A stretch of 64,000 nt of DNA from Neorhizobium sp. NCHU2750 (GTDB lineage Bacteria > Pseudomonadota > Alphaproteobacteria > Rhizobiales > Rhizobiaceae): contig NZ_CP030827.1 in the NCBI RefSeq assembly GCF_003597675.1, positions 2,294,001 through 2,358,000 of the forward strand, in the 5' to 3' direction. Below, one piece after another: positions 1-64,000 of the stretch. The notes beneath the pieces were generated by a model. That model ran no database searches. It was not told where the DNA came from and saw nothing but the letters and a program-made list of their open reading frames with translations. Each line of letters starts with the position of its first letter. Position 1 is the stretch's first letter. Position numbers and translations under genes: made by a program.

Positions 1-106
1 CTACGATGAAGCCCTCATCCGCAAGCCGCAGAGCCACCGCCCGGCCGATCCCTGAACTCGCGCCCGTGACCCAGGCAATCTTTCCAGTCCTGCTTCTGAC
101 CATCAT
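1..106 (-). CDS. SDR-family oxidoreductase, N-terminal part only (runs off the window)
   Basis: Only the first ~35 codons are present. Read on the minus strand from the ATG at 106 (or the adjacent ATG at 103), the product opens with a short basic stretch and then a beta strand followed by [20 protein letters not shown]. This is the TGxxxGIG dinucleotide-binding turn of classical short-chain dehydrogenases. Substrate cannot be inferred because the catalytic YxxxK region lies outside the window. The gene faces away from the PAP2 gene by only 70 bp on the same strand, so the two could be co-transcribed. Family membership is clear; function is open. Confidence 0.8.
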
Positions 107-176
107 GCAGACCTCCGTCGATCAATCCTTTCTACGCAGGCAAGCGGCGAACGGATCTTTCTCGAAGGCAGCCATG

Positions 177-902
177 TCACCCGACGGGGACGGCACCCTT
201 CGGTTCGCGGGCGATGAACCGTCGCGCCACCAGCCAGCAGCCGGCGGCCCAGACCGCGCCGGCGCACCAGCCACCCAGCACGTCGGTCGGATAGTGGACG
301 CCGAGATAAAGCCGCGACAGGCCGATGATCAGGGTCAGGAATATGCCGGCCGCCATCAGGAAAATCCGGGTGGCGCGATATTGCTCTGCCCGCGACAGGA
401 GTGCTGCAAGCGTCAGATAGGTGACCGCCGACAGCATCGCATGGCCGCTCGGGAAGCTCAGGTCATGCACTTCGACCAGATGCGGCACGATATCCGGCCG
501 CGGGCGCGCCACGCCGAGTTTCAAAGCACTCGAAACCAGCCAGCCGCCAATGATCGACAGGGCCATGAAGATGGCGATCGCTCTCTGTCGCGCCAGAAAC
601 AGATAGACGACGGAGAGAACCGTCATCAGCGACAGCACGGTGACGCCACCGAGTGCCGTGATGTCGCCCATCGCATGCGTCACCCAGGACGGCGCGATCG
701 GCAGCGCGAGGTCGGCCGTCTGGCGCAGCGACAGCAGGATCTCTTCGTCGAAAGCGTGCGTGTCGCCCTCGATCACCTCCCCCGTCAGCGCCAGAAAGGC
801 CAGCACGCCGCCGGCTACGGCCGCAAACGTGATCAGCCCGATCGGCTCGAAGGTCATGAACCGGTCGATGAGGCTTTGGCGGATGCGCTGATGAAGGGGC
901 AT
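177..902 (-). CDS. PAP2-family membrane phosphatase
   Basis: A 241-residue integral membrane protein with about five to six hydrophobic segments. It carries the three PAP2 phosphatase signatures in order: KLGVARPRPD around residue 130, SFPSGHAM around residue 150, and SRLYLGVHYPTDVLGG around residue 200. The conserved Lys/Arg, Ser-Gly-His and Arg-x5-His-x3-Asp residues are all intact, so it should be an active lipid-phosphate or undecaprenyl-pyrophosphate-type phosphatase at the membrane. The start ATG at 902 gives a normal length. Exact substrate (phosphatidate, isoprenyl pyrophosphate or lipid A phosphate) cannot be told from sequence. Confidence 0.9.
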   Translation of the reverse strand: MPLHQRIRQSLIDRFMTFEPIGLITFAAVAGGVLAFLALTGEVIEGDTHAFDEEILLSLRQTADLALPIAPSWVTHAMGDITALGGVTVLSLMTVLSVVYLFLARQRAIAIFMALSIIGGWLVSSALKLGVARPRPDIVPHLVEVHDLSFPSGHAMLSAVTYLTLAALLSRAEQYRATRIFLMAAGIFLTLIIGLSRLYLGVHYPTDVLGGWCAGAVWAAGCWLVARRFIAREPKGAVPVG

Positions 903-1084
903 GCTCTCTCGTTGCTCGTTGAATGATCCCGTCTAGATAGGATCGAGGCGCGATCACGCAAGAATTGAAGATGAGACCGATGGGCGACTGCGGCCAATTC
1001 GCAGGTGCAGCATAACGCTTGGAACCTTGGACACCCGTCCCGCGTTGCTCGCCAGATCTTTCCTGCCAAATCGAGAGGCCTATC

Positions 1085-2281
1085 GTGGCTCAAGCTCAGC
1101 GCGCGCAAAAAAATCAATCCATTCAGACAGAAGCCCCGAACGCCGAGACGGCCGATACGACGCCCAAGGTCGATGAGGCAAGGACGGCAGAGCCCGACAG
1201 GACCGATGATCAGCCTGCAGCCGGCACCAAGGATGAGAAAAAACCGTCGATTTTCAAGCGCCACCCATGGTGGATCGCCATTATCCTGATCGTCGTTATC
1301 GCGCTCGCCGTGGCAACCTATTTCGTCTGGCTGATCTTCTTCCACCCTTATGAATCCACCGACGACGCCTTCGTCGATGCACGCAGCTTCTCGGTTGCCG
1401 CAAAGGTCTCCGGTTATCTCGCCGATATTCCCGCGACCGACAACCAACATGTCGATGCCGGCGCCGTCATTGCGAAGATCGATCCGCGCGATTACCAGAT
1501 CGCCCTCGACCAGGCCGATGCCCAGGTCCAGTCGGCGCAGGCTTCGATCCGCAATGCCGAGGCACAGATCGAAGTCTCCGCCGCATCCGTCGATGAAGCC
1601 CGCGCCCAGCAGGCCTCCTCGGCCGCAGCACTGCAATATGCCAAGGACGAGGCGACCCGCCAGCAGCAGCTCGTCAAGGGTGGGGCCGGCAGCCTGCAGG
1701 CCTCGCAGCAGGCAGAGTCCAACCTGCGCCAGGCGCAGGCGACCTACAATCAGTCCGGCGCCAGCGTCACCTCGGCCATGAAGAACCAGAATGCTGCCGA
1801 GGCCCAGAAGGCAAGCGCTCAAGCGAGCCTGAAACAGGCACAGGCGCAGCGCGAGACAGCCGCCCAGAACATCAGCTACACGACGATCACCGCCGCCCAG
1901 CCCGGCCGCGTCGTCAAGCTTTCCGGCTCCAAGGGCCAGTTCGTCGATGCCGGCCAGGCGATCGCCATGTTTGTGCCCGACGATATCTGGGTCACCGCCA
2001 ATTTCAAGGAAACCCAGCTCGCCGACATGCGCCCCGGCCAGCCGGTCGATCTCGTCATCGACGCCTATCCCGGCTACGAGCTCCACGGCAAGGTCGTCTC
2101 CGTCCAGCCGGGCTCCGGCACCGCCTTCTCGCTTCTGCCGGCCGAAAACGCCACCGGCAACTATGTCAAGGTGACCCAGCGCGTGCCGGTCAAGATCGCC
2201 GTCGATCAATGGCCGAAGGATGTCTCGATCGGCCCCGGCATGTCCGTCGTCCCGACCGTCACCGTAAGGCCGAGGGATTAG
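1085..2281 (+). CDS. HlyD/EmrA-type membrane fusion protein of an efflux pump
   Basis: Periplasmic adaptor (membrane fusion protein) for the MFS transporter encoded next. A Gln/Glu/Asp-rich cytosolic tail is followed by one transmembrane helix (WWIAIILIVVIALAVATYF), then the biotinyl-lipoyl-like half motif near STDDAFVDA, a long Ala/Gln/Glu coiled-coil hairpin, and the returning barrel domain (GQFVDAGQAIAMFVPDDIW). The open frame extends upstream to a TTG at 1019, but I place the start at GTG 1085, which has GAGAGG a few bases upstream and gives 398 residues, normal for EmrA. The stop is 2 bp before the transporter's ATG, so the pair is an operon. Typical substrates are hydrophobic drugs, bile salts or fatty acids; none can be specified. 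Confidence 0.9.
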   Translation: MAQAQRAQKNQSIQTEAPNAETADTTPKVDEARTAEPDRTDDQPAAGTKDEKKPSIFKRHPWWIAIILIVVIALAVATYFVWLIFFHPYESTDDAFVDARSFSVAAKVSGYLADIPATDNQHVDAGAVIAKIDPRDYQIALDQADAQVQSAQASIRNAEAQIEVSAASVDEARAQQASSAAALQYAKDEATRQQQLVKGGAGSLQASQQAESNLRQAQATYNQSGASVTSAMKNQNAAEAQKASAQASLKQAQAQRETAAQNISYTTITAAQPGRVVKLSGSKGQFVDAGQAIAMFVPDDIWVTANFKETQLADMRPGQPVDLVIDAYPGYELHGKVVSVQPGSGTAFSLLPAENATGNYVKVTQRVPVKIAVDQWPKDVSIGPGMSVVPTVTVRPRD

Positions 2282-2283
2282 TC

Positions 2284-3891
2284 ATGGCCATTGCCGATGC
2301 AAGCGGCGGCGCGGGGAGGACCGGCGCCGCAAGAGCGACGAACCCGTGGCTCGTGGCGGTCGTCGTCGCCGTTGCCGTGTTCATGGAAGTGCTCGACACG
2401 ACGATTGCCAATGTCGCGCTGCGCTACATATCCGGCGGCCTTGCCATCAGCTCCGACGAGGCCTCATGGGTGGTAACCACCTATCTCGTCTCCAATGCGA
2501 TTGCGCTGATTGCCTCAAGCTTCATCGCCCAGCGCTATGGTCGCAAGCGCTTCTACCTCATCTGCCTTGCCACCTTCACCATAGCGTCGGTCATGTGCGG
2601 CCTTGCCTGGGACCTGCCCTCGCTGTTGATCTTCCGCATGATCCAGGGCTTTGCCGGCGGTGGCATGGTGCCTGTCTCGCAATCGATCCTCACCGATGCC
2701 TTTCCACCGCAAAAGCGCGGCCAGGCCTTCGCCATCTTCGGCGTCGCCGTCGTCGTCGCCCCGGTCATCGGCCCGACGCTCGGCGGCTGGCTTTCCGACA
2801 ACCTGTCCTGGCACTGGTGTTTTCTGATCAACGGCCCCGTCGGCGTCTTCGCCTTCGCGCTCGTCTATTTCCTCGTGCAGGAATCCGACGAGGCGCGAAA
2901 GAAGCGAGAGGATCTGCGCAAGCAGGGGATCCGTTTCGACATTGTCGGCTTCGCGCTGATCGCCACCTTCCTAGGCGCGCTGGAACTCGTGCTCGACCGC
3001 GGCCAGACGGAGGACTGGTTCGGCTCCACCTTCATCATCGTCACGACGGCGATCTGCGTTGCCGCGCTGCTGATCTCCATTCCCTGGCTGCTGATCAAGA
3101 AGAACCCCGTCATCGACGTCACCCTGCTTGCCCGTCGCCAGTTCGTCTCCTGCATGATCGTCATGCTGGCGACCGGCGCGATCCTGATCGCCACCACCCA
3201 GTTCGTGCCGCAGGTGCTGCAGGAAAACTACGGCTATACGGCCACCTGGGCAGGCATGGCGCTCTCGCCGGGCGGGCTCGTGACGATGACGATGATGTTC
3301 ATCGTCGGGCAGCTCACCTCGATCTTCCAGCCGAAATACCTGATCGCCATCGGTGCCGGTATCATCGCCTTTGCCATGTATGACATGACGCGGCTGAGCC
3401 CGGACCTGAATTTCGGCTTCTTCGTCACCTCGCGCCTCTATCTCGGCCTCGGCCTGCCGCTGATCTTCATCCCGATCACCGCGGCATCCTATTACGGACT
3501 GAAGCCGAGCCAGACGGACCAGGCGTCGGCGCTGATCAACGCCGCCCGCAATACCGGCGGTTCTATCGGCGTTTCGATCGCCTCCAACGTGCTGGCCCAT
3601 CGCGAGCAATGGCACCAGAGCCGGCTGGTCGAACATGTCGTTCCCTCCGATCCGGCCTATGTGTCGACCCTCCACAACCTGCAGAGCTTCTTCGTCGGAC
3701 ATGGTTCGAGCACGGCCGATGCACAAAGCCAGGCGGTCGGCTATATCGGACAGATGGTCCAGCAACAGGCAAGCTACCTCGCCTATATCGATGTCTTCCA
3801 TGTGCTGGCGATCATTTCCGCCTGCGCCATACCGCTTGCGCTGATCTTGAAAAAGATCGATCTGAAGGCAGGCGGAGGCCCGGCCCACTGA
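2284..3891 (+). CDS. DHA2-family (EmrB/QacA) MFS multidrug transporter
   Basis: A 535-residue inner-membrane proton-coupled exporter of the 14-TM DHA2 class. Motif C-like FMEVLDTTIANVAL is seen in TM1, followed by the motif-A region (QRYGRKRFYLICL), and GWLSDNLSWHWCFLINGPVG is typical of EmrB. The open frame begins upstream, inside the EmrA coding sequence, but the ATG at 2284 directly follows the adaptor stop and starts the canonical N-terminus. Together with the adaptor it should form a tripartite efflux system with a TolC-like outer membrane channel encoded elsewhere. No regulator is adjacent. Confidence 0.92.
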   Translation: MAIADASGGAGRTGAARATNPWLVAVVVAVAVFMEVLDTTIANVALRYISGGLAISSDEASWVVTTYLVSNAIALIASSFIAQRYGRKRFYLICLATFTIASVMCGLAWDLPSLLIFRMIQGFAGGGMVPVSQSILTDAFPPQKRGQAFAIFGVAVVVAPVIGPTLGGWLSDNLSWHWCFLINGPVGVFAFALVYFLVQESDEARKKREDLRKQGIRFDIVGFALIATFLGALELVLDRGQTEDWFGSTFIIVTTAICVAALLISIPWLLIKKNPVIDVTLLARRQFVSCMIVMLATGAILIATTQFVPQVLQENYGYTATWAGMALSPGGLVTMTMMFIVGQLTSIFQPKYLIAIGAGIIAFAMYDMTRLSPDLNFGFFVTSRLYLGLGLPLIFIPITAASYYGLKPSQTDQASALINAARNTGGSIGVSIASNVLAHREQWHQSRLVEHVVPSDPAYVSTLHNLQSFFVGHGSSTADAQSQAVGYIGQMVQQQASYLAYIDVFHVLAIISACAIPLALILKKIDLKAGGGPAH

Positions 3892-3978
3892 TCCCCGACA
3901 CCCGGTTGATCGAGCCGTTGCGCGATTTCACCCCGGCGCGACGCTTGAGGGCCAGAACGCAATCAGGAGGACGTTTCG

Positions 3979-4401
3979 ATGCCGCAGACGGTGCTTTCCA
4001 TCTCCACCCGTGGTCAGGGCCTCTATGAATTCACCAGCGAGGCGGAAGCCTTCGTCCGCAATCACCATGTCGGCCAGGGCCTGCTCACCGTCTTCGTGCG
4101 CCACACATCCTGCTCGCTGCTGATCCAGGAAAATGCCGATCCCGACGTGCAGCGCGACCTGAAGACCTTTTTCAGCCGGCTCGTGCCGCCGACGATCCAT
4201 CCCGACATGGCCTGGGTCGTCCATACCGCCGAAGGTCCCGACGACATGCCGGCCCATATCAAGTCGGCGCTGACCGCCGTCACCCTCGGCATTCCAGTCA
4301 GCGGCGGCCGCCTGATGCTCGGCACATGGCAGGGCATCTACCTGTTCGAACATCGCGACCTCGCCCATCGCCGCGAGATCGTGCTGCATCTTTCGGCCTG
4401 A
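3979..4401 (+). CDS. YjbQ-family protein (UPF0047, secondary thiamine-phosphate synthase type)
   Basis: A 140-residue cytosolic protein, full length for the YjbQ/UPF0047 family. It has the family hallmarks GLLTVFVRHTSCSLLIQENADP in the first half (split over residues ~34-56), HTAEGPDDMPAHIKSAL around residue 82, and GTWQGIYLFEHRD near the C-terminus, including the conserved His and Glu residues. E. coli YjbQ has weak thiamine-phosphate synthase activity, but the true role is unsettled. An AGGAGG-like site precedes ATG 3979 (caatcaggagga). It lies 87 bp downstream of the efflux operon and may be transcribed separately. Confidence 0.9.
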   Translation: MPQTVLSISTRGQGLYEFTSEAEAFVRNHHVGQGLLTVFVRHTSCSLLIQENADPDVQRDLKTFFSRLVPPTIHPDMAWVVHTAEGPDDMPAHIKSALTAVTLGIPVSGGRLMLGTWQGIYLFEHRDLAHRREIVLHLSA

Positions 4402-4541
4402 AAAGCCCGTCATTGTTTCGATGAACTTCCCCTGAACACCGGCTTGGGCCTGCGTTCAGGCCGCCGCGGCTAGTCTTCGATCATCGCCTGCGGGCCAAGC
4501 CCCGGCGAAGGAAAAAGACCAGAGCAACCGGAGGATCATCC

Positions 4542-4916
4542 ATGACCAGCGTGTTCAAGAGGATCGGACTTGCCGCCCTCGTCACCCTTGGCGGCCTCAC
4601 CGCCACCATATCCTATTCTTCCGCCGCGGAACCCGGCTACGGCCCAGCCCGAGATTTCGCCAATAATCCGGCCAGCATCGTACAGGTTCAGTACCGCGAC
4701 CATCACGGCGACCGCGACTGGCGCCGAGATCGTCACCATGGTCGTCCGGGCTGCTCGCCTGGCTGGGCAACGGAAAAGGCATCCCGCATGGGCCTGCGCC
4801 GCGCCCGCGTCGTCGACGTCTCGCACCGTGTCGTCGTGGTGGCCGGTCGCGGCTGGCACGGCCCCGACCGGATCGTCTTCGCCAACGAGCGCGGCTGCCC
4901 GGTCATCCGCCGCTGA
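4542..4916 (+). CDS. Small secreted basic protein, function unknown
   Basis: A 124-residue protein with a clear Sec signal peptide (KRIGLAALVTLGGLTATI followed by SSAAE). The mature part has a His/Asp/Arg-rich patch (DHHGDRDWRRDRHHGR, around residues 53-68), then a conserved-looking C-terminal block: GCSPGWATEKASRMGLRRAR, a short beta-rich stretch, and a C-terminal NERGCPVIRR. Two cysteines (GCSPG and GCPV) could form a disulfide in the periplasm. GGAGGATC precedes the ATG. The His/Asp patch suggests metal or acid interaction, but that is speculation. I do not recognise a characterised family. Confidence 0.75.
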   Translation: MTSVFKRIGLAALVTLGGLTATISYSSAAEPGYGPARDFANNPASIVQVQYRDHHGDRDWRRDRHHGRPGCSPGWATEKASRMGLRRARVVDVSHRVVVVAGRGWHGPDRIVFANERGCPVIRR

Positions 4917-4991
4917 CCTGCGCTAGATCGCCGTGCATCCGCATGGGTGCACGAAGACGATCTATCTTATTGAATCTACGCATCAGGCTTT

Positions 4992-5015
4992 CCGAAAATC
5001 GATTCCGATTTTCGG
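4992..5015. repeat. Short palindromic intergenic repeat
   Basis: A perfect 10-bp inverted repeat, CCGAAAATCG-attc-CGATTTTCGG, lies between the small secreted gene and the SIMPL terminator, just after another imperfect palindrome (gtgcatccgcatgggtgcac, from about 4931). There is no T-run after either, so they look like interspersed palindromic elements of the kind scattered in rhizobial intergenic regions rather than terminators. Confidence 0.6.
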
Positions 5016-5047
5016 GCCGATGCTGTAGACCGCAACAAAACCTCAAG

Positions 5048-5083
5048 AGAAAAGCCCGGCCGCCAAAATGGCCGGGCTTTTCT
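5048..5083. terminator. Bidirectional Rho-independent terminator
   Basis: A perfect 14-bp stem, AGAAAAGCCCGGCC (5048-5061) with GGCCGGGCTTTTCT (5070-5083), and an 8-nt loop. The A and T ends give a T-rich tail in both directions. It sits between the convergent small secreted gene and the SIMPL gene and can stop both. Confidence 0.9.
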
Positions 5084-5139
5084 GCAAAATACATCATAAG
5101 CGCCAGGTGCCCATATGGGCGCTGTGGCCAGGTGCAGCC

Positions 5140-5883
5140 CTACTGCTCGAGCGCAAACGTCACGTTGACGGTGACGCTATAGGTATTTTCGCCCGAGGAG
5201 ATCGGCACGCTGTCGCCCGGTTCCTTGGCCATCGCCATGCGCATCATCGGCTGCGCCATCGGCCTCACCGAGTTTTCGTTCATCTCGATGATCCGGCCGA
5301 GCTTGATGCCGGCGGCATCGGTGAGCGTCTTGGCCTTGGCAAGCGCCTGCGCCACGGCCTTCTTGCGCGCTTCCATCAGCGCCGCATCGGGATTGTCATT
5401 GGTGAAGGTGATCTGCCCACCCTCGTTGACGCCGAGCTTGACCGACTGGTCGAGCAGCGCGCCGAGCTTGGAAAGATCCCTCACCCGAACTGTCAGCCCG
5501 TTGCTGACCTGGTAGCCGATGATCTTACCCGGCTCGGCATTGGGGTCCTTGGGATCAGTCGCCTCGTGGCGCGGAAAGATCTGGAACTGGCTGGTCTGGA
5601 TGTCGCGCTCCTCGACGCCGCGCTCGTGCAACGCGCCGACGACATTGCGCATCGCCGCATTATTGGCCGTCAACGCCGCCTCGGCCGTATCGGCCTGCTG
5701 CAGCACCGTCAAGGACAGGATCGCCATATTAGGCGCAACCGCCATCTCGCCCTCGCCCGACACGGTGATCTGCGCCTCGCGCTGCTGCTGGCTATCCTGG
5801 GCAAAGGCCTGTGCAGACAAGGGCACCGCCAGAAGCACAGGCATGAGCAGGGCGGCAGTGGCAAAACGGGTGACAGGGTTCAT
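5140..5883 (-). CDS. SIMPL-domain (DUF541, BP26/Omp28-type) periplasmic protein
   Basis: A 247-residue secreted protein of the SIMPL family, which includes Brucella BP26 and E. coli YggE. After a signal peptide (RFATAALLMPVLLAVPLSAQ, cleavage near AFAQD) comes the typical opening ITVSGEGEMAVAPNMAILSL. The SIMPL core continues with IGYQVSNGLTVRVRDLSKLG and ends with VTVNVTFALEQ. The open frame extends 36 codons upstream, but the ATG at 5883 begins the signal peptide and is the likely start. YggE counteracts oxidative stress in E. coli and BP26 forms hollow oligomers; neither role can be confirmed here. Confidence 0.9.
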   Translation of the reverse strand: MNPVTRFATAALLMPVLLAVPLSAQAFAQDSQQQREAQITVSGEGEMAVAPNMAILSLTVLQQADTAEAALTANNAAMRNVVGALHERGVEERDIQTSQFQIFPRHEATDPKDPNAEPGKIIGYQVSNGLTVRVRDLSKLGALLDQSVKLGVNEGGQITFTNDNPDAALMEARKKAVAQALAKAKTLTDAAGIKLGRIIEMNENSVRPMAQPMMRMAMAKEPGDSVPISSGENTYSVTVNVTFALEQ

Positions 5884-6109
5884 CGACGCATCCTTGCTGG
5901 TCTCTTCTTTCTTCAAGCCGCAGGCTGGCAGGACCAGAACCCGGGGCAACAGGCGACACGCGCCCTCATTGCGATCGGCACATGATGACACTCCTGCAGG
6001 TCTATTGTGAAGCTAATGCGGCAACGGCTTGTGACCAGCAAAGATTTGCGTTAGAGCGGGCGACGGTCGAAGCGAACCATTGCGCCCGACCGCTGCCTTT
6101 AGAAGGCAG

Positions 6110-6185
6110 GGGCCTGTAGCTCAATGGTTAGAGCCGGCGGCTCATAACCGCTTGGTTGGGGGTTCGAGTCCCTCCGGGCCCACCA
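6110..6185 (+). tRNA. tRNA with anticodon CAT (probably tRNA-Ile2, lysidine type; otherwise elongator Met)
   Basis: A complete 76-nt cloverleaf with encoded CCA. The acceptor stem GGGCCTG pairs with CGGGCCC (one T-G wobble), the D arm is GTAGCTCAATGGTTAGAGC, the anticodon loop CTCATAA gives CAT, and the T arm is GGGGGTTCGAGTCCCTC. The anticodon-stem/variable context CTCATAACCGCTTGGT resembles E. coli ileX (tRNA-Ile2, whose CAT is modified by TilS to read AUA) more than elongator tRNA-Met. Identity therefore leans to Ile2 but is not proved. Accessory DNA begins immediately after the CCA, the classic integration position for genomic islands. Confidence 0.93.
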
Positions 6186-6608
6186 ACCATTTCTAGTTCG
6201 TCAGACTCGATGATTTTTTCGTCAATTCGATTGTTCTGGCGATCGTTGTTTCCATTGAGGAAATTGAATATTTAGGGGTTTTCAGTTTCGAAATGGCTGA
6301 TCACACCAAAGGACGTTCTACATCCAGAGGCAACACACTCGAATCTCGTCGGAGTCATCAGTTTTTCCGACACTGGTTGGAATCGCTCAAAAGGTTTGTC
6401 CCTGCGGGCGCTGATATGTCCCTGACGCCTTAATAGGTTTGTCCCTGAGATCAATTCGCCTATTTTCCTCAGTTTCACCTGTGGTCGGCAGACCTGATAG
6501 CAACAAACAAACTTCCTGGAGTTTCGAGTTATAGCAGCAGCCTTAGCCGACGGCCACTCCGTGGCGTGCGGTGCATTCAATTTGATATCGAATTCACCTC
6601 ACCCCAGA
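6186..6608. other. Gene-free left margin of the island
   Basis: About 420 bp of visibly more AT-rich DNA between the tRNA 3' end and the stop codon of the ATPase gene. I see no integrase, no convincing ORF and no second copy of the tRNA 3' end within the window. The only structure is the three-copy TTTGTCCCTG array described separately. A 102-codon reverse frame here has no recognisable features. Confidence 0.6.
6393..6447 (+). repeat. Three spaced copies of GGTTTGTCCCTG
   Basis: GGTTTGTCCCTG at 6393-6404 and 6436-6447, with a degenerate copy GATATGTCCCTG at 6413-6424. The start-to-start spacing is 20 and 23 bp, close to two helical turns. Multiple short direct repeats at this spacing are typical of transposase-binding ends of IS21-type elements, so this may be the remnant of such an end; a regulator array is the alternative. 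No matching transposase gene is present nearby. Confidence 0.6.
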
Positions 6609-9242
6609 CTAAGTCAGCGTCTCGGCCTTCCGCGGAGCGGACACAGCTTTCCGCCGGATGGAGGCTACTTCGTCTCGCCTCTTTTTAAGCTCTGCGAAAT
6701 AAGTCCTGACCGTCTCAACTTCACGCTTCATATCCTCAATGGTGGGAGTGTAAGGCAACCTGCCTTTTGACCAGTCGTGACCGGATAGCTCTGAGGTCTT
6801 ACGCATGCCGAAATGTATTGTAGTGAAGTCACTGTCCCTGACCTCAACGCCGCTCAGAGACTGTGTCATTACTCCGGGCTGGAAACGGCCGACAACCCCG
6901 TTCAGAAGCATCTCCTCGACCAAGCGCTCCCAAGTCTCTCTCAGCCCAGTGAAGAAGTCGGTAACTTCACGTTCATAGGCCTCAGTATCTTTTGACGCTT
7001 GGCTGGCCATGGATGTCAGCTTGAAGTCCAGCGCCCCCAAACGGTCCTTGGTGGACTTGACTTGCCATGGCGCATCGCCGTTTCGAACTGTACCAAATCC
7101 ATGTTCTTCGGTTTTCACGATCCAATGGCGCAAGACATCGACGTGAGCCTCAATGGCTTGATGCCAGAGTTCATAATAGAAGCTCAATTCATGGGTGAAT
7201 ACGATCACCTGACGGTGCCTGGCTTCAGCCAGGATACGAGTGGCCACCTGCCGCACATGCTTATGGTCGAGTGAGGAAACGGGATCATCTAGGATCACGC
7301 CGTCATGGCCGTCGATGGAGCCGATTTCGGCGAAGAAGCACGCTAGTGACAAAGCGCGGAATTCGCCTTCGCTCAAGATATTCGAAGTCTTGGCGGAAAT
7401 CGACTTCGATAGGTCGGGCCCAACATAACTGACACCCCTATCGGTCCGTCCAGTCACGACGACAGGGAGATACGCAATGCCCAAATCGGCAATCTCTTTC
7501 TGTAGCTTCCTGCGGAAGTCTTCGGTCAGGTACTTCTCGCATAGTTCAGTATTCTTGGACGAGATCGGAGCGCTATGCCGAGAAGCGATGCATCCTGAAA
7601 GCTTCAACAAGGTGATGAGTTGGCTCCTACGCTGGAGAACTGCTGGTAGGTTGTCATGTAACTGCTTGCGTGCGCGAAGATCGCGAAGTTCGGCCCTGAG
7701 CCGGTTCAAACGCTCCGGATCAGTTGCGGCAGCTTGATCTGCCGCCGCGGACACCGCAAGCGCGCTGGCCCAGATTTCAATCTCGCTGGACTTACCTGGC
7801 TCCATCACTCCGAGGGCTGACACATCTACGAGTGCATCCGCCAACTGCGTAAGCGCAGACCGAAATTGATCAGCGGATACCAACCACTTGAGCAACTCGT
7901 TCAAGACGCTTGCTTCCGCACTGCCCTCCACGATGAAAGGCGTTAAAGCGCTGACGATTTGATCGGCCGTCGGCAGCGTCAACTGTCGTAGAGCCGATAC
8001 ATCCGAGGTCAGAGACGCTACTGCCAACTCGGCCTGCTTTGCAGCTTCGTTCGCAATGAGCGCCCGAAACTTAACGAGTCTGTCGAACGCCCCATGAGAT
8101 AGCTTCTGTGCGCATAGAGGACAAACTTCGTTGTCACCATGGGTTGGCAGTTCCGCGCCATGAAACGCATCAGCGTATACCGTGATCGCGTATCCGAACA
8201 TCTGCCTCCATGGTTCGGAACCGATCACCGTCGAAAGCGGGTCATCACGGAATTCGAGGCTAGCGGCAAGCGCCGCGGCTTCCCGCGTTGCTATACATTT
8301 CCCGATTTTAGAGTTCAGATTGGTGATCGCGTCGGCGGACAATAGGTTTTCGGCATTCACAAGCTGCTCATGTAGCGTTTTCAGAATTCCGACACCGCGT
8401 GTTTTCTCTTTGGCAAGCGCCGCCCGATCACTACGTATATCACCCTGAATCAGCTCGGTCCTCGCGTCGTCATCTAACGACCAAAGCGCGAGATTCTGAA
8501 AGGCCACCTCGCTCGGAATTGATTTCAAAGCGGTATTCTCGTTGAGCTTTCCTACTGCTTCGGCCTGAAGAGTATCTCGTTCAATGTCAGGCAGAGGACT
8601 GGCCACAATTGTCCTCAACGGCTCCATTTCGTCGTTCAGGCGTCGGCTGAGTTCCGTGCAAGCCTTGACGACCCGCGGCAGGACATCCAACCCAGCTGGA
8701 AGAAATTCGATTTTGTCTTGCTTATCAGCATACAAGGGTGCCAAGCGGCTGTCGAAGACGCTCACGCGGGACAAGGCTGGCGGAGGCGGAGCGCCCGTTT
8801 CCCATCGATGATCCTGAGCTTCGGCTTGCCCTACTTTGAAGCGTACCGTGAGGGATGGCTTGGAACGCCTGTCCGTAGAGTAGGCGTTCTCCAGTACAAC
8901 TTCGTCATTGCGTTCTCGCCGAGCGCGGCAAATTTGCTTTAAAAGCTTGCAGTAACCGCTCTTACCACTTCCGTTTTCGCCGTAGACGATCGTCAATCCA
9001 TTGACCGCGAAAGACAGCGTCTGTCCGGAGGCCAACTGCATCGCACTGCGAATATCGTGGATCGAGCCGAGCACCACAGGATCAGCTCCATCAGGCCGAT
9101 GTAAAACATGATCGGCAGCGAGCGGTGCAGGATCATTCGCGACTGTGTCGAACTCGATTCCATTTGCAGCCTTGATCATTGCCATGACCTCAATGTAGTC
9201 ACTTTCAACCAGATCAGGTTGTGTATAGATGCGCCGGAACAA
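6609..9242 (-). CDS. Zinc-hook AAA/ABC ATPase, RloC/PrrC-like putative anticodon nuclease; 5' end removed by an IS
   Basis: An 877-residue (from TTG 9242) SMC/RloC-like ATPase. In order: Walker A GENGSGKS (residues 88-95); a long helical arm with a zinc-hook CPLC at ~374-377; the second arm; ABC signature LSEGEFRALSLA (~622); Walker B VILDDPVSSLD (~647); an H-loop-like VIVFTHE. Then a ~200-residue C-terminal domain has LRETWERLVEE (Arg-x3-Glu near 768-772) and SGHDWSKG (His ~822). Arg, Glu and His are the catalytic set of PrrC/RloC tRNA anticodon nucleases, so a tRNA-cutting toxin is plausible, though spacing differs from PrrC. Coding sense continues upstream without a start to 9298 (TDDLLAFAKTRPAWEQDLF), exactly to the IS edge, so the native start is lost. 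The gene may be inactive or re-started at TTG. Confidence 0.8.
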   Translation of the reverse strand: MFRRIYTQPDLVESDYIEVMAMIKAANGIEFDTVANDPAPLAADHVLHRPDGADPVVLGSIHDIRSAMQLASGQTLSFAVNGLTIVYGENGSGKSGYCKLLKQICRARRERNDEVVLENAYSTDRRSKPSLTVRFKVGQAEAQDHRWETGAPPPPALSRVSVFDSRLAPLYADKQDKIEFLPAGLDVLPRVVKACTELSRRLNDEMEPLRTIVASPLPDIERDTLQAEAVGKLNENTALKSIPSEVAFQNLALWSLDDDARTELIQGDIRSDRAALAKEKTRGVGILKTLHEQLVNAENLLSADAITNLNSKIGKCIATREAAALAASLEFRDDPLSTVIGSEPWRQMFGYAITVYADAFHGAELPTHGDNEVCPLCAQKLSHGAFDRLVKFRALIANEAAKQAELAVASLTSDVSALRQLTLPTADQIVSALTPFIVEGSAEASVLNELLKWLVSADQFRSALTQLADALVDVSALGVMEPGKSSEIEIWASALAVSAAADQAAATDPERLNRLRAELRDLRARKQLHDNLPAVLQRRSQLITLLKLSGCIASRHSAPISSKNTELCEKYLTEDFRRKLQKEIADLGIAYLPVVVTGRTDRGVSYVGPDLSKSISAKTSNILSEGEFRALSLACFFAEIGSIDGHDGVILDDPVSSLDHKHVRQVATRILAEARHRQVIVFTHELSFYYELWHQAIEAHVDVLRHWIVKTEEHGFGTVRNGDAPWQVKSTKDRLGALDFKLTSMASQASKDTEAYEREVTDFFTGLRETWERLVEEMLLNGVVGRFQPGVMTQSLSGVEVRDSDFTTIHFGMRKTSELSGHDWSKGRLPYTPTIEDMKREVETVRTYFAELKKRRDEVASIRRKAVSAPRKAETLT

Positions 9243-9357
9243 GTCCTGCTCCCAGGCCGGCCTCGTCTTCGCAAATGCGAGCAGATCATCGGTAATGGTG
9301 ACCTGAGACCCATCGTCCCTCCAATTTTCGGGAGAGTCTTGGGTTTTAAATCTGGCC

Positions 9358-10200
9358 TTATGCGGCCTGTTTTTCCATAGCCATTTTCATTGCGAATTCG
9401 CTGGGTGTGATGTTGCCCAGTGAAGAATGCGGTCTGTTCCGATTGTAGTCCTCCTTCCATGCTGCGATTTCGCTCCTCGCCTGTGTCAGAGACGAGAACA
9501 GTGTTTCGTTGAGGCATTCGTCACGAAAGCTCCCGTTGAAGCTTTCTACGAAGCCATTCTGCATCGGCTTGCCCGGTGCGATATAATGCCATTCGACACG
9601 AGTGCTTTGGCACCATTCCAGAACGGCCATGCTGGTCATCTCCGTGCCATTGTCGGAGACAATCGTTCGCGGCGGCTTGCCTCGTCGGGCAATGACAACA
9701 TCGAGTTCCCGCGCAAGCCGCCGGCCTGAGAGCGATGTGTCGGCGACCAGCGCCAGGCATTCGCGGGTGAAGTCGTCGACGACGGCCAGAACCCGAAAGC
9801 GACGACCATCTGTGAAGGCGTCGCTGACGAAATCCAAGCTCCAGCGTTCGTTGGCACGCGAGGGCAGCGCCAGGGGGCGTCTCGTCCCCAAAGCCCGTTT
9901 GCGTCCACCACGTTTGCGCACGGTCAGCTTCTCTTCGCGATAGAGACGCCGCAGTTTCTTCAGGTTCATGATGATGCCCTGCCGACCCAGCATGACGTGA
10001 ATGCGGCGATAACCGAAACGACGGCGCTCGGACGCCACCAGCCTCATCGCCTCACGGATATCAGCGTCATCCGGTCGAATGCTACGATAGCGCACACTCG
10101 ACCGATCAACGGACAAAACCTTACACGCCCGACGCTGGCTCACCCCGTGTCGTTTGCAAACATGAGCCACAGCGTCTCGCTTCACATCGGGCGTCACCAC
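9358..10200 (-). CDS. IS3-family transposase OrfB (DDE integrase domain)
   Basis: A 280-residue rve-type transposase. An HTH_21-like N-terminal part ([14 protein letters not shown]) is followed by the catalytic core with DDE residues in [14 protein letters not shown] (D), [12 protein letters not shown] (D) and [18 protein letters not shown] (E), and the IS3 ending [18 protein letters not shown]. It overlaps orfA by 7 bp in the -1 frame. The reverse strand has A-AAA-AAG at the overlap, the classic slippery sequence, so the functional OrfAB fusion is made by programmed frameshifting. The start codon shown is a GTG. All catalytic residues are intact, so the element could be active. Confidence 0.93.
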
Positions 10201-10460
10201 TTTTTTGAAGCGACATCTTTCAGAATGGCGTTGTCCAGCATGGTCTCGGCCAGCAGCTTCTTCAGCTTGGCGTTCTCGTCTTCCAAAGCCTTCAGCTTGC
10301 GAGCATCGGATAACTCCATGCCGCCGAACTTCGCCTTGTATTTGTAGAAGGTCGCCTCGGATATCCCGTGCTTGCGGCAGACATCGGCCGTCCGCATGCC
10401 GCTTTCCTGCTCTTTCAATATCCCGATGATCTGCTCGTCCGTGAACCGTGAATGCTTCAT
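10194..10460 (-). CDS. IS3-family OrfA (HTH, DNA-binding)
   Basis: An 88-residue protein with an HTH_Tnp_1 domain ([16 protein letters not shown]..., then [20 protein letters not shown]) and a C-terminal leucine-zipper-like helix ([17 protein letters not shown]) used for multimerisation. It begins 65 bp inside the right IS end at ATG 10460. Its 3' end carries the A6G slippery run from which ribosomes shift into orfB. The sequence type is that of the IS407/IS511-like branch of the IS3 family. Confidence 0.93.
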
Positions 10461-10525
10461 TCCGTCCGTCTCCTTGATGCGACGGACTCTACCAAAATCT
10501 GGAGGAAGTTCAGGGGCTCAGGTCA

Positions 10526-10576
10526 GCACCAAAAAACGATACGATGGCCGTTGACGCCTATCTCGGTGCCCGGTAA
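10526..10576 (+). pseudogene. 3' remnant of a gene cut by the IS, possibly a LivG/LivF-type ABC ATPase
   Basis: Directly outside the right IS end, the plus strand reads ...NDTMAVDAYLGAR and then TAA. The ending AYLG preceded by an acidic/Val stretch is the usual C-terminus of branched-chain amino-acid ABC transporter ATPases (LivG/LivF). A tight terminator hairpin follows ~80 bp later, as expected behind a real gene end. The segment is only 16 codons, so the family assignment is tentative. Confidence 0.35.
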
Positions 10577-10654
10577 GTCTTAGCTCTGATCTGCGGATCA
10601 GCACCCATCTCGAATGCGCGATGAAGTCTCTTTTCTGGCCTGAGGGCCAGCACC

Positions 10655-10680
10655 AAAGGCAGGGGAAACCCTGCCTTTTT
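10655..10680 (+). terminator. Rho-independent terminator (third of three hairpins)
   Basis: AAAGGCAGGG (10655-10664), GAAA tetraloop, CCCTGCCTTT (10669-10678) and a short T-run. Two smaller perfect hairpins precede it: CTGATC-tgcg-GATCAG at 10586-10601 and CTGGCC-tgag-GGCCAG at 10635-10650. It terminates whatever plus-strand gene left the remnant at 10526 and, being A/T-ended, may also stop the reverse gene at 10697. Confidence 0.8.
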
Positions 10681-10696
10681 AGATTTTCTTGCGACC

Positions 10697-11107
10697 TCAT
10701 TTGCCCGAATCTAGAATAGCTTCATAGGCACTACGAAGCATTGCTTCTGTCGCTTCTCCAAAAACGGCCAGATTGGCCGCATGTTGGTCGGTTCCAGCGA
10801 ATTCTTCGTGCCACGACGACCGATCCGAGACGAAAACCGGGTCATCGAAATCCTCGAACTGATCGGCGGTAATATCGACAATCACCGATCCGGACTGAAG
10901 CCATGCGTGAGACCTCCCGTCACGCCATCCTAGATAGTAGCGGAAATCACCGTGCCCCAGTTCTGCGAGATGGTGTCCTAGAAGCAGGGTCGTATCCCCG
11001 CAGGCACCCTTTGGGAAATCCTGCAACGTAATCGGGAGGCTGCTTTTCTGTGTCCTCATGATGAGATCGCGGAACTGCGTGGCCGTGTCGTTGAGTTCGT
11101 CCATCAT
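10697..11107 (-). CDS. Cys-His-Asp (transglutaminase/papain-like fold) hypothetical protein
   Basis: A 136-residue protein from ATG 11107 (GGGGA four bases upstream; the next ATG at 11104 is equally possible). It shows a candidate catalytic triad in the right order: Cys in FPKGACGDTTLLLGHHLAE, His in SHAWLQSGS and Asp in VIVDITADQF. The Cys at a helix start, a His before a Trp/Leu strand and an Asp in a following strand are the pattern of small transglutaminase/NlpC-like cysteine enzymes. The open frame continues upstream but those codons look non-coding. It could be a stand-alone enzyme or an effector within the island; no partner is obvious. Confidence 0.6.
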   Translation of the reverse strand: MMDELNDTATQFRDLIMRTQKSSLPITLQDFPKGACGDTTLLLGHHLAELGHGDFRYYLGWRDGRSHAWLQSGSVIVDITADQFEDFDDPVFVSDRSSWHEEFAGTDQHAANLAVFGEATEAMLRSAYEAILDSGK

Positions 11108-11573
11108 GTTTTCCCCGAAAGCGAAGCCGGCTACTTGGCCTTTTGAACAGGAAGGCTTGTTGTCCCTGCGCTCATCTGTGAAAACTGCGTCTTTGTGGCC
11201 GAGGATGCCGAGCTCGTCGACAATTCCTTCTACCCTCATTGTTCTTTGTGTGTGAAGAACATGATTGCCTTGCTGCTGTTCTCGACTCGCTTGCAGCTTC
11301 AGAGATGCTCAGCTGCTTCTCCAGATTGCGTTCAGCGAGATGTTCTTAGCGAGCTTCATCCCGGCAAATGTCTTGTCCTTGAAACCCGCCCTTCCCCAGT
11401 GCGGAACCGTTCGAATTTTTAAAGCATCGGATTTTCCGTCCAATTTGAAGTTCGTTAAGGCCTGAGCGTCCCGTCCATTATCGCATGGGATATTATTTAT
11501 CATCGTTGGAACTTGTCACTTTACGTCTCACTTTACATAGTTATATCGTAGGCCTGCCAACCACGGATGAAAC
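11108..11573. other. Non-coding or degraded island segment
   Basis: 466 bp without a gene I can support. A 64-codon reverse ORF (11309-11503) in the same frame as the downstream Cys-His-Asp gene, and an overlapping alternative frame rich in Glu/Lys/Leu near 11280-11340, may be leftovers of a longer reverse gene broken by frameshifts. Just before the plus-strand cassette there is a direct repeat CACTTTAC(G/A)T around 11517-11539, with TTGTCA at 11513-11518 as a possible -35. Confidence 0.4.
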
Positions 11574-12362
11574 ATGACCGCCGAAATCGTCAATCCGCTA
11601 TTTTCGAACGAGTTGCCCGAAGTGCCACTGACCAACGCTCCTTTGGCGCGCGTTGTGGCGCAGGTGCGCTTCCCTGCTATCCAGTCAATTCAGGATCAGG
11701 TGTTCGTTGGCAAGTTCCAGGAAGCGATTAGAAGTTTGTATCCGCGTCCCCGCAAGGATGTGATGAACGGGTTCGTGCTCGGTACCCCCACAATGGTTTC
11801 GTCAATCATCTGGCGCTACCTGGATCAGGAAGCGCAATGGATCGTATCGCTTTCGGATAATTTCTTATCATTCGAAACGGTCAAGTACACGTCCCGCAAG
11901 GATTTTACCGACCGCTTCGGATTTCTTCTCGAAAAGCTCGCGGAGACGATCGGTCCGACACATTCGGACCGGATCGGGATACGGTACGTGGACCAGGTAT
12001 CGCTTTCAGAAGACGAAAGCATGGCCGGCATGCTTCGAACGGAGATGATCGGCGTGAAGGAAGTTTTCGGCAAGACGCACCATATGATCTCAGAACTCGA
12101 AGGCCCCTCGCAAGAGGGCGGAGTCCTGGTGCGTTGGGGGCATATGCCCGAGAACGCCTCGCACGACCCAGACATCATGACACCTGTCAGCACGCCGTCG
12201 TGGTTTCTGGATGTGGACTCGTACAAGTCCTACGAATCTGAGAGCATGGCCTTCAATCCAGCGGCGCTGTCGGCGTTGACCTATCAGCTTGCCACGCGGG
12301 CATATACTATTTTCAGGTGGTCGGTGACGGATAAATTCCTTGACCGCTACGGGAGAAAATAA
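11574..12362 (+). CDS. TIGR04255-family protein, first gene of a three-gene cassette
   Basis: A 262-residue soluble protein. The opening LPEVPLTNAPLARVVAQVRF (an apolar-proline-asparagine stretch leading into a first beta strand ending in RF) and the later RIGIRYVDQVSL match what I know of the sporadically distributed TIGR04255 family, proteins of unknown function found mostly in accessory regions. The C-terminal part ends in a helical region (LSALTYQLATRAYTIFRWSV). There is no signal peptide, membrane segment or obvious catalytic motif. Its stop is immediately followed by the ATG of the next gene (TAAATG), so expression is coupled. Family call is from memory of the family pattern, not a search. 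Confidence 0.7.
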   Translation: MTAEIVNPLFSNELPEVPLTNAPLARVVAQVRFPAIQSIQDQVFVGKFQEAIRSLYPRPRKDVMNGFVLGTPTMVSSIIWRYLDQEAQWIVSLSDNFLSFETVKYTSRKDFTDRFGFLLEKLAETIGPTHSDRIGIRYVDQVSLSEDESMAGMLRTEMIGVKEVFGKTHHMISELEGPSQEGGVLVRWGHMPENASHDPDIMTPVSTPSWFLDVDSYKSYESESMAFNPAALSALTYQLATRAYTIFRWSVTDKFLDRYGRK

Positions 12363-12998
12363 ATGACGACTCATCGCAAGTTCTCTTCATCAGGGACGAG
12401 CCACTCTGGATTCGGCGACCGTCTCGACTTCATGTACTTGCGTCGCCATCAGGGCTTCAGAGCCTCGTCGCCGACGACGTCCACATTGCTCGACATGCAG
12501 CGCACCGAGACCGACGAGGAGCGCTTGGAGTTAGCTGCCCAGTCGGCAACCTTCATCACCCAGATTGGCCAGCTCAAGATGATGACCGGGTATACCTGGG
12601 ATCGTCTGGCAGAGCTCCTCAGTTGCTCGCGACAGTCACTGTACAACTGGCGCGACGGATTGACGGTCACGGACGCGAACATCCGCGCCGTCCAGCGCAT
12701 GCACGAGGCACTCGCGTTTATTGACCGGGGTGACCCCACTGAGACGAGGGCAGTGCTTGAGGCAAACGGCGCGCTGGTATTCAAGACGCTCAAGGGCGGC
12801 GACCTAGAGGAGGGTAAGCGGCTGGCCGGGAAGGGAAGCGGTTCAACTCACGGTCGGCCGCCACCTCTTGTCAACGGCGCTCGCCAGCTACAAGATCATT
12901 GGACTGACCGCATCGCGGCGTCGTCCGATGATCCCCTCGAGAATGGAGGGTTCAAGCCTCGGAAGACTTCGCGACGCGGACCTCCCCGCACCAAGTAG
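12363..12998 (+). CDS. HTH protein, second gene of the cassette
   Basis: A 211-residue protein. Residues ~75-95 (TWDRLAELLSCSRQSLYNWR) form a convincing helix-turn-helix. It is followed by TDANIRAVQRMHEALAFIDR and TETRAVLEANGALVFKTLKGGD, a layout reminiscent of Xre/MbcA-type antitoxins in which an HTH precedes a compact helical domain. The first 45 residues and the last 60 (Gly/Pro/Arg/Lys-rich) look disordered. It starts without gap after the TIGR04255 stop and is followed after 8 bp by the third gene, so it could autoregulate the cassette or act as an antitoxin or DNA-targeting subunit. I do not recognise a named family. Confidence 0.65.
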   Translation: MTTHRKFSSSGTSHSGFGDRLDFMYLRRHQGFRASSPTTSTLLDMQRTETDEERLELAAQSATFITQIGQLKMMTGYTWDRLAELLSCSRQSLYNWRDGLTVTDANIRAVQRMHEALAFIDRGDPTETRAVLEANGALVFKTLKGGDLEEGKRLAGKGSGSTHGRPPPLVNGARQLQDHWTDRIAASSDDPLENGGFKPRKTSRRGPPRTK

Positions 12999-13006
12999 AA
13001 GACTTC

Positions 13007-13849
13007 ATGGCCGAAAACAACGAACCGAACGCCGAACTTGAGGAACTGAGAGCGGCGCTCGCACCTTGGAGGCAAGGTGACTTCACGATCTCCACGGGTG
13101 AGTTTCCCGTCGCGTTCCTCAATGAGAACGATGTCATTGAGACTGGATGGGATTCGGTGCAAGGTTTGGTAGTGGTGAGCCAGACCTGTGACATAGTCAA
13201 TGCGATGGACCTCGATGATGTCGTTGTCGTCGCACCGATCGTGGAGGTGACCGAGGGTCTGCTCGAGTCCATCAAATTCGGAACTACAACCGTCGGCGCG
13301 GTCATCGAGAACTCGCTCCTGCCAACCGATGTCGCAGACCTGAGGTTTCTAGCGACCATCCGCAAGACCTCGCTGGTCAAGATGGAGCGCAAGGAAGGCT
13401 TTAGCTCTGAGCAGACGAGAGATGTGTTCGTCAACGCTCTTGAGCGTCGATACGGACGCTTCGCGTTTCCTGATGCGCTTAGCAACGGTCCAGTGATAAC
13501 GATCAGGAACAGGGCGAAGAGTCTGAGGAAGAAGGACTCTCCTAATGCCAAGGTTTACAAGTCGCTACGCTCTGTTCGGCTCGCAGCAGACCCTGATTTC
13601 GATACCCCTGGGGCAAGAATCCAGTTCCTTCTAGTCCTGAACGATCCGCCTCACGTCTTTGCCCAACCTCAGGACATCATCGCAGAACTCAAAAGCCAGG
13701 AGATCGCTGAACGCTTCAACTGGCCACCGGTTTTCGAGAAGGAAACCCCTTTGTTCCGCGTTGTTACCATGGATAGCCTGTCGGCACGGGAATGGGACGG
13801 CAGCCGCCATGTCGACCTCGACTTCATCTCATGGCGGAGTGAGACGTAG
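13007..13849 (+). CDS. Hypothetical protein with SQTCDI motif, third gene of the cassette
   Basis: A 280-residue soluble protein that I cannot assign. Notable features are a WRQGDFTIS opening after ~24 residues, the block GLVVVSQTCDIVNAMDLDDV near residue 60, a middle segment VFVNALERRYGRFAFPDAL, and a C-terminal VDLDFISWRSET. The strand-SQxCDI arrangement, with a Gln, Cys and Asp at the end of a hydrophobic strand, recurs in uncharacterised proteins of accessory loci and may be an active or metal-binding site. Start ATG 13007 lies 8 bp after the HTH gene. No signal peptide or membrane segment. Confidence 0.6.
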   Translation: MAENNEPNAELEELRAALAPWRQGDFTISTGEFPVAFLNENDVIETGWDSVQGLVVVSQTCDIVNAMDLDDVVVVAPIVEVTEGLLESIKFGTTTVGAVIENSLLPTDVADLRFLATIRKTSLVKMERKEGFSSEQTRDVFVNALERRYGRFAFPDALSNGPVITIRNRAKSLRKKDSPNAKVYKSLRSVRLAADPDFDTPGARIQFLLVLNDPPHVFAQPQDIIAELKSQEIAERFNWPPVFEKETPLFRVVTMDSLSAREWDGSRHVDLDFISWRSET

Positions 13850-13939
13850 CGGTCCCGCCAGTCGTCTCCATCGTTGATGGGGGCATCCTCCCAAGCCTGC
13901 ATCAGCCGAATAACGAATTCGAGCATTGGCAGCCGAAAG

Positions 13940-14062
13940 CTATTCGGGAAGCTCTTTCCATTCTCCCCCGGCTCGTTTCTCAATGATCTGGCCGATCTCC
14001 TTGAGGCTTTCCTCGGCCCGATAACCGAGGTCTTCGTCGACAAGGAAATTCGGAACACCCAT
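13940..14062 (-). pseudogene. Small reverse ORF or 3' gene remnant (40 codons)
   Basis: From ATG 14062 the reverse strand encodes MGVPNFLVDEDLGYRAEESL, then an amphipathic helix and an ending GGEWKELPE. Coding sense extends further upstream in frame (EFDERLQQYSDRHC...) to a stop without another start codon, so it is more likely the C-terminal part of a decayed gene than an intact small protein. The composition is protein-like; the family is unknown. Confidence 0.35.
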
Positions 14063-14237
14063 ACAGTGTCGGTCCGAATACTGCTGTAGCCTTTCGTCAA
14101 ATTCCGGTCGCGTCTCTTCGCTCTTCGAAGGCGCGGCTGACCGTTGTTACGTATTCATCTACAATCGTCGGGCCGTATTTCATCGGCCGTAACTCGCGTT
14201 GGGAGTGCGTAAAGTCGCGCTCAACGGCCAGGATTAT

Positions 14238-14357
14238 CGAATGTGAGAAAAGGGGGCTTCGGGAGCAACGAATGTGACGACAGCGGCAACCGATGGTGAC
14301 GACAGATCATCGAAAAATCAATGTTTTCAGAAGCACGAAAATCGTCGAATGTGACGA
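14238..14357 (+). repeat. Four direct repeats of CGAATGTGACGA
   Basis: CGAATGTGAG (14238), CGAATGTGACGA (14269), CGATGGTGACGA (14291) and CGAATGTGACGA (14346). Two copies are identical 12-mers and two are degenerate; start-to-start spacing is 31, 22 and 55 bp. Arrays like this occur at ends of IS21-type elements or as binding arrays. It marks the right margin of the island as the TTTGTCCCTG array marks the left, but the repeat units are different. Confidence 0.6.
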
Positions 14358-14689
14358 GCTATACCATTTCAAATAGTTGCTGAAGAATTTGCGGTTCTCG
14401 CAACCATCGAAGCAATATGGGCTCTTTCGGCGCCGTTGCTTAAGATTGGTTGCAAGATCTATCCGGAGCCGAATCTTGAAACGCTCTCCTTATCGCAACC
14501 GGAGCGGAGGTCGGGTCCGTCAGGCCACTCTGCGCCACTTTACTCCAGTATCATTTTATCGGGCATTCGCCGAAGGTCGCGACCGGAAGTGTCCGCGACC
14601 TCAATCCGGCTTCACGGCTGCCGGCCATTGACTTCCATCCGCCGCATGTCACCCTCGCACTAAGGTGAAACCCAGGCGGAGAAATCGTA

Positions 14690-14863
14690 ATGGCGGCAGG
14701 GGAGACAGCGGCGGAATTGAGCAGCGACATCGTTGCCAAGCTTTCGGATGCGATCGAAAATCTGGATGCGGTCCCCTCGGACGACATGCTCGTCCTCCTC
14801 AACGAAGCCCTCGATGTGATCCGCGAACTGGTTGAGATGAACGATGCCGTGAGCCTCGAATAG
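14690..14863 (+). CDS. Small acidic helical protein, function unknown
   Basis: A 57-residue protein starting at ATG 14690, preceded by GGCGGAGAAATCGTA, which contains a good GGAG ribosome site. The sequence is almost all amphipathic helix (ELSSDIVAKLSDAIENLD, then DDMLVLLNEALDVIRELVEM) with low pI, suggesting a small coiled-coil or adaptor protein. It is the first gene right of the island and lies convergent to the DUF930 gene with 33 bp between the stops. Codon use looks like the core genes. Confidence 0.7.
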   Translation: MAAGETAAELSSDIVAKLSDAIENLDAVPSDDMLVLLNEALDVIRELVEMNDAVSLE

Positions 14864-14896
14864 CGACCGGCCCTGCCCGTCGACAGAGCGTGGCGC

Positions 14897-16381
14897 TCAC
14901 AAGTCCGGCAGTCGTCTGCTCTTCCACTGGCTGTGGGGAATGGCGTCGCCAACCTTGATGGCGAAGGAGACGATCTTGGTCGCATCCGGATCGACCTCGC
15001 AGCGGTAGCCGACATCAAACCATCCGCCCTGCGCGCCGTCGTGAAAAGCGGCCGACGGGACGTCCAGCACATTGCCCTCCTTCAGGCCCGGACTGGGCAG
15101 GAGATCCGGCCAGTGGCGGGCATGGCGCAACTGCATCTTCAGTTCGCTCGCACAGAGCTGCGCCACGCGCGAACTGCGCGGCACGCCATCCATCGCAACG
15201 ACAGCTTCGGCGTCATGGCCGTCATTGTTGGAAAACAGCGTCTTTGCCTCCTTCAGCCCACCGGCCGCGGCAGTACCCGGCTTTGACGCCGGCTTGCCAT
15301 TCGGCCTTGCCGTTGGCAGGGTCGGCACGATCTCGGCATTTCCACCGACAGCGCCTCGGTCAAGCGTCGCCGGCAATCCGGTCTTTTCCGAACCGTTGGC
15401 GGCAAAATCGACACCGGGCAGCGTGATTTGCGGCGGCAGGGGAGCGCCCCCCGGTCCGTGCAGCGGCGCGTCGAGACCGTTTGGCTGGCCAGTCGCTCCA
15501 TTCTGCTGCCCCTGCGCTGCGTCCGCCGCCTGAGCCTCGCTGCCAGCTTGCTGACCATCAGCCTGCTCATCAGAGGCCTGCTGGCCGCCGGGTTGCTGGT
15601 TGGCGGCCTCGGCATCCTTGCTGCTATCTTCTGCCGCATCGCCATCCGGCGACTTGCGCGGATCCGTCTGCTTTTCTCCGAACCGGGTCACATCGCCCAG
15701 TGCCTTGATTGCCCTCGCCTCGGTCTGTTTCTCCTCCGCGGATGCCCCTTGCGGCGGCTCGGCCTTTTTCTCGGCCGGCGGCGGCGGTTGCTGCTTATCG
15801 GCTGCAGGCGGGGGTGGCGCCTGTTTCTCTGCCTGTTTCTCCGCAGCCGGCGGCGGAGGCGGCGAAGCCTTCGCCTCCTCCTTCGGTTTCTCCTCCGGCT
15901 TCGGCTTTTCCTCAGGCTTCGGCGCCGGTGGCTTGGCTGCCGGTGGCGGTTCCTGCTTCGCGGCCTCCTGCTCTTTCGCCTGCTTTTCCTTCTCGGCCGC
16001 AGCCTCTTCGGCAGCCTTTTCCTTGGCATCTTCGGCGGTCTTTGCCGCAGCCTTCTCCGCTCCCGCCTTCTCGGCCTCCTGTTTCGGTGGCTCCGGCGGC
16101 GGCACGGGCTTCTTTTCCTCCTCCGGCTTCTGCTCGGGCATTTTCAGATTGAGCGCCTGCTGCTGCGGTTTCGGCTTGGGCTTTTCGGGCGTCTTCTCGT
16201 CCGCCTTATTCTCTTCGGGTGGCGGCACGATCTCGACCGAGACCGTCTCTTCCTTCGGTGCCGTCTGGTCATGGACGGGCAACCGGGCAAACAGCGCCAC
16301 CGCAATGATCACATGCAGTGCAATGGAGGCGGCAATGCCTCCGTAGAGCTTGTGATTTGGCTTTCGCGACGCGTCCTGCAT
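14897..16381 (-). CDS. DUF930 protein with long Pro/Glu/Lys-rich linker
   Basis: A 494-residue protein in three parts: a short cytosolic N-terminus and one transmembrane helix (LYGGIAASIALHVIIAVALF); a ~240-residue low-complexity linker of Pro, Glu, Lys, Ala and Gln resembling the periplasm-spanning part of TonB/TolA; and a C-terminal globular DUF930 domain (AQLCASELKMQLRHARHWPD, then GGWFDVGYRCEVDPDA). The domain has two cysteines suited to a periplasmic disulfide. The open frame reaches 16441, but that start would lie inside the rpoD terminator, and GGAAG precedes the ATG at 16381, which I choose. Function unknown; envelope-spanning architecture is inference. Confidence 0.85.
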   Translation of the reverse strand: MQDASRKPNHKLYGGIAASIALHVIIAVALFARLPVHDQTAPKEETVSVEIVPPPEENKADEKTPEKPKPKPQQQALNLKMPEQKPEEEKKPVPPPEPPKQEAEKAGAEKAAAKTAEDAKEKAAEEAAAEKEKQAKEQEAAKQEPPPAAKPPAPKPEEKPKPEEKPKEEAKASPPPPPAAEKQAEKQAPPPPAADKQQPPPPAEKKAEPPQGASAEEKQTEARAIKALGDVTRFGEKQTDPRKSPDGDAAEDSSKDAEAANQQPGGQQASDEQADGQQAGSEAQAADAAQGQQNGATGQPNGLDAPLHGPGGAPLPPQITLPGVDFAANGSEKTGLPATLDRGAVGGNAEIVPTLPTARPNGKPASKPGTAAAGGLKEAKTLFSNNDGHDAEAVVAMDGVPRSSRVAQLCASELKMQLRHARHWPDLLPSPGLKEGNVLDVPSAAFHDGAQGGWFDVGYRCEVDPDATKIVSFAIKVGDAIPHSQWKSRRLPDL

Positions 16382-16442
16382 GGCTTCCGATGTAGGATGA
16401 AAGAGAGGCGGGATGAAGTCCCGCCGCCACAAGGCGAACAAG

Positions 16443-16471
16443 AAAAACCCAGCGGATTTTCATCCGCCGGG
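16443..16471 (-). terminator. rpoD terminator
   Basis: On the reverse strand CCCGGCGGAT, a GAAA tetraloop and ATCCGCTGGG form a 10-bp stem with one G-T pair, followed by TTTTT. It lies 35 bp after the rpoD stop and upstream of the DUF930 start, separating the two transcripts. Confidence 0.88.
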
Positions 16472-16506
16472 CCCGATGTCGTAAAGTTGACCGGTGAGCC
16501 CCGGTC

Positions 16507-18573
16507 TTAGCTGTCGAGGAACGACCTGAGCTTGCGCGAGCGGCTCGGATGCTTGAGCTTGCGGAGCGCCTTCGCCTCGATCTGGCGGATACGTTCGCGC
16601 GTCACCGAAAACTGCTGGCCGACTTCTTCCAGCGTGTGGTCGGTGTTCATGCCGATGCCGAAGCGCATGCGCAGCACGCGCTCTTCGCGCGGGGTGAGCG
16701 ATGCGAGAACACGGGTCGTCGTCTCGCGCAGGTTCGCCTGGATGGCGGCGTCGATCGGCAGAAGCGCGTTCTTGTCCTCGATGAAATCGCCGAGGTGGCT
16801 GTCTTCTTCGTCACCCACCGGGGTTTCGAGCGAGATCGGCTCCTTGGCGATCTTCAGCACCTTGCGGACCTTTTCGAGCGGCATGGCGAGCTTTTCGGCC
16901 AGTTCTTCAGGCGTCGGCTCGCGACCGATTTCGTGCAGCATCTGGCGCGAGGTACGAACGATCTTGTTGATCGTTTCGATCATATGCACCGGAATACGGA
17001 TCGTGCGCGCCTGGTCGGCGATCGAACGGGTGATCGCCTGCCGGATCCACCATGTCGCATAGGTGGAGAACTTGTAGCCGCGGCGATACTCGAACTTGTC
17101 GACCGCCTTCATCAGGCCGATATTGCCTTCCTGAATGAGGTCGAGGAACTGCAGGCCGCGGTTCGTATACTTCTTGGCGATCGAGATGACGAGACGAAGG
17201 TTCGCCTCGACCATTTCCTTCTTGGCGATGCGGGCTTCGCGTTCGCCCTTCTGCACCATCGACACGATACGACGGAATTCGGCGATCGAGATGCCGGTTT
17301 CAGTCGCCAGATTCTGGATCTCCAGGCGGATATCCCGGATCATCGTGTTCTCTGCCTTGGCAAATTCCTTCCAGCCCTTGGCTGCAAGGTTGGCGATCGA
17401 CTTCATCCAGTTCGGATCGAGTTCCGCACCCTGATACTGCTCGAGGAACGAGTCGCGCTTGACGCCGTAGGATTCGGCAAGACGCAACAGACGGCCTTCG
17501 TTCTGCATCAGTCGCTTGGAAATGTCGTAGAGCTGCTCGACAAGGCTGTCGACGCGGTTCTGGTTAAGCGACAGCGACTTGACCGCCGTCACCAGCTCGT
17601 CCTTCAGTTCCTTGTAGCGACGCTCCTGCGCCGAAGACAAAGTGCCGGTGGCAGCCAGGCGCTGTTCCACCTGCTGGTCCTGCAGCTTCCTGAGCTTCTT
17701 GTAGGTATCGGCGATCAGGTCGAGGGTTTCCATGACCTGCGGACGCAGCTCGGCTTCCATCGCGGCGAGAGACAGGCTCGACTCGTCGTCGTCCTCTTCC
17801 TCTTCCTCGATCGGCAGGTCGCCGCCGACGGCCGTGATGTCGTCGTCATTGGCGGCCGACATGCGGGCCTTGCGGCTCTTTTCCTTTTCCTCGGCAGCCT
17901 TGCGGTCGGCCTCGATCTTTTCCGGGCTCTGGAACTGCGGAGCAGCCTTGGCTTCGGGACCCGAATAGGTCGTTTCGAGATCGATGATCTCGCGAAGCAA
18001 TGTCGTCCCCTCATTCAGTTCGTCGCGCCAGATGATCAGCGCCTGGAACGTGAGGGGGCTCTCACAGAGACCACCGATCATCGTTTCGCGGCCGGCCTCG
18101 ATACGCTTGGCGATGGCGATTTCGCCCTCACGCGACAGAAGCTCGACGGAACCCATTTCGCGCAGATACATGCGCACCGGGTCGTCGGTACGGTCGGTCG
18201 GTTCTTTCTTCTTGGCGGTCGCGACAGCGGTGCCGGCAGACGTCGTCAGTTCGCCGCTTTCGCTCTCATTGTCGTCGCTGTCGCCGCTGTCGTCGTCTTC
18301 GCTGCTGCCGCCGGCCGCTTCTTCCGCGTCCTCGTCCTCGATCACGTTGATGCCCATGTCGGACAGCATCGCCATCGTGTCTTCGATCTGTTCCGAGGTC
18401 ACCTCCTCGGAAGGCAGAACCGAATTCAGCTCGTCCATGGTCACATAGCCGCGCTTTTTCGCGGCCTTGATCATCTTCTTGACCGCGTCATCAGAAAGGT
18501 CGAGAAGCGGACCGTCATGCGAAGCTTCGCGCTCGTTCTCTGCTTCTTCGTTTTCTTTGACTTTTGTTGCCAT
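16507..18573 (-). CDS. rpoD: RNA polymerase primary sigma factor RpoD (sigma-70)
   Basis: A 688-residue housekeeping sigma factor. Region 1.1 ([20 protein letters not shown]), region 1.2 ([20 protein letters not shown]), a long acidic non-conserved region with Asp/Glu runs, region 2 with the -10 recognition helix ([15 protein letters not shown]), region 3 and region 4.2 HTH ([20 protein letters not shown]) are all present. It ends in the alphaproteobacterial LRSFLDS. The open frame starts 12 codons earlier at 18609; [10 protein letters not shown] at 18573 is the conserved start. It lies downstream of dnaG on the same strand, the usual order, but with a 444-bp gap suggesting its own promoter. 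Confidence 0.98.
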
Positions 18574-19017
18574 GTATTTCGTCACTTTCCCTGAACGCCA
18601 CTGCGCCACAACAGATTGACCGCGCTCGTGGCCGGCGATCTAAGGCCTCATGCCCTAGCCGCGAATCACTTGCCCACTCGTAACGGAATGACCTTTAATT
18701 CCGAATTACCACAGGATGCTGTCCTGAGCAGTCCATACCTGAAGCAATGCCAGTCGCACTGGCCCGCCTGACCCAATCCGCCTATCTTGCCTTGAAATGG
18801 TGATTCCCACAATTTAACGTTCCGTCAAGCTTTTCCCCGGCGTTTGCACCAGAAAAGTGGAAAAAGACGCGTTACACCCGTTTCACACAGGCCTGTTCAC
18901 CAGTTTCGACGCTTATTTAGGCGATCCTTCGGATTAGACAAGGGTTAACGAAAACACAAATTGTCGCCGTCAGCTCGCGGCAGGAGATTCGCAGCCCGAA
19001 ACCGGCAGTCTATCTCC
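18574..19017. other. rpoD leader / dnaG-rpoD intergenic region
   Basis: 444 bp with no ORF. It becomes AT-richer towards dnaG and is expected to hold the rpoD promoter(s). A TTGACG hexamer lies on the reverse strand at 18823-18828, but I see no good -10 at standard spacing, so no promoter is called. Confidence 0.5.
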
Positions 19018-21054
19018 TCAATGGCTGACCGCCGCCCCCTTCACCCGGCCCGAAAGCACGCCGAACCCGTCGATGATCGCCTCCTGCGCCTCGAGCCTGG
19101 TAATCTCGTTCTGGATTTCCAGAAGCGCCCGCAGCAATATTTCTCCGCGATCGGCCTCTTCCTCGGAAAGCTCGGCGATCTCCCGCTCCAGCTCGATCTT
19201 CTGCCAGCGCAGTTCCTTGTTGCGCGAATGCAGCGCCCTGGTCTGCCGATAGGCCTGAAGCGCATCCTGCGGATCGGCCTCCTCGGTCGCGGTCCAAAGC
19301 CGCGCATTCTTCACCTGCTGGGTCATCGACGCCACGATGTCCCCGAACCCGTCAGCCGCGAGCCCTTCCCGCACGGCCTCGACGGAAAGCTTCACCCCGA
19401 GACGGCCGACGATCGACAGGAGCGACGACCAGAAGCGCTGCAGGTCCCTGTTTTCGAAATCGACGGAAGAAATCTCGTCATATTCGTCGAGAAGCAGTTG
19501 CGGATGGTTGGCAATGGTCAGCGCCAGAACCGTTTCGCGAAGCGCAGGTTTGGATTGCGGCGAAAGCTTCAGCATCTGGTTGAGCCTGGCACTGCCCGCC
19601 GTGCCGCTTTCGATCATCGCGCCGGCAACCGTCGAGCCGCCCTGCTGAGGTCCGCCGCGGCCACCCCTGCCCCTTGTGGCACCGCCTGCATTGTTGCGCT
19701 GGAACCCCTGGCGACGATCACCGCCGCCATTGCCCTGCGCATAGCCATTGCCCTGCGAGAAAAACGCGCCGAGCCGGCTGCGGATATCCTGCTGGTAGTG
19801 ATAGCGCACGCTTTCGTCGGCGATCACCGAAACGATCTGCTTCAGCCGCGCATCGAGCTCCGCCCGCCTTTCCGGCGTATCGAAGACAGAACCCGCGGTT
19901 TCCCGCTGCCAGATCATGTCGACCAGCGGCTTTGCCTCCGACAGAACCCGGTCGAACGGCGCCCTGCCGTCGTTCTTCACCAGATCGTCGGGATCCTTGC
20001 CATCCGGCAGAAGCGCGAAACTGACCGACTTGCCGGGCTTGATCGCCGGCAGCGCCAGATCGGCGGCTCGGTTGGCCGCACGAATGCCGGCGCCATCGCC
20101 ATCGAAGCAGAGCACCGGCTGCGGCGTCACTTTCCACAAGAGGTCGAGCTGGTTTTCCGTCAAGGCCGTGCCGAGCGGTGCGACCGCATTCTCCACGCCC
20201 GCCTGATAGAGCGCGATCACGTCCATATAGCCTTCGACCGCAATCAACGTGCCGCTCTGGCGCCGGTCTCCGGCCGCCTGCGCCGCTTTTCTGGCGCGCG
20301 AGAAATTGTAGAGAACCTGTCCCTTGTGGAAGAGTTCGGTATCCGGCGAGTTCATGTATTTCGCCATCGCATCCGCCGCCATCGCCCGGCCGCCAAAGGC
20401 GATCACCTTGTCGCGCGACGACAGAATCGGGAACATGATCCGGTCGCGGAAATAATCGTAGGAAACCGGAATATCCGGCCCGAAGCGTACCAGCCCGCAG
20501 GCCTCGATCTGCTCCTTCGGCACGCCCTTGCCCGCCAGATATTCTTTGAGCGCATTGCGGCTTTCCGGCGCATAGCCCAGCCGGAACGTCTCGATCGTGC
20601 GCCCCGTCAGTCCGCGGTCGCGCAGATAGGCGCGTGCCTTGGCGCCATTGGCGCTCTGCAACTGATCCTGGAAATAGGCGGTCGCCATTTCCATCACGTC
20701 CTGCAGCGAGGTGCGCTCCTTCTCGCGCTTTTCCATCTGCGGATCGGGCTGCGGCATGGCAACACCGGCCAGATCGGCGATCTGCTGCACCGCTTCGGGA
20801 AAGTTCAGCCCTTCGAGATCGGTGAGAAAGCGAAAATGATCGCCGGACACGCCGCAGCCGAAGCAATGGTAGCGACCCTTGCGATCCTCGCAATGGAAGC
20901 TCGGGCTCTTCTCGCCATGGAACGGGCAGCAGGCCCAGTAATCGCCGCGCGACACATTCGTCTTGCGGCGATCCCACGTCACCCGCCTGCCGATCACGGT
21001 GGAGATCAGCACGCGGTCGCGTATCTCGTCGAGGAACGTGTTGGAAAAGCGCAT
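19018..21054 (-). CDS. dnaG: DNA primase DnaG
   Basis: A 678-residue replicative primase. The N-terminal CHC2 zinc finger is visible (CPFHGEKSPSFHCEDRKGRY, then HCFGCG), followed by the TOPRIM core with the catalytic Glu in LIAVEGYMDV and the DGD motif in LCFDGDGAGI. The C-terminal ~200 residues form the DnaB-interaction part. Between residues ~430 and 470 is a Gly/Arg/Asn/Gln-rich linker (NGGGDRRQGFQRN, GRGGRGG), unusual in being RGG-like. It synthesises RNA primers at replication forks. It is transcribed in the same direction as rpoD and 143 bp downstream of yqeY. Confidence 0.98.
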   Translation of the reverse strand: MRFSNTFLDEIRDRVLISTVIGRRVTWDRRKTNVSRGDYWACCPFHGEKSPSFHCEDRKGRYHCFGCGVSGDHFRFLTDLEGLNFPEAVQQIADLAGVAMPQPDPQMEKREKERTSLQDVMEMATAYFQDQLQSANGAKARAYLRDRGLTGRTIETFRLGYAPESRNALKEYLAGKGVPKEQIEACGLVRFGPDIPVSYDYFRDRIMFPILSSRDKVIAFGGRAMAADAMAKYMNSPDTELFHKGQVLYNFSRARKAAQAAGDRRQSGTLIAVEGYMDVIALYQAGVENAVAPLGTALTENQLDLLWKVTPQPVLCFDGDGAGIRAANRAADLALPAIKPGKSVSFALLPDGKDPDDLVKNDGRAPFDRVLSEAKPLVDMIWQRETAGSVFDTPERRAELDARLKQIVSVIADESVRYHYQQDIRSRLGAFFSQGNGYAQGNGGGDRRQGFQRNNAGGATRGRGGRGGPQQGGSTVAGAMIESGTAGSARLNQMLKLSPQSKPALRETVLALTIANHPQLLLDEYDEISSVDFENRDLQRFWSSLLSIVGRLGVKLSVEAVREGLAADGFGDIVASMTQQVKNARLWTATEEADPQDALQAYRQTRALHSRNKELRWQKIELEREIAELSEEEADRGEILLRALLEIQNEITRLEAQEAIIDGFGVLSGRVKGAAVSH

Positions 21055-21197
21055 GTCTACTCATATAGGCGTAAGTCGAAGGCAGCGCCACGGGCAAGGC
21101 ATCTCCTTCCCGCTATCCACAGCCCCCAAAACCGAATACGGCGCCCAAGGGCGCCGCATCGTCTTGATCCGGCATCTAGGCCGGCAGATCTAACAAC

Positions 21198-21650
21198 TCA
21201 GCTCAGCTTCGCCTTGATGACGCCGGAAGCCTTGGCGAAATCCATCTGGCCGGCATAGCGCTCGCGCAGTACCGCCATCACCTTGCCCATATCCTTCATG
21301 CCGGCGGCGCCCGTCTCGGCAACCACGGCGGCAACGATCTCGTCGACCTTTTCGTCGGAAAGCTGTTCCGGCATGAAGGCCTTGAGCACGGCGATCTCGC
21401 CGCGTTCCTGAGCGGCAAGCTCGGCGCGTCCGGCATCCTCGTAGATCTTGGCCGACTCTTCGCGCTGCTTCACCATCTTTTGCAGGATCTGCAGGATCTC
21501 GTCGTCGGTGGCCGCATCCTTGCCGGTACCGCGATTGGCGATGTCGCGATCCTTGACCGCGCTCTGGATCAGGCGGACGGTGGAAAGCCGCAGGGTGTCC
21601 TTGGCCTTCATCGCTTCCTTCATGGATTCGGTCAGCTTCTCGCGCATCAT
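21198..21650 (-). CDS. GatB/YqeY-domain protein
   Basis: A 150-residue, full-length YqeY-type protein: LTESMKEAMKAKDTLRLSTV at the start, RGTGKDAATDDEILQILQKM in the middle, and the helical C-terminal domain (MKDMGKVMAVLRERYAGQMD) homologous to the tRNA-binding tail of GatB. YqeY proteins are thought to bind tRNA or assist amidation, but their cellular role is unproven. Two Met codons start the frame at 21650. Upstream the region is shared with the divergently transcribed carA. Confidence 0.93.
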   Translation of the reverse strand: MMREKLTESMKEAMKAKDTLRLSTVRLIQSAVKDRDIANRGTGKDAATDDEILQILQKMVKQREESAKIYEDAGRAELAAQERGEIAVLKAFMPEQLSDEKVDEIVAAVVAETGAAGMKDMGKVMAVLRERYAGQMDFAKASGVIKAKLS

Positions 21651-21795
21651 CTCAGTGTCTCCGTCATGGCGGGGCAGAACCTCCCGCAGCGCCCGAAACC
21701 GGGCTGTTGACGGCGGTGATAGATCAGCCGGCGGGGTCGATCAATCTTTTCCCGCCTGCAAGGCCCAAATGAGGGTGATTCTTTAACGGATGCGA

Positions 21796-21824
21796 TTGAC
21801 CGCGCGTTAGCCTTTGTTTATTTT
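21796..21824 (+). promoter_or_regulatory. Candidate sigma-70 promoter of carA
   Basis: TTGACC (21796-21801), a 17-bp spacer and TATTTT (21819-21824) point at carA, 132 bp before its ATG. This is the best promoter match in the yqeY-carA gap. Confidence 0.6.
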
Positions 21825-21912
21825 CCCGCACCTGCACGACATTTGGATTTGAAGAGCCGCCTGCGACAACGCTTGGCGCTTTTTCTGCGACAACAAGAAA
21901 CCCCTGCAGCCT

Positions 21913-21929
21913 GTCTTTAGCTTAAAGAC
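21913..21929 (+). promoter_or_regulatory. Inverted repeat in the carA leader
   Basis: GTCTTTA-gct-TAAAGAC is a perfect 7-bp dyad 26 bp before the carA ATG. It may form a small hairpin next to the ribosome site or be a regulator site. Significance is unknown. Confidence 0.4.
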
Positions 21930-21955
21930 CGGAACGATGGGTCAGAAGGATAGCC

Positions 21956-23161
21956 ATGACCGGTACAGCACCCTGGACGCCCAAGAAGCCCACCGCCCTC
22001 CTCGTTCTTGCGGACGGCACCGTCATCGAAGGCACCGGCATCGGCGCGACCGGCAAGGTTCCGGCCGAAGTCGTGTTCAACACGGCACTGACCGGCTACG
22101 AGGAAATCCTCACCGACCCGTCCTATCTCGGCCAGATCGTCACCTTCACCTTCCCCCATATCGGCAATATCGGCACCAATGACGAGGATATCGAAGACCT
22201 GACACCGGCCGCACGCCGCGGCGCCGTCGGCGTCATCTTCAAGGCCGACATCACCGACCCGTCCAACTACCGCGCCGCAAAGCATCTCGACGAGTGGCTG
22301 AAGAGCCGCGGCATCATCGGCCTGTCGGGCGTCGACACCCGTGCGCTGACCGCCTGGATCCGCGAGCATGGCGCCCCGAACGCCGTCATCGCCCATGACC
22401 CGAACGGCGTCTTCGACATCGACACGCTGAAGGCGGAAGCCAAGGCCTGGAGCGGTCTGGAAGGCCTTGACCTCGCCAAGGAAGCGACCTCCGGCCAGTC
22501 CTCGCAGTGGACCGAGAAGCCCTGGGTGTGGAACGAAGGCTATAGCGAACTCAAGGCCGAAGACGCCAAATATCACGTCGTCTGCATCGATTATGGCGTC
22601 AAGCGCAACATCCTGCGCCTGTTCACCGGCCTCGACTGCAAGGTGACGATCGTCCCGGCACAGACCGCCGCCGAAGATATCCTGGCGCTGAAGCCGGACG
22701 GCATCTTCCTGTCGAACGGCCCGGGCGACCCGGCCGCCACCGGCGAATATGCCGTTCCGGTGATCCAGGAAATCATCAAGACCGACATCCCGACCTTCGG
22801 CATCTGCCTCGGTCACCAGATGCTGGGTCTGGCACTCGGTGCCAAGACCGAGAAGATGCATCAGGGCCATCACGGCGCCAACCACCCGGTCAAGGATCAC
22901 ACGACCGGCAAGGTGGAGATCGTCTCGATGAACCACGGCTTCGCAGTCGACTCCAAGTCGCTGCCGCAAGGCGTTGAAGAGACTCACATCTCGCTGTTCG
23001 ACGGCACCAATTGCGGCCTGCGCCTTTCCGGCAAGCCGGTCTTCTCCGTCCAGCACCACCCGGAAGCCTCTCCCGGCCCACAGGACAGCCACTACCTGTT
23101 CCGCCGCTTCATCAATCTGGTGCGCGCAAAGAAGGGCGAACCGGCTCTCGCCGAGCGCTGA
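21956..23161 (+). CDS. carA: Carbamoyl-phosphate synthase small subunit (glutaminase)
   Basis: A 401-residue CarA. The N-terminal CPSase_sm_chain domain (LLVLADGTVIEGTGIGATGK) is followed by a class I glutamine amidotransferase domain with the nucleophile Cys in FGICLGHQMLGLALG and the His-x-Glu dyad in FSVQHHPEASPGPQDS. It hydrolyses glutamine and channels ammonia to CarB for carbamoyl-phosphate used in pyrimidine and arginine synthesis. carB lies ~7 kb downstream and is separately transcribed, as commonly seen in rhizobia. Start ATG 21956 fits the conserved N-terminus. Confidence 0.98.
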   Translation: MTGTAPWTPKKPTALLVLADGTVIEGTGIGATGKVPAEVVFNTALTGYEEILTDPSYLGQIVTFTFPHIGNIGTNDEDIEDLTPAARRGAVGVIFKADITDPSNYRAAKHLDEWLKSRGIIGLSGVDTRALTAWIREHGAPNAVIAHDPNGVFDIDTLKAEAKAWSGLEGLDLAKEATSGQSSQWTEKPWVWNEGYSELKAEDAKYHVVCIDYGVKRNILRLFTGLDCKVTIVPAQTAAEDILALKPDGIFLSNGPGDPAATGEYAVPVIQEIIKTDIPTFGICLGHQMLGLALGAKTEKMHQGHHGANHPVKDHTTGKVEIVSMNHGFAVDSKSLPQGVEETHISLFDGTNCGLRLSGKPVFSVQHHPEASPGPQDSHYLFRRFINLVRAKKGEPALAER

Positions 23162-23168
23162 AAGCAGA

Positions 23169-23352
23169 TCCCCTCACCAACAAAATCTAAGACTTAGCTG
23201 AAGCTAAGATCTTGATTTTGTATCCTCTCCCACAAGGGGAGAGGTAGGGCGCCGAGACTGCCTTGATCTCCGGCATCTCTCCCCTTGTGGGAGAGAAAGC
23301 GATTTCAACATCTTAGCCGAAGGCTAAGTGTTAGAAATCGCAAGTGAGGGGA
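23169..23352. repeat. RIME-like palindromic intergenic mosaic element
   Basis: The ~184-bp segment is a large imperfect palindrome: TCCCCTCAC at its left end and GTGAGGGGA at its right, CTCTCCCACAAGGGGAGAG near 23227 mirrored by CTCTCCCCTTGTGGGAGAG near 23276, and CTTAGC-gaa-GCTAAG-type arms on both sides. This organisation is that of the rhizobial RIME1 repeats. It lies between carA and the MATE gene and can fold into a long hairpin. Confidence 0.75.
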
Positions 23353-23374
23353 ACGACCCGACCACCATCGCCTA

Positions 23375-24790
23375 TCAGGCGGCCTGCGCAATCGCGTCGG
23401 CCGCCTTTTCTTTGCCGATGACGATCAGCCAGAACCGGCCGCAGAGCAGAATGGCCGCCGCGGCAAGGCCGAGAACGAAACCGTACCAGACCCCCTCGCC
23501 CTGCATTCCCAGCGGAAAGGCGAACAGATAGGCGCAGGCAAACCCGATCGGCCAATAGGCGATCAGCGCCAGGATCATCGGCACCCGCGTATCCTTCAAG
23601 CCCCGCAACAACCCGGCACCGACCGCCTGCAATCCGTCGACAAGCTGGAAAATCCCGGCAATCACGATCAGCGGCGCGGCAAAATCAAGTACAGCCTGCG
23701 CGTCCGGCTGGTGCGTATCGAGGAACAACGCCCCGAGCTCGCGCGGAAACGTGGCGAAGATCGCCCCGCCGACCAGCGTGAAGCAGATGCCGACGACGAG
23801 CACCGCGATCGCCGCCCGCCTGACGCCGACAAGATCGTTGCGGCCAAGCGAAAGCCCCACCCTGACGGTTGCCACCTGCGCAAGGCCGAGCGGGATCATG
23901 AATGCGATCGAGGCGAATTGCAGCGCAATCCCATGGGCGGCAAGCTGCTGGGTGCCGAGCGTGCCCATCAGAAGCGAGGCTGCGGCAAACAGGCTGGTTT
24001 CCGCCAGGATGGTAAAGCTGATCGGCAGGCCGAGCAGTGCAATCTCCTTCAGCATGCCCCAGTCCGGTCGCCAGAACCGCACGAAAAGCTCGTAGTCGCG
24101 CATCTCCTTCTGGCTCTCGATATAGACGAGCATCAGCACGAAGCCGGTCAGGTTGGCACAGACGGAGGCGATCGCGGCCCCGATCAGCCCGAGTTGCGGC
24201 GCACCGAAACGGCCGAAGATCAGCACATAGGCGACGATGGCATTGAGGATGAACATGCCGATCGTGACGTAGAGCACGACCCCGCCCTTCTCCAGCCCGG
24301 TAACGAAGCTTCGAAGTGCCATAAGTCCGAGTGCCGGAAATATGCCCCATTGCATGACCCGCAGGTAATGCTGCGCCAGCGCCGCCACATCCGGCTGCTG
24401 TCCGAGCTTCAGCAGGATCGGCTCGCAGAACCACAGAAGCGGCGCCGTCAACGCACCATAGAACAGCACGATCCACAGTCCCATGCGCACCGACCGGCGC
24501 ACGGAGACCGTATCCTTGCGACCAAGCGCGTGAGCCACCACCGGCACGACGGCAGCACTGAAACCGGTCCCGAAAATGAAAATGATGAAGAAGATCTGGT
24601 TTGCCAGCACAACGGCCGCAAGCTCCGTCGTACCGAGCCAGCCGACGAGAATGATATCCGTCGTGTTGATCGCCATCTGCGCCAGCTGCGCGCCGACCAG
24701 CGGAATGCCGAGCGCAAAGGTGGCGCGCAAATGCATCTTCCAGGAATTTTCCGTCCGTCGGGTGGCGTTCGTATCCGGCGAGCGCTGCAT
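23375..24790 (-). CDS. MATE-family multidrug/cation efflux protein (NorM-like)
   Basis: A 471-residue membrane protein with 12 predicted helices in two homologous halves. Each half starts with the MATE pattern (GIPLVGAQLAQMAINTTDII and GLPISFTILAETSLFAAASL). The duplicated LxxQ-type turns and the loop EKGGVVLYVTIGMFILNAIV fit NorM/DinF exporters driven by Na+ or H+. The ATG at 24790 is used; an internal ATG at 24736 (MHLRATFALG) would remove a 18-residue polar tail and is also plausible. Substrate unknown. It is convergent with carA across the palindromic element. Confidence 0.92.
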   Translation of the reverse strand: MQRSPDTNATRRTENSWKMHLRATFALGIPLVGAQLAQMAINTTDIILVGWLGTTELAAVVLANQIFFIIFIFGTGFSAAVVPVVAHALGRKDTVSVRRSVRMGLWIVLFYGALTAPLLWFCEPILLKLGQQPDVAALAQHYLRVMQWGIFPALGLMALRSFVTGLEKGGVVLYVTIGMFILNAIVAYVLIFGRFGAPQLGLIGAAIASVCANLTGFVLMLVYIESQKEMRDYELFVRFWRPDWGMLKEIALLGLPISFTILAETSLFAAASLLMGTLGTQQLAAHGIALQFASIAFMIPLGLAQVATVRVGLSLGRNDLVGVRRAAIAVLVVGICFTLVGGAIFATFPRELGALFLDTHQPDAQAVLDFAAPLIVIAGIFQLVDGLQAVGAGLLRGLKDTRVPMILALIAYWPIGFACAYLFAFPLGMQGEGVWYGFVLGLAAAAILLCGRFWLIVIGKEKAADAIAQAA

Positions 24791-25055
24791 GCGGCACCTC
24801 GATAAAAGAAAAAGCCGCTTCCAGAATTGGTCAGCGGCAATGCATCCTGCCTATAAAGAAGGCACGCCCGGTCGGCAACCCTGAAGCGCAATCCAGCAGT
24901 TTTTGTGGGCGTTACGTCAACGAACTTGATGGACCGCGCCGCTTGCCGGCGCCTCCCCGCCAGCTGGACGTAAAACCCGCCTTGCTCAAGGTTTTTTAAT
25001 GCGAACGGCCGGGGAATCGCGGCTATATCATCCGACAGTCTTGGGGATGATTTTG

Positions 25056-25535
25056 ATGATCGCACTTTTGTGGAATGGCATACTGGTCGGCATTGGCGCC
25101 ACCGTTCTCATGGATATCTGGGCCTTTGCGCTGCACTACCTGTTCGGCCAGGCGCGACCGAACTGGGCTCCCGGCGGCCGCTGGTTCCGCCACCTGGCCA
25201 ACGGCAAGGTGTTTCACGACAGCATCGGCACGGCAGAGCCTTACGAACATGAACTCGCGCTCGGCTGGACCGGCCATTATGTCGTCGGCATCATCTATGG
25301 CGTGGTTCTCGTCCTCGCCATGGGTCCCGGCTGGCTGGCATCGCCGACCTTCCTGCCCGCTTTCGTCTGGGGCATCGTCACCATTGCCGCCGGCTGGTTC
25401 CTGATGCAGCCCGGCATGGGGCTTGGCTGGGCAGCCTCGAAAACCCCCAATCCGACCAAGGTCCGTATCATCGGCCTCCTCACCCACACCGTCTTTGCCA
25501 TCGGCATGTGGGGCACCGCGATGCTGATCCGCTAG
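25056..25535 (+). CDS. DUF2938 family membrane protein
   Basis: A 159-residue protein with four hydrophobic segments: NGILVGIGATVLMDIWAFAL, YVVGIIYGVVLVLAMG, FVWGIVTIAAGWFLMQPG and LTHTVFAIGMWGTAMLI. It matches the DUF2938 pattern with conserved GATVLMD at the start, an internal GHYVVGIIYG and QPGMGLGWAASKTP. The open frame begins at 24999, but GGGGA is 8 bases before ATG 25056, so I start there. Function is unknown; a small integral membrane protein of the inner membrane. Confidence 0.85.
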   Translation: MIALLWNGILVGIGATVLMDIWAFALHYLFGQARPNWAPGGRWFRHLANGKVFHDSIGTAEPYEHELALGWTGHYVVGIIYGVVLVLAMGPGWLASPTFLPAFVWGIVTIAAGWFLMQPGMGLGWAASKTPNPTKVRIIGLLTHTVFAIGMWGTAMLIR

Positions 25536-25690
25536 GCCCCGCCCTGCCGACACGGATCATTCGAACGCAGGGAGCCGACGTCATTTGACCCGTCATAGAC
25601 GTTGACTTCCCGTTCATCGGAACAAACTAAAATAAGCGCGCAGTGACCTTTGATCCGGCGGCCGGCAATCATGCCGTCGTCGGCGAACGG

Positions 25691-27481
25691 ATGGTGTCTC
25701 GCATGCGGCTTAGTACGATCACACATCTCGCCTATGCGGTCACGCTGGTCCTGACTGCCGTGTCGGCCTCGACCTTCATCCTGTCGGCACGCAGCGCCTC
25801 GCAGGAACGCGTAGCGATCGAGCGGCATCTCGAAATCGATGATCTGGCTGAAGAACTCGCCATCACGGCCGAAAACCGAACGGAAGAAGCCCGTCTCTAC
25901 GTCATGCGGGCAGACGAGCAGCATCTGGCCAAATTCTATGTCGACGACGATCAGGAAGGTCGCCTCGAAGGCACAATCGCAAAGATGACGCTGCTTGGCC
26001 TCTCGCCGCAGGAAAAGGCGATGTTCGATGCCATCAGGGCCGATGCCGACGCGATTGACGCAATCGAGAAGAAAGCCATCGCCGCCTATCGCGACGGCCG
26101 GCAGATCGAGGCACAGCAGACCCTGTTCGGCGACGAGCATTACCGCCTCCAGACCGGCCTGGTAAAGTCGGTGGCGGATCTGCGCGAAAGCGTCACGACC
26201 CGCTCGCAACAGACCGTCGATGCCGCCAAGGCCAGAAGCGATTTCTTCGGCAATATCGCCAAGTCGATGCTGGTTCTGACCGCACTGATGTTCCTCGCCG
26301 TCCTCTATTTCGTGCTGAGCCGGCGGGTGGCCATGCCGCTCATCCGCATGAGCAATGTCGTGACAAGGCTCGCCCGACAGGATTACGACGTCGAGGTGCT
26401 GGATGACGGGCGGCGCGACGAAATCGGCGAGATGAACCACGCCATCCAGATCTTTCGCGACAATGGCCGCGAGCGCGAGCGGCTGGATGCCGAGCGCCGC
26501 AAGGATCAGCGCATGAAGGACCTGATCCTGCAGATGATGCATCGGGTCCAGGCCTGCCAGAACCAGGAGGAACTGTCGGATGTCGTCTCCCGCTTCATGC
26601 CGCAGATATTCCCGCAGGCTGCAGGCCACCTGTTCGTCATGAAGGAACAGGGCTCGACCCTGCAATCACTCGGCCAGTGGCTGGATCCGAAGGCATCCGA
26701 AACGCATTTCTCGATCGATGATTGCTGGGGCCTTCGGCGCGGCCGGCCGCATCTGAGCGAGTCGGAAGGCGAGGATGTCAGTTGTCATCACATCCACGTC
26801 GGCACTAGCAGCAATCTCTGTTTCCCTCTGACGGCGCTCGGCGACATTGTCGGTCTTCTTTACCTTGAAAGTGCGCCGGGCAATCATCCGTCACAGACCG
26901 ATCGCCTCTATCTCGAACTCCTGGCGGAAAATGTCGGGCTCGCCGTCGCCAACCTGCAGCTTCGCCAGCGGCTCGTCGGCATGGCCAAGCGCGATGCGCT
27001 CACCGGCCTGATGAACCGCCGCTCTCTCGACGAGACGCTTAACCGGCTGATCGAGGAACCGGCCAATCCGCTTGCCTGCCTGATGATCGACATCGACTAT
27101 TTCAAGCGGTTCAACGATCAGTTCGGCCATGATGCAGGCGATGCCGTCATGCAATATGTGGCGCGCCTGCTGTCGGAAGTGGTCAACGGCCGCGGCGACG
27201 TATTTCGCTTCGGCGGCGAGGAGTTCACCGTTCTGCTTGCCGGATCGACGGCGGCGGATGGCGAACATGTTGCCGAGCAATTGAGGCAATCCGTCGAACG
27301 CGCGCCCCTGTCCTATCGCGGCCGCCTGCTCGATCCCGTCACCATTTCGCTCGGCATTTCCACCTCGCCGCAGACGGGCCCGGTCACCAGCATACTGGAA
27401 CGGGCCGACCGCGCCCTGCTTGCGGCAAAGCGCAACGGCCGCAACCGATGGATCCTGGAAAGCGTAGAGGAGCAGGCCTGA
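25691..27481 (+). CDS. Membrane-bound diguanylate cyclase (sensor-HAMP-GAF-GGDEF)
   Basis: A 596-residue sensor enzyme from ATG 25691; in-frame GTG 25643 and ATG 25703 are alternatives. Order: TM1 (THLAYAVTLVLTAVSASTF), a helical periplasmic sensor of ~170 residues, TM2 (MLVLTALMFLAVLYFVLS), HAMP (RRVAMPLIRMSNVVTRLARQ), a GAF-like domain (FVMKEQGSTLQSLGQWL to LYLESAPGN) and a C-terminal GGDEF domain with MIDIDYFKRFND and FRFGGEEF. GGEEF is an active signature, so it should make cyclic di-GMP from GTP. The product-inhibition RxxD is not seen at the usual place five residues before GGEEF. Nothing nearby hints at the ligand. Confidence 0.93.
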   Translation: MVSRMRLSTITHLAYAVTLVLTAVSASTFILSARSASQERVAIERHLEIDDLAEELAITAENRTEEARLYVMRADEQHLAKFYVDDDQEGRLEGTIAKMTLLGLSPQEKAMFDAIRADADAIDAIEKKAIAAYRDGRQIEAQQTLFGDEHYRLQTGLVKSVADLRESVTTRSQQTVDAAKARSDFFGNIAKSMLVLTALMFLAVLYFVLSRRVAMPLIRMSNVVTRLARQDYDVEVLDDGRRDEIGEMNHAIQIFRDNGRERERLDAERRKDQRMKDLILQMMHRVQACQNQEELSDVVSRFMPQIFPQAAGHLFVMKEQGSTLQSLGQWLDPKASETHFSIDDCWGLRRGRPHLSESEGEDVSCHHIHVGTSSNLCFPLTALGDIVGLLYLESAPGNHPSQTDRLYLELLAENVGLAVANLQLRQRLVGMAKRDALTGLMNRRSLDETLNRLIEEPANPLACLMIDIDYFKRFNDQFGHDAGDAVMQYVARLLSEVVNGRGDVFRFGGEEFTVLLAGSTAADGEHVAEQLRQSVERAPLSYRGRLLDPVTISLGISTSPQTGPVTSILERADRALLAAKRNGRNRWILESVEEQA

Positions 27482-27887
27482 GCCCTGTCGCAGCCCGAAA
27501 AAAGCCGAAGAGTCTAAACCCGTTGCATACCCTCGGGGACGATGTCGGCACCGGCGAAAAAACTTGCCCGCAGTTTCAATATCTTCATCGAAGCCTCGGG
27601 CGGTTTTCATCCCCGCTCCGCCGGGCTGCGCAACAATCATCGCGTCATCGGGCGGGAAACCGGGTTCGCGAACCGGCCTCCTCATCCAGGTTCAGAAACC
27701 CGGTTTCCGATGATGGCCGCGAATGCCGCAAGGACGGGAATTGACAAGTCCCGGATCAAAGGCAGGAAACGGTCGGGGCAGGCAAAAGCCTACCACCAAA
27801 CCACCGATACAAGACGCCTGCCCCGCTCCCGCATTTCATCCACCATGCCGGTTCCCCGGCCTGGCGGCATCTGCTGCGCGCAGTGTT
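27482..27887. other. Intergenic region with two dyads
   Basis: 406 bp between two convergent genes with no supported gene. A 12-bp inverted repeat GGAAACCGGGTT / AACCCGGTTTCC lies within 27650-27710, and GGGGCAGGC (27775) is mirrored by GCCTGCCCC (27816). Both could form hairpins in the 3' untranslated regions. The in-frame ORFs here overlap the metallopeptidase antisense and look spurious. Confidence 0.5.
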
Positions 27888-28796
27888 TCAAATATCGCCG
27901 GAGAATGTATCGCAAGCGCTCATATTGCCGCTGTCGAAGCCGCGCTTGAACCAGCGCACGCGCTGAGCCGAGGTGCCGTGGTTGAAGCTTTCGGGCACCA
28001 CATAGCCCTGGCTGCGCTTCTGCAGCGTGTCGTCGCCGATCTGCTGGGCGGCATTCAGCGCCTCCTCCAGATCGCCCTGGCTGAGCAGACCTTTCTGGTC
28101 GGTATGCTTGCCCCAGACGCCGGCAAAGCAATCGGCCTGAAGCTCGACCCTGACCGACATCTGGTTGGCTTGCGCCTCGCTCATCCGCTGGCGGGCCTGA
28201 TTGAACTTCGGCAGGATTCCGAGAAGGTTCTGCACGTGATGGCCAACCTCATGCGCGATCACATAGGCCTCGGCGAAATCGCCCGATGCGCCGAAACGCT
28301 GCGAGAGTTCGTCGAAAAAGCTGGTGTCGAGATAAAGCTTGCGATCTCCGGGGCAATAGAACGGGCCGGATGCCGCCGACGCGTAGCCGCAGGCCGAATT
28401 CACCCGACCCGAAAACAGAACGAGCGTGGGATCCTGATAGGTCTGGCCATTGCCCTTGAAGATCTCCGTCCAGGTATCCTCTGTATCGGCAAGCACGGTC
28501 CGCACGAAGGCGGTCATGTCGTCATTGGCCGGACCGCTGGGGCGCGACTGCTGGGTCGTCGTGCCGCCGCCGCCAAGATCGATATCGCCGCCGGAAAGCA
28601 GGGTGAGCGGGTTGATGCCGGTGATCCAGCAGATGATCAGCACGACGACGATGCCGCCGATGCTCAGGCCGCCGCCGCCCCGGCCGCCGCCGCCGATCGG
28701 GATGCGAAAACCACCGCCACCCATCGGGCTTCCGCCCATCGACGACCCGCGCTGGTCCTCGACATTGTCAGACTGACGGCGTCCTTTCCATTCCAT
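27888..28796 (-). CDS. Neutral zinc metallopeptidase (YpfJ/KPN_02809 family)
   Basis: A 302-residue membrane-anchored putative protease. A Gly-rich N-terminus (MGGSPMGGGGFRIPIGGGGR) leads to a single TM helix (LSIGGIVVVLIICWITGI) and then the peptidase domain. The zinc motif HEVGHH follows EAYVIA around residue 195, and ELQADCFAGVWG supplies the third ligand (ExxxD-type). Cys residues in SACGYASAASGPFYCPGD suggest a periplasmic location. Start ATG 28796 has GGAG at a good distance; the frame could begin three codons earlier. Substrates unknown. Confidence 0.92.
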   Translation of the reverse strand: MEWKGRRQSDNVEDQRGSSMGGSPMGGGGFRIPIGGGGRGGGGLSIGGIVVVLIICWITGINPLTLLSGGDIDLGGGGTTTQQSRPSGPANDDMTAFVRTVLADTEDTWTEIFKGNGQTYQDPTLVLFSGRVNSACGYASAASGPFYCPGDRKLYLDTSFFDELSQRFGASGDFAEAYVIAHEVGHHVQNLLGILPKFNQARQRMSEAQANQMSVRVELQADCFAGVWGKHTDQKGLLSQGDLEEALNAAQQIGDDTLQKRSQGYVVPESFNHGTSAQRVRWFKRGFDSGNMSACDTFSGDI

Positions 28797-28896
28797 CGTG
28801 CCCACTCCTAGACGACAGCATCCCTAATTTAGCGTCAATATAGCGCAGACGGCGCGAAAGGCGATGCGCAATGCAACGCCTTGCACGCCCCCTTCA

Positions 28897-30108
28897 TCAG
28901 GCCGCCTGCAATTGCTTCTTGCTCGGCAGGAACACCGTGAGCAGACCGATTGCCGGCAGGAAGGCGCAGACGCCGTAGACGAAGGTGATGCCGTAACTGT
29001 CTGCCAATACGCCGAGGATTGCCGCCGCAATGCCACCGACACCGAATGCGATGCCGAAGAAGATGCCGGCGATCATGCCGACCCGGCCCGGCACCAGTTC
29101 CTGCGCCATCACGATGATCGCCGGGAAGGACGAAGCCATGATGAAGCCGATGATCGCCGACAGCGCGATGGTGATCGGCAGGTTGGCATAGGGCATGGCG
29201 AGCGTGAACGGCAGGACGCCGAGGATCGATATCCAGATCACCACCTTGGAGCCGAACCGGTCGCCAATCTGCCCGCCGACGACGGTACCGAGCGCGACGG
29301 CGCCGAGGAAGACGAACAGCATGATCTGCGACATCTGCACGGAGACGCCGAACCGCTCGATCGCAAAGAACGTGTAATAGCTGCTGATCGAAGCCATGTA
29401 GGCGTTCTTCGAGAAGGTCAGGATGGTCAGCACGGTGAGCGCGATCACCACGGTCCGCTTCGGCAGGTTATGGACATTGACCACCTTCTTCTTGCCCTTG
29501 TTGGCGGCCATATGCGCCTTGTACCAGCGCGCCACCCAGGAAAGCACGATGATTCCGAGAAGCGCCATGCCGGAGAACCAGGCGACACTGCCCTGCCCGT
29601 TCGGCACGATGATGAAGGCGGCAAGCAGCGGCCCGATCGACTGGCCGAAATTGCCGCCGACCTGGAAAGTCGCCTGGGCAAACCCGTAGCGCCCGCCGGC
29701 GGCAAGCCGCGCCACGCGCGATGCTTCCGGGTGGAACACCGCCGAGCCGATGCCGACCAGCGCCGCGGCAAAGACCAGCATCGCATAGGTATGCGACCCC
29801 GCCAGCATGAACAGGCCGATGAAGGTGGACCCCATGCCGACCGGCAGCGAATAGGGATAGGGCTTCTTGTCGGTAATGATGCCGATCACCGGCTGCAAGA
29901 GCGAGGCCGTGCACTGGAAGGCTAGCGTCAGGATGCCGATCTGCCAGAAATCGAGATTGTAGTCGGATTTCAGCATCGGATAGATCGCCGAAATCATCGA
30001 CTGCATGATGTCATTGAGCATGTGGCAGAAGCTCGCCGCCAAAATGATCGGCAAAACGGTCTTTTCCGCCGCAACGGTTGCCGCGGACTTTGATGTGGCA
30101 TCGGCCAT
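28897..30108 (-). CDS. fsr: Fsr-type MFS transporter (fosmidomycin resistance family)
   Basis: A 403-residue, 12-TM MFS exporter. The start ILAASFCHMLNDIMQSMISA with HMLND, the loop ITDKKPYPYSLPVGM, and FHPEASRVARLAAGGRYGFA are typical of the fosmidomycin-resistance (Fsr) branch. The open frame begins at 30162, but GGAGGGACATTCC precedes ATG 30108 and gives the conserved length. Physiological substrate is not known beyond fosmidomycin in E. coli. It is divergent from carB. Confidence 0.85.
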   Translation of the reverse strand: MADATSKSAATVAAEKTVLPIILAASFCHMLNDIMQSMISAIYPMLKSDYNLDFWQIGILTLAFQCTASLLQPVIGIITDKKPYPYSLPVGMGSTFIGLFMLAGSHTYAMLVFAAALVGIGSAVFHPEASRVARLAAGGRYGFAQATFQVGGNFGQSIGPLLAAFIIVPNGQGSVAWFSGMALLGIIVLSWVARWYKAHMAANKGKKKVVNVHNLPKRTVVIALTVLTILTFSKNAYMASISSYYTFFAIERFGVSVQMSQIMLFVFLGAVALGTVVGGQIGDRFGSKVVIWISILGVLPFTLAMPYANLPITIALSAIIGFIMASSFPAIIVMAQELVPGRVGMIAGIFFGIAFGVGGIAAAILGVLADSYGITFVYGVCAFLPAIGLLTVFLPSKKQLQAA

Positions 30109-30409
30109 GGAATGTCCCTCCGCGCAGCGCTGGTTAGAAACGGCTGCGTCATTTCGCAGCAACCTCTAATGCTCGCCATGGAGGCTGTCTATGGCGGGAT
30201 GCTCCATTGCAGTACGCCATCATGAATTTGGTTGTCGGCCCACCCGCAGAAGATGTCGAATTCCTGTCAATTTCCTTATTTATGGGGTTCCGTTCACGGC
30301 AAGATTTGCCTATAAGCCGCGTCTAGCCAGAAAAACGATACCCACGCGACCCGACCGGAGCTCCACGCCCCGAGCCGGCTTTTCGCGCAGAAAACAGCGG
30401 ATAGAGCCC
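30109..30409. other. fsr-carB divergent intergenic region
   Basis: 301 bp with no gene. A TATAAG hexamer at 30311-30316 is a possible carB -10 box, with only a weak -35 (TTCCGT-like) upstream. The long reading frame that enters carB from here is non-coding before ATG 30410. Confidence 0.45.
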
Positions 30410-33400
30410 ATGCCAAAGCGCCAAGACCTGAAATCGATCCTCATCATCGGCGCGGGTCCGATCGTCATCGGCCAGGCATGCGAGTTCGACTATTCCGGCA
30501 CCCAGGCCTGCAAGGCGCTGCGCGAGGAAGGTTACCGGGTCATCCTGGTCAATTCCAACCCGGCGACGATCATGACCGATCCGGGCCTTGCCGACGCAAC
30601 CTATGTCGAGCCGATCACGCCGGAAGTCGTCGCCAAGATCATTGCCAAGGAACGCCCGGACGCGCTTCTGCCCACCATGGGCGGCCAGACGGCGCTCAAC
30701 ACGGCACTCTCCTTGAAGCGCATGGGCGTGCTCGACCGCTACAATGTCGAGATGATCGGCGCCAAGCCCGAAGCGATCGACAAGGCCGAGGACCGCGCCC
30801 TGTTCCGCGAGGCGATGGCCAAGATCGGTCTTGAGACGCCGAAGTCGATGCTGGCCAACGCCACCGAGATCAAGGATGCCGACCGCAAGAAGCACGAAGC
30901 ATCCCGCGCCGAGCTGAAGGGCAAACTGTCCGGTGCCGAACTCGACAAGGCGCTCGATGCACTCGAAAACCAGTGGAACCTCGGCGAAAGCGACCGCAAG
31001 CAGCGTTACATGGCCCATGCCATGGCGATCGGCGCCCAGGCGCTTGACGTCGTCGGCCTGCCCGCAATCATCCGCCCGTCGTTTACGCTTGGCGGCACCG
31101 GCGGCGGCATTGCCTATAACCGCTCGGAATTCTTCGAGATCGTCGGCTCCGGCCTCGACGCCTCGCCCACCACCGAAGTGCTGATCGAAGAGTCGGTCCT
31201 TGGCTGGAAAGAGTATGAAATGGAAGTCATCCGCGACAAGGCGGATAACTGCATCATCATCTGCTCGATCGAAAACATCGATCCGATGGGCGTCCATACC
31301 GGCGATTCTATCACCGTCGCGCCGGCCCTGACGCTGACCGACAAGGAATACCAGATCATGCGCAACGCCTCGATCGCGGTCCTGCGCGAGATCGGCGTCG
31401 AAACCGGCGGCTCGAACGTGCAGTTCGCCGTCAACCCGGCCGATGGCCGCCTCGTCGTCATCGAAATGAACCCGCGTGTCTCGCGCTCGTCCGCTCTCGC
31501 ATCGAAGGCCACCGGCTTCCCGATCGCCAAGGTCGCGGCCAAGCTCGCCATCGGCTACACGCTCGACGAACTCGACAACGACATTACCGGCGGCGCAACG
31601 CCCGCCTCCTTCGAGCCGTCGATCGATTATGTCGTCACCAAGATCCCGCGTTTTGCTTTCGAAAAGTTCCCCGGCGCCTCGCCGGTTCTGACCACTGCGA
31701 TGAAGTCGGTCGGCGAAGTCATGGCGATCGGCCGCACCTTTGCAGAATCGCTGCAGAAGGCGCTGCGCGGCATGGAAACCGGCCTGACCGGTCTCGATGA
31801 AATCGAGATCCCCGGCTATGACGACGGCGAGGACAAGCACAATGCCATCCGCGCCGCGATCGGCACGCCCACCCCGAACCGCCTGCGCCAGGTTGCCCAG
31901 GCGCTTCGTCTCGGCATGTCGGAGGCAGACGTTCACGAAAGCTGCAAGATCGATCCGTGGTTCATCGCCCAGCTGAAGGCGATCGTCGACATGGAAGCCC
32001 GCATCCGCGAACACGGCCTGCCGGCGGATGCCGAAAACATGCGCATGCTGAAGGCCATGGGCTTCTCCGACGCGCGCCTCGCCTCGCTCACCCACAAGCG
32101 CCCGAAGGAAGTCGCCGAACACCGCAATGCGCTGAATGTGCGTCCGGTCTTCAAGCGCATCGATACCTGCGCGGCCGAATTCGCCTCGCCGACCGCCTAC
32201 ATGTACTCGACCTACGAGACGCCCTTCGTCGGTGAACTGCGCTCGGAAGCCGAAGTCTCGACGGCCAAGAAGGTCGTCATCCTCGGCGGTGGCCCGAACC
32301 GTATCGGCCAGGGCATCGAGTTCGACTATTGCTGCTGCCACGCCGCCTTCGCCCTGAAGGATGCAGGCTTCGAAGCGATCATGATCAACTGCAACCCGGA
32401 AACGGTTTCTACCGATTATGACACCTCCGATCGCCTCTATTTCGAGCCGCTGACGGCTGAAGACGTGATCGAGATCCTCCGTGCGGAGCAGGAAAAGGGT
32501 GAAGTCGTCGGCGTCATCGTCCAGTTCGGCGGCCAGACGCCGCTGAAGCTTGCCGAAGCGCTCGAAAAGAACGGCATCCCGATCCTCGGCACCGCGCCCG
32601 ACATGATCGACCTTGCTGAAGACCGCGACCGTTTCCAGAAGCTTCTGATGAAGCTCGACCTGACGCAGCCGAACAACGGCATCGCCTATTCGGTCGAGCA
32701 GGCCCGCCTCGTGGCCCAGGAAATCGGCTTCCCGCTCGTCGTGCGCCCCTCCTATGTTCTCGGCGGCCGCGCGATGCAGATCATCCACCAGGAAAGCCAG
32801 CTGCAGACCTACCTGCTCGACACCGTGCCGGAACTCGTGCCGGAAGACATCAAGCAGCGCTACCCGAGCGACAAGACCGGCCAGATCAACACGCTTCTGT
32901 CTAAGAACCCGCTCCTGTTCGACAGCTACCTGACCAACGCGATCGAAGTCGATGTCGACTGCCTCTGCGACGGCAAGGATGTCTTCGTCGCCGGCATCAT
33001 GGAACATATCGAGGAAGCCGGCATCCATTCGGGTGACAGCGCCTGCTCGCTGCCGCCGCGCACCCTGTCGAACGAGACGATCGACGAGCTGGAACGCCAG
33101 GCCAAGGCCATGGCCAAGGCACTCAACGTCGTCGGCCTGATGAACGTCCAGTTCGCCATCAAGGACGGCACGGTCTACGTGCTCGAAGTCAACCCGCGCG
33201 CCTCGCGTACGGTGCCCTTCGTCGCCAAGACGATCGGAGCGCCGATCGCCAAGATCGCCGCCCGCGCCATGGCCGGCGAAAAGCTCGATCCGCTGTTCTC
33301 CGCCTATGGCGAAAAGCCCGATCCGCGCAACCTCAAGCACATCGCCGTCAAGGAAGCCGTCTTCCCGTTCGCCCGCTTCCCCGGCGTCGATACGCTGCTC

Positions 33401-33895
33401 GGGCCCGAAATGCGCTCGACCGGCGAAGTCATCGGCCTCGACACCGATTTTGCGCTGGCCTTCGCCAAGAGCCAGCTCGGCGCCGGCGTCGAACTGCCGC
33501 GTGGCGGCACCGTGTTCGTCTCGGTGCGCGACGAGGACAAGACCCGCGTCCTGCCGGCAATCAAGATCCTGACCGAGATCGGCTTCAAGGTTCTCGCCAC
33601 CGGCGGCACCCAGCGCTTCCTCGCCGACAACGGCATCGAGGCGGTGAAGATCAACAAGGTGCTGGAAGGCCGCCCGCATATCGAGGACGCGATCCGCAAC
33701 CGCCAGGTCCAGCTCGTCATCAACACGACCGACGGCAACAAGGCGATCTCGGATAGTAAATCGCTGCGCCGCGCCACGCTCATGCAGAAGGTGCCCTATT
33801 ACACCACCATGGCCGGCGCTGAGGCTGCGGCGCTCGCGATCAAGGCGCTCAAGGCCGGCAATCTCGAGGTCCAGCCGCTGCAGAGTTACTTCTGA
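30410..33895 (+). CDS. carB: Carbamoyl-phosphate synthase large subunit
   Basis: A 1161-residue CarB made of two homologous ATP-grasp halves plus an MGS-like allosteric domain. Half one begins [20 protein letters not shown] and half two [23 protein letters not shown]-grasp loops ([16 protein letters not shown] and [15 protein letters not shown]) and [13 protein letters not shown] are intact. The C-terminal MGS domain ([20 protein letters not shown]) would bind UMP/ornithine-type effectors. ATG 30410 ([10 protein letters not shown]) is the conserved start although the frame is open from 30191. Works with CarA in arginine and pyrimidine synthesis. Confidence 0.98.
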
Positions 33896-33932
33896 GGCTT
33901 GCCGCGACAGCGCAAAGCGCTGGATCAGATCG

Positions 33933-33966
33933 GAGCCGGTCAGCAGCACTGCTGGCCGGCTCTTTT
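33933..33966 (+). terminator. carB terminator
   Basis: GAGCCGGTCAGC (33933-33944), a 6-nt loop and GCTGGCCGGCTC (33951-33962), one G-T pair, followed by TTTT. It lies 38 bp behind the carB stop. Confidence 0.88.
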
Positions 33967-34000
33967 CGTTTGCCAATCGGATTGAAGATGGAGGAACGAC

Positions 34001-34459
34001 ATGAAGGATGATGTGAACCGCGATCTTGTGATCGTCAGCGAACGCGTATTCGAAACCGACCGTGCCACGCTGTTCGGCGCCTTCGCCGATGCCACCCTGC
34101 TGGCGCGCTGGTGGGGACCCCATGATTTCACCAACCGGATCGACGAGTTCGATTTTCAAACCGGCGGCACATGGCGCATCACCATGACGTCATCGGCCGG
34201 CATGGATTTTGCCAATCGCTGGACCTTCGAGGATATCAGGCCGGGCGAACGGATCCGCGCCTTTCACCACGAACCGATGCATGCCTTCGGCCTCGACATG
34301 CACTATGCCGATTGCGATGGCGGCACGCGTCTGACCTGGCACATGTCTTTCGAGGATACGGAACAGAACCGCGACATCGAGAAATTTCTCGCCGCTGCCA
34401 ATCAGCAGAATTTCGACAGGCTGGAAGACTTGCTGGCGGAGATCGAAGCCCTTCGCTGA
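34001..34459 (+). CDS. SRPBCC/AHSA1-type START-domain protein
   Basis: A 152-residue AHSA1-like protein with a helix-grip fold. RVFETDRATLFGAFADATLL begins the domain, followed by ARWWGPHDFTN, the typical WWGP motif after the first helix, and FDFQTGGTWRITM. The C-terminal helix contains NRDIEKFLAAANQQNFDRLEDL. Members bind hydrophobic ligands or act as co-chaperone-like factors, often next to ArsR regulators; here no such regulator is adjacent. GGAGGAACGAC precedes the start. Ligand unknown. Confidence 0.9.
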   Translation: MKDDVNRDLVIVSERVFETDRATLFGAFADATLLARWWGPHDFTNRIDEFDFQTGGTWRITMTSSAGMDFANRWTFEDIRPGERIRAFHHEPMHAFGLDMHYADCDGGTRLTWHMSFEDTEQNRDIEKFLAAANQQNFDRLEDLLAEIEALR

Positions 34460-34691
34460 TCGCATTCAATGCGGCTCCAGAGGGAGCCAGCCGAAGCGCA
34501 TCCCATGCTTTTGCTTGCACGCCAACGACCGGAATCAATCTGCGAGCTCACGACCGTAAGAGGCTGGTTTCATGCGCGTTTGGATGGACTGACGCCTGCA
34601 TGACATCTGGCTTGCCGATATTGGCACAAACAGGCCGGCGATTGGCCGCCTCCACTCGCGCAAAGGCGGCCTGGCCCATCATGGACCACAT

Positions 34692-34808
34692 TCATCCGGA
34701 AACATCCCGAATGAATTTCCACATCAGAAGAGACGCAAAGCCCAGCGCGGCCCACATCGCCAATGCGAAGCAGACAGACGTGATCAGGCCTGTGACCTGC
34801 CTCGTCAT
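34692..34808 (-). CDS. Small inner-membrane peptide (38 residues)
   Basis: A very short ORF starting at ATG 34808, preceded by GGAGGT seven bases upstream, a near-ideal ribosome site. The peptide opens with TRQVTGLITSV and is one long hydrophobic helix (CFALAMWAALGFASLLMWKF) with a polar end IRDVSG. The 46 upstream in-frame codons have no ribosome site and look non-coding. Reads like a genuine single-span membrane peptide; function unknown. Confidence 0.55.
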   Translation of the reverse strand: MTRQVTGLITSVCFALAMWAALGFASLLMWKFIRDVSG

Positions 34809-35004
34809 GGGCGGCACCTCCGGGGGTTGGTCCGGCAACAAAGCTAGGTTGGAATTTTTTCCCTGTCCCGGCAGATGCCTGCCGACGGTTAAGCGAAAGG
34901 TGCAAGGACGAAAGGGGCGCCCGGCCGATGTCCCGCCTTGCACCATCGACGGCTCGAAACGATACCGCAGCGCAGCATGTCCCTGTGAATAACCCCGCCG
35001 CCGC

Positions 35005-36456
35005 TCACATCAGACGCCGCACCGCCGCCATATCCTCGCGGAATCGGTTGAGTTCCGCCTGTCTCTGCCCCTGGTCGGGAATGCGCAGCAGGTAGGACGG
35101 ATGTACTGTGACGAACAGTATCCTGCCGCCTTCCATGGTGATCGGCTCGCTTCTTATGTCATCGAGCTTCTGCCGCATGTCGGTCAGCGCAAACAGCGCA
35201 GACGCCCCCATCGCCACGATCAGCTTCGGCTTGACGAGTTCGATCTCCTTCGTCAGCCACCAGCGGCATTGGCGGATCTCGCCCATATTGGGCTTCTGGT
35301 GGATGCGCCGCTTGTCGCGCGGGTGATATTTGAAATGCTTGACCGCATTGGTGATGTAGAGCCGGTCGCGGCCGATGCCGACGGCCTTCAGCGTATCGTT
35401 GAACACCTGCCCCGCCGGCCCGACGAAAGGCCGCCCCGCCAGATCCTCCTGATCACCCGGCTGCTCGCCGATCACCATCACCTCTGCATCGGCAGGCCCC
35501 TCGCCGAACACCGTCTGGGTGGCAAGACAGTGGATATCGCAGCGGGTGCAATGGCGCGCCTCCTCGCGGAGCGCCGCAAGCGTCCCCTCGACCGGGCGCG
35601 GCGCCGCCGGCACCCTTGCTGCCGCATCCTGGATTCGGTGATGATAGGCAAGCGGCTCGCTCGCTTGCCGCGCCGCCATCTCCATGACGCTTGCCTCGGC
35701 CTTGGCGATCATGCCGGGAATGAGCTCCGCCTCAGGCAGGTTCTTCCAGTATTTCTTCGGCATTTCCGTCGTCATCATCTTCACCTTCAGCCGCGCCGGG
35801 TTGAAGATCGATGCGTAATAGGTGCGCCAGAGATCGTTGGTCTCGTCGCGCAGATTGGGTTTTGGCGCGGGGTCGTCTGAGGTCTTCAGCGTCTCGCCGT
35901 CCCAGGAGGCCGAGCCCTTCGGCGTGGCGATCACCCAGTCCATGTCGGTAAACCGGCGCTGGAAGAAGGGGGCCACGCGCGCGACGATGAAATGATCCGG
36001 CTCGAACCAGGCGACGAAGCGCCGCCGCCCGGCCACGCCGTCCGGCAGCGGCAGCTCCTTGAAGCGCACGAAGGCCGTCATCTTGTGATAGTCGCGCCCG
36101 ACCGATTTCGCCAGCCGCTGCGCCGTATGGACATCCGGATCGATCGCCATGTTGAGGAGGCCATGCGAATGAAAGAGCCGGAACAGCAGCCGATAAAGAA
36201 GCGTGAACCGCGTCGGATCGGTATGGCAGAGCACCGCCTCCGCCAGCCGGATGAAGGACGGCTTCACGCTGAGTTTCGGCACCGGATGGCCGGGCTCGGG
36301 AAACCGGTTGTCGTCGAAGCCGAACAGCCCGTCGGCATCGTCCATCGTCCGCCATTCGATGAATTGTGGCGCAATGCCGGCCATCATGAAGCCGCGGGCG
36401 GCATCGCGCCACTCGTTGAGATCGCCCCGCCCCCGCAAGGAATAGCGAAACATCAT
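35005..36456 (-). CDS. udgX: UdgX-family uracil-DNA glycosylase fused to a DUF4130 domain
   Basis: A 483-residue two-domain protein. The N-terminal ~240 residues are the DUF4130 (TIGR03915-type) domain that partners radical-SAM proteins. The C-terminal ~200 residues are the UdgX-type glycosylase: four cysteines for an Fe-S cluster beginning ARHCTRCDIHCLATQ, motif A GEQPGDQEDLAGRPFVGPAG, and the UdgX-specific loop KRRIHQKPN, whose His in characterised UdgX attacks and covalently traps the deoxyuridine site. HPSYLLRIPD is the final motif. It overlaps the upstream radical-SAM gene by ATGA, so the two are translationally coupled. Role: uracil-DNA recognition in repair; cross-linking ability inferred from the intact His. 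Confidence 0.93.
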   Translation of the reverse strand: MMFRYSLRGRGDLNEWRDAARGFMMAGIAPQFIEWRTMDDADGLFGFDDNRFPEPGHPVPKLSVKPSFIRLAEAVLCHTDPTRFTLLYRLLFRLFHSHGLLNMAIDPDVHTAQRLAKSVGRDYHKMTAFVRFKELPLPDGVAGRRRFVAWFEPDHFIVARVAPFFQRRFTDMDWVIATPKGSASWDGETLKTSDDPAPKPNLRDETNDLWRTYYASIFNPARLKVKMMTTEMPKKYWKNLPEAELIPGMIAKAEASVMEMAARQASEPLAYHHRIQDAAARVPAAPRPVEGTLAALREEARHCTRCDIHCLATQTVFGEGPADAEVMVIGEQPGDQEDLAGRPFVGPAGQVFNDTLKAVGIGRDRLYITNAVKHFKYHPRDKRRIHQKPNMGEIRQCRWWLTKEIELVKPKLIVAMGASALFALTDMRQKLDDIRSEPITMEGGRILFVTVHPSYLLRIPDQGQRQAELNRFREDMAAVRRLM

Positions 36457-37685
36457 AACAGCGACAATTGCTCCGGCTTCGGTTGAAACATGGCTCTCAG
36501 ATCCGACCGGTCGACCAGCCGGTGCGGCGTCCAGCCGTCACAGACGATGAAGGGCTGCACCTTTTTAAGCGACACGCCGAGCCGCTTCAGGTCGTCGAGC
36601 CGCAATGTGCGGAACCGCCGCGACGACAGGATGGCGCCGACCGTCTTGGTGCCGAAACCCGGCACCCGCAAAAGCATCTCCCGCTCCGCCCGGTTCACAT
36701 CCACCGGAAACCGCTCGCGATGGGCAAGCGCCCAGGCGAGTTTCGGATCGAGATCGAGGTCGAGCATCCCCCCCTCGCGCCCCGCGGTGATTTCGCCGAT
36801 CTCGAACCCGTAGAAGCGATAGAGCCAGTCGGCCTGATAGAGCCGGTGTTCGCGGATCAGCGGCGGCTTGATCAAAGGCAGGGTCTTCGACGAATCCGGG
36901 ATCGGGCTGAAGGCCGAATAATAGACGCGCTTCAGCCCATAGCTGCCGTAAAGCCTGGCACTGGTGCCGAGAATGGTCGTGTCATCGGCACCATCCGCGC
37001 CGACGATCATCTGCGTGCTCTGGCCCGCCGGGGCAAACCTCTTGCGCCGCTTCGTCTTGAGTGTCGGCTCCGCCATTTCCTCGATCTTGAGCCGCAGATT
37101 GCCCATCGACCGGCGAATGTTATCCGGCTGCTTTTCCGGCGCGAATTTGCCGATCCCCGCATCGGTCGGCAGTTCGATATTGATCGACAGCCGGTCGGCA
37201 TAAAGCCCCGCCTCCTCGATCAGATGCGCCGACGCTTCGGGGATGGATTTCAGATGGATATAGCCTCGGAAATTATGGATCGTGCGAAGCTCGCGGGCGA
37301 TCCGCACCATCTCCTCCATCGTATGGTCGGACGAGCGGATGATGCCGGAGGATAGAAACAGGCCCTCGATATAGTTGCGGCGATAAAATTCCAGCGTCAG
37401 CCAGATCACCTCTTCGGGCGTGAACCGTGCCCGCTCCACGTTGCTGGACGAGCGGTTGATGCAATAGGCGCAGTCATAGATGCAGAAATTGGTGAGCAGG
37501 ATTTTGAGAAGCGAAATGCACCGTCCGTCCGGCGCATAGGCATGACAGATCCCCGACCCCTCGGTCGAGCCGAGCCCGCCGCTTTTCGACGAATCCCGCT
37601 TCACCGTCCCGCTCGAGGCGCAGGAGGCGTCATATTTCGCGGCATCCGAAAGGATCGCCAATCGTTGTTTCAGCGACTTCTTCAT
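36453..37685 (-). CDS. Putative DNA modification/repair radical SAM protein (TIGR03916 type)
   Basis: A 410-residue radical-SAM protein. The 4Fe-4S motif CxxxCxYC is CIYDCAYC, following LLKILLTNF at about residue 65. A C-terminal helix-hairpin-helix segment (EREMLLRVPGFGTKTVGAIL) suggests DNA binding. It always pairs with DUF4130/UdgX genes, as here, and is inferred to act on damaged DNA in an unknown reaction. An in-frame TTG lies at 37712, but ATG 37685 is preferred, since the LexA box at 37692-37706 would otherwise lie inside the coding sequence. The gene is first in a two-gene operon. Confidence 0.92.
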   Translation of the reverse strand: MKKSLKQRLAILSDAAKYDASCASSGTVKRDSSKSGGLGSTEGSGICHAYAPDGRCISLLKILLTNFCIYDCAYCINRSSSNVERARFTPEEVIWLTLEFYRRNYIEGLFLSSGIIRSSDHTMEEMVRIARELRTIHNFRGYIHLKSIPEASAHLIEEAGLYADRLSINIELPTDAGIGKFAPEKQPDNIRRSMGNLRLKIEEMAEPTLKTKRRKRFAPAGQSTQMIVGADGADDTTILGTSARLYGSYGLKRVYYSAFSPIPDSSKTLPLIKPPLIREHRLYQADWLYRFYGFEIGEITAGREGGMLDLDLDPKLAWALAHRERFPVDVNRAEREMLLRVPGFGTKTVGAILSSRRFRTLRLDDLKRLGVSLKKVQPFIVCDGWTPHRLVDRSDLRAMFQPKPEQLSLL

Positions 37686-37691
37686 GGCTTT

Positions 37692-37706
37692 GTTCACTAT
37701 ATGTTC
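37692..37706 (-). promoter_or_regulatory. LexA SOS box of the radical-SAM/udgX operon
   Basis: GTTC-actatat-GTTC exactly matches the alphaproteobacterial LexA operator GTTC-N7-GTTC. It ends 7 bp before the chosen start codon, so LexA binding would block the promoter or start. This predicts DNA-damage induction. Confidence 0.8.
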
Positions 37707-37802
37707 CGACAAGCCCAGTCAAGAACCGGAGTGAACATGTACGCTGGCGTACAAAAGCGGATCGCGACGGCGATGGCCGCGATCCGCAACAACACAGGCG
37801 TG

Positions 37803-38903
37803 TCAGTGCGTTGCCGGCATGTCGACGGCAAACAGTGTGAACTTGGTCGCCTGTTCCGGACTGAAATTGTTGTCGGAGGCAAGCAGCATCGTCTGGCGCC
37901 CATCGACGACGGGGCCGAAGGCGATCGATTCGATATTGTCGATCTTCAGGCCGTCATCGCCATCGACAAGCGAGAACCACAAGGACTTCGCCATCGGCTT
38001 GACGTCGTCGATCGAGATCGCATCGCGGCCGTTGACGTCGGTCGCACCGGCCGGATCGACCAGATAGAAGCGGATATTGAAGCCGTGGCCTTCGGTGAAA
38101 TTGCGCTCGATGACGACGAAACGCCCGTCCTTCAGCGCCATCAGCGCCGAGGCGCCATTGTCGGCCCAGCCGCCGGCCTTGACCGGTGCCGCCGGGATCT
38201 TGTCGGTCAGGTAGACATATTGCGCCTTGGGCGTCAGCGTCTTCGTGTCGAGTACGAGAAGGCGCGAGGCACTGCCCTTGTCGAGCGTCGCCTTGCCGCC
38301 GTCCTGCGCCAGCGCGTTCTCGTCCAGCGCATAGAGCGTCGAGCCGTCGGGGCCGAGGTCGAGGCCTTCGAAACCGAGGTTTTCGATGACGCCATGGGTC
38401 TTTTCCGCGTTCACGGCAAAGGCTTCCGGCAGCTCGATGGATTTCGTGTTCGTGCCGTCGAGATCGGAGACATAAAGCGACGGCCTGCTCTTCTCGTCAC
38501 GCTCGGATGTCCAGAAGATCCGCTGATTGGCGCTGTCGAGCGCAATGCCTTCCGGATCGGCGCCCTTGAGGCCGAAATGCCGGCCGCCGGGCGCCATCAA
38601 CTCCTTCATCTGGCCGATATCGAGCTTGGCGATCCTGTTCTTCTGGACGGTCATGCCGATGCGATAGAAGCGCACCGGGCCGAATTCGGCGCGGTCGTCC
38701 GAGATCGCCAGGAAATTGCCGGCGGAAGCATCATAGGAAAGGTCGGAAAGGCCGCCGACCTGCACACCGTCGATGGAAAGCGCGGTGGGAAACGTCACCT
38801 CGTCGAGAAAGACCGGCTTGGGAAGCCCGTTAGAAAGATCGTCGGCAAGTGCAGGAGCGGCAGAAAGAAGCAGGATCGAAACAAGTTTGACGGAAAGGCG
38901 CAT
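37803..38903 (-). CDS. Secreted esterase-like phytase-family protein
   Basis: A 366-residue exported protein of the esterase-like activity of phytase (Phytase-like) family. The signal peptide (LSVKLVSILLLSAAPALADD) is followed by a beta-propeller-like domain: GGLSDLSYDASAGNFLAISD, DPEGIALDSANQRIFWTSER, and NIESIAFGPVVDGRQTMLLA. DPEGIA-type acidic turns are typical. The frame is open from 38993, but GAGGA stands before ATG 38903 that begins the signal peptide. Substrate is uncertain; phosphoester hydrolysis is inferred only from family name. Confidence 0.9.
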   Translation of the reverse strand: MRLSVKLVSILLLSAAPALADDLSNGLPKPVFLDEVTFPTALSIDGVQVGGLSDLSYDASAGNFLAISDDRAEFGPVRFYRIGMTVQKNRIAKLDIGQMKELMAPGGRHFGLKGADPEGIALDSANQRIFWTSERDEKSRPSLYVSDLDGTNTKSIELPEAFAVNAEKTHGVIENLGFEGLDLGPDGSTLYALDENALAQDGGKATLDKGSASRLLVLDTKTLTPKAQYVYLTDKIPAAPVKAGGWADNGASALMALKDGRFVVIERNFTEGHGFNIRFYLVDPAGATDVNGRDAISIDDVKPMAKSLWFSLVDGDDGLKIDNIESIAFGPVVDGRQTMLLASDNNFSPEQATKFTLFAVDMPATH

Positions 38904-39221
38904 CGGGAAATCCTCGTTTGCGAAAACGTTCCCTGCCCTATCGTCGGCCTTTGACAGTCTGATGAAACACGCCGCCGAACGCCATCCGGTCACGGATCTG
39001 ACATCTCTTCACATTGGGGTGCATTGACAAACGGCTTGTCGTCAATTCATCATAAATTGCGTGGAGGAACGTTGCGATTTCGATTTTCTTGGCTTTAGCC
39101 GTCGAAATTCTGCTATGTTGACCTACATTTTGACGCTGCGATGGTTCCGAAGTTCACGCTCCGGAACCTGTTTCTTTTTGTGTCCGCGGTAACCGCGGAC
39201 ACACCCCTGAAGGACAAGGAA
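38904..39221. other. Divergent promoter region and greA leader
   Basis: 318 bp between the divergent phytase-like gene and greA. The only clear structure is the hairpin at 39179-39203, listed separately. No gene seen. Confidence 0.5.
39179..39203 (+). promoter_or_regulatory. Strong hairpin in the greA leader
   Basis: TGTGTCCGCGG-taa-CCGCGGACACA is a perfect 11-bp inverted repeat ending 18 bp before the greA ATG, preceded by CTTTTT and not followed by a T-run. It could be a regulator site or an mRNA hairpin affecting greA translation. Confidence 0.6.
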
Positions 39222-39698
39222 ATGGTTGATAAGGTACCGATGACGCAAAAGGGCTTTGCCCAGCTGCAGGAAGAACTGCGCTGGAGGCAGCAGGAAGAGC
39301 GTCCCCGTATCATCGAAGCGATTGCGGAAGCGCGCGCCCATGGCGACCTTTCGGAAAACGCCGAATATCACGCCGCCAAGGAGGCGCAGAGCCATAACGA
39401 AGGCCGAATCACCGAGCTGGAAGACCTGACCGCCCGCGCGGAAGTTATCGATCTGTCCAAGATGTCCGGCTCGACGGTGAAGTTCGGCGCCACGGTCAAG
39501 CTCGTCGATGAAGATACCGACGAGGAAAAGACCTATCAGATCGTCGGCGACCAGGAAGCCGACGTGAAGGCAGGCCGCATCTCGATCTCCTCGCCGATCG
39601 CCCGTGCGCTGATCGGCAAGGAAGCCGGTGATTCGATCGAAGTCGTCGCACCCGGCGGCTCCAAGGGCTACGAGATCCTCTCCATTTCCTGGGGCTGA
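39222..39698 (+). CDS. greA: Transcription elongation factor GreA
   Basis: A 158-residue GreA. The N-terminal coiled coil carries the acidic tip [13 protein letters not shown] needed to stimulate RNA polymerase transcript cleavage. The C-terminal FKBP-like domain is present ([20 protein letters not shown], then [20 protein letters not shown]). [15 protein letters not shown] is the classical beginning. The frame is open from 39141, but AAGGACAAGGAA precedes ATG 39222. The next gene starts 5 bp after the stop, so they form an operon. Confidence 0.97.
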
Positions 39699-39703
39699 TT
39701 GCC

Positions 39704-40795
39704 GTGGCCCAAGGCCCGAAAAGCACTGAAGACAGCAGCGAGAGCGCCGTCGTCGACATCGCCGATGTCGACGTCATCGCACCGAACTTCAAGCGGCGGC
39801 TGTCGGGTGTCACCTCGACGATCATCCAGCTCGTTCCGGTCCAGCGCGCCCTGGGTTACAGGGTGGCGGCACTTGGGCCGGGACTGCCGGAAGAGATCCC
39901 GCATATCCGCTTTCGCGATCTTTTCCGCCTGTGGCGAGCACCGCGCGGCAGGAAGAACCGTGTCTGGCATGCCCGCCGCAATGTCGAGATGCTGCCGGCG
40001 ATCCTGATGCGCGACGTCCTGCGCATGCCGCTGAAGATCGTCTTCACCTCGGCCTCGCAGCGCAGGCATACCGGCTGGACGAAATGGCTGATCTCGAAGA
40101 TGGACGCGGTCATCGCCACCAGCGGCCGCACCGCCACCTATCTGACGGTCAAGAACACCGTCGTCATGCACGGCATCGACACGCGGCGTTTTTCGCCGCC
40201 TGAAGACAAGGCTGTCGCACGCCTCGCGCTCGGCCTTGATCCGGCACCGAAATTCGTCGGCTGCTTCGGCCGCGTGCGCCACCAGAAGGGCACCGACCTC
40301 TTCGTCGATGCGATGATCGCGCTTCTCGCCACAAGGCCGGGCTGGAACGCCATCGTCGCCGGCCGCGCCACCGGTCCGCATATCGAATTCGAAAAACAGC
40401 TGATCGAGAAAGTGAAAAAGTCCGGCCTTGCCGACCGCATCCTGTTCGTCGGCGAACACACCAATATCAACGACTGGTACCGTACGCTCGATCTCTTCGT
40501 CGCTCCGCAGCGCTGGGAAGGGTTTGGCCTGACCCCGCTCGAGGCCATGGCGACCGCCGTTCCCGTCGTTGCCACCGATGTCGGCGCCTTTCCCGAACTG
40601 GTCGTCACCGGCGAGGACGAAACCGGCAGCGTCATTCCGGCCAACCTCGACGCAATGATCGCTGCCACGGCGGAGTTCATGGACGACGACGCCCGCCGCA
40701 ATGAGGCCGGCGCCTGTGCCCTCCGCCACGCGTCGATGAATTTCAGCATTGAAGGCGAAGTGCGCCGCCTCGGCGCCGTCTACGACAGGCTTTGA
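39704..40795 (+). CDS. lpcC: Glycosyltransferase family 4, LpcC-like LPS core mannosyltransferase
   Basis: A 363-residue GT-B enzyme beginning at a GTG 5 bp after greA, with GGGG as ribosome site. The C-terminal nucleotide-sugar domain has CFGRVRHQKGTDLFVDAMIA and the GT4 signature APQRWEGFGLTPLEAMATAV, including the E-x7-E pair. The N-terminus reads IAPNFKRRLSGVTSTIIQLV. It resembles rhizobial LpcC, which adds mannose to the lipid A-Kdo core using GDP-mannose. The location beside greA supports that. The symbol is given with moderate confidence. Confidence 0.8.
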   Translation: MAQGPKSTEDSSESAVVDIADVDVIAPNFKRRLSGVTSTIIQLVPVQRALGYRVAALGPGLPEEIPHIRFRDLFRLWRAPRGRKNRVWHARRNVEMLPAILMRDVLRMPLKIVFTSASQRRHTGWTKWLISKMDAVIATSGRTATYLTVKNTVVMHGIDTRRFSPPEDKAVARLALGLDPAPKFVGCFGRVRHQKGTDLFVDAMIALLATRPGWNAIVAGRATGPHIEFEKQLIEKVKKSGLADRILFVGEHTNINDWYRTLDLFVAPQRWEGFGLTPLEAMATAVPVVATDVGAFPELVVTGEDETGSVIPANLDAMIAATAEFMDDDARRNEAGACALRHASMNFSIEGEVRRLGAVYDRL

Positions 40796-40798
40796 CGC

Positions 40799-41734
40799 CT
40801 ATTCGCCGGAAAGCCTGATCCCGGTGCGATCGAGGAACTGCACCATCGACAAGTCCTCGATCTGGTCGCATTCGATGTTGCGGACCGCCGTCATCACCCG
40901 CTCCTCATACTGGCGCCGCGTGGCGGGCGAGACGGGACCGCGGGAGAGCTTCGCCTTCAGCTCTTCCTCCGACTTGCTGTAATAATGATTGAGCTGCAGA
41001 TTTTCAGCTGAGTAGAACGAGGGCATTCTGCGCTTCTTGCGCGTCGCCCTTGTTCCTGCGTCATTGGCTGAGATCTCGCCAAAGCGCGCCGTGCCGAACA
41101 GGTGGACGCTCACCTGGTTGACCGCGCAGGGATCGACCACGCATTTGAAATTCGTCGTCGCCTTTTTGGAGCAGATCGGCTCGCGCCCCCGCAGCGTGAA
41201 ATTGCGCAGGATCGATCCCGATGGCTTGGTCTTGTGGCCGCTGGTGGCAAACATGTGCCAGGGCAGCGAGATGTTCGGGAACCCCTCGACGCTGGCAAGC
41301 GCCTCCTCGACCGTATTGCCCGTCTTCGGCAGCAGGAATTCGTCGACATCGATGAACGCCATCCAGCGATAATCGGCGCCGTAATTCAGGATCGCATGGG
41401 CGTAGCCAAGCACCTGCGCATTGATCGGCTTTTCCATCGCCACGTCGGTCATGCCGATCACCCAGGGGGCGATCGTGAGTTCTTCCGGCGGCAGAATGGA
41501 GCGCAGGATGGCGATACTGTCATCCACCGAGCCGTTGTCATAGATGTAGAAATGCCGGACGCCGACGGCCCGATGGAAGATCGCCCAGTCGGCGATATAG
41601 TCCGCCTCGTCCTTCACCATGGCAACGATCGCCACCCCATGCCGGTCGGGCTTTGCCTCAGGCGGAGTGATCATCAGATGTTTGGAAAACGGCGGCGGCT
41701 TCTTGCCGAAAAGATGCATTCTCTGCTCCATCAC
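40799..41734 (-). CDS. Glycosyltransferase family 92-like (DUF23-type) GT-A protein
   Basis: A 311-residue GT-A protein. VAIVAMVKDEADYIADWAIF is the nucleotide-sugar opening, YIYDNGSVDDSIAILRSILP the next motif, and WMAFIDVDEFLLPKTGN contains the DxD metal-binding motif (DVDEF). MPSFYSAENLQLNHYYSKSE toward the C-terminus is typical of family 92. It ends 3 bp from lpcC's stop on the opposite strand. It heads with three further minus-strand genes a surface-polysaccharide cluster. Acceptor sugar unknown. Confidence 0.85.
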   Translation of the reverse strand: MMEQRMHLFGKKPPPFSKHLMITPPEAKPDRHGVAIVAMVKDEADYIADWAIFHRAVGVRHFYIYDNGSVDDSIAILRSILPPEELTIAPWVIGMTDVAMEKPINAQVLGYAHAILNYGADYRWMAFIDVDEFLLPKTGNTVEEALASVEGFPNISLPWHMFATSGHKTKPSGSILRNFTLRGREPICSKKATTNFKCVVDPCAVNQVSVHLFGTARFGEISANDAGTRATRKKRRMPSFYSAENLQLNHYYSKSEEELKAKLSRGPVSPATRRQYEERVMTAVRNIECDQIEDLSMVQFLDRTGIRLSGE

Positions 41735-41755
41735 CGGCAGGCTGTAGCCGCCGGT

Positions 41756-42679
41756 TCAGGCGGTCTGGAGCGTCATCCGGGGATCGTATTTCAAGTCGAG
41801 CTTCGCTAAAGCCGATACCGGCGAGAAATTCAAGAACTCGATGCCCTTTTGTCGGCCGGCCGCCAGCGCGACCTCCACGTGGTCGAGGATACGCCGCTCG
41901 GCACCTGCCACGCCCGAAAAGGCGGTCGTGCCGGATTTCTCGTAAAACCGCGGCTCGGCCGCATTGGAAATATCGATGCCGAGAAAGCCGATCCGCCTTG
42001 GATTGCAGGCAATTGCAAATTGCAGCGCCGAGATTGCAACCGATCCGGCCTCGAACACGCCCCTGTCCGGATCAAGCGATATGCCAGCCGACTTTGCGGC
42101 GTTCAGCACGACGTGATCGCGGCCGGCGACACCTGCGTAGGATTGTCGCACCGCCCCATAGGGCTTCAGGATATTGTCGATCAGGACAATCCTCTTGTCC
42201 TTCAGGAAGTCCGCGTTCCGCTCGCAGATCGCCCGCAGTACCGGCACGGAAAACAGGCAGATCGTACCGGCCTTGATCCTTGCCGCCATCCCGTCGAAAT
42301 GGCGAAAGACGAAGCGCTCATCCTCGACGGCAATCGCCAGCGGCTCTGCAATCGGATTGTCGATGAGATTGAATGCCCCGTTGAGAAGGATGGCGCTGCG
42401 CAATGGCAGGCGCGCTAGATCCATCTGCCGGATCGATGGCCCCGAGCCGACGACATGGACCTCCTCACCGGAGTTCTGACAAATCGCCTCTGCGCCCTGC
42501 AGATCGACGACGAACCGGCCTTTGTAGAAGAGCTTTCCTGCGCCGCCCTGCCCGTCCACCGGGCGGATGGAAAGCCCCGGAAACCAGTCCTGCACATGAG
42601 CGCGGTCGCGCCCAAGGAAAAGCCGCGCGCCGATCTTGATCAATTTACGCGATAGCGGCCGGTCTCCAGAAGGGGTCAT
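41756..42679 (-). CDS. Putative polysaccharide biosynthesis protein (MAF/DUF115-like Rossmann)
   Basis: A 307-residue protein. The core begins EEVHVVGSGPSIRQMDLARL, a Gly-rich turn (GSGPS) followed by ILLNGAFNLI; this arrangement is seen in DUF115/MAF-type glycosyltransferases. Later segments are IGFLGIDISNAAEPRFYEKS and RILDHVEVALAAGRQKGIEF. It is not a classical GT-A protein. It stands between two glycosyltransferases, so involvement in LPS core or O-antigen synthesis is likely. Start ATG 42679. Confidence 0.6.
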   Translation of the reverse strand: MTPSGDRPLSRKLIKIGARLFLGRDRAHVQDWFPGLSIRPVDGQGGAGKLFYKGRFVVDLQGAEAICQNSGEEVHVVGSGPSIRQMDLARLPLRSAILLNGAFNLIDNPIAEPLAIAVEDERFVFRHFDGMAARIKAGTICLFSVPVLRAICERNADFLKDKRIVLIDNILKPYGAVRQSYAGVAGRDHVVLNAAKSAGISLDPDRGVFEAGSVAISALQFAIACNPRRIGFLGIDISNAAEPRFYEKSGTTAFSGVAGAERRILDHVEVALAAGRQKGIEFLNFSPVSALAKLDLKYDPRMTLQTA

Positions 42680-42720
42680 GAGAAACCGTTCTCCGTTTCC
42701 GAATTACTCGACATCTGCAA

Positions 42721-43749
42721 TCAGCTCCATAGGGGCTGCATGAAACCCAGTTCGATCATCTGGTCCGGCCCGCGATAGTGTTCGGATACGTCACTGTGAA
42801 AGTCGAGCGGGCCACCAGCACCAAGTGCCTCGGCAAGCACCTTGTATTCCTTCGCATTATCGTAGTGCTGATCGTCGGTGATCGCATCCGCAATTTCCTT
42901 TCGGAAATCGGCAAAGAACTTGAAATGCAGAAGCACGCCCGAGATCGGGAAGAAATTGCGCGTATAGGGCAACGGCTTGTGAATGCCCCGTTTCAACGAA
43001 CTGGAGCCGTCCCAGAATGTCAGCGGCGACTTGATCAACTGGTTGGCAAGCCCGAACTTGCGCTGGCGCGGGCCGCCCTGCATCAGAATGTTCTGCGCTC
43101 GCAGCCGGATCCTGTACCCGCTTCTGTCGAAATGCGTGGCGACGTCCCAGGGCATCTTCCCCGTCCCCGAAAAACCCGCGGCATCGACAGGCCCGGCCGG
43201 ATACATGTCGATCATCGGCGTCGAAAGACGAAGGCAATTCTTCTGCTCAAGCAACTTGATCAACTCGCCAAGCGGCCTGTCCTCGCAGCGATCATAGATG
43301 AGATATTCGTCGGCATCGAGATTGAGATACCATCTGCCCGCATCATAATGCGCAAACAGCGCCTCACGCCAGGCCATGCCGCCGGCCGCCGCCGCAAAGC
43401 GAACCGATGATTCCCACAGATCCACGTCGGGCTGGCTCAGAAGATAGGCGCGCGACCCGTCATCCGACCTGTCATCGAGGACGATGAAGCGCGATACGCC
43501 CAGCCGGCGGTAATGCAGAAGGAAGGATGGCAGCATGGCCATCTCGTTTCGCGCAACGATGACGGCAGCAAGATCCGTCGCGGCGAGTGGCCTTGCGGCG
43601 GAAACCGGATTGATATGCGCGGCCGCTTCATCCCCCCGCTTAAGCCCGTCGACGAACGAGCGCCAGGCAGAACCGCACCGCTGCATGGCGGACCGGCGAT
43701 AAAGCCTGTCGCCCTCGAGCCTGTCGGGATAGTGACGCCAATCCGTCAT
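42721..43749 (-). CDS. Glycosyltransferase family 2-type protein
   Basis: A 342-residue protein with a GT-A domain: LAAVIVARNEMAMLPSFLLH, RFIVLDDRSDDGSRAYLLSQ and YLNLDADEYLIYD with the DxD-like DADEY. The C-terminal half (MQGGPRQRKFGLANQLIKSP, HKPLPYTRNFFPISGVLLHF) matches the Glyco_tranf_2_4 type of rhizobial surface-polysaccharide enzymes. It is separated by 41 bp from the DUF115-like gene downstream and by 46 bp from the next gene upstream. Specific substrate unknown. Confidence 0.85.
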   Translation of the reverse strand: MTDWRHYPDRLEGDRLYRRSAMQRCGSAWRSFVDGLKRGDEAAAHINPVSAARPLAATDLAAVIVARNEMAMLPSFLLHYRRLGVSRFIVLDDRSDDGSRAYLLSQPDVDLWESSVRFAAAAGGMAWREALFAHYDAGRWYLNLDADEYLIYDRCEDRPLGELIKLLEQKNCLRLSTPMIDMYPAGPVDAAGFSGTGKMPWDVATHFDRSGYRIRLRAQNILMQGGPRQRKFGLANQLIKSPLTFWDGSSSLKRGIHKPLPYTRNFFPISGVLLHFKFFADFRKEIADAITDDQHYDNAKEYKVLAEALGAGGPLDFHSDVSEHYRGPDQMIELGFMQPLWS

Positions 43750-43795
43750 GAGGCAATCAATCTTTTCGAGGAGATTCTAAGAACATATTGAAAAC

Positions 43796-44506
43796 TCAAT
43801 ACTTCATCGGCCGGTGCCGGTTCTTGAACTTCGAGAAAAAGCCGGGCTTCTCGTTCAGCCTGTGCCAATGGAATATCCGCGGCTTGAGCAGGGTCTCGTT
43901 ACCCGGCTCCTTGGCCTTGTCAAAAAGGCTGAGGCGCAGACGTTCGTTTCGAATATTGAACTCGGCGGGAAGCGTGTGCAGCTTGAGGTCGCTGTTCCAG
44001 AGGGAAATGCGGAAGGAAGCCTGGTCCTGGCCGTTGGTATTTTCCCTGTTTTCATAGAAGCAGCGGCGCCACTCGTCGAGGAAGGCCGAAAGGGCCGGTC
44101 CCTTCCTGTAGAGGATGACACCACCGTTATATTCCGGAAAAGCGTAGGGCACGGCCGCATAGGCGGGTATCTTCAAGGACCAGCGCGACGTCTTCCGGCA
44201 ATGATCCTGCGCCGCGGCTATATCGAAGCGATCGAGGATATCGAAGACATCGGTTATATCGGATTTGATCTCGGTATCACTGTCGAGATAGAGCGTCCGC
44301 TCATACGGGGAACGCGACAGGAAATCCACCTTCGCCCGCTTGTGTTCCGGCGAGATGATGATCTCCTCGTCGAAACAGTCCTCACCGGTCTTGATATCGC
44401 TGAAAATGCAGATCGGCAGGGATGTGAACGCCTTGGCGCTGCGTGCCGAAAAAATCGCCTCGTCCACATATCGCTTGCCGAAGGCTATATAAATGATGCC
44501 GTTCAA
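43796..44506 (-). CDS. GT8-like glycosyltransferase
   Basis: A 236-residue protein with one GT-A domain. It starts IIYIAFGKRYVDEAIFSARS and has ERTLYLDSDTEIKSDITDVF, whose DSD is the metal-binding DxD, and FPEYNGGVILYRKGP, the NGG region typical of family 8-like enzymes. The C-terminal FHWHRLNEKPGFFS may bind the acceptor. It is AT-richer than the other cluster genes, suggesting later acquisition. Substrate unknown. Confidence 0.8.
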   Translation of the reverse strand: MNGIIYIAFGKRYVDEAIFSARSAKAFTSLPICIFSDIKTGEDCFDEEIIISPEHKRAKVDFLSRSPYERTLYLDSDTEIKSDITDVFDILDRFDIAAAQDHCRKTSRWSLKIPAYAAVPYAFPEYNGGVILYRKGPALSAFLDEWRRCFYENRENTNGQDQASFRISLWNSDLKLHTLPAEFNIRNERLRLSLFDKAKEPGNETLLKPRIFHWHRLNEKPGFFSKFKNRHRPMKY

Positions 44507-44623
44507 TGGCGAATTCCTATCGCATCTGGGCAGGTCATGGCCGAAGGCATAGTCGCCGCGCGGGCCGCTGCCGCCTCACTTGTCGTCATGTGATGGACGG
44601 TAAGATGGCAGGAGCAGCGGCTC

Positions 44624-45091
44624 CTAGATCTCGATCAATCCCAACTGCTTGACTTGCCGGATCGTCAGCATCGTCCGAACGGTGTCGACATGCTCGTCGG
44701 CCGTCAGTACCTCGATCACGAAATCCTGAAACTGCGTCAGGTTCTCGGCAACGCAATGCAGCAGGAAATCGCTGTCGCCATTGACCATCCACGCTTCCCG
44801 CACGGTCGGCCATTGCTGCATCTTCGACGCAAAGCCCTTCAGATCCGAATCGGACTGGCGCTTCAGGCCGACCATGCAGAAGGCGACCAGATCGAACCCG
44901 AGTTTCTGCCCGTTGAGAAGTGCATGATATCCTTCGATGATACCGGCGTCTTCAAGCTTGCGCACACGCCGCAGACAGGGTGGCGCCGAAATGCCGACAC
45001 GCTCAGCCAGCTCCACATTCGTGATGCGACCATCTCGCTGGAGCTCTTTGAGAATCTTTATATCAATGGCATCGAGATCGGCGCGAAGCAC
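44624..45091 (-). CDS. lrp: Lrp/AsnC-family transcription regulator
   Basis: A 155-residue Lrp-type regulator. The N-terminal HTH is IDIKILKELQRDGRITNVEL followed by AERVGISAPPCLRRVRKLED; the C-terminal RAM (ligand) domain has LVAFCMVGLKRQSDSDLKGF and QFQDFVIEVLTADEHVDTVR. The open frame begins at 45217 but the GTG at 45091 has GAGGGG six bases upstream and gives the usual length, so I use it. It is divergent from trxB, the order typical of rhizobia. It likely responds to amino acids. Confidence 0.9.
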   Translation of the reverse strand: MLRADLDAIDIKILKELQRDGRITNVELAERVGISAPPCLRRVRKLEDAGIIEGYHALLNGQKLGFDLVAFCMVGLKRQSDSDLKGFASKMQQWPTVREAWMVNGDSDFLLHCVAENLTQFQDFVIEVLTADEHVDTVRTMLTIRQVKQLGLIEI

Positions 45092-45314
45092 TTTGTTCCC
45101 CTCGTGAGTGGGATGTCTTGTATTCGAACCAGCCTTTAACGCAAGATCTAAGCGAATACAGCCCTTCGCGACCAACTGTCCTGTTGTTAATGCAAGCCTG
45201 CCCTTGCACGACCGCATGGATCGACATTAGATGTCAGTCAAAAAGCGGCAGAGCGGCAAACACCTTCCTATATGCGGAAAAACCGTTCTGACCCGTTCGC
45301 GAAAGGAAGTCTCA

Positions 45315-46289
45315 ATGTCTGCCCGTCACACGGAAGTGTTGATCATCGGTTCAGGCCCCGCCGGCTATACGGCAGCCATCTATGCAGCCCGCGCCATGCT
45401 GAAACCGGTCTTGATCGCCGGCATGGAACAGGGTGGCCAGCTGATGATCACCACCGATGTCGAAAACTATCCGGGCTTCGCCGATCCGATCCAGGGCCCC
45501 TGGCTGATGGGCGAGATGCTCAAGCAGGCGACCCATGTCGGCGCCGAGATCGTCAACGACCTCGTCACCGAAGTCGACACGACGAGCCGCCCCTTCACCG
45601 TGCGCACCGATAGTGGCACCGTCTGGACCGCCGACACGATCATCATCTCGACCGGCGCCAAGGCAAAATGGCTCGGCATCGAGAGCGAGCAGCATTTCCA
45701 GGGCTTTGGCGTTTCGGCCTGCGCCACCTGCGACGGCTTCTTCTATCGCAATCGTGACGTCATCGTCGTCGGTGGCGGCAATTCCGCCGTTGAGGAAGCG
45801 CTCTATCTGTCGAACATCGCCAAGTCGGTGACGGTTGTGCATCGCCGCGATGCCTTCCGTTCGGAAAAGATCCTGGCCGAACGCCTCGCCCAGCGTCCGA
45901 ATGTCAGCGTGCTGTGGAACACCGAGATCCACGAGATCACCGGCAAGCCGGCCAAGCCGCCGATGCCGCCATCGGTCGAAGGCGTGAAGCTGAAGAACAC
46001 CAAGACCGGCGCGATTACCGAACAGCCGATCCACGGCGTCTTCGTGGCGATCGGCCACGCGCCGGCCACCGAACTGCTCAAGGGCAAGCTGAAGATGAAG
46101 GAAGGCGGCTATCTGTGGACCGCGCCTGATTCGACAGCGACAGACGTTCCCGGCATCTTTGCCGCCGGTGACGTGACCGACGATACCTTCCGGCAGGCGA
46201 TCACCGCTGCCGGCATGGGCTGCATGGCCGCACTGGAAGCCGAGCGTTATCTCGCAGGCATCCAGCCGGTCGCAATCGCTGCGGAGTAA
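45315..46289 (+). CDS. trxB: Thioredoxin reductase
   Basis: A 324-residue TrxB flavoprotein. FAD-binding GSGPAGYTAAIYAARAML, redox-active CATC in SACATCDGFFYRNRD, NADPH-binding VVGGGNSAVEEALYLSNIAK and the C-terminal GIFAAGDVTDDTFRQAITAA are all intact. It reduces thioredoxin using NADPH. The frame is open from 45231; AAGGAAG precedes ATG 45315, the conserved start. The LysR gene starts 2 bp after its stop, so the two form an operon. Confidence 0.97.
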   Translation: MSARHTEVLIIGSGPAGYTAAIYAARAMLKPVLIAGMEQGGQLMITTDVENYPGFADPIQGPWLMGEMLKQATHVGAEIVNDLVTEVDTTSRPFTVRTDSGTVWTADTIIISTGAKAKWLGIESEQHFQGFGVSACATCDGFFYRNRDVIVVGGGNSAVEEALYLSNIAKSVTVVHRRDAFRSEKILAERLAQRPNVSVLWNTEIHEITGKPAKPPMPPSVEGVKLKNTKTGAITEQPIHGVFVAIGHAPATELLKGKLKMKEGGYLWTAPDSTATDVPGIFAAGDVTDDTFRQAITAAGMGCMAALEAERYLAGIQPVAIAAE

Positions 46290-46291
46290 GC

Positions 46292-47194
46292 ATGGGCGTT
46301 CCTTTAGACTGGGATAAACTACGCATCTTTCATGCGGCGGCCGAAGCCGGCTCGTTCACGCATGCCGCCGACAAGCTGCATTTGTCCCAGTCGGCGATCA
46401 GCCGCCAGGTCAGCGCGCTGGAGCAGGATGTCGGCGTCAAGCTGTTCCACCGCCACGCGCGCGGCTTGATCCTGACCGAACAGGGCGAGCTTCTCTATCG
46501 CACCGCCCATGACGTGCTTCTGCGGCTGGAAACGGTCAAGGTCCAGCTGACCGAGACCACCGACAAGCCCTCCGGCAAACTGCGCGTGACGACGACCGTC
46601 GGCCTCGGCCAGGGCTGGCTCACCGACAAGGTGCAGGAATTCCTCCAGCTTTACCCGGAAATGTCGGTCCAGCTGATCCTCGACAACGAGGAAGTCGACG
46701 TCAACATGCGTCATGCCGACTGCGCCATAAGGCTTCGCCAGCCGCAGCAGTCCGATCTGATCCAGCGCAAGCTGTTTACCGTGCACATGCACGTTTATGC
46801 CGCACCGTCCTATATCAACCGCTTCGGCGAGCCGCAGACGATCGAGGATCTCGACAATCACCGCATCATCACCTTCGGCGAACCTGCGCCGAACTGGCTG
46901 ATGGACGTCAACTGGCTGGAATCGGCCGGCCGCTCGTCGGACAATACGCGGTCTCCGCACCTGCAGATCAACAGCCAGACCTCGATCAAGCGCGCCTGCC
47001 TTCTCGGCATCGGCATCGCCGTCCTGCCGGACTATATCGTCGGGCGCGACCCTGGCCTCATACAGCTCGGCATCAATGCCGACATCCCCTCTTTCGACAC
47101 ATATTTCTGCTATCCGGACGAAATGAAGAACGCGGCCAAGTTGAAGGTTTTCCGCGACTTCATCGTCTCCAAGGCCCGGAACTGGAACTTCTAG
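46292..47194 (+). CDS. lsrB: LysR-family regulator LsrB/VtlR
   Basis: A 300-residue LysR-type regulator. The HTH is FTHAADKLHLSQSAISRQVS and the effector domain reads RVTTTVGLGQGWLTDKVQEF, INRFGEPQTIEDLDNHRIIT and LGIGIAVLPDYIVG. It directly follows trxB, the location of lsrB in Sinorhizobium and vtlR in Brucella/Agrobacterium. VtlR activates the small RNA AbcR2 and small DUF1127 genes; here two AbcR-type sRNAs lie immediately downstream. In S. meliloti LsrB affects redox balance and LPS genes. Symbol by synteny and sequence. Confidence 0.85.
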   Translation: MGVPLDWDKLRIFHAAAEAGSFTHAADKLHLSQSAISRQVSALEQDVGVKLFHRHARGLILTEQGELLYRTAHDVLLRLETVKVQLTETTDKPSGKLRVTTTVGLGQGWLTDKVQEFLQLYPEMSVQLILDNEEVDVNMRHADCAIRLRQPQQSDLIQRKLFTVHMHVYAAPSYINRFGEPQTIEDLDNHRIITFGEPAPNWLMDVNWLESAGRSSDNTRSPHLQINSQTSIKRACLLGIGIAVLPDYIVGRDPGLIQLGINADIPSFDTYFCYPDEMKNAAKLKVFRDFIVSKARNWNF

Positions 47195-47305
47195 GCGCGG
47201 GTTTTCTGCCCGCATCAAGCCGATCGGCGATTCGCCCCCGCATTTGTGCAGGTTTCATGACGTCAGCCTTGCGCACATCGCATGGCTGTCTTGCACAAAA
47301 TATGA

Positions 47306-47334
47306 TTGCTTGATGCACAAAAAACCATCATACC
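47306..47334 (+). promoter_or_regulatory. Candidate promoter of the first AbcR sRNA
   Basis: TTGCTT (47306-47311), 17-bp spacer and CATACC (47329-47334), upstream of the first sRNA. Three GCACA-containing repeats (47271, 47293, 47315) lie here and could be the LysR (VtlR/LsrB) binding region. Confidence 0.45.
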
Positions 47335-47340
47335 GCACCC

Positions 47341-47461
47341 AGCTGATGCACATGGTGGCTTTCCTCCCAGTTCCACCGCAGCAGCTGTTCCCCTCTGGAG
47401 GTTGATTTTTGACCTTCACACTTAAAAGGGCCCTGGAGCGATCCGGCGGCCCTCTTTTTTT
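47341..47461 (+). ncRNA. abcR: AbcR-type trans-acting sRNA, copy 1
   Basis: About 120 nt, defined by a candidate promoter upstream and a terminator at 47427-47461. It contains GCTGTTCCCCTCTGGAGGTT followed by GACCTTCACAC, shared with copy 2. The CCCCTC/CTCC-type single-stranded segments are those by which AbcR RNAs pair with ABC-transporter mRNA ribosome sites with Hfq. AbcR1/AbcR2 are found in tandem between a LysR gene and another regulator in Sinorhizobium and Agrobacterium, matching this place. Which copy is 1 or 2 is not decided. 5' end is estimated. Confidence 0.85.
47427..47461 (+). terminator. Terminator of AbcR copy 1
   Basis: AGGGCC (47427-47432) pairs with GGCCCT (47448-47453) and is followed by CTTTTTTT. 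Part of the sRNA. Confidence 0.85.
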
Positions 47462-47556
47462 GCCTGCATGCCGCCACTGTCGCGGCCGGCAAAAGGGGAT
47501 GCGGCAACATGTGCAACCTTTCCGGCAAATTTCGTCAAATATCTTCACCGCCCCCC

Positions 47557-47577
47557 TTGTCGATTTAAACTCGACAA
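47557..47577. promoter_or_regulatory. Palindromic operator-like site upstream of AbcR copy 2
   Basis: TTGTCGA-tttaaac-TCGACAA is a perfect 7-bp inverted repeat. It overlaps the best -35 (TTGTCG) for copy 2, whose -10 is TATAGA at 47582. The core TTTAAATCGA recurs before arsR at 47706. Confidence 0.65.
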
Positions 47578-47593
47578 CACATATAGAGTTTAG

Positions 47594-47701
47594 TCGATGC
47601 GCCTTATGGCTTCCCCGCCACGCGCGTCGGCTGTTCCCCTCTGGAGGTTGTTGACCTTCACACCTGATGGGCCGCGGAGAAATCCGGCGGCCCTTTTTTT
47701 T
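47594..47701 (+). ncRNA. abcR: AbcR-type trans-acting sRNA, copy 2
   Basis: About 108 nt. It repeats the GGCTGTTCCCCTCTGGAGGTT-type core (GCTGTTCCCCTCTGGAGGTT) and GACCTTCACAC of copy 1, ending in a strong terminator at 47669-47701. The 5' part differs from copy 1, as is true for AbcR1/AbcR2 pairs, which share target-binding motifs but are separately regulated. The candidate promoter overlaps the 47557-47577 palindrome. 5' end is estimated from the -10 box. Confidence 0.85.
47669..47701 (+). terminator. Terminator of AbcR copy 2
   Basis: GGGCCGC (47669-47675), an 11-nt loop and GCGGCCC (47687-47693), followed by eight T. Part of the sRNA and also separates it from arsR. Confidence 0.9.
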
Positions 47702-47705
47702 GCCT

Positions 47706-47745
47706 CTTTAAATCGAGACAGAACGATCTATATATCGTCTGGAGG
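47706..47745 (+). promoter_or_regulatory. arsR promoter/operator region
   Basis: TTTAAATCGAGAC at 47706 shares ten bases with the arm of the palindrome before AbcR copy 2. ACGAT-ctatat-ATCGT follows, a perfect 5-bp dyad with an AT core as in ArsR/SmtB operators, then GGAGG six bases before the arsR ATG. Likely autoregulation. Confidence 0.5.
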
Positions 47746-47751
47746 CGATGT

Positions 47752-48060
47752 ATGATGATGACGACAGATAAGACGGAAATTCTGAAAGCGCTTGCACATC
47801 CGGTGAGGATCTCGTTCCTCGAATGGATGCGCGAGCCTGAGCAGCATTTTTGCGATCAGGCTCATCCACTGGAAATGGGCATCTGCTCCAGCCAGTTTGG
47901 CAAACGTTGCGGCCTGTCGCAATCCACCGTCTCCGCGCATCTTGCCGTCCTCGAAAAGGCAGGCCTGTTGACGACCAGGCGCGTCGGCCAATGGGCTTTC
48001 TACAGCCGCAATGAGGAGACGATCGCCTCTTTCCTGAACGAGCTGAAATCAACGCTTTGA
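47752..48060 (+). CDS. ArsR/SmtB-family regulator
   Basis: A 102-residue winged-helix regulator: ILKALAHPVRISFLEWM, then GKRCGLSQSTVSAHLAVLEK as recognition helix, and TTRRVGQWAFYSRNEE as wing. Two cysteines (HFCDQ and GICSSQ, GKRCGL) sit between the first helix and the HTH. They could sense thiol-reactive compounds, fitting the Old Yellow Enzyme gene 49 bp downstream, its likely target. Three consecutive ATGs start the gene; the first (47752) has GGAGG six bases upstream. A dyad precedes it. Confidence 0.88.
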   Translation: MMMTTDKTEILKALAHPVRISFLEWMREPEQHFCDQAHPLEMGICSSQFGKRCGLSQSTVSAHLAVLEKAGLLTTRRVGQWAFYSRNEETIASFLNELKSTL

Positions 48061-48109
48061 TGAAGCTTCCTCCCATGCCCCACACATCAACGGCAAAAGG
48101 AAATCCGCA

Positions 48110-49234
48110 ATGCCCACAATCTTCGACCCGGTGAAATTTGGCGACATCGAACTGAAAAACAGGATCGTCATGGCGCCGCTCACCCGCAACCGCTCTCCCA
48201 AGGCGATCCCGAATGACCTCAATGCCGCCTATTACGAACAGCGCGCCACAGCCGGCTTGCTGATCACCGAGGGCACGCCGATTTCCCAGCAGGGCCAAGG
48301 CTATGCCGACGTTCCCGGCCTTTATCTTCCCGAAGCCATCGCAGGCTGGAAGAAGGTGACCGACGCCGTGCACAAGAAGGGCGGCAAGATCGTCACCCAG
48401 ATCTGGCATGTCGGCCGCGTGTCGCATGTCTCGTTGCAGCCGAATGGCGGCGCCCCGGTTGCCCCCTCTGCTATTTCGGCCGGCGGCAAGACCTATATCA
48501 TCAATCCTGACGGCACCGGCGCCTTTGCCGAAACCTCCATGCCGCGCGCGCTGGAAACGAGCGAGATCGCCGCCATCCTCGAAGATTACCGCAAGGGCGC
48601 CCGCGCCGCGATCGATGCCGGCTTCGACGGCGTCGAGATCCACGCCGCCAACGGTTACCTCATCGAGCAGTTCCTCAAGGAAAATGCCAATCAGCGCACC
48701 GACCAGTATGGTGGCTCGATCGAGAACCGTGCCCGTTTCGCGCTCGAAGTCGTCGATACCGTCGTCAAGGAAATCGGCGCCGGCCGCACCGGCATCCGCC
48801 TCTCGCCGACCACGCCGGCAAACGGCATCAGCGAAACCAAGCCGCAGGACGTCTATAACTATCTCGTCGAGGAACTCGGCAAGCGTGGCGGCCTTTCCTT
48901 CGTCCACGTCGTCGAAGGCGCAACCGGTGGCGACCGCGACTTCACCCAGGGCGACAAGCCGTTCGACTACCACGAACTGAAGAATATCTACCGCAAGGCC
49001 GGCGGCACCGGCGCATGGCTGGCCAACAACGGCTATACCAAGGACATGGCGGAAGCCGCCGTTGCCTCGGGCTATGCCGATGCGGTCGCCTTCGGCAAGC
49101 CCTTCATCGCCAACCCCGATCTGGTCGAACGCTTCAAGAAGGGCTCGGCCCTCAACGAGCCCGACAAGAACACCTTCTATGGCGGTGGCGCCAAGGGCTA
49201 TACCGACTACCCGCTGATCGAAGCCGTCGCGTAA
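48110..49234 (+). CDS. Old Yellow Enzyme family flavin oxidoreductase (alkene/xenobiotic reductase)
   Basis: A 374-residue TIM-barrel FMN enzyme: LKNRIVMAPLTRNRSPKAIP (the classical start), KIVTQIWHVGRVSH, FDGVEIHAANGYLIEQFLKE with the substrate-binding His-Asn pair, QRTDQYGGSIENRARF, and ADAVAFGKPFIANPDLVERF binding FMN phosphate. It closely resembles NemA, NerA and morphinone reductase types reducing activated alkenes and nitrate esters using NAD(P)H. It lies 49 bp after arsR and is likely co-regulated by it. AAAGGAAATCCGCA precedes the ATG. Confidence 0.95.
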   Translation: MPTIFDPVKFGDIELKNRIVMAPLTRNRSPKAIPNDLNAAYYEQRATAGLLITEGTPISQQGQGYADVPGLYLPEAIAGWKKVTDAVHKKGGKIVTQIWHVGRVSHVSLQPNGGAPVAPSAISAGGKTYIINPDGTGAFAETSMPRALETSEIAAILEDYRKGARAAIDAGFDGVEIHAANGYLIEQFLKENANQRTDQYGGSIENRARFALEVVDTVVKEIGAGRTGIRLSPTTPANGISETKPQDVYNYLVEELGKRGGLSFVHVVEGATGGDRDFTQGDKPFDYHELKNIYRKAGGTGAWLANNGYTKDMAEAAVASGYADAVAFGKPFIANPDLVERFKKGSALNEPDKNTFYGGGAKGYTDYPLIEAVA

Positions 49235-49271
49235 GGTGCATCGCGACAGTGAAGACCATGGCGGGGCCGCA

Positions 49272-50303
49272 TCATGCGGCCCCGTCCACACCAGCCGGCA
49301 GCCCCGGCTCACGCCTTTCCGGCAAGGCGGCATCGGCAGACAGGCAGCCGAGATCCGCAAGCGTTGCCCTGACCGCCACATCGATCGGCGTCGAAGGCTC
49401 CTCCCCCAGAAATGCCACCAGACGCGCGTTGGACATGCGCACCGGCTGCTGCCAGAGATAGCGCATCTCCAAAAGCTCCCGGAAGATCGGCACGAAGGGC
49501 GAACCGAGCCTCACCATCCACCAGGGAAAGGCCTTGACCTTCGGCATGCGTCCGACGACCCGGCCGATCGCTGCGATCATCTCCCCGCCATCCTCATCGA
49601 AGAAGCCGCGCATGTGGAAGCGCGCGAAACAGGGCAATTCGTGCTGCCGGTCGATCAGCCGCAGCATGGTTTCGGCGACATCCGGCAGATAGGCCCATTG
49701 ATGCCCCGTCCCGACAGTGTTCGGGCGGGAGACCGAAACGACCGGCTTGCCTGGCACAACCAGCCCCTGGCCGAACCAGTTATTGGCGCTGCCCGGCCCG
49801 AAATAATCCCCGGCCCTGACAATCAGCACCGGAATCCCCTCTCCGGCCGCGTCCTGCAGCCGCCGTTCCATCGCCACCCGGATCGCACCCTTTCGGGTGA
49901 CGGGGTTCTGCGCACTGCCTTCGTGGATCAGCGGAAGCACGTCCGGCCCGTAATTATAGACCGTTCCCGGCAGCAGAATGCGCGCACCCGATTTGCGCGC
50001 CGCAGCTATAGTGTTTTCCAGCATCGGCAGGACAAGCTGCTGCCAGTTCCGGTATCCGGGCGGATTGACCGCATGGACGATCAACTCCACGCCGGCCGCA
50101 GCCGCCATCACATCATCGGCGTTCATCGCGTCGCCGGCAATCCAGTCGAAACCGGGCTCTGCACGCCGCGCCTTGTCGACGGAACGCCCCAGCGCCCGAA
50201 CCACCCATCCCCGCGCGGCAAGCCCGCGTGCCACATGCCCTCCGATCCCGCCCGTAGCACCCAGCACAAGCGCCACACTGCGCTCTTTCGAACTCGACAT
50301 CAT
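49272..50303 (-). CDS. NAD-dependent epimerase/dehydratase family protein
   Basis: A 343-residue extended-SDR protein. VALVLGATGGIGGHVARGLA holds the GxxGxxG dinucleotide-binding turn; FDWIAGDAMNADDVMAAAAG and IVHAVNPPGYRNW follow. The usual catalytic YxxxK is not obvious (GTVYNYGPDVLPLIHEG has Tyr but no Lys at the proper distance), so this may be an atypical or reductase-like member. The frame is open to 50648, but ATG 50303 has AGGAG six bases before it. It is divergent from a LysR gene which likely controls it. Confidence 0.85.
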   Translation of the reverse strand: MMSSSKERSVALVLGATGGIGGHVARGLAARGWVVRALGRSVDKARRAEPGFDWIAGDAMNADDVMAAAAGVELIVHAVNPPGYRNWQQLVLPMLENTIAAARKSGARILLPGTVYNYGPDVLPLIHEGSAQNPVTRKGAIRVAMERRLQDAAGEGIPVLIVRAGDYFGPGSANNWFGQGLVVPGKPVVSVSRPNTVGTGHQWAYLPDVAETMLRLIDRQHELPCFARFHMRGFFDEDGGEMIAAIGRVVGRMPKVKAFPWWMVRLGSPFVPIFRELLEMRYLWQQPVRMSNARLVAFLGEEPSTPIDVAVRATLADLGCLSADAALPERREPGLPAGVDGAA

Positions 50304-50396
50304 CTCCGTCTCCTGTCCATCCGTTTCGATGGCTGGAGAATGACGCAGAGATGCATTATACGAAATTGGCGAAATCATAATGGATACTATACGATT

Positions 50397-51308
50397 ATGA
50401 ATGATATCAGCTGGGATCTCTACCGCTCCTTTCTCGCCGTCCTGCGCTGCGGATCCCTGTCTGCGGCAGCGCGCGATCTCGGCCTGACGCAGCCGACCAT
50501 GGGCCGCCATGTCGAGGCGCTGGAGGCGACACTCGGTTACCCCCTGTTCACCCGCAGCCAGCAGGGCCTCATCGCCAACGAGGCGGCCGAGGCCCTGAGA
50601 CCCTACGCCGAAACGCTCGCCTCGACCGTCGCGGCCCTCGAGCGTCATGCATCAGGCGAGCTTGGCGCCGTCAAGGGAACCGTGAGGATCACCGCAAGCG
50701 ACGTCATCGGCGTCGAGGTCCTGCCCCCGATCCTCGCCAGACTGCAGCACGAGCATCCGGGCCTTGCCATCGAACTCTCGCTATCGGATGTCGTCGAGGA
50801 TGTGCTGCGCCGCGAGGCCGATATCGCCGTCAGGATGACCGGCCCGAAACAGGATGCGCTGCTTGCCCGCCATATCGGCGAGATCCCTGTCGGCCTCTTC
50901 GCCCACCAGACCTATATCGAACGCTACGGAGAACCACAGTCTCTCGCGGATCTCACCCGCCACCGGTTCATCGGCTATGATCGCCAGACCGCCTATATCC
51001 GCGCAGCCGGCGATCTGATCCGCGCAAGGACCCCGGATTTCCCCGATTTCGCCGCGCTCGACATGGGCTACCGCACCGACAGCAATATCGCCCAGCTGGC
51101 CGCCATCCGCGCCGGCGCGGGTATCGGCTTCTGCCAGACCGGCATCGCCAGACGCGACCCCGATCTCATCCACATCCTGAAACACGCCTTCCGCATGCCG
51201 CTCGACACCTGGGTCGTCATGCACGAGGACCTGAAACTCCTGCCGAGACAGAAAGCGGTTTTCGATGCCCTGGCGAAGGGCCTCCTAGACTATGCCGCGA
51301 CGACCTGA
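50397..51308 (+). CDS. LysR-family transcription regulator
   Basis: A 303-residue LysR-type regulator. The HTH (LSAAARDLGLTQPTMGRHVE) is normal and the C-terminal effector domain reads GTVRITASDVIGVEVLPPIL, ADIAVRMTGPKQDALLARHI and IAQLAAIRAGAGIGFCQTGI. The frame is open from 49236, but everything before 50397 is antisense to the epimerase gene. It is divergent from that gene with 93 bp between starts, so it most likely controls it and itself. The ligand is unknown. Confidence 0.93.
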   Translation: MNDISWDLYRSFLAVLRCGSLSAAARDLGLTQPTMGRHVEALEATLGYPLFTRSQQGLIANEAAEALRPYAETLASTVAALERHASGELGAVKGTVRITASDVIGVEVLPPILARLQHEHPGLAIELSLSDVVEDVLRREADIAVRMTGPKQDALLARHIGEIPVGLFAHQTYIERYGEPQSLADLTRHRFIGYDRQTAYIRAAGDLIRARTPDFPDFAALDMGYRTDSNIAQLAAIRAGAGIGFCQTGIARRDPDLIHILKHAFRMPLDTWVVMHEDLKLLPRQKAVFDALAKGLLDYAATT

Positions 51309-51413
51309 AGCGGAACCGCCGCCCATCGCATAGCATCATGCCGGCCCGTCAGCCGCTTGTATGGCGCTGACAAACACCACCACCCGCGCCTGACCTGCCG
51401 CGGCAAGGTAGGG

Positions 51414-51680
51414 TCAGCGGGCAGCCGCCTGCTCTCCCTCGGCATCGTCGACCTCCGCCTCGGGCCGGTCGCCGCCGTCGCTATATTCCGTATGCCAAAC
51501 GCCCTTGTCGTCCTGCCAGCTGATTTCCTCGGGCTCTCCGCCGATCTGCTGTTCGGCCGCGACGATGCGCGCCGCCTGGATCGCGTCCGAATGGCTTGGA
51601 AAGGTTTCAGAGAAAACGTCGCCGAGACGGTAGGCCCAGCCGCCGTCATGCGGCACGATCTTGTATACGACCTTGGTCAT
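51414..51680 (-). CDS. DUF2188 domain protein
   Basis: An 88-residue small protein with the DUF2188 pattern: VYKIVPHDGGWAYRLGDVFS, TFPSHSDAIQAARIVAAEQQ and then WQDDKGVWHTEYSDGGDRPE. The Trp-x-Tyr beginning and the HTEYSDGGDRP ending are usual for the family in rhizobia. The last 15 residues are acidic and probably disordered. The role is unknown; related proteins are stress-associated, which is only a hint. GGAGG(AA) precedes ATG 51680. Confidence 0.9.
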   Translation of the reverse strand: MTKVVYKIVPHDGGWAYRLGDVFSETFPSHSDAIQAARIVAAEQQIGGEPEEISWQDDKGVWHTEYSDGGDRPEAEVDDAEGEQAAAR

Positions 51681-51887
51681 AGTTCCTCCTTACGCGTGGC
51701 CACATCGAACTCACATCATCTGCGGCATCGAGATGGAGATGCGAAAGGCCGCAGCAAGGTTCCAGGTCACGGAGGAAATAATGGCATTATCCCCCCGATA
51801 GCGCAAATCGGCACCGACGGGACGAAATCCGCTTGATGCTGCCGGTCATCACGTTAAATCGAAATCACGCAACAGGAGAACAGGCCT

Positions 51888-53108
51888 TTGAGATTGATGT
51901 CGCTGGTAAAGCAGGAGAGCTTCCTTCTCATCGCGCTGGTCGTCGCCATCCTCGCCTATTTCTTCGAACACGCGCTGATCGAACACGGCCAGGCCGTCTC
52001 CCTGATTGCCGCCATCGCCCTCATCGCCGTGATCATCATGGCATCGACACGCGTCGCGCATCATGCCGAAGTGCTCGCCCACAAGGTCGGCGATCCCTAT
52101 GGCACGATGATCCTGACGCTCTCGGCCGTCGCCGTCGAAGTGCTGATCCTGGCGATCATGATGGGAAGCAGTTCCTCCCCGACACTGGTGCGCGATACGA
52201 TCTATTCAGCCGTCATGCTGGATATAAACGGCATCATCGGGCTTGCCGCCCTGCTCGGCGGCCTGAGACACGGCGAACAGCCCTATAACGATGATTCAAG
52301 CCGCACCTACAGCGTCATGATTTTGACCGCCATGGGCATATCGATGATCGTGCCGGAATTCATCCCGGATGCGAAGTGGCACTATTATTCGGCCTTCACC
52401 ATCTTCGCCATGATTGCGCTCTACGCCCTGTTCCTCAAGATGCAGGTCGGCACCCATAGCTATTTCTTCAGCTACAGCTATCGCAGCAACCCGGCCGCCG
52501 CGACAGCCGGATCGTCGACTGCATCCTCGGGCGGCCCATCGGATGGCCCATCGGGTGGCCCATCGGCTGGATCGTCAGCGAGTGCAGCGGCTGCATCGTC
52601 GGCCAGCCAGCAGGCAAAGTCGAAACCGCCGGCCGAGGTCGAGGCCGAAGAAGAATCCGCAACCGCATCGATCGCCATCATCCTCATCGGCGTGCTGATC
52701 ATCGGCTTCCTCGCCGAATTCATGTCAGCCTTCCTCAACGAGGGGCTGGAAGGAACCGGCGCCCCGCCCGCCCTGATGGCCGTCATCGTCGCCGCGATCT
52801 CGGCTGCACCGGAAATCCTCACCGCACTGCGCTCGGCCCTGCGCAATCGCATGCAGTCGGTGGTCAACATCGCCATGGGCGCCTCGCTGTCGACCGTCAT
52901 CCTGACGGTGCCGGTCATGGAGGCAATCGCGCTCTACACCGGCCAGCCCTTCATCATGGCCATGACGCCGGTGCAGACGGTGATGGTCGCCATCACGCTG
53001 GTGGTGGCCGCGATCAATCTCAACGACGGGCAGACCAATGCGATCGAGGGCATGACGCATTTCGTCCTCTTCGCCACCTTCGTCATGCTGACCTTCCTCG
53101 GACTATAG
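51888..53108 (+). CDS. CaCA-family calcium/cation:proton antiporter (ChaA-like)
   Basis: A 406-residue membrane protein with two sets of about five helices. The alpha repeats are visible: VGDPYGTMILTLSAVAVEVL and LMAVIVAAISAAPEILTALR, each with the acidic (Glu) ion-binding residue. Between the halves is a Gly/Pro/Ser and Ala-rich insert of ~50 residues (GGPSDGPSGGPSAGS), partly made of a 12-bp repeat. AGGAG stands nine bases before TTG 51888, so TTG is the probable start, with ATG 51897 the alternative. Physiological ion Ca2+, Na+ or K+ versus protons. Confidence 0.9.
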   Translation: MRLMSLVKQESFLLIALVVAILAYFFEHALIEHGQAVSLIAAIALIAVIIMASTRVAHHAEVLAHKVGDPYGTMILTLSAVAVEVLILAIMMGSSSSPTLVRDTIYSAVMLDINGIIGLAALLGGLRHGEQPYNDDSSRTYSVMILTAMGISMIVPEFIPDAKWHYYSAFTIFAMIALYALFLKMQVGTHSYFFSYSYRSNPAAATAGSSTASSGGPSDGPSGGPSAGSSASAAAASSASQQAKSKPPAEVEAEEESATASIAIILIGVLIIGFLAEFMSAFLNEGLEGTGAPPALMAVIVAAISAAPEILTALRSALRNRMQSVVNIAMGASLSTVILTVPVMEAIALYTGQPFIMAMTPVQTVMVAITLVVAAINLNDGQTNAIEGMTHFVLFATFVMLTFLGL

Positions 53109-53276
53109 AAAAGATTCCCGTTTCAACACATTACGGCCGTTTGCGGATTCAAATCCTGAGGCCCCTCACACAACCTTGTGTCGGCATTTTCATAAACTAA
53201 TGTTGATCGACCCGTGTTAGGCAATCTCAAGGTTGCACCCTATCTGCCAGACGATGTCTGTTGAAAGGGAGATCGA

Positions 53277-54494
53277 ATGACACGCATCAGCCTCCTTCTG
53301 GCCTGCACGGCCGTCTCGTCCGCGCTGATCGCCGGCCCCGTCCTGGCGCAGGCAGCGCCTGCGGAAAACGGCCGCGCCAATGCGCCGAACCAGAAACCCG
53401 CCTTTGCCAATCAGACGCGCGCGCCGCAGCCCGCCACGACGGCGAAAATCGCCACTGAGGTGGTAGCGGAAGACCTGCCGCATCTCTGGGCGATGGAATT
53501 CCTGCCCGATGGCCGCATGCTGGTCACGGCCAAGCAGGGCGCCATGCATATCATCTCGGAGGAAGGCGACGCCGGCCCCGCGATCGAAGGCGTGCCGAAG
53601 GTGGCTTCCGGCGGCCAAGGCGGCCTGCTCGATGTCGCGCTGGCGCCCGACTATGCGACGTCGGGCATGATCTTCTTCTCTTTCTCCGAACCCCGCGACG
53701 GCGGCAACGGCACCTCCGTCGCCTCCGCCAAACTCGTGCCGGATGACAGAGGCGGCGGCAGGCTGGAAAATGTCAGCACCATCTTCCGACAGATGCCGAC
53801 CTATGACGGCAACAAGCATTTTGGCTCGCGCCTCGTCTTCGGACCGAATGACGAACTTTACGTCACCGTCGGCGAACGATCTGACAGCAAGCCGCGGGTT
53901 CAGGCGCAGGACCTCGGCAGCGGTCTCGGTAAGGTCTTCCGCATCGACAGGACAGGCAAGCCGCTGGCCGACAATCCCTTCGCCGGGACCAAGGGCGCGC
54001 GGCCTGAAATCTGGAGCCTCGGCCACCGCAACATGCAGGCAGCAACCCTCGACGGCCAGGGGCGCCTGTGGACGGTCGAACACGGACCGAAGGGCGGCGA
54101 CGAATTGAACAGGCCGCAGGCCGGCAAGAATTACGGCTGGCCGCAAGTCACCTATGGTGTCGAATATAGCGGCAAGGCCGTCGGCGACGGCATCACTCAA
54201 AAGGCAGAAACCGAACAGCCGGTCTATTACTGGGACCCGGTGATCGGCCCGTCCGGCATGGCGTTCTACGGCAGTGACGCGATCCCGGAATGGAAGGGCG
54301 CATTCCTCGTCGGCGGCCTCGTCAGCCGCGGCGTGGTCGTCCTCCACATGGATGGCGACAAGGTTGCGCATGAAGAGCGCGTGTCGCTCGATGCCCGTGT
54401 CCGTGACGTCAAGGTCGGCCCGGACGGTGCCGTCTACGCTGTCACCGAAACCCGCGGCGGCGCTTCGACGATCATCAGACTGACCAAGGCCTGA
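53277..54494 (+). CDS. PQQ-dependent soluble sugar (aldose) dehydrogenase
   Basis: A 405-residue secreted beta-propeller enzyme. After the signal peptide (ISLLLACTAVSSALIAGPVL, then AQA) the Gluc/Sorb-type domain shows AMEFLPDGRMLVTAKQGAMH, GGQGGLLDVALAPDYATSGM, SRLVFGPNDELYVTVGERSD, SLGHRNMQAATLDGQGRLWT and EHGPKGGDELNRPQAGKNYG. The His of GHRN, and the EHGPKGGDE and Arg residues correspond to PQQ and substrate binders in soluble GDH homologues. It oxidises aldoses in the periplasm; PQQ must come from elsewhere. AAAGGGAG precedes ATG 53277. Confidence 0.93.
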   Translation: MTRISLLLACTAVSSALIAGPVLAQAAPAENGRANAPNQKPAFANQTRAPQPATTAKIATEVVAEDLPHLWAMEFLPDGRMLVTAKQGAMHIISEEGDAGPAIEGVPKVASGGQGGLLDVALAPDYATSGMIFFSFSEPRDGGNGTSVASAKLVPDDRGGGRLENVSTIFRQMPTYDGNKHFGSRLVFGPNDELYVTVGERSDSKPRVQAQDLGSGLGKVFRIDRTGKPLADNPFAGTKGARPEIWSLGHRNMQAATLDGQGRLWTVEHGPKGGDELNRPQAGKNYGWPQVTYGVEYSGKAVGDGITQKAETEQPVYYWDPVIGPSGMAFYGSDAIPEWKGAFLVGGLVSRGVVVLHMDGDKVAHEERVSLDARVRDVKVGPDGAVYAVTETRGGASTIIRLTKA

Positions 54495-54506
54495 TCGAAA
54501 CCGGCT

Positions 54507-54528
54507 CTGGGCGGCGCCTGCCGCCCAG
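54507..54528. terminator. Hairpin downstream of the sugar dehydrogenase
   Basis: CTGGGCGGC-gcct-GCCGCCCAG is a perfect 9-bp stem 13 bp after the stop. It lacks a T-run, so it may only be a 3' stabilising hairpin. Confidence 0.5.
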
Positions 54529-54607
54529 GCTCACCGGTCAGGTTCGCCGGGCAGACTCACTTGGCAGGCGCAGCACAACAGGCTGGTTTTCCTCTCACGA
54601 TAAAACA

Positions 54608-54622
54608 TGATTAAAAAGATCA
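54608..54622 (+). promoter_or_regulatory. Iron-responsive (RirA-type IRO) box
   Basis: TGA-ttaaaaaga-TCA fits the rhizobial IRO consensus TGA-N9-TCA exactly and is part of a longer AT-rich dyad (AAAACATGAT...ATCATATTTT). It lies 94 bp before the fecI-like start. Iron repression of the operon through RirA is predicted. Confidence 0.7.
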
Positions 54623-54715
54623 TATTTTGTTGCATTCCGGTTGCACGGCAATTAAGACACGCGCATTCCGCCATTCCGGCCCGGTGCACCCGGGACTGCT
54701 TCATCCGGGACTGCC

Positions 54716-55276
54716 ATGACCGCGCATTTCAGCGTTTCCACCGCAACCGAACTGCCCTCGACGCCCGGCGACAGCCCGTTGCTGGATCGAGCGATCGTTG
54801 CCTATTACGACGAACTGTGCGGCAATATCCGTCACCGGGGCCATAGTCCGGCAGGATCTCGCGAAATCGTCCATGACGTCTATCTGCGCCTGCGCGACAG
54901 GCACACGGTTCTTGACGGCAAGGTATCGCTCAAGGCCTTTCTGCTGCGCTCCTGCATCAATCTCGGCATCGATCGCTTTCGCCGCCAGCGTTTCGAGGCC
55001 CGCCTCTTCTCAGGCACCGAAGCGGAGGCGCTGGCCGTCAGCGCGCCCTTCGCCTCACCGGATCAGGCAATGGATACCGAATATCGCATCGGCATTCTCA
55101 AGGCTGCGATTATGGAAATGTCGCTGCAGCGGCGCCGCGTCTTCATCGCCAGCAGGGTCGGAAAACTCTCGGCCGACGAGATTTCGAGCCGCATGAAGAT
55201 CAGCCGCAACATGGTGGACCGCCATCTGCGCAAGGCCTATCTCCATTGCCTCGACCGGCTGGAAGACGCGCTCTGA
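54716..55276 (+). CDS. FecI-type ECF sigma factor
   Basis: A 186-residue ECF sigma factor. Region 2 contains AGSREIVHDVYLRLRDR and a long helix with ISLKAFLLRSCINLGIDRFRR-type residues (KAFLLRSCINLGIDRFRRQR); region 4 has EMSLQRRRVFIASRVGKLSA and ISSRMKISRNMVDRHLRKAY as HTH. It is followed by a FecR-type gene and a TonB receptor, so it is a FecI-like factor activated by the receptor through FecR, initiating transcription of the receptor gene. Start ATG 54716. Confidence 0.93.
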   Translation: MTAHFSVSTATELPSTPGDSPLLDRAIVAYYDELCGNIRHRGHSPAGSREIVHDVYLRLRDRHTVLDGKVSLKAFLLRSCINLGIDRFRRQRFEARLFSGTEAEALAVSAPFASPDQAMDTEYRIGILKAAIMEMSLQRRRVFIASRVGKLSADEISSRMKISRNMVDRHLRKAYLHCLDRLEDAL

Positions 55277-55281
55277 CAGCC

Positions 55282-56274
55282 ATGGCCCGCAGAAGCAGCA
55301 CAGGCGCACGAATGAGCGGCGATACCAAGGACAGGAAACTGCGTGCCCAGGCGGTCGACTGGCTGCTGCGGCTGCAGGACGCCGCCGGTGACGATGCGCT
55401 CGAGGCGCAGTTTCAGGCCTGGCTTTCAGAGAACCCGGCACATGGCGCAGTCTTCGACCGCGTGCAGCGCGCCATGGGCGACGCAAGCAGGCTTCTGACG
55501 AGCGATATCGACTTCGCCCGCAATGCAGCTCACAACAATGACCACGGGCCGCTGACCCGGCCGCGCAACATCGTCGCCGCACTCATTCTCTGTCTCGCCG
55601 GCTCGACCGCCTTCTATCTCGCCGATGGCCCGATGCGCCTGCGCGCCGATGTCATGACGGGCACCGGCGAGAGACAGACGTTGACACTGGCCGATGGCTC
55701 GACGCTCGATCTCAACGCCGAAACGGCCATCGCCATCCATCTGGAACCGCATGAACGGCGCATTACGCTGTTGCGCGGCGAGGCCTATGTCCATGTCGCT
55801 GCCGATCCGGCGCGGCCGTTCATCGTCGAGGCCGGCCGGGGCACGACGACGGCGCTCGGCACCGCCTTCGACGTCAACCTGACCGACGAGAACACCACCG
55901 TCGTCGTCACCGAACATGCGGTCACGGTCGCCTCCGCTGCCAGCGGTGGCGCTGAGCGCCTGCCCGAGAACCAGCAGATCTCCTATGATCCCGACGGCAG
56001 GCTCGGCAGTCCGCAACCGGCCGACGGCAACCAGGCGACGGCCTGGCGGCAGGGGCGGATCGTCTTCGAGGACCGCCCTCTGCTGTCCGTCGTCGAGGAG
56101 ATCGACCGCTATATTCCGGGCCGGATCGTCATTGCGCAATCGGCACTCGCCGGCCGGCGGATTTCCGGCAGCCTGGACCTCTCCGAGCCGCAAAAGGCGC
56201 TCGATGCCTTTGCCGGCGCGATCGGCATCAAGGTCACGAGGCTGAGCCCCTACCTGACAATCCTGCGCCAGTAA
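55282..56274 (+). CDS. FecR-type anti-sigma/signal transducer
   Basis: A 330-residue single-span protein. The cytosolic N-terminus (KLRAQAVDWLLRLQDA...FQAWLSENPAHGAVFDRVQR) is the DUF4880 domain binding the sigma factor. A TM helix (IVAALILCLAGSTAFYLADG) and the periplasmic FecR domain (GERQTLTLADGSTLDLNAET, GEAYVHVAADPARPFIVEAG, TALGTAFDVNLTD) follow. It passes the signal from the TonB receptor to the FecI-like sigma. I start at ATG 55282, 5 bp after fecI; ATG 55312 (MSGDTKDRKL) is equally likely. Confidence 0.92.
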   Translation: MARRSSTGARMSGDTKDRKLRAQAVDWLLRLQDAAGDDALEAQFQAWLSENPAHGAVFDRVQRAMGDASRLLTSDIDFARNAAHNNDHGPLTRPRNIVAALILCLAGSTAFYLADGPMRLRADVMTGTGERQTLTLADGSTLDLNAETAIAIHLEPHERRITLLRGEAYVHVAADPARPFIVEAGRGTTTALGTAFDVNLTDENTTVVVTEHAVTVASAASGGAERLPENQQISYDPDGRLGSPQPADGNQATAWRQGRIVFEDRPLLSVVEEIDRYIPGRIVIAQSALAGRRISGSLDLSEPQKALDAFAGAIGIKVTRLSPYLTILRQ

Positions 56275-56358
56275 TTTTTTTCGATCCGCCTGTCCCAAAC
56301 ACAGAACCTCGTCCGTCAACCCGGCAGACACACATCGCAGAGACTGGTCCGGGGGCCC

Positions 56359-58857
56359 ATGACACATTCGACGAGACACCGCAGCACGCATGCCACGCAT
56401 CGCCTGATCGCAGCGCTTATGGCCGGCGCCGCATTGTTTACAACACTCGACAGCGCAACAGCCCAGCAGGCTGCGGCCGTCGCCGTCAACCTGCCTGCAG
56501 GCACCTTGACCAGAGCCCTCAACGCCCTGGCCGCACAGGCAAAACTGCAGATCGTCTTTGACGCGTCACTGACGAAGGGCCTCAGCACGGCCGGCATTTC
56601 TGGCGACCTGACGGTCGATGCCGCCCTCGCCCGCCTTCTGGCCGGCACCGGCATCTCATACCGCTATTCCGGCGCCTCCATGGTGACGCTGGCACGATCC
56701 GGCAGCGCCGATACCGGTGCCGAGAACCCGTCGGACCTCGAGCCGATCGTGCTCAAGACCGGCCGCCATTACGGCGACACCAGCCCGAGCACATCCGTCA
56801 TCGACAAGGAGGAGATCGAACGCGCCCAGGCGGCAAGCGTGCCTGAACTCGTCAAGCGCACGCCGGGCGTTTCCATGGGCGGCGGCGTCCGTCTTCAGGG
56901 ACAGACCATTTCGATCCGCGGCTTTTCCCGCCAGTCCGATACCCGCATCCTGCTCGACGGGGCACCGAAGAATTTCGAGAAATACGATCAGGGCACCATC
57001 TTCGTCGAACCGGAACTGCTGAAGCGGGTCGAGATCGACAAGGGCGCGACCTCGGTCCGCTACGGCAATGGCGGTTTCGGCGGTACGATCCGCATGGAAA
57101 GCAAGGATGCCGCCGACATGCTGAAGCCCGGCCAGACCTGGGGCTTCTACGGCAAGACCGCCTATCAGTCCGCCAACCGGGAGTTTCTCGAAACCGGCGC
57201 ACTCTACGGCCGCTCGGATTTCGGCACGCCCATCACCTATGACGGCCTCCTGTCGCTGACATGGCGCAAGAGCGGCGACATGCGCGTCGGCGGCGGCGAA
57301 CATTACCTCTTCTCCGACGAGAAGCTCGCCTCGGGCATGGCCAAGCTCGGCGCCGAGGTCGACGGCAACGAATTCAAGGCCTCGGTGCTCTACGGCGAAA
57401 GCAACAACTGGGGACCGGTTGCCGCCATCCGCGGCCAGCTCGACGTGATTGCCAGCGACATCCCGAAATACGGCTATGAGGAAGCCATGAGGCGCCGCCT
57501 CTCCTGGCGCGAGCTGAAGGATTTCACCTCGACCTTCGAACACAAATACAGCGGCGACAGCGATCTGGTGAACACCCGCTTCATGATGAGCAATTCGTCC
57601 ACCGAGCAGCATGCGACCCGTCACGGCGACCAGTCGCCATCCGCCTCGCTCGGCGGCTACGAGAACGAGGCCACCTATTCGGATTTCCATGCGGAACTGG
57701 AAAACACCTCGAATTTCAACCTCGCCGGTATGGAACACAGCCTCAATTACGGCCTGCAGTTCAATGCCCACAAGCGCGACGTCTGGATGTACGACATCGC
57801 CAACCGGACCAAGCCGGAATATAACTACGGCTATTACGCCCCCTGGATCATGCCGCAGGGCACGCAGGACACGACCTCGGCCTTCATCCGCGACACGATC
57901 AAGCTCGACGATGCCTGGACGCTGACACCCGGCCTGCGCTTCGATTATATCCGCTCGGAAGGCGAGCCGAATGCCGCTCCTCGCTACAACGATCCGGCAG
58001 CCGGCCATGATTTCTCCGCCGTCACCCATACCGGCGTTACTCCGGCGGTCAGCCTCGCATGGCAGGCGACGCCGAACCTGCGCTTCTTCACCGACTGGGC
58101 CTATGCCATACGGGCGCCCAATATCGACGAGCTCTATTCCAACCAGAGTGCGCTGACGACCGCCTCCGGCACCAGCCGCGACCTGAAAGCGGAGCGCAAC
58201 AACAACATCAATATCGGCGTCGAGACCAATTTCGACGACCTTTTGACCGATGGCGACACATTGGCGGCCCGCACCTCGGTCTTCTACAACCACGTCAGCA
58301 ATCCGGTCACCCGCCGCTTCGGCTCGCGCAATCTCGGCGGCCTCGGCGTCGATGAAGGCCCGGTTCCCTTCTACTGGAACACCCCTTCCTACTACACGAC
58401 GGGGCTGGAACTGCAGGCGCATTACGAGACCGAGCGGATGTTCGCCGATGTCGGCCTGACCTGGATGACCGGCACCCGCAAGGGCGCGGTCAACGACATC
58501 CTCGGCCCCCACACCTATGTCAACGACCTGGCACCCTTCACCGCGCAGACGACACTGGGGATGAAATTCCCCGATCTCGATCTCGCCATAGGCTGGACCG
58601 GCACCTTCGTCGACGCCCAGGAGAAGACGCCCTATTACCAGTATCTCGGCCTCACCTATGCCCGCCCGCCGAGCAACGGCTACGCCGTTCACGGCATCTT
58701 CCTCGACTGGACGCCGAAGCAGGGCATGATGAAGGATACCGAGCTTCACGCCGCAATCGACAACATCTTCGACAAGCAATACGAGCCCTATCTCAGCGAT
58801 GGCATCACCGCCATGCCGGGCCGCAGCTTCAAGATCTCGTTGAGCCGCCGCTTCTGA
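56359..58857 (+). CDS. TonB-dependent outer-membrane receptor with STN signalling domain
   Basis: An 832-residue receptor. Signal peptide (LIAALMAGAALFTTLDSATA), STN domain (VNLPAGTLTRALNALAAQAK to GISYRYSGASM) contacting FecR, plug (SVIDKEEIERAQAASVPELV, RTPGVSMGGGVRLQGQTISI, RGFSRQSDTRILLDGAPKN) and 22-strand barrel ending in SRRF with the C-terminal Phe. The plug resembles hemoglobin/heme/transferrin-type receptors, while the presence of STN, FecI and FecR makes it a self-regulating transducer. Ligand may be heme or a siderophore; unknown. GGGGGCCC precedes the ATG weakly. Confidence 0.93.
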   Translation: MTHSTRHRSTHATHRLIAALMAGAALFTTLDSATAQQAAAVAVNLPAGTLTRALNALAAQAKLQIVFDASLTKGLSTAGISGDLTVDAALARLLAGTGISYRYSGASMVTLARSGSADTGAENPSDLEPIVLKTGRHYGDTSPSTSVIDKEEIERAQAASVPELVKRTPGVSMGGGVRLQGQTISIRGFSRQSDTRILLDGAPKNFEKYDQGTIFVEPELLKRVEIDKGATSVRYGNGGFGGTIRMESKDAADMLKPGQTWGFYGKTAYQSANREFLETGALYGRSDFGTPITYDGLLSLTWRKSGDMRVGGGEHYLFSDEKLASGMAKLGAEVDGNEFKASVLYGESNNWGPVAAIRGQLDVIASDIPKYGYEEAMRRRLSWRELKDFTSTFEHKYSGDSDLVNTRFMMSNSSTEQHATRHGDQSPSASLGGYENEATYSDFHAELENTSNFNLAGMEHSLNYGLQFNAHKRDVWMYDIANRTKPEYNYGYYAPWIMPQGTQDTTSAFIRDTIKLDDAWTLTPGLRFDYIRSEGEPNAAPRYNDPAAGHDFSAVTHTGVTPAVSLAWQATPNLRFFTDWAYAIRAPNIDELYSNQSALTTASGTSRDLKAERNNNINIGVETNFDDLLTDGDTLAARTSVFYNHVSNPVTRRFGSRNLGGLGVDEGPVPFYWNTPSYYTTGLELQAHYETERMFADVGLTWMTGTRKGAVNDILGPHTYVNDLAPFTAQTTLGMKFPDLDLAIGWTGTFVDAQEKTPYYQYLGLTYARPPSNGYAVHGIFLDWTPKQGMMKDTELHAAIDNIFDKQYEPYLSDGITAMPGRSFKISLSRRF

Positions 58858-58880
58858 GCATCCCGCAACCAGTCACGAAA

Positions 58881-58912
58881 AAGCCCGCCGTTTCCGGCGG
58901 GCTTGTTTTTTT
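58881..58912. terminator. Terminator shared by the TonB receptor and aspartate aminotransferase genes
   Basis: AAGCCCGCCG-tttc-CGGCGGGCTT is a perfect 10-bp stem followed by GTTTTTTT, with AAAAA upstream for the opposite strand. It terminates both convergent genes. Confidence 0.92.
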
Positions 58913-58935
58913 GGGAAAGACGTTTTCCGCAGATC

Positions 58936-60892
<1,957 letters not shown>

Positions 60893-61108
60893 ATGGCCGA
60901 AACTGGCACTGTAAAATTCTTCAATACCGACAAGGGCTTCGGCTTCATCAAGCCAGATAATGGCGGCGCCGATATCTTCGTCCACATCTCTGCCGTACAG
61001 GCGTCTGGCCTGTCCGGTCTTTCGGAAAACCAGAAAGTTAGCTTCGACACGGAGCCGGATCGTCGCGGTAAAGGCCCCAAGGCCGTTAACCTGCAGATTT
61101 CAGGCTGA
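60893..61108 (+). CDS. Cold-shock protein (CspA family)
   Basis: A 71-residue CSD protein: TGTVKFFNTDKGFGFIKPDN, DIFVHISAVQASGL and NQKVSFDTEPDRRGKGPKAV. RNP1 (KGFGFI) and RNP2 (DIFVHI) RNA-binding motifs are intact. It is an RNA chaperone preventing secondary structure. The frame opens at 60845, but AAAAGGAC stands before ATG 60893. It ends in a terminator. Confidence 0.95.
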   Translation: MAETGTVKFFNTDKGFGFIKPDNGGADIFVHISAVQASGLSGLSENQKVSFDTEPDRRGKGPKAVNLQISG

Positions 61109-61136
61109 GCCTTCGAGGCTTTCACCAAAGTTGAGG

Positions 61137-61161
61137 CCCGGCAGGACTGCCGGGTTTTTTT
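61137..61161 (+). terminator. Terminator of the cold-shock gene
   Basis: CCCGGC(AG) at 61137-61144 pairs with (CT)GCCGGG at 61147-61154 and is followed by seven T. Confidence 0.88.
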
Positions 61162-61263
61162 ATGCCAGAGTTTTCCGCCTGACGCTCCACAATCGTTGTG
61201 ACACGCATTAATGCGTTCGTGATGGTGGCTCATATTCCGTCTGAAAACGATGGAGTCGAAAAC

Positions 61264-61911
61264 TCAAAGACCGCGGAGATAGGGATTGCTGCGACGCTCC
61301 TCGCCGATCCGCCCGCCCGGCCCGTGGCCGCAGAGAAAACCGACCTCGTCGCCGAGCGGCAGGACCTTGTCGCGGATCGAAGCGATGAGCGTCTCGTGGT
61401 CTCCACCCGGCAGATCGGTGCGGCCGACGGAGCCGTTGAACAACACGTCGCCGAGATGGGCGAAACTTTGCGCCCGGTTGAAGAAGATCACATGTCCCGG
61501 CGAATGACCCGGGCAGTGATAGACCTCGAATTCATGCGCGCCGAAGGACACCCGGTCGCCATCCTCAAGCCAGCGGTCCGGCACCAGGTTGCGCGCCTCC
61601 ATCGTCACGCCGAAGGATTTCGCCTGGGTCTCCAGGCGCTCCAGCAGCGGCAGGTCGTCGCGATGCGGTCCGATGACGGGAACGCCGAGCAATTCGCGCA
61701 GTTCGTCTGCGCCGCCGGCATGATCGATATGGCCATGGGTGATCCAAATCTCGCGGATGGTCAGCCGGTTCTGGCGGATCGTCTCGTCGATCAGCGATAC
61801 GTCGCCGCCCGGATCGACCACTACGCCCTCGCGCGTCTCGTCGTCGAAGAAGATCGTGCAGTTCTGCTGGAACGGCGTGACGGGAATGATCCCCGCCTGA
61901 AGTTTTCCCAT
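61264..61911 (-). CDS. MBL-fold metallo-hydrolase (glyoxalase II-like)
   Basis: A 215-residue metallo-beta-lactamase-fold hydrolase. Metal motif THGHIDHAGG (HxHxDH), the second His in FEVYHCPGHSPGHVIFF, the bridging Asp in LGDVLFNGSVGRTDLPGGDH and the final His in FLCGHGPGGRIGEERRSNPY are intact. It resembles YcbL/GloB-like type II glyoxalases of bacteria, hydrolysing thioesters. Physiological substrate unproven. Start ATG 61911. Confidence 0.93.
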   Translation of the reverse strand: MGKLQAGIIPVTPFQQNCTIFFDDETREGVVVDPGGDVSLIDETIRQNRLTIREIWITHGHIDHAGGADELRELLGVPVIGPHRDDLPLLERLETQAKSFGVTMEARNLVPDRWLEDGDRVSFGAHEFEVYHCPGHSPGHVIFFNRAQSFAHLGDVLFNGSVGRTDLPGGDHETLIASIRDKVLPLGDEVGFLCGHGPGGRIGEERRSNPYLRGL

Positions 61912-61980
61912 GATCCCGGCCTCTTGTCTGTCGTGATGCCGGATATAGCGACGATCGCCGGAGAAATCAGCCTCAAAAGA

Positions 61981-62175
61981 TCATTCGGACGCAGCGACGC
62001 TGTAATGCGAACCGGCCGCAACCGGAGGAGCGAGAGAAGCGGTGGCGATCAGAAGCGCGCATACGACAAGCTTGACCGAGATGACGGTGACGAACACCGC
62101 GCGCAGCGGATGCGGCTCGCTCTTTGCGGACGTCTGCGGCATCGTGATCGGTGGCAGGGCGGAATAGGTCTGCAT
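61981..62175 (-). CDS. Small single-span membrane protein, function unknown
   Basis: A 64-residue protein from ATG 62175, with GGAGG eight bases upstream. It has a proline-containing N-terminus (MQTYSALPPITMPQTSA) and one hydrophobic helix (AVFVTVISVKLVVCALLIAT) ending with SLAPPVAAGSHYSVAASE. The frame is open 11 codons earlier without a ribosome site. Function unknown; probably inner membrane. It is 69 bp upstream of the MBL gene on the same strand and possibly co-transcribed. Confidence 0.65.
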   Translation of the reverse strand: MQTYSALPPITMPQTSAKSEPHPLRAVFVTVISVKLVVCALLIATASLAPPVAAGSHYSVAASE

Positions 62176-62482
62176 GGGTCTTACCTCCAGTCTTTCTGGC
62201 CAGATCAATGGCCGGCGGGCCGGAAAGTTCCCTCAGGTGCCCCGCGAGGCCATGCAACGAAAGGGTTAAGCGTGCCGCGAATGGCCGGCAGCAGCCGCAC
62301 AAATGCCGGGGTTGCGACAACCTCGCCGGGCGCAAGCTTTCGCCATCTCGCGAAAAAATGACAAAATCTGTTGATTGTTCAACCCGATCGCGCTTTATCG
62401 GGCGTGACGCAACGAGGATGCAATAGAATTGCAGCGGTAGGGAGCCCGAAAGCGTGCTCCATGCCTTAGAAAGGATCGGCAC
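62176..62482. other. Divergent intergenic region before the MarR gene
   Basis: 307 bp with no gene. GTTGA-ttgt-TCAAC at 62370-62383 is a 5-bp dyad that could be a MarR operator. AAAGGATC provides the MarR ribosome site at 62470. Confidence 0.45.
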
Positions 62483-63007
62483 GTGTCTCGCGCAATGGCG
62501 GCCAAACCCGTCAGAAAAGCCCAACCGGCCCTGCCCCCAGCCATGCCCACGGTTGACGAAAGCCGCATCGACTTCGAGACGATCGAGCAGTTTTTCTTTG
62601 CCTATCGCGACTTCATCTCCGACCCCGACGCCATCCTCGCCCGCTTGGGCATGGGACGTGCCCATCACCGGGTCGTCTATTTCGTCAGCCGCCAGCCGGG
62701 CCTGATGGTCAGCGACCTTCTGGAGACGCTGCAGATCACCAAGCAGAGCCTGTCGCGCGTGCTCAAGCACCTGATCGAAGCCGGCTATGTCCGCCAGATG
62801 GCCGGCGCCAAGGATCGCCGCGAACGGCGCCTCTACCCGACACTTGCCGGCCGTGAACTGGCGCTTGCCCTATCCGAGCCGCAATCCTTGCGCATTGCCC
62901 GGGCGATGGAAGGACTGTCGCCGGAAAAGCGCGAGGCGGTGAAGGAATTCATGAAAAAGATGCGTGGCCGCGACAAGAACCTGCCGCCCGCAGACGACGA
63001 AGCGTAG
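62483..63007 (+). CDS. MarR-family regulator (PetP-like)
   Basis: A 174-residue winged-helix regulator. The core reads MGRAHHRVVYFVSRQPGLMV, then SDLLETLQITKQSLSRVLKH (recognition helix) and DRRERRLYPTLAGRELALAL. The paired MarR plus OmpR-type regulator is the petP-petR order known from Rhodobacter capsulatus and conserved in rhizobia. GTG 62483 with AAGGA seven bases upstream is the chosen start; ATG 62495 would be an alternative. Its stop is 11 bp before the response regulator. Confidence 0.9.
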   Translation: MSRAMAAKPVRKAQPALPPAMPTVDESRIDFETIEQFFFAYRDFISDPDAILARLGMGRAHHRVVYFVSRQPGLMVSDLLETLQITKQSLSRVLKHLIEAGYVRQMAGAKDRRERRLYPTLAGRELALALSEPQSLRIARAMEGLSPEKREAVKEFMKKMRGRDKNLPPADDEA

Positions 63008-63018
63008 GATGCCGAGCC

Positions 63019-63714
63019 ATGACCAGAACGCTGCCTTCGGACGACGCCCCTCATCTTCTGATCGTTGATGACGACAAGCGTATCCGCGACCTGCTCAACC
63101 GCTACCTCAACGAACAGGGTTTTCGCGTTACCGTCGCGGGAGACGCGGCCGAAGCGCGCCGCAAGCTCGAAGGCCTGCATTTCGATCTGATAATCCTCGA
63201 TGTCATGATGCCGGGCGAATCCGGCCTGTCGCTGACCAAGTCGCTCTACGAGAAGAAGACGATCCCGGTCATCCTGCTGACGGCCCGTGTCGAGGCCGAT
63301 GCCCGCATCGAGGGACTGGAAGCCGGCGCCGACGATTATCTCGCCAAACCCTTCGATCCGCGCGAACTGGTGCTGCGCATCAACAACATCCTGCGCCGCA
63401 GCGCTTCCGAACAGCCGAAGATCGAGCAGGTCATCTTCGGCCCCTTCACATTCTCCATCTCGCGCAAGGAACTGCGCCGCGCGGCCGAGACGATCCGCCT
63501 CACCGACCGCGAGCAGGAAATCATGCTTCTCTTCGCGCTGCGCGCCGGCGACACGATCCCGCGCCACGAACTGATCGGCGACGATTCGGATGTCGGCGAG
63601 CGCACCATCGATGTCCAGATCAACCGCCTGCGGAGAAAGATTGAGGACGATCCGGCCAATCCGGTCTATCTTCAGACCGTTCGCGGCATCGGCTACCGGT
63701 TGAGCATCGACTAG
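63019..63714 (+). CDS. OmpR-family two-component response regulator (PetR-like)
   Basis: A 231-residue response regulator. The receiver has the acidic pair in LLIVDDDKRIRDLLNRYLNE, the phospho-acceptor Asp in LIILDVMMPGESGLSLTKSL, T in LLTARVEADARIEG and Lys in DDYLAKPFDPRELVLRINNI. A winged-helix DNA-binding domain follows (RRAAETIRLTDREQEIMLLF, VGERTIDVQINRLRRKIEDD and TVRGIGYRLSID). It forms an operon with MarR and is followed by a sensor kinase gene. In R. capsulatus PetR is needed for cytochrome bc1 synthesis; role here inferred. Confidence 0.93.
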   Translation: MTRTLPSDDAPHLLIVDDDKRIRDLLNRYLNEQGFRVTVAGDAAEARRKLEGLHFDLIILDVMMPGESGLSLTKSLYEKKTIPVILLTARVEADARIEGLEAGADDYLAKPFDPRELVLRINNILRRSASEQPKIEQVIFGPFTFSISRKELRRAAETIRLTDREQEIMLLFALRAGDTIPRHELIGDDSDVGERTIDVQINRLRRKIEDDPANPVYLQTVRGIGYRLSID

Positions 63715-63723
63715 GCTGTATCG

Positions 63724-63748
63724 CGCAAAAGTGTCTGGCGCTTTTGCG
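63724..63748. repeat. Short palindrome in the petR-kinase gap
   Basis: CGCAAAAG (63724-63731) mirrored by CTTTTGCG (63741-63748), no T-run on either side. A type of small dyad common in rhizobial intergenic DNA. Confidence 0.5.
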
Positions 63749-63844
63749 AAAGCGACACGAGATAAAATAGGGATTTGCAGTGCAAGCCGCGAACCCTGAG
63801 GATCGCGCCACATTTTGGCGGGCGGGCCGGCTTATGGAGCGTCA

Positions 63845-64000
63845 ATGGCATTTTTCGATACGCTGAGGCAGAACGTGGCAGGACTAAGCCTTCCCGGCTG
63901 GCGCCCGTTCACGCGCTGGCTGCGCCGCCACCTGCCGACCGGCCTCTATACCCGCTCGCTGCTGATCGTCATCCTGCCCATGCTGCTCTTGCAGACCGTC
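63845..64000 (+). CDS. Sensor histidine kinase, N-terminal part (runs off the window)
   Basis: The first 52 codons are present from ATG 63845, with GGAGCG upstream. It begins with a polar segment (MAFFDTLRQNVAGLSLPGW) and then RSLLIVILPMLLLQTV, the first transmembrane helix. This opening, and the place behind an OmpR-type regulator, fit the EnvZ-like cognate sensor kinase. Kinase domains lie beyond the window. Confidence 0.75.
   Translation, partial: MAFFDTLRQNVAGLSLPGWRPFTRWLRRHLPTGLYTRSLLIVILPMLLLQTV

Follow-up and report, generated by a model that had tools for sequence, protein, structure and literature searches.

The three-gene cassette described here, carried on a 64,000-nucleotide stretch of Neorhizobium sp. 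NCHU2750 DNA (the window), is probably an undescribed tripartite toxin–antitoxin-like system. It encodes a TIGR04255 family protein, a helix-turn-helix (HTH) protein and a protein with an SQTCDI block, which we refer to as genes 1, 2 and 3. We favor, with a probability of roughly 0.55, the reading that the cassette is a tripartite toxin–antitoxin-like conflict module that most likely acts against phages. This reading gains indirect support from the predicted MazF-like fold of gene 3, from the defense-family genes that neighbor related trios and from the presence of such trios on phages and plasmids.

The cassette and its genomic island

The open reading frame list confirms the tight, same-strand packing that had been reported in the preliminary description: the TAA stop codon of gene 1 (12360–12362) abuts the ATG of gene 2 (12363), and an 8-base gap (12999–13006) separates gene 2 from gene 3. 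The assignment of the cassette to a tRNA-linked island that also holds a large ATPase gene is borne out as well. Bases matching window positions 6185 and 14712 are only 129 bp apart in the relative G945 (locus L237), which indicates that ∼8.4 kb has been inserted at this position, and the GC content of the island is 0.53–0.57 compared with about 0.60–0.64 in its surroundings. The spacing of the same flanks, which is ∼4 kb in G938 and ∼41 kb in G935, suggests that the tRNA-Met site is an insertion hot spot.

The ATPase gene shares the island with the cassette and is itself a candidate defense gene, but it is encoded on the opposite strand and lies outside the cassette, with IS3 and another reading frame intervening. 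These are an IS3-type transposase gene pair identified with Pfam (9358–10460, minus strand) and a 180-residue open reading frame (10697–11239, minus strand) for which a weak hint of YunG (E = 0.04) is the sole indication of identity. Four copies of a short repeat of the kind CGAATGTGACGACAG, spaced 22–55 bases apart, are present downstream of the cassette at 14238–14360.

Table 1. Coordinates of the cassette, its island and associated features in the window
Feature	Position	Strand	Basis
tRNA-Met (cat), attachment side of the island	6110–6185	+	tRNA call; empty site in L237
Accessory island holding the cassette, absent in relative G945	6186–14711		L237 flanks; GC
AAA_13-type ATPase, 877 aa	6609–9242	-	PADLOC candidate single-gene system PDC-S06, nearly full-length, E = 1.3e-162
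Gene 1, TIGR04255 family protein, 262 aa, constant component	11574–12362	+	TIGR04255 match; AlphaFold2 model
Gene 2, helix-turn-helix protein, 211 aa, proposed antitoxin/repressor	12363–12998	+	HTH matches below cut-off
HTH segment of gene 2, residues 76–98	12588–12656	+	HTH_23 match; invariant columns in alignment A2
Gene 3, SQTCDI protein, 280 aa, proposed effector	13007–13849	+	Homologues; no named family
Predicted MazF/Kid-fold domain, gene 3 residues 19–152	13061–13462	+	Predicted structure
QTCD block, gene 3 residues 59–62	13181–13192	+	48/48 rows identical

Co-occurrence of the three genes in other genomes, which the preliminary description had put forward as a check on the cassette, is widespread. 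Scanning species genomes yielded 111 confirmed SQTCDI loci, of which 80 were kept and all 80 examined. The order TIGR04255–HTH–SQTCDI, on one strand with gaps of <400 bases, is complete at 68 of these loci, and the commonest junction between genes 1 and 2 among the trios is a 4-base overlap. Pairwise distances of the three proteins in 69 triads (the 68 and the window) are strongly correlated, with Mantel r values of 0.885, 0.869 and 0.896 and permutation maxima <0.30. The gene 3 tree covers seven phylum groups, with the Pseudomonadota label changing at least four times. Within the organism's own family, gene 3 is found in 5/199 genomes (its own included), and two of these five are solitary partial copies. 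Recurrence, co-divergence, spread across phyla and sporadic presence together indicate that the trio is inherited and probably a transferable unit.

Among the 12 incomplete loci, three retain TIGR04255, six possess an HTH gene and five have neither partner (L004, L018, L037, L054 and L056). L037 and L056 begin no more than 100 bases from a contig end, while L004, L018 and L054 are inside contigs and look solitary, L018 being broken. Solitary or partial copies of gene 3 that stand without the two partners (L004, L018, L054, L171 and L172) are possibly decaying remnants.

Sequence and predicted structure of the three proteins

Gene 1 scores 123.1 bits against the NCBIfam model TIGR04255 (E = 1.6e-35), for which the curated cut-off is 30, placing it in that family as had been proposed. 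TIGR04255 is the only match above a cut-off for any cassette protein in Pfam or NCBIfam. No metabolic family, the kind of match that the preliminary description said would refute the cassette, exceeds its cut-off. The AlphaFold2 model of gene 1 is confident (pLDDT 94.6); a search for solved structural relatives of the model found no clear one, its best fold matches being at noise level and none of them chaperone-like. Among sampled genomes, 30 of 398 from the phylum and 20 of 385 from the class carry the family, both counts including the organism's own genome. The terms 'TIGR04255' and 'SQTCD' do not occur in the main text of the open-access PMC articles searched (CC0, CC BY and CC BY-SA).

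The preliminary description of gene 2 as an HTH protein with an Xre/MbcA-like layout stands in part. Its HTH matches are all below the Pfam cut-off, the best being HTH_23 (E = 0.0014, residues 76–98), and this segment has many invariant columns in alignment A2; HTH_3 exceeds its cut-off in the relatives L014 and L146. The Xre-like component is weakly supported by sub-threshold matches to the Xre-like-HTH family PF20432 in 5 of 10 relatives scanned, and the MbcA layout was not upheld. The first 60 residues of gene 2 are rich in Ser and Thr (0.189 versus 0.132, n = 43; 0.194 versus 0.134, n = 69), figures that use longest-ORF starts and that are individually not significant for classes A, B and F, which have few members. 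This enrichment is seen at the N-terminus of gene 2 and not of gene 3, and it fits a flexible tail on gene 2.

For gene 3, Pfam gives nothing at E ≤ 1 and no PDB sequence matches; its matches in NCBIfam (CmoB, E = 0.17) and PADLOC (HEC-01A, E = 0.05) are at chance level. The latter is the sole match of the trio at E ≤ 1 in PADLOC 2.0.0 (2023), which has no model for the trio. Protein searches using the window sequence as query returned 351 homologues, whereas a diverse alignment query returned 2538 at E ≤ 0.001 among 8000 candidates scored; the 120 homologues listed for each search carry source names of 'hypothetical' or 'uncharacterized' protein. Besides the window, alignment A1 contains 45 homologues drawn from the 120 listed out of 351, A3 contains 54 loci and A4 contains 47 of the 80 loci.

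Residues 19–152 of gene 3 are predicted to adopt the MazF/Kid fold, and the best structural match in BFVD comes from a phage and is PemK-like (E = 4e-3). There is no MazF homology at the level of sequence profiles: hhalign probabilities are 0.1–1.4%, and none of the 46 rows of A1 matches PF02452 at E ≤ 0.5, a threshold at which they match 11 families in all. PMC7354611 names an Arg (RPxL) and a Thr (PIT) as key catalytic residues of MazF. At the equivalent positions of gene 3, assigned by hand and by a low-confidence profile alignment, Arg is found in 7 of 48 rows (residue 52) and Thr in 0 of 48 (residue 79), compared with 20/24 for each in a PemK comparison set. Judged from sequence, the MazF catalytic residues thus appear to be absent from gene 3, and RNase activity should not be assumed. 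The polar residues that are invariant in 48/48 rows are instead Q23, D25, Q59, T60, C61, D62, K120 and R191. This set includes the whole of QTCD, identical in every aligned row with the window included; QTCD lies within the GLVVVSQTCDI block of gene 3 that had been singled out earlier for looking conserved. Gene 3 also carries a C-terminal part beyond the predicted MazF fold.

Exchange of gene pairs, mobile carriage and neighboring genes

All 51 distinct TIGR04255 matches outside the window from the phylum and class searches were fetched with their flanks. Two short same-strand genes directly follow TIGR04255 at 43 of the 51 loci, as compared with 10 of 71 control genes under a slightly stricter rule, in that the control had length limits of 285 and 340 residues and the test none, the longest test proteins being 283 and 332 residues. 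The eight loci that fail the rule are L148, L156 and L197 (both at an edge), L159, L203, L206 (stop inside), L211 and L214 (fragment).

The third genes of the 43 triads fall into several families: 23 'NPxH', seven relatives of the window type, five short QGD/SNTCD proteins, three that we take to be papain-like, two presumably HEPN-like, one true PemK and two without a family; the papain-like and HEPN-like labels, as well as the PglZ label used below, were assigned by eye. Some of the loci behind the window-type profile match (E = 3.5e-43) closely resemble rows of A4, and the five divergent window-type proteins alone match the window profile with 97% probability (E = 9.3e-11). The short QGD/SNTCD proteins match the window type with 84% probability (E = 7.1e-6). 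The PemK scores 67.9 bits against PF02452, above the Pfam cut-off; at this locus (L145, 8001–9358), TIGR04255 lies downstream of what we take by eye to be PglZ/BREX-like genes and is followed by a 95-residue gene and then the PemK. The gene 3 proteins of the L141, L142 and L195 trios have a GLTCATF motif and look papain-like by eye, and that of L141 matches phrog_11836.

Gene 2 changes together with gene 3. In leave-one-out comparisons of 40 loci in five classes, from which the three of the 43 triads without a class were excluded and for which the families had been seeded by eye, the class of the accompanying gene 3 is the best match for gene 2 at 40 of 40 loci (39 at E < 1e-3), with no other class at <1e-3; gene 3 likewise matches its own class best in 40/40. 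All seven window-type triads have the HTH kind of gene 2 by this procedure, five of them directly by the window-type model, and an HTH gene 2 is present in only these 7 of the 43 wider triads. At L209, a gene 2 of the NPxH class is paired with a gene 3 outside the assigned families. Gene 1 is kept while cognate gene 2/gene 3 pairs are exchanged.

Trios are also carried by plasmids and phages. Gene 3 has matches in 6 of 72,556 plasmid records, five of the six typed as conjugative. By our models, the three plasmid loci inspected all hold the complete trio; their annotations read 'TIGR04255 family protein' and 'hypothetical protein', and the annotation table of L236 lacks the middle gene. Complete trios were found on three of three IMG/VR viral contigs inspected, and type-B gene 3 is present in 5 of 50,697 phage records, making carriage by phages rare. 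In Pseudomonas phage VW-6S, the trio lies between the CI repressor and integrase genes (TIGR04255, E = 6.7e-20), with a gene 2 annotated at 46 residues; in the P2-like phage Dobby, a TIGR04255 trio lies between the integrase and portal genes. These placements resemble the defense hotspots that PMC9122126 locates between gpA and the portal gene gpQ of P2-like phages and, for a P2-related phage of Vibrionaceae, between cI and integrase.

The TIGR04255 frames of Dobby (L241, 1090–1854) and VW-6S (L240, 2927–3679) are longer than the annotated genes, which start late. Leptospira phage LnoZ_CZ214 (L242, 2913–4606) shares the three-gene layout, and its gene 3 is of the QGD/SASCD kind; its gene 1 does not match TIGR04255 and is possibly a further constant-subunit family.

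The genes flanking the 68 trios were compared with PADLOC at E ≤ 1e-10. The 119 nearest genes of at least 150 residues within 3 kb match 136 families, counted by family and not by gene so that several labels may belong to one gene. The 25 most frequent of the 136 include AriA (three), AbiLi (two), PDC-S03 (two), PglW, JetA, DruE, a type I restriction endonuclease and NucC; mad3, mad8 and methyltransferase models are matched as well, and Pfam identifies ordinary metabolic genes among the flanks. A control of 101 genes from 19 arbitrary stretches, which is small, mostly alphaproteobacterial and not taxon-matched, gave 24 families, all of them mad3, mad8 or methyltransferase models.

Proposed mechanism, alternatives and significance

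The cassette resembles the type II systems MazEF and PemIK (Kid), whose toxins are sequence-specific endoribonucleases neutralized by an antitoxin, in the predicted fold of the N-terminal part of gene 3, in having a DNA-binding-type partner upstream and in the close packing of its genes. It differs from them in the apparent absence of the catalytic Arg and Thr, in having the QTCD block in their stead, in the extra C-terminal part of gene 3, in its lack of sequence-profile similarity, in its third gene and in its HTH partner, which takes the place of a recognized MazE family. The toxin–antitoxin–chaperone (TAC) systems, including CmdTAC and MqsRAC, are described in PMC9519451 as joining a SecB-like chaperone to unrelated toxin–antitoxin pairs and protecting against phage, and they provide a precedent for a shared third subunit because one such chaperone serves unrelated pairs. 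The likeness extends to three genes with one constant component and to a low-complexity tail on the middle protein, which in TAC antitoxins is an unstructured extension that confers dependence on the chaperone; in the cassette, however, the constant gene encodes a TIGR04255 protein with no clear SecB-like fold match, it is placed first and the tail is N-terminal. Xre/RES systems share with the cassette an HTH protein near the Xre-like-HTH family, but genes 1–3 have no RES match at E ≤ 1 and the effector has a predicted MazF fold.

The computational analysis supports co-occurrence in a fixed order, co-divergence, a predicted MazF fold with an altered site, the swapping of pairs and carriage by phages and plasmids; toxicity, its neutralization, a trigger, an anti-phage effect and a role for each gene are inferred, as follows. 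Gene 3 would be the effector, with an N-terminal MazF/Kid-fold domain whose site (W-QGD ... QTCD ... K) departs from the canonical one, and with an additional C-terminal part. Gene 2 would serve as cognate antitoxin and operon repressor that keeps the effector off. The TIGR04255 protein would be the constant third subunit, stabilizing or sensing through gene 2, perhaps by way of the Ser/Thr-rich N-terminal tail of gene 2 in the manner of the SecB-like chaperones of TAC. The effector would then be set free upon infection or when the third subunit is lost. Several results weigh against this reading: the apparent absence of the MazF catalytic residues and of MazF profile similarity, the lack of a chaperone-like fold match for TIGR04255, the small and unmatched neighbor control, the few HTH genes among the wider triads, the limits of the Ser/Thr signal, the metabolic genes in the flanks and the rarity of phage carriage.

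A different reading, which we regard as unlikely, is that the trio forms a defense or regulatory complex with no toxin of the usual kind; its MazF-fold protein would act, without catalysis, as a binding scaffold or sensor, and its HTH protein would do no more than regulate transcription. The conservation of the polar set in every row looks like a site under selection, and the true PemK of one sister triad also argues against such a role. We consider it similarly improbable that the cassette is a pure addiction module, a selfish device that maintains a plasmid, phage or island and has no anti-phage role. Sporadic occurrence and carriage on plasmids (mostly conjugative), on phages and in a tRNA island would suit this explanation, but plasmid records with gene 3 are very few, the phage placement resembles known defense hotspots and simple addiction should need no third constant gene. 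An accessory metabolic or stress operon outside genetic conflict, in which TIGR04255 would be an enzyme acting on small molecules, is very unlikely: the weak fold similarities of TIGR04255 to AdoMetDC, spermine synthase and guanidino kinases that point in this direction are at noise level, the partners swap, phages and plasmids carry triads, and none of the three genes matches a metabolic family above cut-off. Although unrelated cargo accumulates in islands, chance adjacency of three unrelated genes is ruled out because the gene order recurs at 68 of the 80 loci fetched and the protein distances are correlated (Mantel r 0.87–0.90).

Beyond the toxin–antitoxin-like module itself, we advance a broader proposal more tentatively and rate it somewhat below even odds. 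TIGR04255 could be the constant core of an undescribed modular defense platform found in many phyla and at sites like the hotspots of temperate phages, in which an invariant sensor or chaperone is combined with interchangeable pairs. As parts of this proposal, the pairs would be HTH with MazF-fold QTCD proteins, a small hydrophobic protein with QGD/SNTCD proteins, and 'WDG' with 'NPxH' proteins, and there would also be papain-like and HEPN-like effectors; the QTCD effectors would combine the MazF fold with an active site that is new and unlike that of MazF.

If these interpretations are correct, a role could be assigned to TIGR04255, a family known only as 'sporadic', and to thousands of proteins that lack a name, and a constant protein with swappable pairs would represent a second TAC-like platform. 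The gene 3 slot would then serve as a finder for new bacterial effectors, and the MazF fold would be shown to bear a different conserved site.
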